A stretch of 35,815 bases of DNA. It comes from Myxococcales bacterium (GTDB lineage: Bacteria; Myxococcota_A; UBA796; SXON01). The translations under genes and the position numbers were made by a program. Within the stretch, counting starts at the first letter, position 1, and every line of letters begins with the position of its first letter. Shown here in pieces: positions 1 to 35,815 of this stretch. The DNA lies in assembly GCA_009692605.1 (NCBI GenBank), contig SHYV01000014.1:1-35815 (forward strand), read 5' to 3'. A model generated the notes under the pieces. It searched no databases. It worked only from the letters and a program-made list of their open reading frames with translations, and was not told the origin of the DNA.

Positions 1-7
1 GCTTAAC

Positions 8-718
8 ATGGCCGACCTCGCCGCTGAGGCCAGCAACGTCACGCTGGTGCCGTCTCCTGCCGAAATGCAGAAGGCGATGGAGAAGGCTGGAATCGCGGAA
101 GGGCTCTCGAAGCTCGTGGTTGACCGCGAGCTCAAGTTGGACGTCGCCAACAAGGACGTCGTGGCGGTGCGGACCGGGGTGGTTCTGGCCGACTGCCTGC
201 TCACCGTGAAGGACTCGCCAAAGGAAAAGCTGGTGGCGCGCCTCAACCTGGTGAAGACGGGCATGAATACGCTCGGCGCCGGCACGGACATCGCCGCCAC
301 CATCGACGATCTCACCGCACGCATCACCAACGACGGAATCTCGCGGGGCGATCTCGTGAAGGAGCTCGACGAGATGCACGGGGCGATCATCCCCGAGCTG
401 AAGTTCGAGGCCGGCGAGCGCGCCGTTCCGCTCATTCAGGCGGGTAGCTGGCTGGAGGGCTCGAACCTCGTCAGCAGCGCGATCGTCGCGGCGGTCAAGC
501 CCGATGCTGCCACACAGCTGCTGCGGCAGCCTGAGGTGGTGGACTACTTCCTCAAGTACGTGAGCACCGAGGGGGCGGACAAGGCGCCTGACGCCGTCAT
601 TGAGCAGCTCAAGGGTACTCTTACGAAGCTGAAGGAGATCGCGGCGAAGCCGGCGCTCACCCTCGACGACGTGAAAGAGATCAAGGCGCAGACCGACTCG
701 GTCCTCTCCCTGCTCTGA
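8..718 (+). CDS. Hypothetical protein, possibly 5'-truncated by the window edge
   Basis: I do not recognise this 236-aa protein. From the ATG at 8 it reads as a soluble, helix-rich, acidic protein with many Lys, Asp, Val and Leu residues and no signal peptide or membrane segment. The frame is open back to the left edge, so the true start, and perhaps a signal peptide, may lie outside the window. The sequence has a plain amphipathic helical rhythm, especially near the C-terminus (residues about 195-236), and no catalytic motif. It lies 82 bases before a small secreted protein on the same strand. Codon use matches the neighbours, so the gene is convincing, but no function can be given. Confidence 0.75.
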   Translation: MADLAAEASNVTLVPSPAEMQKAMEKAGIAEGLSKLVVDRELKLDVANKDVVAVRTGVVLADCLLTVKDSPKEKLVARLNLVKTGMNTLGAGTDIAATIDDLTARITNDGISRGDLVKELDEMHGAIIPELKFEAGERAVPLIQAGSWLEGSNLVSSAIVAAVKPDAATQLLRQPEVVDYFLKYVSTEGADKAPDAVIEQLKGTLTKLKEIAAKPALTLDDVKEIKAQTDSVLSLL

Positions 719-800
719 ACCTCCTCCGCGGTGCGCGGTCCAACCGGCGGCGCTCACCGGAATCGTCTCTCCCGCACTTCTCTTCCTCCCGAGGTCGCCC

Positions 801-1211
801 ATGCACATTCTTCTGCTCGCCCTGCTCGCGCTGCCCGCTCGTGCTGACGAGGATCAGGCCGAAACCTGCCTTCGCACCAAGATCTGGGACGGGTACAACA
901 CCGGCTACTCGGTGCGCACGTCCACCAAGGCGACGCTGAACGAGTCCGGCCACAAGGTTTACCTCGTGACGTTGTACGCCGGGAACGACTACAAGGTGCT
1001 CGCGTGCGGCGACTCCAACATCGGCAATGCCGACCTCGTCTTGTACGACCACTCCGGCAAGCAGGTCGCGGTCGACTCGAGCAACGACCGCGAGCCGCTG
1101 CTCCAGTACACCCCGCAGGTCACCGACACCTACTACATCGCTGTTCACGCCTCCAAGCTGAACGACATCACGAAGCAGGGCTCGATTTCGACGGCCGTCA
1201 CCTACAAGTGA
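801..1211 (+). CDS. Small secreted protein with a PPC-like beta domain
   Basis: A 136-aa exported protein of unknown role. Residues 1-15 form a short signal peptide (a Leu/Ala core ending ARADE). The mature part is beta-rich, and its second half (NADLVLYD, then a hydrophobic strand, then DTYYIAVHA) resembles bacterial pre-peptidase C-terminal (PPC) domains, which are small beta-sandwiches often attached to secreted enzymes. Here the domain stands alone. Two Cys residues (in ETCL and LACGD) could form a disulfide. The start is supported by GAGG at 791-794, six bases before ATG. The ABC transporter gene follows 24 bases downstream and may be co-transcribed. The PPC assignment is tentative; secretion is more certain. 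Confidence 0.7.
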   Translation: MHILLLALLALPARADEDQAETCLRTKIWDGYNTGYSVRTSTKATLNESGHKVYLVTLYAGNDYKVLACGDSNIGNADLVLYDHSGKQVAVDSSNDREPLLQYTPQVTDTYYIAVHASKLNDITKQGSISTAVTYK

Positions 1212-1235
1212 TGACCGCCTGACAGGGAGTTCACG

Positions 1236-3803
1236 ATGGGCGCGGGGGTGCGACTACTAGAACGTTTCAGTGCCCAGATGGCACGGGAGCGCTCGGCCCA
1301 GCCGCCCGAGCGGGTGCAATTTGCCTGCGAGTTCGTCCGGCTACTGATGCAGACGGCGCTGGTGGTGCCCGAGCGGCTGGATTCCCGGTTCGGGGCCGCG
1401 CTCCGGGTGACCCGGGAGCGCTCGGGGTTGGACGCAGCTGCAGCCGGCATGCTGATTCGGCTCGCCGCTTCGCCCGAGTTCCGTGGGATTGAGAACGCCG
1501 ATGAGCTGAACGCGTTCGTCAGCAGGTTCGGCGAGGCCGCCGGGCAGGCGCTCAGGGCGGACGAGGAGTCGGACCTCGACTTGATTCAGTTCGCCGGCCG
1601 GTATGGGTCCTGGGAGGCGCTGCTGTTGCTGGACAGCATGTTCGCCACTGTCGCCGGAGACGGTGACATCGATCCGACTGAACTTCGCCGCCTCGAAAAC
1701 GCAGCGAGGGAGCTTGGTATCGACGGCGTTCTCTTCTCGGCCCTGCACCAGAAGCATGAGCCACGATACCGCACCGTGTCGTTGGACGGCGCTCCGACCG
1801 GCCTGGTGTTTCAACTCACGGGGGAGCGTGTCTCGATCGGGCGCTCGCCGGGCAACCACATCGTCTTGCCCGACCCTCAGGTCGGGGGCCACCACGTCGA
1901 TCTGGTGCGCGCCAGCGGCGGCTGGATGATCGTTGACGCCGAGTCCGGTCGACCCACCGTGTTGAACAGCCGGCCTGTCACGCGGGCGCCGCTCGCTCCG
2001 GGCGACGAGCTGCGGGTTGGTCCCTTCCGCGGCACGCTCGGGCCCGCGGGCACCCCGCTGGCTGATTCGCTCGTCATCCACAACGACCGGGTGTTCACGG
2101 CGTTGTCCATGCGCGGGCTCACGCGGATCATCAAGGCCGGTGGCAACGAGGTCTCGCTGCTCGATGACGTCAGCTTCACCGTATTCTCGGGGGAGGTCAT
2201 CGCGATGGTCGGGCCCTCGGGGGCCGGCAAGACGACGCTGCTGAACGCCATCGCGGGGGTGACGCCCGCCGACTGCGGGCAGGTGCTGTTCGACGGCCGG
2301 GACTTCCACGCCATGCTCGCCGTGGACCGCTCGCAGGTCGGCACCGTGCCGCAGGATGACATTGTGCACCCGGAGCTCACCGTCGAGGAGTCTCTGGATT
2401 TCAGTGGGCGGCTGCGCTTCCCGCCGGACACGCCGGAGGTCGAGCTGAAGGTCGCCGTCACTCGGGTGCTGCAAGAGCTGGGCATCGACCACATCCGGGG
2501 CTCCCGGATCGGCGATGCGACCCGGCGCGGCATCTCTGGCGGTCAGCGGAAGCGGGTCAACCTTGGACAGGAGCTCCTGTCCCGCTCCACCCGCGTGCTC
2601 TTCCTCGATGAGCCCACCAGCGGCCTGGACCCGCGCGCGGCGCAGGACATCGTCCGCCTGGTCCGTCAGCTCGCGGATCGGGGCCGCATCGTCTTCATCG
2701 TCACCCACGACCTGTCCCCGCAGGTGATGGCGCAGGTCGATCACCTGCTGGTGCTCGCGCCGGGTGGCCGGGTCGCGTTCTTCGGGCCGCCTGCCAGAGC
2801 GTGCGCGTACTTCAACGTGGCGACCCCCGACGCCATCTTCAACAAGTTTCAGGACAAGACCCCCGCCGCGTTCGGGGAGGCGTACCGGGCCAGCCCCGAC
2901 TTCCGGACCTTCGTGACGATGCGGGAGGACTTGCTGAAGCTCCCTGGCCGCAGCTCCGAACACATCGAGATTGCCCCGCGAAGGGTCTCGCGGCTGCAGC
3001 AGCTCGTGACGCAGGTGCGTAGGTACGCGAAGGTGAAGTTACGGGATCGAACCGGCCTTTGGGTTCTCGCCGCCCAGCCACCGTTCCTGGCGCTGGTCAT
3101 GTTCATCGTCTTCCCCAAGCCGACGAAGGCGATGATCTTCATGCTGACGCTGTCGTGCCTGTGGTTTGGGATGAGCGCGGCGGTGAGAGAGCTCATCGCC
3201 GACCGGGTGATCTGGGCTCGCGAACGCCGGGTTGGCCTTGGCGTGGTCCCGTACGTCGGCTCGAAGGTCGTGGTGCTCGGGACGCTGGCGGTGCTCCAGT
3301 GCACGTTTCTAGCCAGCCTCGATTGGGCGGTGTTCGGGCTGGGGGACTACGGGTTCAACCCGGCTTCGCTGGCGCTCATGGCGTCGCTGACCGGGGTCTG
3401 CGGTATGGCGCTGGGGCTGCTGGTCTCGGCCACCTTTTCGTCCAGCGAAGCCGCGGTCGGCACCCTGCCGCTCCTGCTCATCCCGCAGATCAGCTTCTCG
3501 TCCCTGCTGGTCGGCTTGCGCGAGATGAACTCGGTGTCGCGCGCCGTGACCGCGGTGGATCCGCTTCGGTATGCGTTTGACGCCCTGCTGAAGGTGGGCG
3601 ACAAGCTGGCCGAGCCATCGCGCATCGTCGGCAAGTGGGACACCCATGACATCACCGGGGCGCTCTACGAGCTCGGGCTAAAGGGCACCGCGGCGGACGA
3701 CAGCGGGCTCTCTCGGACGGCCCTCGCGATGGTGCTGCTCGGGTTCACCGCCGCGTTTCTGTTCGGGGCGTTCATGCGCGTGAAGACGCGCGGCACCCAC
3801 TGA
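1236..3803 (+). CDS. TerB-like/FHA/ABCG-type ABC transporter (ATPase and permease in one chain)
   Basis: An 855-aa half-transporter of the ABCG (ABC-2) type. Domain order: a helical N-terminal region whose part at about 125-165 resembles TerB (LLLLDSMFA, DGDIDPTE); an FHA domain at about 180-265; an ABC ATPase at about 280-520; and a C-terminal membrane domain of about six helices at 630-850. Walker A GPSGAGKTT is at 326-334, signature SGGQ at 434-437 and Walker B LFLDEP at about 455-460. The FHA keeps the IGRS phosphothreonine-binding Arg, but its usual SxxH loop reads GGHH, so the Ser is lost. AGGGAG upstream supports the ATG. FHA-ABCG proteins are often controlled by Ser/Thr kinases in myxobacteria and cyanobacteria; the substrate is unknown. 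It probably dimerises to form a full exporter. Confidence 0.92.
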   Translation: MGAGVRLLERFSAQMARERSAQPPERVQFACEFVRLLMQTALVVPERLDSRFGAALRVTRERSGLDAAAAGMLIRLAASPEFRGIENADELNAFVSRFGEAAGQALRADEESDLDLIQFAGRYGSWEALLLLDSMFATVAGDGDIDPTELRRLENAARELGIDGVLFSALHQKHEPRYRTVSLDGAPTGLVFQLTGERVSIGRSPGNHIVLPDPQVGGHHVDLVRASGGWMIVDAESGRPTVLNSRPVTRAPLAPGDELRVGPFRGTLGPAGTPLADSLVIHNDRVFTALSMRGLTRIIKAGGNEVSLLDDVSFTVFSGEVIAMVGPSGAGKTTLLNAIAGVTPADCGQVLFDGRDFHAMLAVDRSQVGTVPQDDIVHPELTVEESLDFSGRLRFPPDTPEVELKVAVTRVLQELGIDHIRGSRIGDATRRGISGGQRKRVNLGQELLSRSTRVLFLDEPTSGLDPRAAQDIVRLVRQLADRGRIVFIVTHDLSPQVMAQVDHLLVLAPGGRVAFFGPPARACAYFNVATPDAIFNKFQDKTPAAFGEAYRASPDFRTFVTMREDLLKLPGRSSEHIEIAPRRVSRLQQLVTQVRRYAKVKLRDRTGLWVLAAQPPFLALVMFIVFPKPTKAMIFMLTLSCLWFGMSAAVRELIADRVIWARERRVGLGVVPYVGSKVVVLGTLAVLQCTFLASLDWAVFGLGDYGFNPASLALMASLTGVCGMALGLLVSATFSSSEAAVGTLPLLLIPQISFSSLLVGLREMNSVSRAVTAVDPLRYAFDALLKVGDKLAEPSRIVGKWDTHDITGALYELGLKGTAADDSGLSRTALAMVLLGFTAAFLFGAFMRVKTRGTH

Positions 3804-3859
3804 CGTCCCTGTATGTCCACCGATCCTCCGACCTTGGTGCCGTGACGGCTCTGCTCGGG

Positions 3860-3879
3860 ACCCACCCGCGCGCGTGGGT
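3860..3879. terminator. Hairpin between the ABC transporter and htpX
   Basis: ACCCAC at 3860-3865 pairs with GTGGGT at 3874-3879, and the CG-rich loop can extend the stem. It lies 57 bases after the transporter stop and 39 bases before htpX. There is no T-tract, so it may be a weak or Rho-assisted terminator or simply a hairpin. The rest of the 115-base gap holds only a weak -10-like TTTAGC close to the htpX start. Confidence 0.3.
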
Positions 3880-3918
3880 GAGCTGTCGGATCGGATCCGG
3901 CGTGTTTAGCTTCTGCAG

Positions 3919-4755
3919 ATGTTCAACACGCTCAAGACGGGTGCCCTCCTCGCGCTGATGACGGTCGTTCTGGTCTTCCTCGGTCGAGTGCTTGGAGGTC
4001 CACAGGGGATGATCCTGGCGCTCGCCTTCGCGACGGTGACCAACCTCGGGTCGTGGTGGTTCTCCGACCGCATCGTGCTCGCGCTTCACTCCGCCACGGA
4101 GGTGACACCGCAGAGCGCACCGCGGTTGCATGGCATCGTGGCCGGGCTCGCCGGCCGTGCCGAACTGCCGATGCCGCGACTTTTCGTCATCCGGCAGGCG
4201 GCGCCGAACGCGTTTGCGACCGGCCGGGACCCCGCGCATGCGGCGGTGGCGGTGACCGAGGGGCTCCTGGACTCGATGGACGATGAGCAGGTCGCAGCCG
4301 TGATCGCCCATGAGTTGGGCCACGTCGCGTGCCGCGACACGCTCATCATGGCGGTCGCCGCATCCATGGCGGGGGCCATCTCCATGTTGGGCTCGATGGC
4401 GCGGTGGGGGATGATCTTCGGCGGCGATCGAAGGGCGCGGCGTGGTGGGGATGGGCTGGCTTTTCTTGTCGCGGCGATCGTCGCGCCGTTCGCCGCCTTG
4501 CTGGTTCAGCTGGCGATCTCCCGGTCGCGTGAGTACGCGGCGGACGCTTATTCGGCGCGGCTCATGGGTTCGCCTCACCCGCTAATCCGGGCCCTTCGGA
4601 CCCTTGAGAAGGGCCTCGCTCAGGTTCCGTCCCACACCCCGAGCCCCGCGGTGGCGCACATGTACATCATGAACCCTGGGGACATCATGGGGATCTTCCG
4701 CACCCACCCCTCCACAGAGGACCGCGTGAAGCACCTGCTCGCCGCCTCCGGCTGA
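3919..4755 (+). CDS. htpX: Zinc metalloprotease HtpX (M48 family)
   Basis: A 278-aa inner-membrane zinc endopeptidase that degrades damaged membrane proteins alongside FtsH. Two hydrophobic helices lie near the N-terminus (about 7-25 and 28-50). The catalytic HELGH is at 131-135 and a third zinc ligand is predicted at E205 in SREYAADAY. A further hydrophobic hairpin lies between them (about 140-195). The C-terminus carries the family's HPSTEDRV motif. Length is typical for the family. There is no clear Shine-Dalgarno before ATG 3919, but a TTTAGC -10-like box lies just upstream, so the mRNA may have a very short leader. No classical FtsH protease is found in this window; the FtsH-like gene at 18259 lacks its peptidase domain. 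Confidence 0.95.
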   Translation: MFNTLKTGALLALMTVVLVFLGRVLGGPQGMILALAFATVTNLGSWWFSDRIVLALHSATEVTPQSAPRLHGIVAGLAGRAELPMPRLFVIRQAAPNAFATGRDPAHAAVAVTEGLLDSMDDEQVAAVIAHELGHVACRDTLIMAVAASMAGAISMLGSMARWGMIFGGDRRARRGGDGLAFLVAAIVAPFAALLVQLAISRSREYAADAYSARLMGSPHPLIRALRTLEKGLAQVPSHTPSPAVAHMYIMNPGDIMGIFRTHPSTEDRVKHLLAASG

Positions 4756-4757
4756 AC

Positions 4758-4824
4758 GGGTAGGATCCGCCCTCCGGGCTTCCTACCCAAAATGGGTAGG
4801 ATCCGCCCTCCGGGGTTCCTACCC
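4758..4824. repeat. Tandem pair of 31-bp hairpin units after htpX
   Basis: Two near-identical units lie at 4758-4788 and 4794-4824, differing at two bases in the loop. Each is an inverted repeat, GGGTAGGA paired with TCCTACCC, with inner complementarity (CCGCCC/GGGC), and the units are separated by CAAAAT-like spacer. The array starts three bases after the htpX stop and ends 30 bases before the next start. It could be a double bidirectional terminator, or a REP-like mobile hairpin that duplicated in place. Confidence 0.8.
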
Positions 4825-4853
4825 AGAACGGCGGGTGGCTGCCGGATTACCCT

Positions 4854-6404
4854 GTGGCGGTGCCCGAGGTTCCTCGCTTCTTGACGCCAGAGAACGGGTT
4901 CGCTCTGGCGCTGGCGGCGGCGCTGATCGCGCTGCAGACTCCGTTCCTGGACCGCCCCGTGAACTACGACGAGGCGAACTTTCTGGCGCTCGCCCGCGGA
5001 GCGACCCTGGAGCCGTGGGCTCCGCACGACATTCTGATCAACTGGCAAGGGACGACCGAGCGCGCCTTCGATGTCCTGTCCAACCCCCCTGGGATCGCCT
5101 GGTTTCTCGCAGCGGTGCAACTGATCTTCGGCGCGTCGATCCTGTCCCAGCGCGCGGCGATGTGTGTGTGGGCGATCCCCACGGCCTTCGGGGCGGTGCG
5201 GCTCGCTGCTGAGTTCAGCCCGGTGCGCGAGGCCCGGATGCGGGCTGTAGGCTTGGCGGTGATGCCGATGGCGCTGCTGTCCGGCTCCGCGCTTCTTCCG
5301 GATGGCCCGCTCTACGCCCTCACCCTGTACGGCATGGGCGGGCTGGTTCGGGCGTCCAGACTGGGGCACGGGGTCGCGGGCTGGGCCGCCGTGGTCGGGG
5401 CCGCCTGCTTGTTCCGTTACAGCGCAGTCTGCCTCTTGCCGCTCGTCCTGCTGATCGGGGGACGCGGCTCGATCGCCGCGTTGTTGCCTCTGGCCTGGCT
5501 CGTCGCGCACGACGCCGACGCCTACGGTCAGCCGCACATCCGGGCGATGGGCCACTTCCAGTCGGTGTCGAACACGCCTGCCGACTGGGGGCACAAGGCG
5601 GCGAGCGCGCTCACCTTTTTGGGCGGGGCGCTAGTCTTACCGCTTTTTCGTTGGGGGGCGCCTCACCTGCTCGGCGCGGTCCTGGGTGCCGTTGTCGGTG
5701 TGCAGTTCGCGCCGGGTGGCTGGGTGAGCCTGCAGGCTGCTGCCTTCGGTGCGGCCGGTGGCGCGGCGCTGGCCCCGACGATTCGGGCGCTGTTCGGGGA
5801 CGACCGCGATCGTTGGCTTGGGCTGTGGGGTGCGGGCGGGTTCGTCTTCCTGCTGATGCTGCGATTCACTGCGGCCCGCTATTGGCTTCCTTTTGCCCCC
5901 GCCGTGCTCCTGCTGACCCCGTTCGCCGGCGCTCCGGCGGTAGCGGTAGCGGCCGTGCTCGGCCTTGCGTTGCTCGCGGACGACGAGGCGTGCGCCAGGG
6001 CGGTCGCTGAGCTTGCCGACCGCGTCGTCGAGAGCGGAGTCGGCTGGGCAGGTGCGCCGGATCGCGGGGCGGCAGGGATGTTCACCGGACACTGGGGCTG
6101 GCAGTGGGCGCTGGAGCAGCATGGGTGGAAGGCGCTCGACGAGGGAGGCAGCGCACCGTCGGGCGCGCTCCTCGCCATCCCGACTGAGGCCTGGCCACAA
6201 GACGTGCAGGCGGTCTGCGCGGCAGCGGTGTTCGAGGGTGAGGCGACGGCGGAGCGGATCTGGCTTCCCCGGGCGTACTCCTCGGTCGGGTTAGCGAACC
6301 TGCACGCCAACTGGATCGAAGGGGATCCGCCAATGCGCACGGTCCTTCCGTGGACGTTCGCCTCTGACCCCTATGAGCGCGCGGTGGTTTGCGCTCAGCC
6401 GTGA
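4854..6404 (+). CDS. GT-C fold membrane glycosyltransferase-like protein
   Basis: A 516-aa polytopic membrane protein resembling family 39 (dolichyl-phosphate mannosyltransferase/ArnT-like) enzymes. The first loop after TM1 has NYDEANFLALARG, with the acidic DE pair typical of GT-C catalytic loops, and then NPPGIAW in the place where these enzymes have HPPL. About ten hydrophobic segments follow up to residue 385. The last 130 residues form a soluble extracytoplasmic domain. Such proteins transfer sugars from polyprenyl-phosphate carriers to protein, lipid or glycan; donor and acceptor cannot be told here. The start is GTG 4854, directly after the tandem hairpins, with no clear Shine-Dalgarno. 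It is one of three large membrane proteins of this general kind in the window. Confidence 0.7.
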   Translation: MAVPEVPRFLTPENGFALALAAALIALQTPFLDRPVNYDEANFLALARGATLEPWAPHDILINWQGTTERAFDVLSNPPGIAWFLAAVQLIFGASILSQRAAMCVWAIPTAFGAVRLAAEFSPVREARMRAVGLAVMPMALLSGSALLPDGPLYALTLYGMGGLVRASRLGHGVAGWAAVVGAACLFRYSAVCLLPLVLLIGGRGSIAALLPLAWLVAHDADAYGQPHIRAMGHFQSVSNTPADWGHKAASALTFLGGALVLPLFRWGAPHLLGAVLGAVVGVQFAPGGWVSLQAAAFGAAGGAALAPTIRALFGDDRDRWLGLWGAGGFVFLLMLRFTAARYWLPFAPAVLLLTPFAGAPAVAVAAVLGLALLADDEACARAVAELADRVVESGVGWAGAPDRGAAGMFTGHWGWQWALEQHGWKALDEGGSAPSGALLAIPTEAWPQDVQAVCAAAVFEGEATAERIWLPRAYSSVGLANLHANWIEGDPPMRTVLPWTFASDPYERAVVCAQP

Positions 6405-6442
6405 CGGTGCTCTCGCGGCTCCCGCCCGGCAGCTCATTGCTC

Positions 6443-6485
6443 GCTCGCGCGAGCCCCCCGGTGCCCGCTCCCGCCCCCCGGGGGG
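6443..6485. repeat. Two perfect GC palindromes upstream of the acyl-CoA synthetase gene
   Basis: GCTCGCGCGAGC at 6443-6454 and CCCCCCGGGGGG at 6474-6485 are both perfect 12-base palindromes inside the 93-base gap before GTG 6498. The second lies 12 bases before the start codon, where it could act as an mRNA hairpin, a terminator stem or a protein site. It has no T-tract and no known operator matches it. Confidence 0.4.
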
Positions 6486-6497
6486 TTACCCCGCGCC

Positions 6498-7898
6498 GTG
6501 TCTCCTCCTCCTCCCGGTTTTCTCGCCCGCTTTCTTGGCCACGATCGCTCTCGCCGCGCCCTGCGTGATCCGGAGGGTGTCTGGCTCACCTACGGCGACC
6601 TTCGGGAGCGCGGCGAGCGCGCCGCTGCCTGGCTCTCTGCCGAGGGAGTGCGCCCCGGCCATGTGGTCGCCATCCATCTCGAGAACAGCCTCGCCCTTGT
6701 AGACGTCCATCTCGGGTGCTTGGCCCTCGGTGCGGTCCGGCTTCCGCTAAACGCCCATTATCGGGAGGCCGAGCTCGCTCCGATCCTTGAGGATGCCGCC
6801 CCCCAGCTCGTCTTGACGCGCTCTCCCGAGCGTTTCGGGGCTCTGCGCTGTTTTCCCGCGCCCGTGCTCGACCAGACCGCCGGCACGGTGGGCTTGTCGG
6901 TCTGGCCGCAGCATGAGCTGACCGCGCTCCTGTTCACGTCCGGCACCACCGGCCGCCCGAAGGGCGTGCCCCAGACGTTCAGCATGTGGGAGTCGAATCT
7001 GGACGCCCTGTCCAGCCTGTGGGGGCTCTCAGACGACGACTGTCTTTGGTTGGCGCTCCCTTTGTTTCACACCCACGGGCTCGTCCTCGGGCTCCATGGA
7101 ACGCTGCTCAGGGGGGCGTGCGCGGTGCTGATGCCGCGCTTCGACCCGGTGGAGCTTCCTGTCGAAGTCACCCACGTCTACGGCGTCCCTACATGGTACC
7201 GCCGCTGGTTGCCTCTGATGCGGGAGAAGCCGGAGGGATTCCGCCGCCTCACGCTGCTGGTCAGCGGTTCGGACGGGCTGGACGCCGCCACTTCCGACGC
7301 GGTTTTCGAGGCCACCGGCCACCGGATTCTCGAGCGTTATGGGATGACCGAGACCCTGATGATCTGCTCCAACCCGGGCGCGGGAGAGCGCCGGGCGGGG
7401 ACCGTCGGACCCCCGGTGCCCGGGGTGGACGTTCGCATAGTGGACGGGGAGGTTCAGGTGAGGGGGCCCAGCGTGTTCACCGGGTACTGGTCCCTTGGAC
7501 CGGAGCGGTCAGGTTGGTTCCCGACCGGTGATGCCGGGGAGTGGGACGCCGCAGGCTACCTGCGCATCGTCGGTCGCAAGAAGGAGCTCATCATCGTGGG
7601 TGGCGTGAATGTGTCCCCACTTGAGGTGGAGGCTGCTTTTGCGGACGTCGAGGGGGTGCACGAGCTCGGCGTGTGTGGCCTGCCGGACCCGGATCTGACC
7701 GAGGTGGTCGCTCTGGCGATCGTCCCAGCGAGCGGGGCGGTGGAGGTGGAGATCTTGGCCGGTATTGCCGCCCGGTCCACCCTGCTCTCCGGGCTCAAGC
7801 GCCCCCGGCGAGTGGTGATTTTGACATCGCTTCCGCGGAACGCGCTCGGCAAGCTCCAGCGGAGCGCACTACGCAAACAGCTTGAGGAGAGTCCATGA
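6498..7898 (+). CDS. AMP-dependent acyl-CoA synthetase, malonyl-CoA synthetase (MatB)-like
   Basis: A 466-aa member of the ANL (acyl-AMP-forming) family, making an acyl-CoA from a carboxylate, ATP and CoA. The P-loop LFTSGTTGRPKGV lies at about 140-152, the PLFHTHGL motif at about 188-195, the A5 motif RYGMTET at about 278-284, GWFPTGD at about 335-341, and the C-terminal catalytic Lys in NALGKLQR at about 452. The spacing, the HTHG motif and the short N-terminus resemble MatB, which activates malonate or methylmalonate, but substrate choice is inferred. The GTG start has no obvious Shine-Dalgarno. Its stop overlaps the ylxR start by ATGA, an odd neighbour because nusA normally occupies this place. 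Confidence 0.85.
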   Translation: MSPPPPGFLARFLGHDRSRRALRDPEGVWLTYGDLRERGERAAAWLSAEGVRPGHVVAIHLENSLALVDVHLGCLALGAVRLPLNAHYREAELAPILEDAAPQLVLTRSPERFGALRCFPAPVLDQTAGTVGLSVWPQHELTALLFTSGTTGRPKGVPQTFSMWESNLDALSSLWGLSDDDCLWLALPLFHTHGLVLGLHGTLLRGACAVLMPRFDPVELPVEVTHVYGVPTWYRRWLPLMREKPEGFRRLTLLVSGSDGLDAATSDAVFEATGHRILERYGMTETLMICSNPGAGERRAGTVGPPVPGVDVRIVDGEVQVRGPSVFTGYWSLGPERSGWFPTGDAGEWDAAGYLRIVGRKKELIIVGGVNVSPLEVEAAFADVEGVHELGVCGLPDPDLTEVVALAIVPASGAVEVEILAGIAARSTLLSGLKRPRRVVILTSLPRNALGKLQRSALRKQLEESP

Positions 7899-8653
7899 AG
7901 TCGTCACGCAACAAGGGGCGCCCAGCCCCACGCCCATCGCCGGGAGGCAGCGCCCCACGGTCTCCGCCGGTGCCCACGCCGAAGGCCACGGTGCCGATGC
8001 GAACCTGCGTCGCCACCCGCACCGAGCATCGCCAGACCGACCTGCTGCGGGTGTTCGCCGGCCCGGACGGGACCGCGTACGTGGAGTTCACCAGCAAGCG
8101 AAAGGACTCTGGGCGGGGCGCCTGGGTTTTGCCGACGGCTGCCGCCTTTCGGCTCGTCGTGGCCGAGCCGAAGCGGGTGGCGCGGTCGCTGAAGGTCGAC
8201 AACATCGACACCACGGCCCTTCTCGAGCGGGCGTTGGCGCTGGCCGAGGCCCGCGTCCTGGACTTCCTTTCCCTGTCGGCGCGCAGCGGTCGGCTGGCGA
8301 GCGGGGGCGAGGGCGCCACGGTCGCGGTGCGGGCCGGGGAGGCGGTGGCGCTGCTTGTCGCCACGGACGCCTCGGAGACCTCCCTCTCCGACATTCGAGG
8401 CGCGAGAGAGATCCCTGTCTTCGTGCTGCCGCTCGACAAGGAAGCGCTGGGCCGGCGGATTGGAAAGGGGCTCCGGTCGGTCATCGCGCTGCGCGGCGGA
8501 GGCCCGGCTATCGACCTTGTCCTTTGGCTGAAGCGTCGAGAGGCCCTCTCGGCGCCGGTGGGCGACTCGTCGTCCTCGCGACAGCCGCCGCCCTCGGGAC
8601 CGTTCGCCGGTCAGCCCGGAACGGCTAGTGCAGAACCAGGGCGCACGGGTTAA
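7895..8653 (+). CDS. ylxR: YlxR (DUF448) - L7Ae-like RNA-binding fusion protein
   Basis: A 252-aa predicted RNA- or nucleoid-binding protein. After a basic, Pro-rich leader (1-30), residues about 33-110 form the YlxR domain (VPMRTCVATR, then TDLLRVF and GRGAWVLP). Residues about 115-220 form an L7Ae/YlxQ-like alpha/beta domain (EAVALLVATDAS and IPVFVLPLDKEALG), followed by a low-complexity Ser/Pro/Gly tail. In Firmicutes ylxR and ylxQ are adjacent separate genes between nusA and infB; the fused form is common in Proteobacteria. The ATG at 7895 overlaps the preceding stop by four bases. The position just before infB supports the identification. nusA is not immediately upstream. Confidence 0.88.
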   Translation: MKSSRNKGRPAPRPSPGGSAPRSPPVPTPKATVPMRTCVATRTEHRQTDLLRVFAGPDGTAYVEFTSKRKDSGRGAWVLPTAAAFRLVVAEPKRVARSLKVDNIDTTALLERALALAEARVLDFLSLSARSGRLASGGEGATVAVRAGEAVALLVATDASETSLSDIRGAREIPVFVLPLDKEALGRRIGKGLRSVIALRGGGPAIDLVLWLKRREALSAPVGDSSSSRQPPPSGPFAGQPGTASAEPGRTG

Positions 8654-8690
8654 CGCCGCGGCTCACGCAGTGCTGCCAGTCCCAGTGGAC

Positions 8691-8705
8691 TTCGCCTTCG
8701 GCGAA
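8691..8705 (+). promoter_or_regulatory. Small hairpin in the infB leader
   Basis: TTCGCC at 8691-8696 and GGCGAA at 8700-8705 form a six-base stem with a TTC loop in the 99-base gap between ylxR and infB. It could be an attenuator or a processing site. No T-run follows, and no match to a known ribosomal-protein or cold-shock leader can be seen. Confidence 0.3.
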
Positions 8706-8752
8706 ATCGTGGGCCTGCCTTAGTGCTCGAAACCCAGACCGCAAGGGTCAGA

Positions 8753-11512
8753 ATGTCGCTCAAAGACACGATGGATCGCCTTCAAGGCGCCTCCAGCCCA
8801 AAGGCAGCGCGCCCTGCGACTGTCGAGACCAAAACCGCGCCCCCCGCTGCAGAGCGAGTGAACCCGGGCGTAGTCCGTCGTCGGGGGGAGGTCGCTTTGC
8901 CCCCCCCTCCGCCTCCGGCGCCGCGCACCATCCTGCGCCGGGGTGCGGGGCTGCCGCCCGCTCCCCCTCCGCCTCCTCCCGCGCCGTTGATCGAAGCCCG
9001 GCCTGCGCTGGTCGTTCGTCCGCCAGCACCGCGCCCGCTGCCGGTCGAGCCCGTGGTCGCCGCCGTGGCCGCTGCCGTCGTTGAGCCAGCCCCTACGCCC
9101 GTTGATGTCGTGCCCGTCGGGCTCTCCGTCGAGGTCAGCCCGAGCTCGGAGGCTCCTGCGTTGGTCGAGCCGCCGGCCCCGGCCGTCGAGTCAGCCGCAC
9201 CGCCTGCCCCCGCCGCGGTCGAGCCTGCTGCGGTCGTCGCAGCGCCCGTCTTGCCGCCTGTCGCTTCTCTGCCTGCCCCCGTGGCGGTTGCGGTGGAGGC
9301 GCCAGTGGTGGCCAAGGTAGAGGTGCGGCCCGAGTCTGCCCAGCCGACGCTGGATCGCGCCGTCATTGTCGACCGCCCCGGCGGCTATGCGCGGACCACG
9401 GTCGCTCCGGTCCGGCCCACGCTGAGCCCGGTGTCGAATACTCCGATGTTGCCCGGCCTCGGAAAGGGCGTCATCGCCTTGCCCCCGGGGTTCGACCCCA
9501 CCGACCCCACGGGTCGACGGGGCCGTCCGGGGCTGTTGCCCGGTGCAACCCGATGGACGCCTCCTGGTGGCCCGGGCGTACGGCCGGCCGGCGGTCGCAC
9601 GGATGCCCCCGCGGCTCCCGCAGCGCCGGGTGGCGACGCCAAGGACCGCAAGAAGGGGCGTCGCCCGGACCGCACCGAGCACACCATGTCGGAGTTCGGG
9701 AAGGTCCGGAAGCCGAAGGGCAAGAAGGGCATGCCGATGGCGCCGGTCGCCAAGATCAAGCGGCGCGTATCGATCGACGGCGACATCACGGTCGCCAATC
9801 TGGCCCATGAGATGGGTGTCAAGGGTGCGGAGCTCATCAAGGTGCTCATGCAGATGGGCACGCCGGCCACGCTGAACCAGACGATCGACTTCGCCACCTG
9901 CGAGCTGCTCGCGCTGGAGCTCGGGCACGAGGTGTACAGCGTCGCGTTCGACGAGTCCGAGCACCTCATCCAGTCCGAGGTCGGAGACCGGTCGCTGACC
10001 CCTATGCGGCCTCCGGTGATCACGGTCATGGGGCACGTCGATCATGGCAAGACGACCTTGCTCGACAGCATCCGCAAGACCAAGGTCGCGGCTGGCGAGG
10101 CGGGTGGAATCACCCAGCACATCGGCGCCTACCAGGTCAGGAGCGGCGAGAAGCTCATCACCTTCCTCGACACGCCCGGCCATGCGGCGTTCTCGGCGAT
10201 GCGCGCCCGCGGTGCCAAGGCCACCGACGTGGTCATCCTCGTGGTCGCGGCGGACGACGGTGTCATGCCCCAGACCATTGAGGCGGTCAACCACGCCAAG
10301 GCCGCCAAGGTGCCGATCGTGGTCGCGATGAACAAGATCGACAAGCCCGGCGTCAACCCGGAGCGGGTGAAGCGCGAGCTCATGAACCACGGCCTCGTCG
10401 CGGAAGAGTTCGGTGGCGACACCATCTTCTGCCCGGTCTCGGCGCTCAAGGGGACCGGCATCGCCGATCTGCTCGAAAACGTGCTGATCACCGCGGAGGT
10501 CCTCGACCTTCGCGCCAACCCCGAGCGGCACGCTGAAGGCGTGGTGCTCGAGGCGCGGCTCGAGGTCGGGCGTGGTGCGGTGGTCTCTTTGCTCGTGCAG
10601 AACGGCACGTTGAAGCAGGGCGACATCCTGGTCATCGGCAACACCTGGGGACGCGTCCGTTCGATGTCGGACGACGCTGGAAAGAAGATCAAGGAGGCCG
10701 GGCCCTCCCAGCCTGTAGAGATCTTCGGCCTGCAGGACGTGCCCACGGCGGGCGCCGAGTTCTCGGTAGTCGAGACCGAGAAGGACGCCCGCACGCTGGC
10801 CGACCACCGTGCCGAGTCGGCGCGTCAGGGGGCGATGGCGCTCGCCCAGCGCCAGAAGATGACCGTCGACGATTTGTACAAGCAGAGCGGCGTCGCGCTG
10901 CCTGTACAGCACGTCGTGCTGAAGACCGACGTCGGCGGCACTTTGGAGGCCCTCAAGGGCGCGCTTGAGGGGCTCTCCATCCCGGGGACGCAGCTCAAGA
11001 TCCTGCACGCAGCCATCGGCCCGGTCACCGAGTCGGACATCACCCTCGCCGCGGCCAACACCGCGTTTGTCGTCGCGTTCAACGTGAAGGCCGACGCCAA
11101 GGCCCGGGCGGCTGCTGACCAGTACAACGTCGAGGTCAAGCGCTACGACATCATCTACAACATCATCGACGACGTGAAGGCGCGCATGCTCGGGATGCTG
11201 CCGACCGTGTTCGAAGAGCGCAAGACCGGTGAGGCCGAGGTTCGCGCCTTGTTCAAGGTCACCAAGGTCGGCACCATCGCCGGCTGCATGGTGCTCGATG
11301 GCGAGATCGTCCGCGGTGCGATGGCGAAGGTGCTTCGTGAGGGCAAGATCGTCCACGAAGGCAAGATCCAGACGCTCAAGCGCTTCAAGGACGACGTCAA
11401 GAAGGTCGAGAAGACCTTCGAGTGCGGCATCTTCGTGGAGGACTTCGAGACGATGGCGGTCGGAGACGTGATCTCCTGCTTCCAGCGCGTCGAGGTCCCT
11501 CGGACCGAGTAG
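8753..11512 (+). CDS. infB: Translation initiation factor IF-2
   Basis: A GTPase that brings initiator fMet-tRNA to the ribosomal P site and promotes 50S joining. From ATG 8753 it has 919 aa. Residues 1 to about 320 are a long Pro/Ala/Val linker typical of large IF-2 forms. The IF2-N region is at about 340-400. The G domain carries GHVDHGKTT at 427-435, GGITQHIG (G2), DTPGHAAF (G3) and NKID (G4), followed by domains II-IV. A GTG at 8723 is in frame and would add ten residues. I prefer 8753 because AAGGG at 8743-8747 lies five bases before that ATG. The gene sits between ylxR and DUF503 as usual, but rbfA does not follow. Confidence 0.97.
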   Translation: MSLKDTMDRLQGASSPKAARPATVETKTAPPAAERVNPGVVRRRGEVALPPPPPPAPRTILRRGAGLPPAPPPPPPAPLIEARPALVVRPPAPRPLPVEPVVAAVAAAVVEPAPTPVDVVPVGLSVEVSPSSEAPALVEPPAPAVESAAPPAPAAVEPAAVVAAPVLPPVASLPAPVAVAVEAPVVAKVEVRPESAQPTLDRAVIVDRPGGYARTTVAPVRPTLSPVSNTPMLPGLGKGVIALPPGFDPTDPTGRRGRPGLLPGATRWTPPGGPGVRPAGGRTDAPAAPAAPGGDAKDRKKGRRPDRTEHTMSEFGKVRKPKGKKGMPMAPVAKIKRRVSIDGDITVANLAHEMGVKGAELIKVLMQMGTPATLNQTIDFATCELLALELGHEVYSVAFDESEHLIQSEVGDRSLTPMRPPVITVMGHVDHGKTTLLDSIRKTKVAAGEAGGITQHIGAYQVRSGEKLITFLDTPGHAAFSAMRARGAKATDVVILVVAADDGVMPQTIEAVNHAKAAKVPIVVAMNKIDKPGVNPERVKRELMNHGLVAEEFGGDTIFCPVSALKGTGIADLLENVLITAEVLDLRANPERHAEGVVLEARLEVGRGAVVSLLVQNGTLKQGDILVIGNTWGRVRSMSDDAGKKIKEAGPSQPVEIFGLQDVPTAGAEFSVVETEKDARTLADHRAESARQGAMALAQRQKMTVDDLYKQSGVALPVQHVVLKTDVGGTLEALKGALEGLSIPGTQLKILHAAIGPVTESDITLAAANTAFVVAFNVKADAKARAAADQYNVEVKRYDIIYNIIDDVKARMLGMLPTVFEERKTGEAEVRALFKVTKVGTIAGCMVLDGEIVRGAMAKVLREGKIVHEGKIQTLKRFKDDVKKVEKTFECGIFVEDFETMAVGDVISCFQRVEVPRTE

Positions 11513-11521
11513 CGGCAGGAC

Positions 11522-11854
11522 GTGCCCCCTCACTTTGCCTTCCTCCCCGCGCCCGACGAGTCCATCCAGATCGGCGTGATGCGGCTGGTGGTGGAGGTGC
11601 CGGGGAGCCGCTCCTTGAAGGATCGGCGGCACGGCGTCCGGTCGGTCAAGGACCGGCTGGCAGCGCGGTTTGGCGCCGCCGTCGCTGAGGTGGGACACCT
11701 TGACCATCACGAACGGTGCGTACTGGCGGTGACCATCGTCGGCAACGAGGCGGGTCTGGTCCGGTCCAGGCTGGACCAGATGAGGGCCGAGGTCGAACGC
11801 CACGCGGACGTGCGTCTGGCTGACTGTCAGGTCGTGGTCAGCGCATGGCCGTGA
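11522..11854 (+). CDS. DUF503 (YlxP-like) protein
   Basis: A 110-aa protein of the DUF503/YlxP family, usually encoded between infB and rbfA and thought to help ribosome maturation. The family core is clear: IGVMRLVVEVP, then SLKDRRHGVRSVKDRL, then the HHERCVLAVTIVGNE strand and a closing helix. The GTG at 11522 gives a 15-residue leader that is longer than usual; ATG 11579 lies inside the first conserved strand, so the start is uncertain. It begins nine bases after infB and overlaps the larB start by ten bases, which suggests translational coupling. Confidence 0.85.
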   Translation: MPPHFAFLPAPDESIQIGVMRLVVEVPGSRSLKDRRHGVRSVKDRLAARFGAAVAEVGHLDHHERCVLAVTIVGNEAGLVRSRLDQMRAEVERHADVRLADCQVVVSAWP

Positions 11855-12528
11855 ACCGCGACCCGGAGGAGGTTCTGGCCGCGTTTGCGACCGTGGACCA
11901 CGATCGCCTGCGCCGCACGGGCTTGCCGGAGGTGGTCTACGGCGCGGGGAAGTCGGCCGCGCAGATCGCCGTGATCGCAGAGTCGCTGGTGGGCGGCGGC
12001 CAACTGGCGATGGCGACGCGCGTGGACGCTGAGAAAGGGGCAGCCTTGCTGGGGCGGGCCGGCGGTACCTATGCGCCTTTGGCCCAGCTGTGGTGGCGGG
12101 GCGACGTGGTGCCGCGCGTGGGGCGTGTCGCGGTCGCGTGCGCCGGAACCAGCGACCTGCCGGTGGCGGAAGAGGCCGCGGCTTGCCTCGAGGTGATGGG
12201 AGTGTCCGTGCTCCGCGTCGTCGATGTGGGTGTGGCCGGCTTGCACCGGGTGCTGGCCCGGGCCGAGGAGCTGCGGGCCTGCGATGTCGTGATCGTCGTT
12301 GCGGGGATGGACGGCGCCTTGCCCGGGGTGATCGCGGGGCTGGTGTCGGGGCCCGTCGTCGCGGTGCCGACATCCGTTGGCTACGGGTCGAGTTTTGGTG
12401 GGCTCGCTGCGCTGCTCACGATGCTCAACGCCTGCGCTCCCGGCATCGCCGTGGTCAATATAGACAACGGGTTCGGCGCGGCGACCCTCGCAGTACGGAT
12501 GCTCGGCGTGGGAGCGGCGCGCCGATGA
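11845..12528 (+). CDS. larB: LarB, nicotinic acid adenine dinucleotide carboxylase/hydrolase (nickel-pincer cofactor synthesis)
   Basis: A 227-aa enzyme of the LarB family. LarB carboxylates the pyridinium ring of NaAD and hydrolyses the phosphoanhydride to give P2CMN, the first step to the nickel-pincer (NPN) cofactor of lactate racemase. Characteristic parts are the N-terminal LPEVVYGAGKS, a PurE-like core with ACAGTSDLPVAEEA and VGVAGLHRV, then VAGMDGALPGVIAGL, PTSVGYGSSFGG and NIDNGFGAA. Length is normal. It overlaps DUF503 by ten bases and larC by four (ATGA), so larB and larC are surely co-translated. The sulfur-insertion enzyme LarE and a LarA-type enzyme are not in this window. Confidence 0.93.
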   Translation: MAVNRDPEEVLAAFATVDHDRLRRTGLPEVVYGAGKSAAQIAVIAESLVGGGQLAMATRVDAEKGAALLGRAGGTYAPLAQLWWRGDVVPRVGRVAVACAGTSDLPVAEEAAACLEVMGVSVLRVVDVGVAGLHRVLARAEELRACDVVIVVAGMDGALPGVIAGLVSGPVVAVPTSVGYGSSFGGLAALLTMLNACAPGIAVVNIDNGFGAATLAVRMLGVGAARR

Positions 12529-13907
12529 TCCTGTTCCTGGATTGTTTCGCAGGGATCGCTGGAGACATGCTTGTGGCCGCGCTCATTCACGCGGGCGCGC
12601 CGCTCGATCGGGTGCTCGCCGACGTTCGCGCGGTGGGGGTTCCGGGGTGGGAGGCGCGCGTCGAGCGGGTGTTCCGCGGGCCCTACGCCGCCACGCGATT
12701 TGTGGTGGAGCCATCCGGGAGGCCCGACTCGACGAAGCGGCTCGGCGATCCGGGACACGGCCATCATCACGGGCACGATCACGGGCACGATCACGGGCAC
12801 GATCACGGGCGCGGGAGCTCGCATGAGCACGGCGCTGATGCGGGCCCTGACGGCTTCCCCGGTCAGCCGCAGCGGTCCTGGGCCACGATTCGGGCCTTGC
12901 TTGAGGCTTCTCCGCTCCCGCCGGGCGTTCGGGCCCGCTCGCTTGTGGTGTTCGCCCGACTTGCCGAAGCCGAGAGCAGGGTGCACGGCATGCCGGTGGA
13001 CGAGGTGCAGTTCCACGAGGTTGGCGCTGTGGACTCGATCGTCGACATCGTGGCCGCCTGCTCTGCGATGGAGGCGCTCGGCATCACCCGTGTCGTGTCC
13101 ACGCCGCTGCCGATGGGTCAGGGCGCGGTGCAGACCCAGCACGGGCTGCTCTCGATCCCGGTGCCGGCCACGGTGGAGGTCCTTCGGGGCTTTCCCGTCA
13201 TGCCCAGCCCCTTCGGCGGCGAGCTCGTCACCCCGACGGGTGCGGCGCTCGTGGCTGCGCTCGCGGTTCCAGGGCCCATGCCCGCGATGGTCATCCGGTC
13301 GGTCGGGTACGGCGCTGGGTCCCGGGACCCCTCGACCCATGCCAACGTGCTGCGCGTGGTGATCGGCGATGGGGACGCGGGGAGCGCCGCCGAGATCGTG
13401 GAGCTGTCGGCCGAGGTGGATGACCTGCCCGGAGAGGCCGTACCCCCGCTGCTTGATGCCCTGCTGGCGGCGGGTGCGGTCGATGCCTTCGTCGTGCCGG
13501 TGCTGATGAAGAAGGGCCGTTCCGGGCTCTGGATTCACGCGCTCTGCACCTCGGACCATCAGCCCGCGGTCGGCGAGGCCTTGCTGCGTCATTCGGGCAG
13601 CTTTGGGTACCGCTTCGTGACCATGGGCCGGGAGGTCCTCGCTCGCCACTTCGAGGTGGCGGCCACGCAGTTTGGTGAGGTGCGCGTGAAGGTCGGGTCC
13701 CGGGGCGGAGCCGTCGTGCACACTGCGCCCGAGTTCGAGGACTGCGCGAAGGCGGCTCGCGAGCACGGGGTGGCGATTGGTCAGGTTCAGGGCGCGGCGC
13801 TCGCCGCGCTGGTCAGCGGGGCATCCACCTCCGAACAGCTCGATCGGGTGCGTGGCATCGTCCACACGCCGACCCCTGCGGGCACCCACGTTAAGGCTCC
13901 TCGCTGA
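12525..13907 (+). CDS. larC: LarC, nickel insertion enzyme of the nickel-pincer cofactor
   Basis: A 460-aa single-chain LarC, the CTP-dependent cyclometallase that inserts nickel into pyridinium-3,5-bisthiocarboxylate mononucleotide. The N-terminus has the family's DCFAGIAGDM; HEVGAVDSIVDIV and GLLSIPVPATVEVL lie in the middle, and PTGAALVAAL and VGYGAGSRD follow. Residues about 81-107 are a His/Gly/Asp-rich stretch (HGHDHG repeats), a likely nickel-binding or storage loop. I chose ATG 12525, which overlaps the larB stop as ATGA; an upstream extension to 12090 would only be antisense-style frame noise inside larB. In Lactobacillus plantarum LarC needs a ribosomal frameshift, whereas here the frame is continuous. 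The stop overlaps the next start (TGATG). Confidence 0.95.
   Translation: MILFLDCFAGIAGDMLVAALIHAGAPLDRVLADVRAVGVPGWEARVERVFRGPYAATRFVVEPSGRPDSTKRLGDPGHGHHHGHDHGHDHGHDHGRGSSHEHGADAGPDGFPGQPQRSWATIRALLEASPLPPGVRARSLVVFARLAEAESRVHGMPVDEVQFHEVGAVDSIVDIVAACSAMEALGITRVVSTPLPMGQGAVQTQHGLLSIPVPATVEVLRGFPVMPSPFGGELVTPTGAALVAALAVPGPMPAMVIRSVGYGAGSRDPSTHANVLRVVIGDGDAGSAAEIVELSAEVDDLPGEAVPPLLDALLAAGAVDAFVVPVLMKKGRSGLWIHALCTSDHQPAVGEALLRHSGSFGYRFVTMGREVLARHFEVAATQFGEVRVKVGSRGGAVVHTAPEFEDCAKAAREHGVAIGQVQGAALAALVSGASTSEQLDRVRGIVHTPTPAGTHVKAPR
12766..12810 (+). repeat. 12-bp tandem repeat coding the LarC His-rich loop
   Basis: The unit ATCACGGGCACG is repeated about 3.75 times without error and encodes (HGHD) units. 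Because the period is a multiple of three, copy changes would lengthen or shorten the metal-binding loop without a frameshift. Confidence 0.9.
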
Positions 13908-14794
13908 TGTTCCGACAGATCCTCGCCCTAGTCGCGCTCCCTCCATCTCCGGGTGCGCCATCGGCCGGCACTGACCTCGCCGTCCTCGCGGCCGTGCGGG
14001 AGCTCGCCCTGCCGGGGCGTGCTGGCTCGAAGCAGGCCGGGGGCCGCGTATACCTCATGCACGTTCGGGAGAAATCGCGGGGGCTGTTCGGGGGATCTGT
14101 AGGCTCAGTCGGCGATGTTCCACCCTCGCTCACCGAGGCTGCCCGCGCCCTCGCGATGGAGGGTATCGAGGTGGTGACGCACTTCTGCGAGGGGCGACTC
14201 AGCGAACAGGTGGACCGCGTGATCCGAGAGGAGCAGATCGACGTCGTGGTGGTCGGTCGTCCAAAGCGCGGATGGGGCGACCACGGGCTGCGGATCGTGC
14301 GGCTGGCCGACGCGCCCGTCTTGGTGATGCCGGAGGGCACTACGCTTCGTCGGGGCACCGCCGTCGTCGGCATGGACTTTTCGCACAACGCGGTACAGGC
14401 CTGGATGGCGGCCAGCGCCTTCTTCGCGAAGGTCACCGCTGTCGCGGTCATCGACCCGGAAGGCGAGCAGTCCGACGAGAGCACGCTTCGGGCGCAGGTG
14501 CAGGAGACGTGGCGTTCGACGGTGGCCGCGGCGTTGGCGCAAGCCGAGCGGGCAACCGACACGGGGGGCGACATTCGCGTGGAAGCGTGCATGCAGCCCG
14601 CGGACGCGCTCCTCGCCGCGGCGACAGACGCGGACCTGCTCGCTGTGGGGTCCCGAGGGCTAACTCCGATCGCGGCGGTCCTGCTCGGCAGCACCGCCGA
14701 GAAGCTGGGCGCGCGCTTTCCGAATCCGCTGCTGGTCTACCGAGATCCCGGAACCCGGCGTGGGCTGCTCCAGAGTTTTCTCGGGGTGGGGTGA
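13907..14794 (+). CDS. Tandem-domain universal stress protein
   Basis: A 295-aa protein with two UspA-like domains. The first (about 1-140) has MFRQILALVAL, a strand ending YLMHVRE and DVVVVGRPKRGWGD. The second (about 148-285) has GTAVVGMDFS and the nucleotide-binding style end DLLAVGSRG, then AVLLGSTAEKL. The G-x(2)-G-x(9)-GS-type ATP motif is recognisable only in the second domain. Usp proteins bind ATP or AMP and modulate stress responses. Its start shares one base with the larC stop, so it is the last gene of the larBC run. The 3' third lies opposite the long C-terminal tail of the antisense LuxR-like frame. Confidence 0.85.
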   Translation: MFRQILALVALPPSPGAPSAGTDLAVLAAVRELALPGRAGSKQAGGRVYLMHVREKSRGLFGGSVGSVGDVPPSLTEAARALAMEGIEVVTHFCEGRLSEQVDRVIREEQIDVVVVGRPKRGWGDHGLRIVRLADAPVLVMPEGTTLRRGTAVVGMDFSHNAVQAWMAASAFFAKVTAVAVIDPEGEQSDESTLRAQVQETWRSTVAAALAQAERATDTGGDIRVEACMQPADALLAAATDADLLAVGSRGLTPIAAVLLGSTAEKLGARFPNPLLVYRDPGTRRGLLQSFLGVG

Positions 14795-15086
14795 GGGCGC
14801 TCAGGGGGCCACAACGCGCCCCGGCGCACCCTGCAGGCGATGCAGTCCGCGCTGATTGGCCATCTGGGTTCGGCTCGCCCGGCAACACGTCGAGGGAGTA
14901 CGACGCCAGCTCGGACCGGCCAGCGACCCCGGCCTTGGCGTAGACCGCCGTCGCCTGCTGCCGCACGGTGCGCTCCGCGGTTCCCCGCGCCTGAGCGATC
15001 TCCCTCAGACTCATGCCTTTGAGGAGCAGCAGCGCGACCGCCCGCTCTGCTGAGGTCAGCTCCCACCTTTGGAATTCCTCTTCCAC
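14448..15086 (-). CDS. LuxR-type HTH half of a regulator split by an in-frame TGA
   Basis: From GTG 15086 this frame begins with a complete LuxR/GerE-like DNA-binding domain at residues about 9-67 (LTSAERAVALLLLKGMSL, REIAQARGTAERTVRQQA, KAGVAGRSELASYSL). It is in the same frame as the membrane segment at 15452-15129; only the TGA at 15131-15129 and 14 sense codons separate them. In related delta-proteobacterial proteins, TM helices, a coiled coil and this HTH form one chain, so the two halves look like one gene. After about residue 75 the frame continues for 138 residues antisense to the stress-protein gene as low-complexity Pro/Arg/Ala, which is unlikely to be real. A frameshift that lost a stop such as the one at 14803-14801 would explain the tail. 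Confidence 0.6.
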   Translation of the reverse strand: MEEEFQRWELTSAERAVALLLLKGMSLREIAQARGTAERTVRQQATAVYAKAGVAGRSELASYSLDVLPGEPNPDGQSARTASPAGCAGARCGPLSALTPPRENSGAAHAGFRDLGRPAADSESARPASRRCCRAGPPRSELALGTPQRAGPRLSPRRGARPRAACTLPRECRPPCRLPARLAPTPRPPSNATSPAPAPEACSRRTARLPGR

Positions 15087-15128
15087 CGCATCTACGAAGC
15101 CCCCGGCCGCAGACTCGGCCGCCGCTCG

Positions 15129-15452
15129 TCACCGCGTCGCGTTCGCCTGCCAAGCGGCGCTCTCGCTTTGAAGCCGCCCGACTTCGCCTGACAGTCGAGC
15201 CGTGTCCGCCCGCACCAAGCTGGCCACCCGGGTGAGTCCGAGACCGGCCAGGCTGATCACCGCCGCTCCGCTCGCCACGTGCCCCCACGTCGCCCCTTCG
15301 CCGAGGGCGGACAGGATGTCTACCGCCACGCAGGCCGCGATGGCGAGCAGGGACGCCGCGACCGGCCAGAGGGACGGCGCGCTGGACCCGAGCGGTGGCG
15401 GCTCAGATTGTTCACGGAACCTATTCGTCCCATTATCCACGGTCGAGGTCAC
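15129..15452 (-). CDS. Membrane/coiled-coil N-terminal half of the split LuxR-type regulator
   Basis: A 107-codon frame starting at GTG 15452, which overlaps the stop of the 700-aa membrane protein as GTGA. It has two transmembrane helices (about residues 27-46 and 57-75) and then a coiled coil ending AWQANATR before TGA. The next codons in the same frame, without any shift, lead into the HTH half. An alternative GTG at 15512 would add 20 residues inside the upstream gene and is less likely. Alone, this fragment would be a small membrane protein of no known role. Together with 15086-14448 it matches membrane-anchored LuxR-type regulators. The TGA is followed by C, a leaky stop context. Confidence 0.55.
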   Translation of the reverse strand: MTSTVDNGTNRFREQSEPPPLGSSAPSLWPVAASLLAIAACVAVDILSALGEGATWGHVASGAAVISLAGLGLTRVASLVRADTARLSGEVGRLQSESAAWQANATR

Positions 15453-17551
15453 ATAGGGCTGGGGACTGAGCCTCGGTCCGGGGGCGGCGCTGTAGTCCGG
15501 AGCTCCAGCCACGTTCGCGCCTGTGAGCGGAGGCGAGGTGTGTCTCCGTGCTCGGCGAGCCAGAGCAGCGCGGGGCTGACCCGAGGGCTGCCAGCCGCTG
15601 CAGCAGCGAGCGCGTGCTCGGCGCCAGCTTCGGTCCGACCCGCTGCGAGGCAGGCGACCGCTGCATCTGCGGCGAGGTCTCGGGGGGTGGCCCCGCGCAA
15701 CACCCCGGCAGCAGCGTGGAGCAGGTCGCAGGCGCGCTCTGGCGGGAGGGAGCGCAGGGACACCGCCAGCGCGCTGAGCGCGGTGAGGTCGCCGGAGCGC
15801 AGGTCCTCCTCCGCTGCCCCCGCTGCTTCCTCCCAGCGTCCGAGGCGCTGGAGCGCCTCCGCGCGCGCGATGCGGACTTGCGGGGCGTGAAGACCGGCGA
15901 GCCCGACGTCGGGCAGGGCCGCGAGCGCCGCAGCAGCGTCCCCGTCACAGTCGAGCGCCAGGCGCGCTCGGCCCCAGGCCAGGAAGGTGGGGTCGCTGAA
16001 CCCGGCTAGGCTGGTGAGCTCGGCAGCGCCGGTGGCGCACGCCCGCTCGGTTAGCCAACGCTCCCCGCAGGGCCGAAAGCCCTCAAGCTCCGGCAGGCTC
16101 CCGTCCGAGACCCAGGTGCTCCAGTCCGGCTCCACCACGGCGAGGGTGAACTCGGGCGGCACCGAGCCGCAGGCGGCGGCGTCTCGGCCCAGGACAATCG
16201 CGGTGGCCCCAGTGCGCGCGATGGTGTTCAAGAGCGCGGTGGCGTCGATCTCGGCGAGGTAGAGCTCGGAGAAGGCCGGTCCGTCGAAGAGCAGCGGCAC
16301 GCGACTGTCGAGCGTGGGGTGCTGTTCGCCCCACCCGAAGAACCCCACGGCTGCGCCGGCGCTGTAGCCCGCCACGACCACGCGGGGCGGCCCGGTCGCC
16401 AGAGCGCGTGCTCCGGCCATTGGGTTGCTTCCGAGCAGCACCCCGGTCGGGCCCGGGGGGCCGAGCCCGTCCCAGGTCGCGGCCGCGCCGAGCGCGGTCG
16501 TGGCTGCGCCAAGGACCGCCCAGAGGGCGACGGGGATTCCCGCCGCCCGGTCTTCGCGTCCTGCACCGCGAAGCGCGACCAGCGCGGCGGCCCCCCGACA
16601 GGCCGGCCCGACCAGGACGATAGCACTCAAGGCGAGAAACCGGGCGGCGTTCAGCGGGAGCGCGAGCGCGATCGCCACGAGGCCAAGGTCCGGGATCGCC
16701 AGCGGCCTGATGAAGAGCCCGGCCGCAGCCAGCGCGACCAATACCAACCAGGCCGGGCCGGCCGGGCCGTGGGCCGGGTCGAGCCCCGCCCAGGTGAGGC
16801 CGCGGAGGTCCGCCACGCGATCGGACGCGAACCCGGTGCTGTGTGCGAGCAGGGACTCAACGAACCGGACCCCATAGGTCCCGGTGGTCAGGGTCAGCAG
16901 CAGCGCGCATACCAGCAGGCCGTCCCCGCGCCGCCTGTCTGCCTCTCGCCAGCGGGCGGCGTCCACGCCGGCCACCAGCACAAACACCGTCCCCATGAAG
17001 AACGAGCCATGAACCTGAGCCCACAGTACGCTCGCCAGCACGAGCGCCCCGGCGGCTCCGGCTCCGAGCCCGCTGGCCCGGCACCGCCAGCGCTGGGCGA
17101 GCAGGAGCGTCGCCGCGGCCAGGATCAGCGAAGCGACCTCGGGCCGCAGGCGCACCCGGGTGAGGACGGCGCACGCCGCCAGCCCACCGATGAACAGGGG
17201 CGCGGCGCCGGACCCGGAGCGTAGCGCGAGCGTGGCCACCCCCAAACCCGCGAGCCCCGCCAGCACGGCGCTCATCCCCACGAGCCCGGCGGCTCCGGCG
17301 GTCTTCCAGACCGCCCAGGCCGTCACCTCGAAGAGCCACTCGGGGGCGTGCGCCGCCGTGCCCTCCGGGACGTGCGCCATCGGCTCGGGGAAGCTGCGTG
17401 CGCCGGACTCCAGCACCGCGCGTCCGAGGCCGAGATGCCACCACGTGTCCGACTCAAACAGCGCGTGGGCGCCCGCTGCGGCGCAGATGACGGTGGTGGC
17501 GACCGCCCACAGGCTTCGGATCGGTCGGTGGGAAGCCGGCGGGTCGGACAC
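15449..17551 (-). CDS. Large polytopic membrane protein with DTWWHL motif and repeat-rich C-terminus
   Basis: A 700-aa protein of unknown exact function. TM1 lies at about 12-30 and is followed by ESDTWWHLGLGRAVLESG, a motif seen in bacterial GT-C-like or O-antigen-polymerase-like membrane proteins, then APEWLFEV. About ten more hydrophobic segments run to residue about 365. Residues 375-500 form a soluble domain (VVVAGYSAGAAVGFFGWG, then AIVLGRD). Residues 510-690 are Ala/Leu helical repeats of TPR style (QRLGRWEEAAGAAEEDL). The layout, with membrane part first and periplasmic TPR part last, resembles the glycosyltransferase at 28161. It starts at GTG 17551, 48 bases after the site-2 protease gene, and its stop overlaps the next start. 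Confidence 0.75.
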   Translation of the reverse strand: MSDPPASHRPIRSLWAVATTVICAAAGAHALFESDTWWHLGLGRAVLESGARSFPEPMAHVPEGTAAHAPEWLFEVTAWAVWKTAGAAGLVGMSAVLAGLAGLGVATLALRSGSGAAPLFIGGLAACAVLTRVRLRPEVASLILAAATLLLAQRWRCRASGLGAGAAGALVLASVLWAQVHGSFFMGTVFVLVAGVDAARWREADRRRGDGLLVCALLLTLTTGTYGVRFVESLLAHSTGFASDRVADLRGLTWAGLDPAHGPAGPAWLVLVALAAAGLFIRPLAIPDLGLVAIALALPLNAARFLALSAIVLVGPACRGAAALVALRGAGREDRAAGIPVALWAVLGAATTALGAAATWDGLGPPGPTGVLLGSNPMAGARALATGPPRVVVAGYSAGAAVGFFGWGEQHPTLDSRVPLLFDGPAFSELYLAEIDATALLNTIARTGATAIVLGRDAAACGSVPPEFTLAVVEPDWSTWVSDGSLPELEGFRPCGERWLTERACATGAAELTSLAGFSDPTFLAWGRARLALDCDGDAAAALAALPDVGLAGLHAPQVRIARAEALQRLGRWEEAAGAAEEDLRSGDLTALSALAVSLRSLPPERACDLLHAAAGVLRGATPRDLAADAAVACLAAGRTEAGAEHALAAAAAGSPRVSPALLWLAEHGDTPRLRSQARTWLELRTTAPPPDRGSVPSPM

Positions 17552-17599
17552 CGCGAAAGCCTACATCGAATTCGAAGCCCCGGACAGGTCGCCCGGAGA

Positions 17600-18259
17600 T
17601 CAGCCCATCGCGGCGCGAACCATGGCATCACCCAACATCCGCGCCCAGCCGCCGATGTCGATCCCGAAGAGCATCAGGCTGACCAGCAGCGCGGCGATCC
17701 CGAGCCCCGAACGGGCAGTGAGCCAGTTCCATGCTGGGCGCAGGGGGTCCGGGCAGAGCCACTCCACGACCCGACTTCCGTCGAGCGGGGGCACGGGCAG
17801 GAGGTTGAAGAGCGCCAGTGAGACGTTGAGGGCGATCGTCAACCCAAGAACGCTGCCGACCGGGCCACCGGCCTGGCCGGGCGCCACAGCCGCGGTGAGA
17901 GCGAGCAGTCCGGTGCAAACGACGGCGATGGCGGCGTTCGACACCGGCCCCGCCATCGCGGTGAACAGCATGCCGAAGCGTCCGTCTCCTCCTCCCCGGA
18001 AGTTCGCCGGGTTCACGGGCACTGGCTTGGCCCAGCCGAAGGGCAGCCCGAGCAGCGGAAGCAGGACGGTGCCGATCGGATCGATGTGAGCTGCAGGATC
18101 AAGCGTGAGTCGGCCCTCGCTCTCGGCCGTGTTGTCGCCGAGCCACGAGGCCGCTTGGGCGTGGCAGTACTCGTGAACGGACAACGACAGCACGAAGGGG
18201 ATCCAGAAGGTCAGTTTGTTAGCGAACCAGATGAACGCTGTCTGGACATCCGTGGACAT
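17600..18259 (-). CDS. Site-2 protease family (M50) intramembrane metalloprotease
   Basis: A 219-aa integral membrane zinc protease of the short M50 type. HEYCH at 29-33 in the first transmembrane segment gives two zinc ligands and the catalytic Glu, and D160 in NLLPVPPLDG is the third ligand. Four further hydrophobic segments are visible, and there is no PDZ or CBS domain. I chose ATG 18259 because it shares a base with the stop of the FtsH-like gene (TGATG); an in-frame start at 18289 would lie inside that gene. Short M50 enzymes of this type are widespread and mostly of unknown substrate. Tight coupling to an AAA+ ATPase suggests the ATPase pulls or presents membrane substrates, but this is inference. 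Confidence 0.92.
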   Translation of the reverse strand: MSTDVQTAFIWFANKLTFWIPFVLSLSVHEYCHAQAASWLGDNTAESEGRLTLDPAAHIDPIGTVLLPLLGLPFGWAKPVPVNPANFRGGGDGRFGMLFTAMAGPVSNAAIAVVCTGLLALTAAVAPGQAGGPVGSVLGLTIALNVSLALFNLLPVPPLDGSRVVEWLCPDPLRPAWNWLTARSGLGIAALLVSLMLFGIDIGGWARMLGDAMVRAAMG

Positions 18260-19767
18260 CAGGCGCTCTCCGTGCGGCTCTTCGCCCACGCATCCGGCCG
18301 GATTTCGTCGGCCATGCTGGTCCCGGCGAGCGCTTCGACGCCGCGTAGCTGACTCTTCGGGATCAGTCGGGCAACGACCCCGGCGGGTGCGCTCGGGACG
18401 ATCTTGACGTAGCTCGCGTCCGCCCAGACGATCCGCCCGTCGATCGTGCTGCCGTCGGCCAGCGCGAGACGCGCATGAACCTCACCGGAGGGCTGTGTGA
18501 ACTGGCTGGTGGATTCGACCAGCAGGGCGTCGAGCGCGTCGAACTTCCGCTCGATCTTTGAGGCGGACTCAAGGGCCCCAAGGAAGTCATCCACCGTGAT
18601 GGTCGCCGGCGCGGGGGCTGCGCTCCGGTCGGCCTTCCGGCTCCGTCGGACCGCCCGCATGCCGGCCTCGTTGCAGAGGTGTTCGAGGGTCGCCCCGGAG
18701 GCCCCGGGGGTCGCCTCGGCCACCAGTCGTAGGTCGAGTCCGGGCGTGAGCGGTTTGCCGCGGCAGTGAATCTTCAGGATCTGGGCTCGGGCGTTGACGT
18801 CGGGAAAACCGAGGGTCAGCCGAAGGTCGAAGCGCCCGGGGCGGAGCAGGGCCCGGTCGAGCACGTCCGAACGGTTGGTCGCGGCGATGACCACGAGGCG
18901 GGTGCTCGGCTCAAATCCGTCGAGGCAGACGAGCAGCTGGTTCAGCGTCTGCTCGCGCTCGTCGTGGGCGGTGCCGAGGCCCGATCCGCGGCGGCGACCG
19001 ACCGCGTCGATCTCGTCGATGAAGATGACGGCGGGTGACACCTTGCGAGCGGTCTCGAACAGGTCCCGGATCCGCGCGGCTCCCACACCCACGAACATCT
19101 CCACGAACTCGCTGGCGGAGATCACGAAAAACGGGGCTCCGGCTTCTCCCGCTACAGCCCGCGCCAGGAGGGTCTTGCCGCCGCCGGGCGGTCCCTCCAG
19201 CAGCACGCCTCGCGGTAGGCGTACGCCCGCGTTGGTCCATCGGGCCGGCTCCTTGAGGAAGTCCACGACGTCGCCGAGCGCCTCTTTGATCTCTTCGTGG
19301 CCGCCTACGTCGGCGAAGCGGGTCTGCTCCAGCCCGGGCTTGAGCTGCCGGGCGTTCGACCGGCGCATGTCGAAGATGGTCTTGCCCGCGGCCGTACCTG
19401 CCTGCTGCCGGCGTCGCAGCGCGTAGACCACGCCCACCAGCACCGCCAGACCGAGCACCGCCGGCAGGAGCCATGGAGCGGACGAGCGGTCCTCGTAGAC
19501 CGCGATCCCGCTGTCGTCGAGCCAGGCGAGGATGCCCTGATCTTCGGCGAAGCCGGACACCGTGTAGGCCACACCATCGCGAAGGTGGACGATCAGGTCG
19601 TCGCCCCCCACCTCGACTTCCAGAACCGCGCCACTCTGAACGTCGGCGATCAACGACTCGTAGCCCCGCGTTGGGGCGCTCGGGTCCATGACCGCGATGA
19701 CGCTGAGCAGCGCGAGCAGGCACAGGAGGAACAGCCAGACGAAAAAGGTTCGGACGCGCGGGTTCAC
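18259..19767 (-). CDS. FtsH-like membrane AAA+ ATPase lacking the M41 peptidase domain, with an Sm-like C-terminal domain
   Basis: From GTG 19767 it has 502 aa. TM1 is at about 8-26 after NPRVRTFF, then an FtsH-ext-like periplasmic region (about 30-105), TM2 at about 110-130 and an AAA+ module with Walker A GPPGGGKT (about 191-198), pore loop FVEMFVGVG (about 224-232), Walker B VIFIDEID (about 245-252) and the arginine-finger region LLRPGRFD (about 302-309). FtsH proteins then carry a HEAGH zinc peptidase of about 200 residues. Here the lid ends and is followed by about 75 residues, of which 428-476 (ARLALADGSTIDGRIVW, then LIPKSQLRGVE) resemble an Sm/LSM beta-barrel. No HExxH is present in any frame before the next gene. 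The longer frame to 20031 would overlap the divergent hydrolase gene and is rejected. It is coupled to the M50 protease by TGATG. Confidence 0.88.
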   Translation of the reverse strand: MNPRVRTFFVWLFLLCLLALLSVIAVMDPSAPTRGYESLIADVQSGAVLEVEVGGDDLIVHLRDGVAYTVSGFAEDQGILAWLDDSGIAVYEDRSSAPWLLPAVLGLAVLVGVVYALRRRQQAGTAAGKTIFDMRRSNARQLKPGLEQTRFADVGGHEEIKEALGDVVDFLKEPARWTNAGVRLPRGVLLEGPPGGGKTLLARAVAGEAGAPFFVISASEFVEMFVGVGAARIRDLFETARKVSPAVIFIDEIDAVGRRRGSGLGTAHDEREQTLNQLLVCLDGFEPSTRLVVIAATNRSDVLDRALLRPGRFDLRLTLGFPDVNARAQILKIHCRGKPLTPGLDLRLVAEATPGASGATLEHLCNEAGMRAVRRSRKADRSAAPAPATITVDDFLGALESASKIERKFDALDALLVESTSQFTQPSGEVHARLALADGSTIDGRIVWADASYVKIVPSAPAGVVARLIPKSQLRGVEALAGTSMADEIRPDAWAKSRTESA

Positions 19768-19809
19768 AACGGCCAACGTAGTCGCCCAGCGTTCCGGATA
19801 CACGTCGCC

Positions 19810-20772
19810 ATGATTGAGACCCGATGGAAGCTGCGTGGCATGTGGTTCGCCGGCCTGCGCTGGGAGGCTGATCCTGAAGGCGAGGATCTGACGGCTGCGG
19901 GGAGCGAGCCCACAGTATCCGTGTTCCTTCATGGTTATCTGGAGCAGGCTGGGTCCTGGGAGGGGGTCGCACAGGCGCTTCCTGGCCTGCGGATCGCGTT
20001 GGATCAGCGAGGGCATGGCCGCTCCGATCACAACCCTCCGGGAGCGAGCTACCTGTTCGCCGACTACGTCGCGGACGTGGACGCTCTGCTCGATGCGGTC
20101 TCACCCGATCGCGCTGTGCGGCTGGTCGGGCACTCGATGGGCGGCACGATCGCGACGCTCTACGCCGGCGCTCGCCCGGCTCGTGTGGCCTCTGTCGTCT
20201 GCCTAGACGGCCTCGGCCTTGCGGACGGCGTCACGGGCTCTGCGATCGTGGACAGCGACCCGGTGTCCGAGCGGATGGTCCGGTTTCTGGACGGCTCGCG
20301 AACCTCGGTGCCGCAGCATCGCCCGATGCCGGATCTGCTGGCCGCCGCCGCGCGCCTTCAGGCCACCCACCCCCGCATCGGCCCAGACTGGGCGCGTCGT
20401 CTGGCCGAGCGGGGCACCTCGCCAGCCCCGCCGGCGTCTGGCTCGCCCAGCTCGCCCGGCTCACGCGATGAGTCAGTGGTGTGGAGCTTCGACCCCGTGC
20501 ATCGGGTTCGGTCCCCCATCCCGTACCGGCACGCCCACCACATCCCCCTGCTTCGGCGCGTTCACTGCCCGGTGCTCTCACTGCACCCGCAATGGCCGGT
20601 GTTCGACACGGCCGATGTAGCGCTGCTCGAGCGGGAGATCCCCGACGTCCGGGTGGAGACCATCCCGAACACTTCGCACATGATGCCTCTGGAGGAACCC
20701 GCGTCGATCACGGCCCGGATTCTGGCCTTCTGGCGGGCGACGGCGCCCGCTCCGGGCTTCCGGTCACCTTGA
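19810..20772 (+). CDS. Alpha/beta-fold hydrolase
   Basis: A 320-aa serine hydrolase, probably an esterase or lipase-like enzyme acting on a small substrate. The oxyanion motif FLHGYLEQAGSW is followed by LDQRGHGRSDH, the nucleophile elbow GHSMGG and the catalytic His in NTSHMMPLEEP near the C-terminus; the acid is likely the Asp in WPVFDTADV. A Pro/Ser-rich insert (about residues 203-220) lies in the lid region. The start is ATG 19810; the frame upstream to 19297 is antisense to the FtsH-like gene. There is no Shine-Dalgarno, but a GATACA -10-like box ends seven bases before the ATG, so translation may be leaderless. It sits 42 bases from the divergent FtsH-like gene. Substrate unknown. Confidence 0.85.
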   Translation: MIETRWKLRGMWFAGLRWEADPEGEDLTAAGSEPTVSVFLHGYLEQAGSWEGVAQALPGLRIALDQRGHGRSDHNPPGASYLFADYVADVDALLDAVSPDRAVRLVGHSMGGTIATLYAGARPARVASVVCLDGLGLADGVTGSAIVDSDPVSERMVRFLDGSRTSVPQHRPMPDLLAAAARLQATHPRIGPDWARRLAERGTSPAPPASGSPSSPGSRDESVVWSFDPVHRVRSPIPYRHAHHIPLLRRVHCPVLSLHPQWPVFDTADVALLEREIPDVRVETIPNTSHMMPLEEPASITARILAFWRATAPAPGFRSP

Positions 20773-20797
20773 CGAAAAGGCTCCGACGGGGCATAAA
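20769..20797 (+). promoter_or_regulatory. Sigma-70-like promoter of the SDR-RidA-crotonase operon
   Basis: TTGACG at 20769-20774 and CATAAA at 20792-20797 are spaced by 17 bases. A start site is expected near 20804, only a few bases before the Shine-Dalgarno GGAG at 20806-20809. The -35 overlaps the stop codon of the hydrolase gene, so the operon probably has its own transcription start. Confidence 0.6.
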
Positions 20798-20817
20798 GGC
20801 GGGCCGGAGTTTTGTCG

Positions 20818-21564
20818 ATGGCGAATCGTAGACACGTTGTGATCACCGGTGGTGGTCGCGGAATTGGCGCGGAGATCGCAAGGCGCTTCGCAGCGTTGGG
20901 CGACCGCATTACCGTGATGTCGCGCACGCGGGACGAGGTCGAGAAGATCGCGGACGAGATCGGGGGCTACGGCGTCCGATGCGACGTTGGCGAGCCGGCG
21001 AGCGTCGAGGCCGCCTTCTTTGCGGCGGGCCCGGTGGACGTGCTGATCAACAACGCGGGGGTGGCGCGCTCCTCCCCGGTGTTGAAGACCGACGTGCGGG
21101 TCTGGGACGAACACCTCAAGGTGAACCTCACCGGCGCGTTCCTGTGCTCGCTCAAGGTGCTCCCGTTCATGGCGTCGCGCAGCAAGGGGCGCATCATCAA
21201 CGTGGCCAGCGTCGCGGGGCTCAAGGGCTACCCGTATCTGGCCGCCTACTGCGCCAGCAAGCACGGGCTCATCGGACTCACTCGCGCTCTGGCCGCCGAA
21301 TACGCGGATAAGGGCGTCACCGTCAACGCGATCTGCCCCGGGTACGTGGATTCGCCCCTGCTTACCGCGAGCATGGCGAACATCGTGGAGAAGACCGGTC
21401 GGTCGCTCGAAGACGTCAAGGCGGATCTGGAGGCCCAGAACCCGCAGAGCCGGTTCCTCGACGCGTCTGAGATCGCGTCGCTCGCGGTGTTCCTGGCGTC
21501 GGAGGACGCGAAGGGCATCAACGGCCAGTCGCTGTCGGTGTGCGGCGGCGCCCTGAACGTTTAG
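20818..21564 (+). CDS. SDR-family NAD(P)-dependent oxidoreductase
   Basis: A 248-aa classical short-chain dehydrogenase/reductase. TGGGRGIG near residue 10 binds the dinucleotide, and NNAG follows at about 78. The tetrad is Asn in KVNLTGAF, Ser in NVASVAG, and Tyr and Lys in YCASK. The C-terminal ICPGYVDSPLL and GQSLSVCGGALNV are typical. Relatives act on 3-hydroxyacyl-CoA, 3-hydroxybutyrate or cyclic alcohols. ATG 20818 with GGAG eight bases upstream is preferred over TTG 20812. It is followed by RidA and a crotonase, an arrangement like the lower part of the 2-aminobenzoyl-CoA (anthranilate/kynurenine) degradation clusters; this role is inferred from context. Confidence 0.88.
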   Translation: MANRRHVVITGGGRGIGAEIARRFAALGDRITVMSRTRDEVEKIADEIGGYGVRCDVGEPASVEAAFFAAGPVDVLINNAGVARSSPVLKTDVRVWDEHLKVNLTGAFLCSLKVLPFMASRSKGRIINVASVAGLKGYPYLAAYCASKHGLIGLTRALAAEYADKGVTVNAICPGYVDSPLLTASMANIVEKTGRSLEDVKADLEAQNPQSRFLDASEIASLAVFLASEDAKGINGQSLSVCGGALNV

Positions 21565-21574
21565 GACCGCGGGA

Positions 21575-21982
21575 ATGCCGGTCAATCGTGGCGCCGTCCA
21601 GCCCGAGGGGTGGATGCCGCCCCGGGGGTACTCCAACGGCTACATCGTTGGCGACGTGCTGTTCGTGGCCGGTCAGGTTGGCTGGGACGCGAACCTTCGG
21701 ATGGCGGAGGGTTTTGTGCCCCAGTTCGTTCAGGCGTTGCAGAACGTCCGTGCGGTGCTGGATGTCGCCAATGTGCCCGTAGAGAACGTTGGTAGGGTCA
21801 CGATTTACGTGACGGATAAGCATGCGTACATCGCCGCTTCCCGGGAGATCGGCCAGGCCTGGCGCGCCACGCTCGGTCGGCACTATCCGGCGATGACGCT
21901 CGTGCAGGTGGCCGACCTTTTGGAAGAGGGCGCCATGGTGGAGATCGAGGCGACCGCGGTGGTCTCGCGGACAGCGGGTTGA
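21575..21982 (+). CDS. RidA/YjgF-family protein, probable deaminase-like
   Basis: A 135-aa Rid-family protein. Typical parts are GDVLFVAGQVGWD, FVQALQNVRAVLDVANV, VGRVTIYVTDKHAYIA and the C-terminal MVEIEATAVV. Rid proteins form trimers and often hydrolyse reactive imines; that reaction uses an Arg just before the last strand (usual pattern xRSxVxV). Here the sequence reads PAMTLVQV, so the Arg is replaced by Met and classical imine deaminase activity is doubtful. It begins ten bases after the SDR stop and overlaps the crotonase start as TTGA. Related Rid proteins sit in aromatic amine degradation operons, possibly as aminomuconate-type deaminases. Confidence 0.85.
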   Translation: MPVNRGAVQPEGWMPPRGYSNGYIVGDVLFVAGQVGWDANLRMAEGFVPQFVQALQNVRAVLDVANVPVENVGRVTIYVTDKHAYIAASREIGQAWRATLGRHYPAMTLVQVADLLEEGAMVEIEATAVVSRTAG

Positions 21983-22809
21983 CCCTGCCGTTCACGGTGA
22001 CCCGCGATCAGGGTGTGACCACGATCACGCTCGATCGGGCCGATAAGCTCAACGCCTTGACGTTCGAGATCTACGCGGAGCTGGCGCTGTTCCTGCGGCG
22101 TGATGCGCTGCTGGAGAGCCGCTGGCAGGACCCGACGAGTCAGGGTGAGCGCTCGTGCCCTGGAACGCGCTGTCTCGTCATCACCGGGGCGGGCCGTGCC
22201 TTCTGCTCGGGCGGGGATGTCGACGACATCATCGGCGCGCTGTTCGCGCTGGATGCACCCGGCCTGCTCGCGTTCACCCGGATGACCGGCGACCTCGTGC
22301 GGGCGATGCGCTCGCATCCTGCACCGATCGTGGCCGCGGTGAACGGCGTCGCCGCGGGTGCCGGCGCGATCATCGCGATGGCCAGTGACCTGCGGATCGC
22401 CAGCGACAAGGGGCGGGTCAGCTTCCTTTTCAACAAGGTCGGCCTCTCGGGGGCCGACATGGGGGCGTGTCACCTGCTGCCGCGAATCGTCGGGCACGGC
22501 CGCGCTTCCGAGCTGCTCTACCTGGGAGACGTGATCGGCGCCGAGGAGGCCCTGCGCATCGGCTTCTTCAACCGGGTGTACCCCGCGGATCGGCTGATCG
22601 CAGAAGCAACAGCCGTCGCCCGTCGCATCGCCGAGGGGCCGCACTTCTCCAACACCGTCACCAAGGTGCAGCTGGAGCGGGAGATGGATGTGTCGTTGTC
22701 GGCCGCCATCGAGATGGAAGCGCAGGCACAGGCGCTTTGCATGATGCACCCTGACTTCCGCGAGGCCTTCGAGAGCTGGCGCGACAAGCGTGCGCCGCGG
22801 TTCAGGTGA
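21979..22809 (+). CDS. Enoyl-CoA hydratase/isomerase (crotonase) family protein with atypical active site
   Basis: A 276-aa crotonase-fold protein from TTG 21979, which overlaps the RidA stop. The oxyanion-hole segments AFCSGGDVDD and GVAAGAGAI are present, as are the LPRIVG loop and the C-terminal trimer helix. By alignment from memory with rat mitochondrial hydratase, the two catalytic glutamates (GGGCEL and PEILLG) correspond to Ile (GAGAII) and Phe (FLFNKVG), so ordinary hydration is unlikely. The GLSGADMGACHLLP segment supplies an Asp that may take over, as in other crotonase subfamilies. A 20-residue insert (about 41-62) is unusual. With SDR and Rid it probably handles a ring or amino-acyl-CoA intermediate. 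Confidence 0.88.
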   Translation: MTLPFTVTRDQGVTTITLDRADKLNALTFEIYAELALFLRRDALLESRWQDPTSQGERSCPGTRCLVITGAGRAFCSGGDVDDIIGALFALDAPGLLAFTRMTGDLVRAMRSHPAPIVAAVNGVAAGAGAIIAMASDLRIASDKGRVSFLFNKVGLSGADMGACHLLPRIVGHGRASELLYLGDVIGAEEALRIGFFNRVYPADRLIAEATAVARRIAEGPHFSNTVTKVQLEREMDVSLSAAIEMEAQAQALCMMHPDFREAFESWRDKRAPRFR

Positions 22810-22814
22810 GCACG

Positions 22815-22842
22815 TTGGGCGAGCATTTGGTTTCTTGATACT
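22815..22842 (+). promoter_or_regulatory. Candidate promoter for the tatA-malG pair
   Basis: TTGGGC at 22815-22820 and GATACT at 22837-22842 are separated by 16 bases in the 56-base gap after the crotonase gene. A transcript starting near 22849 would carry the Shine-Dalgarno GGAG at 22856-22859, six bases before GTG 22866. The match to consensus is moderate. Confidence 0.4.
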
Positions 22843-22865
22843 CCCCGCCCGTTCCGGAGTCCCCC

Positions 22866-23249
22866 GTGCATATGCCCAGCGTGGCCACCTTGATGGTGGT
22901 GCTCGTCATCCTGATGATGTTTTTCGGCGTTGGCAAGCTGCCGGACGTGCTCAAGCAGTTCGGAAAGGGGGTCAAGGAGTTCAAGGATGCGTCCGAGGGC
23001 CTGACCCGCAAGGGCAAGGGTACGCTGCGTGACGAGCCGGGGGGGGACGAGCCCGAGGAGGACGAGGACGACGGTGAGCGGGCGGCGGTCGAGGAGTTCA
23101 AGCGCAAGCGCAAGGCGTCCAAGCAGTTGACGGCCGGCCCGGGGACTGCGTCATCGCCGGCACGGGTGGCCGACCGTGTTCCCGTCGGGGACGACGCCGA
23201 TGGGAGCGGCGACAACGACGACGCAGGCTCCACCCCGCGTTCGAGGTAG
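22866..23249 (+). CDS. TatA/TatE-like twin-arginine translocase subunit with an acidic tail
   Basis: A 127-aa membrane-anchored protein. One N-terminal transmembrane helix (about residues 5-20) is followed by the TatA hinge FFGVGKLPDVLKQFGKGVKEFKD, split here as FGVGKLPDVL and KQFGKGVKEF, the amphipathic helix that lines the translocation site. From about residue 55 the tail is very acidic (EPEEDEDDGE) and then disordered. TatA oligomers form the pore for folded proteins carrying twin-Arg signals. No tatB or tatC is nearby. GTG 22866 has GGAG six bases upstream; ATG 22872 is two codons later. The stop shares a base with the MalG start, an unusual pairing. Confidence 0.85.
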   Translation: MHMPSVATLMVVLVILMMFFGVGKLPDVLKQFGKGVKEFKDASEGLTRKGKGTLRDEPGGDEPEEDEDDGERAAVEEFKRKRKASKQLTAGPGTASSPARVADRVPVGDDADGSGDNDDAGSTPRSR

Positions 23250-24100
23250 TGGCTCGCGAGGTCTCTACAGTCACCTTCTGGCTGACGCACGGCGTTCTGG
23301 TCACGGCGACCTGTGCGGTGCTCTACCCGGTGCTGCTGGTGATCAACATGGCGCTGTCGCCGTCGCAGGGCTTCTCGGGCGGAGCGCTGCCGATCCCGAC
23401 CACCGTGACCCTGGCCAACTTCGCTGCGGTCGCGGGCACGGTGACCTCCGACGGATCCTGGCTGTTTGCGCGTCAGCTTCTCAATTCGCTCGTCGTGGCC
23501 TCGGCCACCGCAGTCGTCGGCGTGTCGGTGGCGGCGACCGCGGCGTGGTCGCTGTCGCGCTGGCGATTTCCAGGTCGGGATGCGTTCATTTCGGGGTTCT
23601 TGCTGACGCAAATGTTCCCGAGCGTGCTGATGGCGATCCCGCTCTACCTGCTGCTCGACGCCCTGCACCTGCTCGATTCGCTCTCCGGGCTCGTGCTTGT
23701 CTACGCGACAACCTCGGTGCCGTTCTCGATCTGGAACCTCAAGGGCTACTTCGATACCATCCCGGTCGAGCTTGAGGAGGCCGCCACGCTGGACGGGGCC
23801 TCGCGTTGGACGACGTTCATCACGATCATCCTACCTCTCGCTCGGCCCGCGTTGGCGGTGACCGCGTTGTTCTCCTTCATGACCGCCTGGAACGAGTTCA
23901 TCCTCGCGGCCACGCTGATCGGGGACGCGCGGGCCTATACGCTGCCGGTGGTGCTCAACGGCTATGTCGGGGAGTTCGGCGCCGAATGGGGTAAGTTCTC
24001 GGCTGCCGCCATCATTGTCAGCGTGCCGGTCATCGCCTTGTTCTTCTTCCTTCAGCGCCAGTTGGTGGAGGGGCTCACCTCCGGCGGCGTGAAGGGCTAA
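23249..24100 (+). CDS. Carbohydrate ABC transporter permease, MalG-like
   Basis: A 283-aa inner-membrane permease of the MalG type. There are six hydrophobic segments, a periplasmic loop after TM1, and the cytoplasmic EAA loop, EEAATLDGASRWTTFITIIL, that docks the ATPase. The C-terminus GLTSGGVKG is a hallmark of MalG relatives. It starts at GTG 23249, sharing one base with the tatA stop, and its stop lies five bases from the stop of the convergent MalE-MalF fusion gene. It almost certainly works with that fusion and with the MalK-like ATPase to import a sugar or oligosaccharide, but is transcribed separately with tatA. Confidence 0.93.
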   Translation: MAREVSTVTFWLTHGVLVTATCAVLYPVLLVINMALSPSQGFSGGALPIPTTVTLANFAAVAGTVTSDGSWLFARQLLNSLVVASATAVVGVSVAATAAWSLSRWRFPGRDAFISGFLLTQMFPSVLMAIPLYLLLDALHLLDSLSGLVLVYATTSVPFSIWNLKGYFDTIPVELEEAATLDGASRWTTFITIILPLARPALAVTALFSFMTAWNEFILAATLIGDARAYTLPVVLNGYVGEFGAEWGKFSAAAIIVSVPVIALFFFLQRQLVEGLTSGGVKG

Positions 24101-24105
24101 GATGC

Positions 24106-26289
24106 CTACAGCACCTTCCTGCCCGCGACCCGGTTGAGCAGCCGACTCTGCACCACCATCACGCCGAAGATGATGACGGCGTAGGCAGCCCCGTAGCCGT
24201 ACCGATGGCCCCGCGTGAACGCCCATCGGTAGGCTTGCGAGACGAGGATGTCGGTCGACCCGTCCGGCTCACCGCCGCTGACCAGAAAGATCACGTTGAA
24301 CATGTTGAAGGTCCAGACACTACCGAGGATGACGGCGGGTAACAACGCTGGCTTGAGCATCGGCAGGGTCACCAGCCAGAACTTTTGCCACCCCGTCGCA
24401 CCGTCCAGCTCGGCCGCTTCTTCCACCTCGCGGGAGACGCTTTGCAGAGCCCCGAGCGTGACCACCATCATGAACGGGAACCCGAGCCAGGTGTTCGTCG
24501 CGACGTTGGCCGCAAAGGCGGTGGTCCACTGTGCGAACCAGCTCACTGGGGCGATACCACAGATCCCAAGAAGGGCGTTGATCGCTCCGAACTGCTGGTG
24601 AAACATGCCCTTCCACGCCAGCGCGGTGATGTAGTTCGGCACCGCCCAGGGCAGGATCAGGAGCGCGCGGAACACCCCGCGCACCTTGACCCACGGCTCC
24701 CGAAGCATCAACGCCAGAAACACCCCGAGCGAGACGTGGAGCACAACGTTGGTGAGCGTCCAGATAAGGGTGACGGCGAGGGTGTACCAGAACGACAAGG
24801 CTCGGGTAGACGCGTCGGTCAGCGGAAAGTCCCGGGACAGCAGGATGTCAGTGAAGTGGGCGAAGCCTACAAACCGCCACGTCCCGTCGCTGGCCGATCC
24901 GCTCACCTCGAACAGGCTCACGCTCGCCCCGACCACGAAGGGCGCCACCACCAGCAGGACCACGGCGAGACCCCCTGGCGCCACCCAAAGGTACTCGCGC
25001 CACGCCTTGACGACGTTCGCCACGTACATCTGACGTACGGCCCATGCAGCCCCAAGCGCGAGCCCCAGCCCGAGCAGCCACGCGAAGGGTCGTCCATCGA
25101 CGGTGGGCGCTTCCGGTCGTGACACGACGAGCCACGTGGTCTGGGCCTCTGCCGCGGCTTGCTCCGGCGTGGCCGCCCCACGCACCAGCCGCCGCAGCGC
25201 CCGAGCGAGCGGCTCCCACGTCTGGGCCATGGCCGGCACGGTGGGCATGGGCACCGCGAGATCCGCCTGACGCTGAAACGCAGCGAGCACGGGGTCATCC
25301 GGCAGGGCGGCGGGGGCTCCCCCCGCTCCCGGCACCACCTGCTTGCCCTCCGCAGCCCGGCGACCGGCGATGTCGGGGCGCTGCAGGTAGGCGGCAAAGT
25401 CGCGGGCGAGCCCATCCGCTTCGCGCGTAGACGGGGCCGGCCTGCCGGCGAGAAACAGGGCCTCCACGGTGAGGTACGGCGCGGCGGGCAAGCCGGTGGA
25501 CGACACCCTCGGCAAGGGGGCGACCGCGAAGTCGGGCCCGCCGCGCTCCTGCGGTTCGATCTCGCCGAGGAACCACGGTCCGTTCGGGACCATCGCCACC
25601 TTTCCGCTGTTGAAGAGCTGCGTGATCAGGGCGCCTGACGTCTCCGCCGGGCCCAGCGCGGCGAGCTGCTGGATGAACGCGAACGCGGCGCGGTTCTCGG
25701 GTCGATCGAGCTGGGCCCGCCCGTCTACCAGCGCCCCGCCGCCGAAGCCGTGCATGAACGGGGCGTTGTGGTACGCGCTGGTGGCCTCCCACGCAAAACC
25801 CCAACGCGTCGGCTCGGTGGGGTGGTCCCGCAGCTGGTCGGCGAGGCGCAGCAGGTCGTCGGTGGTCTCGGGCGGGACCGGGACGAGCGCACGGTTGTAG
25901 AAGAGCGCCAGACACTTGGTCGCCAACGGCCAGCCGTACAGCAGGCTGTCGTCGCCTGCGAGCGCGCCGTGCGCAGCGTCGGTGTAGTCTGCGGCGGGAC
26001 CGACGGGTTGGATGAGCGCGGTCTTGACCCAGTCCCCAAGCCTCTCGTGCGCGAAGATGAAGAGATCCGGCCCGTTGCCGCGTGGGACGGCCGCCTCAAG
26101 CTTGCTGGCGAGCGACTCGTAGGGCACCGAGACCAGCTCGATCTGGTCGCCCGGGTGGGCTGACTGATACTCGCTCGTCAACTCCTCCAGCACCGCGCGC
26201 TCCTCCCCGCGCCAGGCGTGCCAGAGCGTGATCTCGGTCGCGGCGGCCGGAGCAGACAGCAGCTGCAGCCCGAATAAAATCAGGCTCAA
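24106..26289 (-). CDS. Fused MalE-MalF: solute-binding domain joined to an ABC permease
   Basis: A 727-aa single chain. Residues 1-18 are a signal segment; about 19-395 form an extracellular solute-binding domain of the maltose type ([48 protein letters not shown]). A transmembrane helix at about 404-424 leads into the cytoplasm, and about 435-727 is a MalF-like permease with at least six helices and the EAA loop [20 protein letters not shown] at about 622-641. The binding domain is thus tethered at the periplasmic face, replacing a free or lipid-anchored binding protein. TTG 26289 overlaps the ATPase stop (TTGA). It is convergent with malG, five bases away. Substrate unknown; gene order suggests di- or oligosaccharides. 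Confidence 0.9.
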
Positions 26290-27389
26290 CGCCGCACGCG
26301 GGCGCCTGTTGCGGTCTCGAACCGGTAGCTGCGCGTGAACGTCAGGCTCACAGACTCACCGGGGCTCGGGGCCTCCCCCTCGACGCGCGCCATGAGCAGG
26401 GGGTCCTGCGCGCCCCCGGCCGCCGGAGCACCGCCAGCGACGCGCAGATGCACCATGGCCTCAAAACCGAGCCGCTCCACGAATTCCACGGTCGCGGCCA
26501 GCCCTGGGTCTGGCAGCCCGTGGTCCGGTTGTCCGTCGCGGTGCACCACCACGTCGTTCGGCCGCACGCCGATGACCTCTCCGGGCGGCGCGGTTTGGTT
26601 GTCTGCTTGCTGCCCCGGCTTCAGCGGTCGGCCAGGGTCGTGCTCCAGAAAGTTCATCGTCGGGCTGCCGATGAACTTCGCCACGAAGCGGTTGGCGGGG
26701 TCGAAATACAGCTCGTCCGGGGTGCCGACCTGCTGCACCACACCGCCGTTGAGGACGACGATGCGATCGGCGAGCGTCAGCGCCTCCACCTGATCGTGCG
26801 TCACGTACAGGGTAGTGGTCCGCAGCAGCTTGTGCCTGCGGCGCAGCTCGCTTCGCATCTGCTGGCGCAGCGCGGCGTCGAGGTTCGAGAGCGGCTCGTC
26901 GAACAAGAACACCGCTGGGCGACGGACGATCGCGCGTCCCATCGCGACGCGCTGTCGCTGTCCCCCGGAGAGCTCTTTCGGGAGCCGCGCCAGCAGGGGC
27001 GTCAGGCCGAGCATCTCCGCCGCCTCGGCCACCCGGGCCTCGGTCTCGGGGTGCTTCTGGAGACGCAGGGCAAACGCCATGTTCTCCTTGACCGTGAGGT
27101 GGGGGTAGAGCGCGTAGCTCTGGAAGACCATCGCGACGTCACGGTCCTTCGGCGCGACGTCGTTCACCTTGCGTTCGCCGATCAGGAGATCGCCGGCGGT
27201 GATCTCCTCTAGGCCCGCGACGCATCTCAGCAGGGTGCTCTTTCCGCAGCCCGACGGGCCGACGAGCGCGATGAACTCGCCATCTGCGACCTCGAGATCG
27301 ACACCGTGGAGCACCATGCTGAGCTCGGGGGCCGAGCGGCTCCCGCTTCGGTAGGATTTCTGCACACCACGGAAGCTCAGGGTCGCCAT
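26286..27389 (-). CDS. Sugar ABC transporter ATP-binding protein, MalK/UgpC-like
   Basis: A 367-aa ATPase that drives the importer made with MalE-MalF and MalG. Walker [10 protein letters not shown] lies at about 43-51, the Q-loop at about 86, the signature LSGGQRQR at about 140 and Walker [13 protein letters not shown] just after; the switch His is in [10 protein letters not shown]. The C-terminal 130 residues (from about 240) form the MalK-type regulatory/TOBE region (GVRPNDVVV) with a Pro/Gly/Ala-rich insert. Length is typical of MalK. It is the first gene of a two-gene minus-strand operon. No regulator of the MalT/LacI kind is seen nearby. Confidence 0.93.
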
Positions 27390-27451
27390 CGCCCCGAGGC
27401 TTAGCCCATCTTCGCTGCGCCCGTGCTGGAGCCGCTGCCCGGTCAGCCGCT

Positions 27452-27507
27452 GGCGATCACCGGCCGGCGATCACCGGCCGGCGATCATCGACCGTCGATC
27501 ACCGGCG
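27452..27507. repeat. 14-bp tandem repeat forming GC hairpins between the methyltransferase and malK genes
   Basis: GGCGATCACCGGCC occurs twice exactly (27452-27465 and 27466-27479), then as two diverged copies to 27507 that include the methyltransferase stop codon. The junctions create CCGGCCGG at 27460-27467 and 27474-27481, able to pair as an eight-base stem with a CGATCA loop. It may act as a terminator for the methyltransferase gene, although no T-tract is present. Confidence 0.7.
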
Positions 27508-28113
27508 GACGAAGACCGCCTCAAGCTGGGCCAGCTCGGCCGCGCCCTCGGCCGCGCCCGATGCGGTCTGGAACCCGAACCCTGAGGGCTCGAGCCGCTC
27601 GACCTCGAAATGCGGATGGAAGTAGTGGAGGAGGTCGGCGGCGCTGGTGCCGAAGGGCGGTCCCGGCCGCTTCAGCGCGGCGTTGTCAAAGTCCAGAAAC
27701 GCTCCGAACAGCTTGCCGCCCGCGCGAAGGGCGCGCGCCGCCGCTGCGACGTATCGGTCCCGGTCGCCCGGCGCGATCGCGCAGAACAGGGTGTGCTCGC
27801 ACACCAGATCGAAGGTCCCGAGGCCGCCGGCAGAGAAGTCGGCGGTGAGAAAGTCCCCGACGATCGCGTCCACGCCGTTTTGCGCTTTCGCCCGCTGGAC
27901 GGCCAGGGGCGCGATGTCCATCGCGGTGACCCGGTATCCGCGGTTGTCGAGCGCCCGCGCCTCGTGGCCGAGGCCGCAGCCGGGCACCAGCACCCGGGCC
28001 GGCGGGTGGTGGATGACCGGCAGCAGGCGCAGCACAAGCGGCGAGGCCCGACCCTGATCCCAGCCGAGCACATTTCCGCCTGAGTACCGATGATTCCAGT
28101 CCGTCGCATCCAT
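27499..28113 (-). CDS. SAM-dependent methyltransferase, thiopurine S-methyltransferase (TPMT)-like
   Basis: A 204-aa class I methyltransferase. WNHRYSGG at the N-terminus, the SAM-binding VLVPGCGLGHEA (about 42-53), the acidic strand end VTAMDIA (about 63-69), and FDLVCEHTLFCAI at about 100-112 are hallmarks of the TPMT/halide-thiol methyltransferase group; PGPPFGTSAADLLHYF follows. These enzymes methylate thiols, selenite/tellurite or halides to volatile or less toxic products. The acceptor here cannot be told. GGAG five bases before the ATG supports the start. It is divergent from the glycosyltransferase gene 47 bases away. Confidence 0.92.
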   Translation of the reverse strand: MDATDWNHRYSGGNVLGWDQGRASPLVLRLLPVIHHPPARVLVPGCGLGHEARALDNRGYRVTAMDIAPLAVQRAKAQNGVDAIVGDFLTADFSAGGLGTFDLVCEHTLFCAIAPGDRDRYVAAAARALRAGGKLFGAFLDFDNAALKRPGPPFGTSAADLLHYFHPHFEVERLEPSGFGFQTASGAAEGAAELAQLEAVFVRR

Positions 28114-28142
28114 GTTTGCTCCATAGGTCCGCGCGGTAACAC

Positions 28143-28158
28143 GCCGGATTAAGCCGGC
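28143..28158 (+). promoter_or_regulatory. Hairpin immediately before the GT39-like gene
   Basis: GCCGG at 28143-28147 and CCGGC at 28154-28158 form a five-base stem with an ATTAAG loop, two bases before GTG 28161. On the mRNA it would lie across the ribosome-binding region. No Shine-Dalgarno is visible, so the loop or the hairpin may influence initiation. Confidence 0.3.
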
Positions 28159-28160
28159 CC

Positions 28161-30656
28161 GTGTTGACCCCCGAACGCCCGAAGCTGCCGCGACCCGCGG
28201 GCTGGCTGTTCCCGCTGGGGGTAAGCGCGCTGCTGTGCTTCGGTCACCTCGGGCGCTGGTCGCTCTGGCAAGACGAGGCGTTCACGTGGGTGCTCATGCA
28301 GAAGGACCTGCCGGGCATGATCGGCGCGGCCGGGCAGGACCGGCACCCGCCGCTCTACTACCTGATCGTCGCGGCCTTCCGCTGGCTCGGGGACCGGGAC
28401 TTCGCCCTGCGGTTGCCCTCGGCGCTCGGCGTGGTGGCCTCGGTGGGGCTGACGGGTTGGGCTGGGGGCCGATACTTTGGCGGTCGGGTTGGGCTGGTGG
28501 CGGCGTGGGTGATGGCGCTGTCGCCGTACGCGCTGCTGTACGCCAGCACCGCCCGGATGTACGGGCTGCTGATGTTCTGGGGTGCGCTCCTGTTTGCGAC
28601 GGGTTTGGGCGTTTCCCGAGGATCTCGACCGGGGAGATGGGCCGTTGCCCTGTGCCTCGCCGCCGCTGGCGCGTTGTGGACGCACTACGCGGGTGCGGCC
28701 GCCATCGCCGCGACCGGCCTTGGGGTAGGGTTGGACCTGCTGGCTCGGGGCTCATTGCGTGGGACTGCGGGCGGCTCGCCCGGCGGTCGGCGCGGTCAGG
28801 CCGAGCCACAGAACGCCGCGTCACCGATCGGCGGGCTGGCCTGGGCGCGGCTTGGCCTGCTCGTGCTGGCGTTGGGCCTCGCGGGCCTCTCGTTTGTCCC
28901 TTGGGCGCTCGGTCCGCTGCGCTTCCAGCTCGCGAACAAGGACGCGCCGTCCGACCGCACATGGACCGTGCTCGCTTATCTGTGGTGGAACTTCGACAGT
29001 CGGGTGCCTGCGCTCTCCTGGGCGCTATCAGGCCTGCAGGTCGCGGGTCTCGGCGTCGCGATTCGGCGGCGGGATCCGCTCTTGCTCGGCTGGGTGCTCG
29101 CTGCGCTGGTCTTTCCGTGGTTCGCGTCGCGGTCTGGGCCCGCACAGAACCCCCGTAATTACAGTGATTTCCTTCCGCTCGCCAGCGTCCTCGTCGGGCT
29201 GGCGGTGGACTCCGTCCTGCGCGCGGCGCGACGCCCCGGCGCGGCCGGATGGTCGCTCTTCGGGCTCCTCCTCCTTGCCGCCGAGCCGCTCCATGACCTC
29301 TGGACGCGGCCGGTCAGCCCCCAGGAGGTCGGCACCGGCTTCGACTACCGAGTGGAGGCCGACGTCCTTGACGCCGCGGCGCCCAAGAACGGGGGGCTCT
29401 ACTTTCGGCCCCCCTTCCTGCTGGCCCAGTACCAGCGCTACGCTCCCGCGCTGGTGGCTCGAGGCCAGCGCCCGGTGGACCGGTACGCGTGGTTGGCCAG
29501 CTCACGGTCCGAGTGGGTCGACAGCACGGTGACCAGCCGCTTTCCTGCGGAGTGTACGTTCGCCGTTGCTTTCCGGCAGGTGCTGTACGCAGCGCCCGGT
29601 GAGGGGTGCGAGGCGCTGGCGGGCTGGGTCGAGCACGTCGCCGACGCCGGGGGCGAGGCTGGCGGGGGCTATGTTCCGTTCCAGCTTGAATTGGCGCGCC
29701 GCGCGCTCGCAGCCAACGACCTTCCTCTTGCCCGATCGTGGGCGGAGCGCGCCCAGAAGACCCTCGTGGGCCACCCCGCCGCCGCTCTTGCGGTGGCCGA
29801 GGCCGCCACGCGTCAAGGCGACCACCCTGCTGCGCTGGAGGCCGCGTTGCACGCGGTGGCGATCACGCGATCCTGGCGCTGGGCGGGTCCGGCCATCGCC
29901 CAAGCGTGGACCACCGCGGCGAGGGCGTTCGAGAAGTTGGAGCGCTACGAGGACCGGGCCCGCGCGCTGGATGCGGCGAATTGTGCGAGAAAGGTGCTGT
30001 GGCCGTGGTTTTGCGGCACGGGCCCCGGGTCGGGGCGGGTGATGTCGCTGCTGCCGCTCGCGCCGGGCGGCGGCCTTCCTCCGACGATCGCTCCGCTCCC
30101 TGCGCTTAGCGAGTCGCAGTCGCCGCCTCCGCCTGTTGCGGTGCCGGTCGGCGGGGCGCGGCTTGGCCTTTGGCCTCTGGACGGTGAGGTGCTCCCGTCC
30201 GGCTGGAGCGACGCCGGCGGGACGGTCGCGGATCCATCGGCGGTGATGGACCTCGTCGACGGTTTTGCCGTCCTGTCGCTCGCGGTTGGCGGCGACCGGT
30301 CCACTGCGTTGGCGTGCGCTCCGATGGTGCCGGCCTCGCCGCTGATGGCGGTCCGCGCCCGCTGGCGCGCGGACATGCACACGGGCCCGGCGGCGGGGGG
30401 CGCGGGTCGCACATGGATCTTCTTCGAGGCGCGGATGGCTGGGCCCGACGGTCGGGTGATGCAGCTTGGGGGCTCACCGGTGATGGAGCGGCCCCTGACG
30501 ACGGCGAGCGGCACCTCGTGGCGTGTGGACCGCTTTGAGTTCCGCGCCCTCCCGGATGCTCGTGAAGTTCGACTCTGCTTGAAGGTAGATGGCGACGTCC
30601 CGACTCGCCTCGCGGTCGACTGGATCGAGGTTTTGGCGCTGCAGGAGGCCGAATGA
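28161..30656 (+). CDS. GT39-like membrane glycosyltransferase with TPR and C-terminal beta module
   Basis: An 831-aa protein. After TM1 comes WSLWQDEAFTWVLM, with the catalytic DE of family 39 enzymes, then HPPLYYLIVAAFRW, their second hallmark. About ten transmembrane helices reach residue about 380. Residues about 390-500 are an extracytoplasmic domain, about 505-610 form TPR-like helices (LARRALAANDLPLARSW), and about 668-831 form a beta-rich module ending VDWIEVLAL. The last module is related to both halves of the lipoprotein encoded next (see findings). It probably moves a sugar from a polyprenyl-phosphate carrier to an exported acceptor. GTG 28161 has no Shine-Dalgarno and the stop overlaps the next start (ATGA). 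Confidence 0.82.
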   Translation: MLTPERPKLPRPAGWLFPLGVSALLCFGHLGRWSLWQDEAFTWVLMQKDLPGMIGAAGQDRHPPLYYLIVAAFRWLGDRDFALRLPSALGVVASVGLTGWAGGRYFGGRVGLVAAWVMALSPYALLYASTARMYGLLMFWGALLFATGLGVSRGSRPGRWAVALCLAAAGALWTHYAGAAAIAATGLGVGLDLLARGSLRGTAGGSPGGRRGQAEPQNAASPIGGLAWARLGLLVLALGLAGLSFVPWALGPLRFQLANKDAPSDRTWTVLAYLWWNFDSRVPALSWALSGLQVAGLGVAIRRRDPLLLGWVLAALVFPWFASRSGPAQNPRNYSDFLPLASVLVGLAVDSVLRAARRPGAAGWSLFGLLLLAAEPLHDLWTRPVSPQEVGTGFDYRVEADVLDAAAPKNGGLYFRPPFLLAQYQRYAPALVARGQRPVDRYAWLASSRSEWVDSTVTSRFPAECTFAVAFRQVLYAAPGEGCEALAGWVEHVADAGGEAGGGYVPFQLELARRALAANDLPLARSWAERAQKTLVGHPAAALAVAEAATRQGDHPAALEAALHAVAITRSWRWAGPAIAQAWTTAARAFEKLERYEDRARALDAANCARKVLWPWFCGTGPGSGRVMSLLPLAPGGGLPPTIAPLPALSESQSPPPPVAVPVGGARLGLWPLDGEVLPSGWSDAGGTVADPSAVMDLVDGFAVLSLAVGGDRSTALACAPMVPASPLMAVRARWRADMHTGPAAGGAGRTWIFFEARMAGPDGRVMQLGGSPVMERPLTTASGTSWRVDRFEFRALPDAREVRLCLKVDGDVPTRLAVDWIEVLALQEAE

Positions 30657-31798
30657 CGTACTCCAGAGCGCGTTGGGGGGCCCTGGCGCGCCTGGGGTCG
30701 GCGCTCGGGATCGGAGGAGTCTCCGGTTGCGGCACCGAGACGGAGCGACTCGGCTTTGCCCCGTGGCCTGACGCGCCGGTGGTCGCGGACGTGCCGAGCG
30801 ATGTGCCCCAGGCGGAGTCCCGCGCGTTTGACATGAATTTTGGCGGGGGCGTCGCCGGTGCGCCGTACGGAGTCGGGTTCTTCGTCCCGCCCGGGGTGGT
30901 CGCGTCGCCGGTCGCGGGGCGGCTGTCGGACGGCTCGATGGGGTTTAGTTTCACGGTGCCCACGCCGGGCGACGCGGTGGTGTGCACAGCGCCCGTGCGC
31001 ATGCAGGGGCGGGTGTCCTTGTCGGGAAGGATGCGAGTGGCTGAGCTGGTCACCACGGCGGAGCTCTGGACCGGCTTCGACGTGGAGCTGCGGGCGCGGG
31101 ATGAACAGAAGCGCCTGGTCTCGCCTGAAGGAACCAAGTTTGTGCGCGTGGCCCACGTCCGCGAGCAGGGCGGTTTTGAGGAGTGGAGCGCGGAGATCGA
31201 GGTGCCCACCGCTGCGGTGCAGGCGGAGGTGTGCTGGCGTTTTCTGGGGGCGACAGGCACCGTGGAGGTTGACCGCGTCGTGGTGGAGAGCCCCGGGATG
31301 CCAGTGCCCGTTGCGGCTCCGATCGTCAGCGTGGAGTGGCCGATGGACGAGCCTGGAGGTCCCGGGGGAGCCCCGTTGGGGTTCTCGTTCCTCATTCCTC
31401 CCGGGACGACGGGAGCGGCGCTGTCCCTGAACGAGGGAGAGGGGCTCCGCATCGCGGTCGACAACCCCGGTAATGCGCTTGCCTGCTCTGATGCGTTCTC
31501 GGTCGCGCCCGGCATCGTTGTCAGCGGGCGGGTGAAGGTGGACCGCGTCCAGAGCGACGACCACCCGTGGACCGGTTTTGTCGCGGAGGTGCGCAGCTAC
31601 GACATGGTGGGCCGCCTCGCTTCGTCGGGGACCACGCCGTTCACGCTGCTCAGGGCGTGGAAGTTGCCCACGACGGGTTGGGAGGACTTCACAGCCCCGT
31701 TCGCCCCGCCGAAGGGGGCGGTGTCCGGTAAGGTGTGCTTTCGGTTCGTCGAGGCCACCGGAGTGGCGGACGTCGATGGCGCGGGGGTGGGGGAGTAG
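30653..31798 (+). CDS. Putative lipoprotein with two tandem beta-sandwich-like modules
   Basis: A 381-aa protein co-translated with the glycosyltransferase (ATGA overlap). A basic N-terminus and hydrophobic stretch end in the lipobox-like VSGC, with Cys26 as likely lipid anchor; the hydrophobic stretch is short, so this is moderate evidence. Residues about 60-215 and 225-381 are two copies of one module: both have a VPPG/IPPG turn, a WTGFxxE strand and a WxxxxxxxxxPxxAVxxxVCxRFxxATGxxxVD end. The same pattern closes the glycosyltransferase. The fold looks like a carbohydrate-binding-type beta sandwich, but that is inferred. The C-terminus stops abruptly at GVGE, as if the last strand were trimmed. 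Function unknown; glycan binding at the membrane is a reasonable idea. Confidence 0.75.
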   Translation: MTYSRARWGALARLGSALGIGGVSGCGTETERLGFAPWPDAPVVADVPSDVPQAESRAFDMNFGGGVAGAPYGVGFFVPPGVVASPVAGRLSDGSMGFSFTVPTPGDAVVCTAPVRMQGRVSLSGRMRVAELVTTAELWTGFDVELRARDEQKRLVSPEGTKFVRVAHVREQGGFEEWSAEIEVPTAAVQAEVCWRFLGATGTVEVDRVVVESPGMPVPVAAPIVSVEWPMDEPGGPGGAPLGFSFLIPPGTTGAALSLNEGEGLRIAVDNPGNALACSDAFSVAPGIVVSGRVKVDRVQSDDHPWTGFVAEVRSYDMVGRLASSGTTPFTLLRAWKLPTTGWEDFTAPFAPPKGAVSGKVCFRFVEATGVADVDGAGVGE

Positions 31799-31806
31799 CC
31801 CGCCGC

Positions 31807-33312
31807 TCAATCCTCCGAGTACAGCGCGATGTCGATCGGCGAGCGCCCGTCGGTGAAGGATACGACGATGCGATCGGACAGGATCGCCGTCACCTTGCCT
31901 TTGCGGTCCAGCAGGTGGGATCCGACGTGGACGAGGAACGGGTGGTCGTGGTCGTCGACGAGCAGGGCCGAAGGGCGCTGGCCGTTGGCGAGCCCCACGA
32001 GCCACAGCGCGTCCAAGTCCACCGAGTCCAGCGAGATCGTGGACTGTCCTCCTGACTTATCTGCGGGCGCGGGGGGGAGCTTTGCCTTCGCCGTCTTCCT
32101 TACCTGAAGCTCAGTCTTCGTCGGTGTGGCGGCGAGACCGACGGACTTCAGCATGGCGGTGCAGAACGCTCGAAGCGAGCCGGCCCCTGAGGCCGTGACC
32201 CGGGCGTCCTTCCAGGGCTCGGCCGGCCCTGACCATCGGACCACGAGGCCGGCGGCGCGCGCGGCGAGCTTCAGGGCATCCTCGGCGCGGACCCCGGCTA
32301 CGACGAACTCGCCCGGCTCCAGAGGCGCTGGCGCAGCGATCACGGCCGGCGCTGGGTGCCAGAGCTGCAGGTCCCGGAACGGATCGCGCAGTCCGGCCGG
32401 ATTGTAGGACCAAGCTGTCGTCAGGGCCGGTCCGCTCGGCCACGCGACGCCGGGGGGGGCGACGGCGCCGCCTGGGTCCAGAGCCGGCGTTGGCCACAAG
32501 AGCTCCCCGCGTACAGCCACCGCGACGTCGTCGAGCGGCCAGCCCAATCGGGACGCGGACTGCGCGCGGGCCAACCCGTGGCCGACCAGCCCTGCAGGCG
32601 GGACCCCCATCGTCAATTCCAGCGCGGACCAATAGCTGGGTTCCGGGGATCGCTGCAGGAGGTCCATGAGCACTGCGAGGTCGTGGAACCGGCAATATCC
32701 GGTGACCTGGATCGGGAGGAGGTCCACGGCGCCGACCCTGCGGTCCGGCCGGATGTCGAACACGAGCCCGGTCGCACCCTGCGCGTCTGCCGCATCACGA
32801 GCCGTCTTGAGCGCCGCGGTGCGCGAAAGTTCGGTCGCGGGCGACCCGAGGACACGCCTCGCGTCGAAGCCACCCGGACTGGCGGACGCCGAGCGCGGCA
32901 CGGTGACGAGGGCATGAATGGCGAAGGGGTCGATGTGGAGCCGGGACTCAAGACCGCATTGAACGATGCGTCCGTCTGCGCAAAGCGCCTTCGTAAACGC
33001 CTGCCTCTCGGCCGGGTCTCCACCCAGACCCTCGATGCGGAGCACCGGGCCGGAGACGTGCAACCTGGTCACTCGAACGTGGTCTGGCGTGGCGTGCGCG
33101 ACTTCATCAAGGAGCACCAGCAGGGCGGGTCGCAGCGCCTCGAGCGCCGCGATGGAGGCGTCGCCGTAAAGCTCCGCTGCCTGTGTGGAAGTCAGCGGCT
33201 CTGCGGCGACGGTCGGGGCGCTGCTAGCGGCGAGCCCGACACAGAGCAGCAGCACGGACCTTAGGCTCGGGTACGGTGGGGCTTGGCTGGGCGTGTGCGG
33301 GGCGGTTCTCAT
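31807..33312 (-). CDS. Secreted composite protein with PilN-, PilO-, STN- and PilP-like domains
   Basis: From ATG 33312 it has 501 aa; an in-frame start at 33390 only adds a non-hydrophobic leader. Residues 17-37 form a signal peptide. About 50-135 resemble the periplasmic part of PilN (LLDEVAHATPDHVRVTRLHV and VLRIEGLGGDP). About 160-275 resemble PilO (IQVTGYCRFHDLAVLMDLLQ, then the Tyr-Trp-containing strand). RDPF at 309-312 is the motif that precedes PilP domains. About 335-405 look like a secretin/TonB short N-terminal (STN) domain, and 427-490 like the PilP beta domain (LDALWLVGLANG, GSHLLDRKGKVTAI). In type IV pili PilN, O and P are separate proteins joining the inner-membrane platform to the secretin. 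No other pilus gene is in the window. Confidence 0.75.
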   Translation of the reverse strand: MRTAPHTPSQAPPYPSLRSVLLLCVGLAASSAPTVAAEPLTSTQAAELYGDASIAALEALRPALLVLLDEVAHATPDHVRVTRLHVSGPVLRIEGLGGDPAERQAFTKALCADGRIVQCGLESRLHIDPFAIHALVTVPRSASASPGGFDARRVLGSPATELSRTAALKTARDAADAQGATGLVFDIRPDRRVGAVDLLPIQVTGYCRFHDLAVLMDLLQRSPEPSYWSALELTMGVPPAGLVGHGLARAQSASRLGWPLDDVAVAVRGELLWPTPALDPGGAVAPPGVAWPSGPALTTAWSYNPAGLRDPFRDLQLWHPAPAVIAAPAPLEPGEFVVAGVRAEDALKLAARAAGLVVRWSGPAEPWKDARVTASGAGSLRAFCTAMLKSVGLAATPTKTELQVRKTAKAKLPPAPADKSGGQSTISLDSVDLDALWLVGLANGQRPSALLVDDHDHPFLVHVGSHLLDRKGKVTAILSDRIVVSFTDGRSPIDIALYSED

Positions 33313-33390
33313 GGCGGCAGCGTATGATGTCCGGCCGAGGACTGGTCGCTGCGCCGCCGCTCTGACGGCCGAACCCCACGGTCGCGGCAA

Positions 33391-33419
33391 TTGACCAACG
33401 GGCCCTATTCCGCTACATT
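33391..33419 (+). promoter_or_regulatory. Strong sigma-70-like promoter, possibly giving a leaderless mRNA
   Basis: TTGACC at 33391-33396 and TACATT at 33414-33419 are spaced by exactly 17 bases. The -10 box ends only four bases before ATG 33423 and seven before the adjacent in-frame ATG 33426, where transcription should begin. There is no Shine-Dalgarno. Confidence 0.7.
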
Positions 33420-33422
33420 CTT

Positions 33423-34262
33423 ATGATGTTGCCACTAGCGCTACACGTTCTGTTGAGCCTTCAGGTGCTCTCCCCTGCGATTGCGGCCGAATCCGGTTCG
33501 AGTTGTGCCGGAACCTCTACGGTCGCGGAGTTTCTAGCGGCGTCCGCAGCTGGTGAAGCCGCGTTCGCAGAGATGGACGTCGATGCGCTGGTCAAGGCGC
33601 AGAAGGACGGGGCGCGTGCGTTGCCCTGCCTGGCGGAGCCGGTCAAGCCGAAGGACGCCGCGGCGTTCCACCGCATGAACGGGCTCCTTCTGTTCACCAG
33701 GCCAGATCTGGCGGGCGCGCTCTCCGAGTTTCATGCGGCTCGGCGGCTTGAGCCTGGGTACCAGATCCCCGAAAGCGTGGCGCCGCAGGGGCACCCGCTG
33801 GTGGCCCTCTACGACGCGTCGGCGTCGGCGGACGAGGGCGAACTGCAGCCTGTGCAGGCCAGCGGGGGCGGGGAGATCTTAGTCGACGGGGTGCGCACGT
33901 CGCTCCGCCCGAACGGCGTATCGGTCATCGTTCAGCGCGTCGATGCGCTCGGCAAGATTGAGAACTCGCTCTACCTCGAGGCGAAGACGGCGCTGCCTTC
34001 CTGGGCGATACCCCCGAAGGCGGTGTCGCGCAGGGGCCTTCACGCCGGCTTCATCGCCGGGACCGCGGGGGCAGCGGTCGTGGGCGGAGTGACCTACGGC
34101 CTGGCGCTCTCCGCGAAGGGCGAGTTTGGGGACACGGCGCATCCCGTGCCTGATTCCGAGCTTCCGGGACTTCGGGAGCGGGCGAATACGCTCACCTACG
34201 CCTCGATGGGAGTAGGTGCCGTGGCGCTGGCGCTCGGCACGATGACCGTCGTCACCTGGTAG
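33423..34262 (+). CDS. Secreted protein with TPR-like part and C-terminal membrane helices
   Basis: A 279-aa protein of unknown function. Residues 1-22 are a signal peptide ending AIAAES. A helical part (about 30-130) contains AFHRMNGLLLFTRPDLAGAL and SEFHAARRLEPGYQIPE, like a half TPR, a pattern common in myxobacterial envelope proteins. A small beta domain follows (GGGEILVDGVRTSLRPNG, about 143-180, PEGA-like in style), then two transmembrane helices (about 206-225 and 257-276). It is the gene next to a Ser/Thr kinase, four bases before its start codon region, and may be part of the same operon. The first or second ATG (33423 or 33426) is the start, depending on where the transcript begins. 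Confidence 0.75.
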   Translation: MMLPLALHVLLSLQVLSPAIAAESGSSCAGTSTVAEFLAASAAGEAAFAEMDVDALVKAQKDGARALPCLAEPVKPKDAAAFHRMNGLLLFTRPDLAGALSEFHAARRLEPGYQIPESVAPQGHPLVALYDASASADEGELQPVQASGGGEILVDGVRTSLRPNGVSVIVQRVDALGKIENSLYLEAKTALPSWAIPPKAVSRRGLHAGFIAGTAGAAVVGGVTYGLALSAKGEFGDTAHPVPDSELPGLRERANTLTYASMGVGAVALALGTMTVVTW

Positions 34263-34266
34263 ATCC

Positions 34267-35815
34267 GTGAACGAGCCGGCGCCGAACCTGGAGTCGATCG
34301 CCAACGGGCGGTACGAGGTCCGCGGTTTGCTCGGGCAGGGGGGGATGGCTGCGGTCTATCTGGTGTACGACCGCCGGCTGCGAGTGGAATGCGCGGTGAA
34401 GGTGCTCGCCCCCGAGTTCTCTGCGAAGGCCGACCTGCGGCGCCGGTTCGAGACCGAGGCCAGCACCATGGCGCGGCTGCGACACCCAAACATCGCGTCG
34501 GTCTTCGACATCGGCGATGACAACGGGGCGCCCTACCTCGTCATGGAGCTGATCTCCGGCGGCAGCCTCAACGATTATGTCGAGGCCAACGGGCCGCTCC
34601 CGCCGCGGCTCGCAGTCGACGTGTGCGTGTCCGTCCTGACGGCCTTGCACGTCGCGCACGAGAGTGGCGTCATCCACCGGGACATCAAGCCCCACAACGT
34701 CCTCCTCGCCCGCGACGGCACGGCTAAGGTCACCGACTTCGGCATCGCCCGCGTGCAGTCGGATGATTCGCCGTCGATGACACGCACCGGCTCGATCATG
34801 GGCACGTGGGCGTACATGGCGCCGGAACAGCGCGCCGGCTCCCGTGGACTCGATGGGCGGGCAGACATCTACTCCACCGGTGCGATGCTCATGGACTTGC
34901 TGACCGGGGAGGCCCCGGCCGACATCTTCATGTGCGAGATGCACACTCAGATGCTCGACGCCGTCGTCAAGCCCCTCCAGCCGATCATTCAGCGCGCCGT
35001 GCGTTACCTCCCTGCCGAGCGGTACGCCTCGGCCACCGAGATGATCAGCGCCTTGCAGCAGGTCCTGCCCGAGCTCGAGCCGGTCCCCCGGGACCATCCG
35101 AGGCTCGGGCGCGGTGAGGGCGGGGTCTCCCGATTTCCGCCGGTCCGGGTTGGCGACCGCTCGTCCCCCCCCGGTTCGGTCCCCAGCTCGTCGTCGTCGT
35201 CCGGCTCTACTCCCAAGGGCGAGACGTACAGCTTTGACGATGGCCCCATCCCCCCTTCCGGAGGGTTTCCTGCGGCTCGCGATGGTCTGGCGTCGACCGG
35301 TTCGTCTCGGCCCGCCGCGTTCAGCGTCGCTCCGACCCCCCGGGAGCAGGACAGCTTGTCCAGCCATACGCAGGTCCCGGATGCCGGTCGCCTCCGGCAG
35401 ATGCGCGGAGAGACGGGTGGTGGTGGCCCCCCTGCGGTTCCGCTGGGCGATGGCCCCCATTTGTCTGCTCGGGTGCCGTCCCGCCTCCCGTGGATCTTCG
35501 GGGGGGTCGCCGGTCTTGGCATGCTGGGCGCGCTGGCATTGGGAGTGCAGGTTTGGGTTCGTCCACCGACCCCGGCCCTGGACGGTTCGCAGGTGGCCGT
35601 GGCGTCAGGCGACGTCGCTCCGGTGGTCGCGCTCGTCGATCCGGCCCTGTCCGGCTCCCCCGTCCCGCTCGTTCCCCCCGGCGCCCCCCCCGGCGCCCCC
35701 GACATCGCTGCGCTTGATTCAGTGGGCTCGAGTGAACCTCCCGTGAGCGGGTCATCGGCAGATGCGCCAGTCGCGCTCTCCAAGCCTGAGGTGAAGGCGG
35801 TGGTGAAGGCGGTGG
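34267..35815 (+). CDS. Hanks-type Ser/Thr protein kinase, 3'-truncated by the window end
   Basis: The frame is open from GTG 34267 through the last base, giving at least 516 aa. The kinase domain spans about 15-275: glycine loop LLGQGGMAAVY, ATP-binding K45 in AVKVL, catalytic HRDIKPHN (H137, D139, K141, N144), DFG at 157-159 and MAPEQ in the activation segment. A long Ser/Pro/Gly-rich linker (about 285-405) leads to one transmembrane helix (about 410-430) and a Pro/Val/Ala-rich extracytoplasmic part that runs off the edge. All catalytic residues are present, so it should be active. Such kinases signal from the envelope to cytoplasmic targets, often FHA proteins; the FHA-ABCG transporter at 1236 is one candidate partner in principle. 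Confidence 0.93.
   Translation, partial: MNEPAPNLESIANGRYEVRGLLGQGGMAAVYLVYDRRLRVECAVKVLAPEFSAKADLRRRFETEASTMARLRHPNIASVFDIGDDNGAPYLVMELISGGSLNDYVEANGPLPPRLAVDVCVSVLTALHVAHESGVIHRDIKPHNVLLARDGTAKVTDFGIARVQSDDSPSMTRTGSIMGTWAYMAPEQRAGSRGLDGRADIYSTGAMLMDLLTGEAPADIFMCEMHTQMLDAVVKPLQPIIQRAVRYLPAERYASATEMISALQQVLPELEPVPRDHPRLGRGEGGVSRFPPVRVGDRSSPPGSVPSSSSSSGSTPKGETYSFDDGPIPPSGGFPAARDGLASTGSSRPAAFSVAPTPREQDSLSSHTQVPDAGRLRQMRGETGGGGPPAVPLGDGPHLSARVPSRLPWIFGGVAGLGMLGALALGVQVWVRPPTPALDGSQVAVASGDVAPVVALVDPALSGSPVPLVPPGAPPGAPDIAALDSVGSSEPPVSGSSADAPVALSKPEVKAVVKAV

Follow-up and report, generated by a model that had tools for sequence, protein, structure and literature searches.

PilN, PilO and PilP are normally three separate proteins that align the type IV pilus machine. 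Their pairing and the handover to the secretin have been hard to study because these proteins are separate and tethered to the membrane. In the window analyzed here, a 35,815-nucleotide stretch of contig SHYV01000014.1 from a Myxococcales bacterium, one gene had been predicted to collapse PilN-, PilO-, STN- and PilP-like domains into a single exported chain, raising the questions of which of these domains are present, how such a gene could have arisen and what its product might do. Our analyses support a single gene for a secreted protein that strings PilN-, PilO- and PilP-type pieces together, with the PilO piece graded separately below. A natural soluble chain that combines the three in order would give structural studies a ready-made target, and it would demonstrate that this subcomplex can leave the membrane and be reused.

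One open reading frame for an exported protein

The source assembly (G000) is a myxobacterium-like MAG of 3.9 Mb in 186 contigs, 79% complete. The open reading frame at 31807-33312 on the minus strand is unbroken over 501 codons, its G+C by codon position resembles that of the window's other genes, and it is a genuine gene; a clear ribosome-binding site was not seen upstream of the ATG at 33312. The features of this gene are as follows:

31807..33312, minus strand: whole gene, 501 amino acids plus stop, ATG start at 33312 (open reading frame, G+C by codon position)
33202..33312, minus strand: predicted signal peptide with a V-A-A end, residues 1-37 (sequence and hydropathy)
32887..33156, minus strand: PilN-like periplasmic domain, residues 53-142 (Pfam PF05137, profile, hhalign, glocal test, AlphaFold2)
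32491..32841, minus strand: probable PilO-like domain, residues 158-274 (weak profile match, AlphaFold2 order alpha-beta-beta-alpha-beta-(alpha)-beta)
32377..32406, minus strand: YNPAGLRDPF, corresponding to the PilP-invariant block YNPxGKRDPF, residues 303-312 (alignments A1 and A2, profile)
32098..32319, minus strand: extra alpha/beta domain, secretin-N-like (STN/N0 or N1) at best, residues 332-405 (alignment, AlphaFold2, N0 profile z=1.8)
31819..32034, minus strand: PilP/GspC homology-region (HR) beta domain, residues 427-498 (profile, AlphaFold2, Foldseek)

A hydrophobic stretch at residues 19-37 ends in VAA, and hydropathy analysis of all 501 residues found no other segment of transmembrane strength; on the same scale, the canonical PilN and PilO of this genome reach 1.9 and 2.4, respectively. 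The fusion is thus missing both the PilN transmembrane helix and the N-terminal transmembrane helix of PilO, in agreement with the claim of a signal peptide without these helices. The PilM-binding cytoplasmic N terminus of the INLLP type is absent as well, and the predicted signal peptide is found in its place. Inspected by eye, this signal peptide contains no fitting lipobox (an LLLC lacks the small residue before the Cys) and the PilP lipid anchor was not found in the fusion; the PilP of the same genome shows a lipobox-like NAC. We infer that the signal peptide may stand in for the membrane helices of PilN and PilO and for the lipid anchor of PilP.

PilN-, PilO- and PilP-like domains

Profile searches, set beforehand as the test that could overturn the domain assignments, placed PilN and PilP far above shuffled sequences. 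Pfam PF05137 (PilN) matches residues 67-110 of the full-length protein (E=4.1e-5, 24.0 bits against a cut-off of 22.8; 21.9 bits as a fragment). Using PilN, PilO and PilP profiles built from canonical operons of relatives in the same order, the PilN profile scored 15.9 bits, with none of 2000 shuffles as good (best 2.3), and hhalign to this profile gave P=7.4e-6 across residues 53-142; a glocal PilN test gave z=4.9. Among 864 proteins searched with the PilN profile, the listed entries that ranked below the fusion (10-15 bits) were mostly PilO proteins, matching via the N-terminal region. AlphaFold2, run on residues 37-300 with 39 PilN rows and no PilO rows, modelled this domain as alpha-beta-beta-alpha-beta-beta at a pLDDT of about 94. 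PilN homology, on which Pfam, the order-specific profile, hhalign and the fold model agree, is therefore well supported.

Residues 158-274 are probably PilO-like, as suggested by weak statistics and a model of medium confidence. The broader order-specific hmm profile for PilO gave 2.2 bits with none of 3000 shuffles as good, the broader core profile was equaled by 6 of 1000 shuffles, and two hmm profiles converged on residues 185-220. A narrower profile with stiffer gaps in glocal mode found no signal (295 of 1000 shuffles as good), and Pfam gave no PilO match to either the full protein or the fragment. Modelled without PilO rows, this stretch showed the PilN-like strand order with an additional helix (pLDDT 50-79 for the most part), so that the ferredoxin-like topology of PilO was found with medium confidence. 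Foldseek searches with the N-terminal half returned the GspL-type proteins PulL, XcpY and EpsL, as well as PulM and the PilO structures 5uvr and 2rjz, all at E values of 0.07-0.33; because designed and polymerase proteins were matched at similar E values, these matches support the fold class and not the family. The predicted PilO-like domain is backed by the modelled topology and weakly by two shuffle tests, and finds no backing from Pfam or from one profile setting.

By comparison, PilP homology is certain, as judged from sequence and model. Although Pfam PilP (PF04351) matched residues 427-484 with 19.3 bits (E 0.0012), under the cut-off of 25.6, the order-specific PilP profile matched residues 420-485 with 37.4 bits (E about 1e-10); none of 2000 shuffles was as good (best 3.9 bits) and the next non-pil protein reached 7.9 bits. 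An iterated PilP profile (58.7 bits) was set aside since the query had been absorbed into it. The only relevant sequence match in the PDB was PilP of M. xanthus (3jc8, E 0.0076). In a second AlphaFold2 run, on residues 288-501 with 42 PilP rows, the HR beta domain was modelled at a pLDDT of about 96, and Foldseek with this model retrieved PilP (3jc8, 2ivw, 2y4y) and the GspC HR (3oss). The profile, fold model and structural matches thus bear out the predicted PilP-like domain. A second match to the PilP profile, at residues 298-331 (11.6 bits), covers the RDPF motif, which had been noticed ahead of the PilP part and which proved to be PilP's own invariant block. The retention of the YNPxGxRDPF block in a protein with an overall identity of 27-38% to PilPs argues for selection. 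A PilP tree calculated to place the fusion gave it a very long branch, and the placement was spoiled by long-branch effects.

Genomic context and proposed origin of the fusion gene

The genome carries, on contig C1, an intact pilM-N-O-P-Q operon (L037) alongside the fusion gene, and the domain order of the fusion (N-O-P) is the gene order of that operon. Since the domain order copies the operon order, in-frame fusion of a duplicated pilNOP would be the simplest account of its origin. The fusion gene itself sits outside any pilMNOPQ operon, with no pilus or secretion genes next to it. A search for co-occurring secretins, as originally suggested, found two in the assembly, both away from the window: PilQ on C1 and GspD on C140 (T2SS secretin locus L038). 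Partners therefore exist for the proposed orphan docking factor of a machine encoded elsewhere, but no link between the gene and either of them was seen.

The fusion gene converges on a secreted-protein gene (30653-31798), itself located after a PMT_2 glycosyltransferase-like gene. On the other side, in divergent orientation, lies a conserved pair of genes for a secreted protein and a kinase (33423-34262 and from 34267). Both flanking blocks are present in relatives, where they stand apart and lack the fusion gene wherever their surroundings were read; the fusion gene thus lies at a junction of gene blocks that are separate in relatives. Further observations were made on the neighboring genes. 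The secreted protein at 30653-31798 has two apparently similar halves and is conserved together with the PMT_2-like gene (28161-30656) in G133 and G295. The secreted-protein and Ser/Thr kinase pair (33423-35814) occurs in several genomes of the order, with identities of 72% and 80% in G088, and its secreted protein is one of a large set of paralogs, with up to 23 matches per genome searched. Elsewhere in the window, the single open reading frame at 24106-26289 joins an extracellular solute-binding protein domain to an ABC permease domain, and that at 1236-3803 combines FHA/Yop-YscD-type domains with an ABC ATPase and an ABC-2 membrane domain.

The same domain string, which the note had proposed to look for in related genomes, did not turn up: searches of the order (63 genomes), the class (71) and a phylum sample of 379 genomes yielded no full-length relative. 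Likewise, peptide-pattern searches of genome_contigs and viral_contigs found no relative, nor did tblastn against plasmids and phages; as pattern scans detect close relatives only, distant relatives may exist. Of three long PilP frames in relatives (395, 398 and 618 amino acids), the one that was read (L043 in G142) seems to consist of ordinary operon genes whose frames extend too far. During these searches, pil genes of the myxobacterial clade were also met under Bifidobacterium breve or Klebsiella pneumoniae titles (L084, L088, L097, L099), and these titles look wrong. Judged by its sequence, the protein condenses the pilus alignment subcomplex into one exported chain, encoded by an orphan gene that is apparently unique.

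Could such a singleton be a relic without function, left from a pilNOP duplicate that deletions have reduced to one frame and that is about to disappear? Its absence from the other genomes searched in the order and class, its location at the junction of gene blocks, its very divergent sequence and the lack of a clear ribosome-binding site would all fit. However, all 501 codons are open with coding-type G+C by position, the PilP motif and the HR core are retained, and a signal peptide fits in place of the anchors; a decaying gene would seldom lose two transmembrane helices cleanly and acquire both a signal peptide and an insert that folds. We consider a relic unlikely.

Putative function

The explanation that we favor, tentatively and with a little less than even confidence, is a soluble periplasmic protein that derives from a collapsed pilNOP duplicate and uses its HR domain to engage a secretin. 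A copy of pilN-pilO-pilP would have fused in frame in operon order; the PilN part would have lost its cytoplasmic tail and helix, the PilO part its helix and the PilP part its lipid anchor; a single signal peptide would export the fused chain, into whose PilP part an extra alpha/beta domain would have been inserted. In the periplasm, the PilN- and PilO-like domains may form an intramolecular pair that holds the PilP-type RDPF loop, and the HR domain may bind N0 of a secretin of the same cell (PilQ or GspD), as normal PilP or GspC does. Because the HR fold is retained in the model, secretin docking is predicted as the most likely activity, by analogy with these proteins. With no membrane tie and no PilM-binding tail, the protein would not couple the secretin to the motor as PilNOP does; it would instead cap, stabilize or compete at the secretin, which is our leading inference, and it may serve as a soluble substitute or regulator for the outer-membrane pilus channel.

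Alternatively, and somewhat less probably than a relic, the protein may belong to the scaffold of a different envelope machine that has reused pilus parts, like the flagellar cage of Campylobacterota. The mixing of a PilP loop with PilQ N domains in one chain has a precedent there (PMC11870540), and FliG was found in three of four genus mates, which indicates that flagella occur in the genus. Against this, FliG was not found in the assembly that carries the fusion (79% complete), the flagellated genus mates are without the fusion, and nearby scaffold genes are absent.

The extra domain inside the PilP part

In canonical PilP the RDPF block is followed by a short linker and the HR domain, whereas in the alignment the two are separated in the fusion by an insertion of about 90 residues. 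This insert was modelled as helix-strand-(helix)-strand-helix (pLDDT 57-83) with no alignment rows and with uncertain ends, and a compact alpha/beta domain of about 80 residues is predicted, at residues 332-405. Its helix and strand order is compatible with a secretin N domain, with the last strand absent from the model. Neither Pfam STN (PF07660, PF21305), also when applied to the fragment, nor NCBIfam gave a match, and N0 profiles from PilQ and GspD did not reach significance on the insert; the N0 profile score (z=1.8) corresponds to an uncorrected p of about 0.045-0.05. Foldseek gave weak KH-type matches, possibly from the insert and closer to N1. The STN/N0 identity of the insert is thus unproven. 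Of the predicted STN-like domain before PilP, what stands is that an extra domain precedes the HR; it lies inside the PilP part, and the STN/N0 label has no significant match. For the four-way collapse as a whole, PilN, PilP, their order and the missing helices hold, PilO is probable, and the STN identity of the extra domain is unproven.

If the insert were a true N0-like domain docked on the HR of its own chain, in imitation of the contact between PilP and PilQ, the protein could be self-closed; on opening, it would pass on a secretin or block it. The position of the insert directly before the HR, its helix and strand order and an N0-profile z-score that is the highest of the four segments tested are consistent with this, but the borderline p value, the missing STN match and the KH-type structural matches nearer N1 make it slightly less likely again than a scaffold part. 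More broadly, a soluble PilN-PilO-PilP module with its own secretin-N-like domain against the HR, acting as a membrane-independent cap, adaptor or regulator of a secretin, would give the pilus alignment subcomplex a novel architecture; we regard this as an improbable, speculative possibility, on a par with decay. Finally, an assembly or open reading frame artefact or a chance compositional resemblance, which a MAG contig with flanking blocks that are non-adjacent in relatives might suggest, is very improbable given independent matches to two families that lie far above shuffled sequences, the RDPF block in correct order, the fold models and a sequence that differs from the intact operon, so that the fusion cannot result from misjoined copies of the known pil genes.

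Comparison with known systems

A limited search of open papers found no PilN-PilO-PilP fusion. Stand-alone PilP-like genes, judged by sequence, form an orphan PilP class in the order (L039:6324-6683, L040:5710-6303, L041:5961-6452 and L042:6609-7112; two in G230, and G200 and G195), one of which adjoins an rpsD-like gene. Like the fusion, these genes carry a PilP HR away from pilN and pilO, but their products have 119-197 amino acids and consist of the PilP part only, with no insert.

With the type II secretion system (T2SS), the fusion shares the fold of GspL and GspM and of the GspC HR, as seen in the Foldseek matches to PulL, XcpY, EpsL, PulM and GspC. However, its sequence is nearer to PilN and PilP, it has no transmembrane anchors, and no T2SS gene is nearby. 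In both systems the contact to the secretin has been described: the C-domain of PilP binds N0 of PilQ and the HR of GspC binds N0 of GspD (PMC3441751).

In Campylobacterota, the flagellar cage includes FcpMNO, derived from PilMNO, and PflD, derived from a PilP loop and a PilQ N1 domain, and PilM-PilN gene fusions have also been reported (PMC11870540). These proteins resemble the fusion in borrowing PilN and PilO and in combining PilP-type with PilQ-N-type pieces on one chain, but they are separate membrane proteins, PflD has a PilQ N1-type domain with no HR described, and no flagellar link was found for the fusion.

The PilN/PilO/PilP subcomplex of the type IVa pilus, which acts with PilM and PilQ, shares with the fusion the PilN-type and PilO-type periplasmic domains, the RDPF block, the HR and the operon order. 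By contrast, the fusion is one chain and not three, lacks the PilM-binding tail, the transmembrane helices and the lipid anchor, has an extra domain in its PilP part and lies outside the operon, beside an intact pilMNOPQ.
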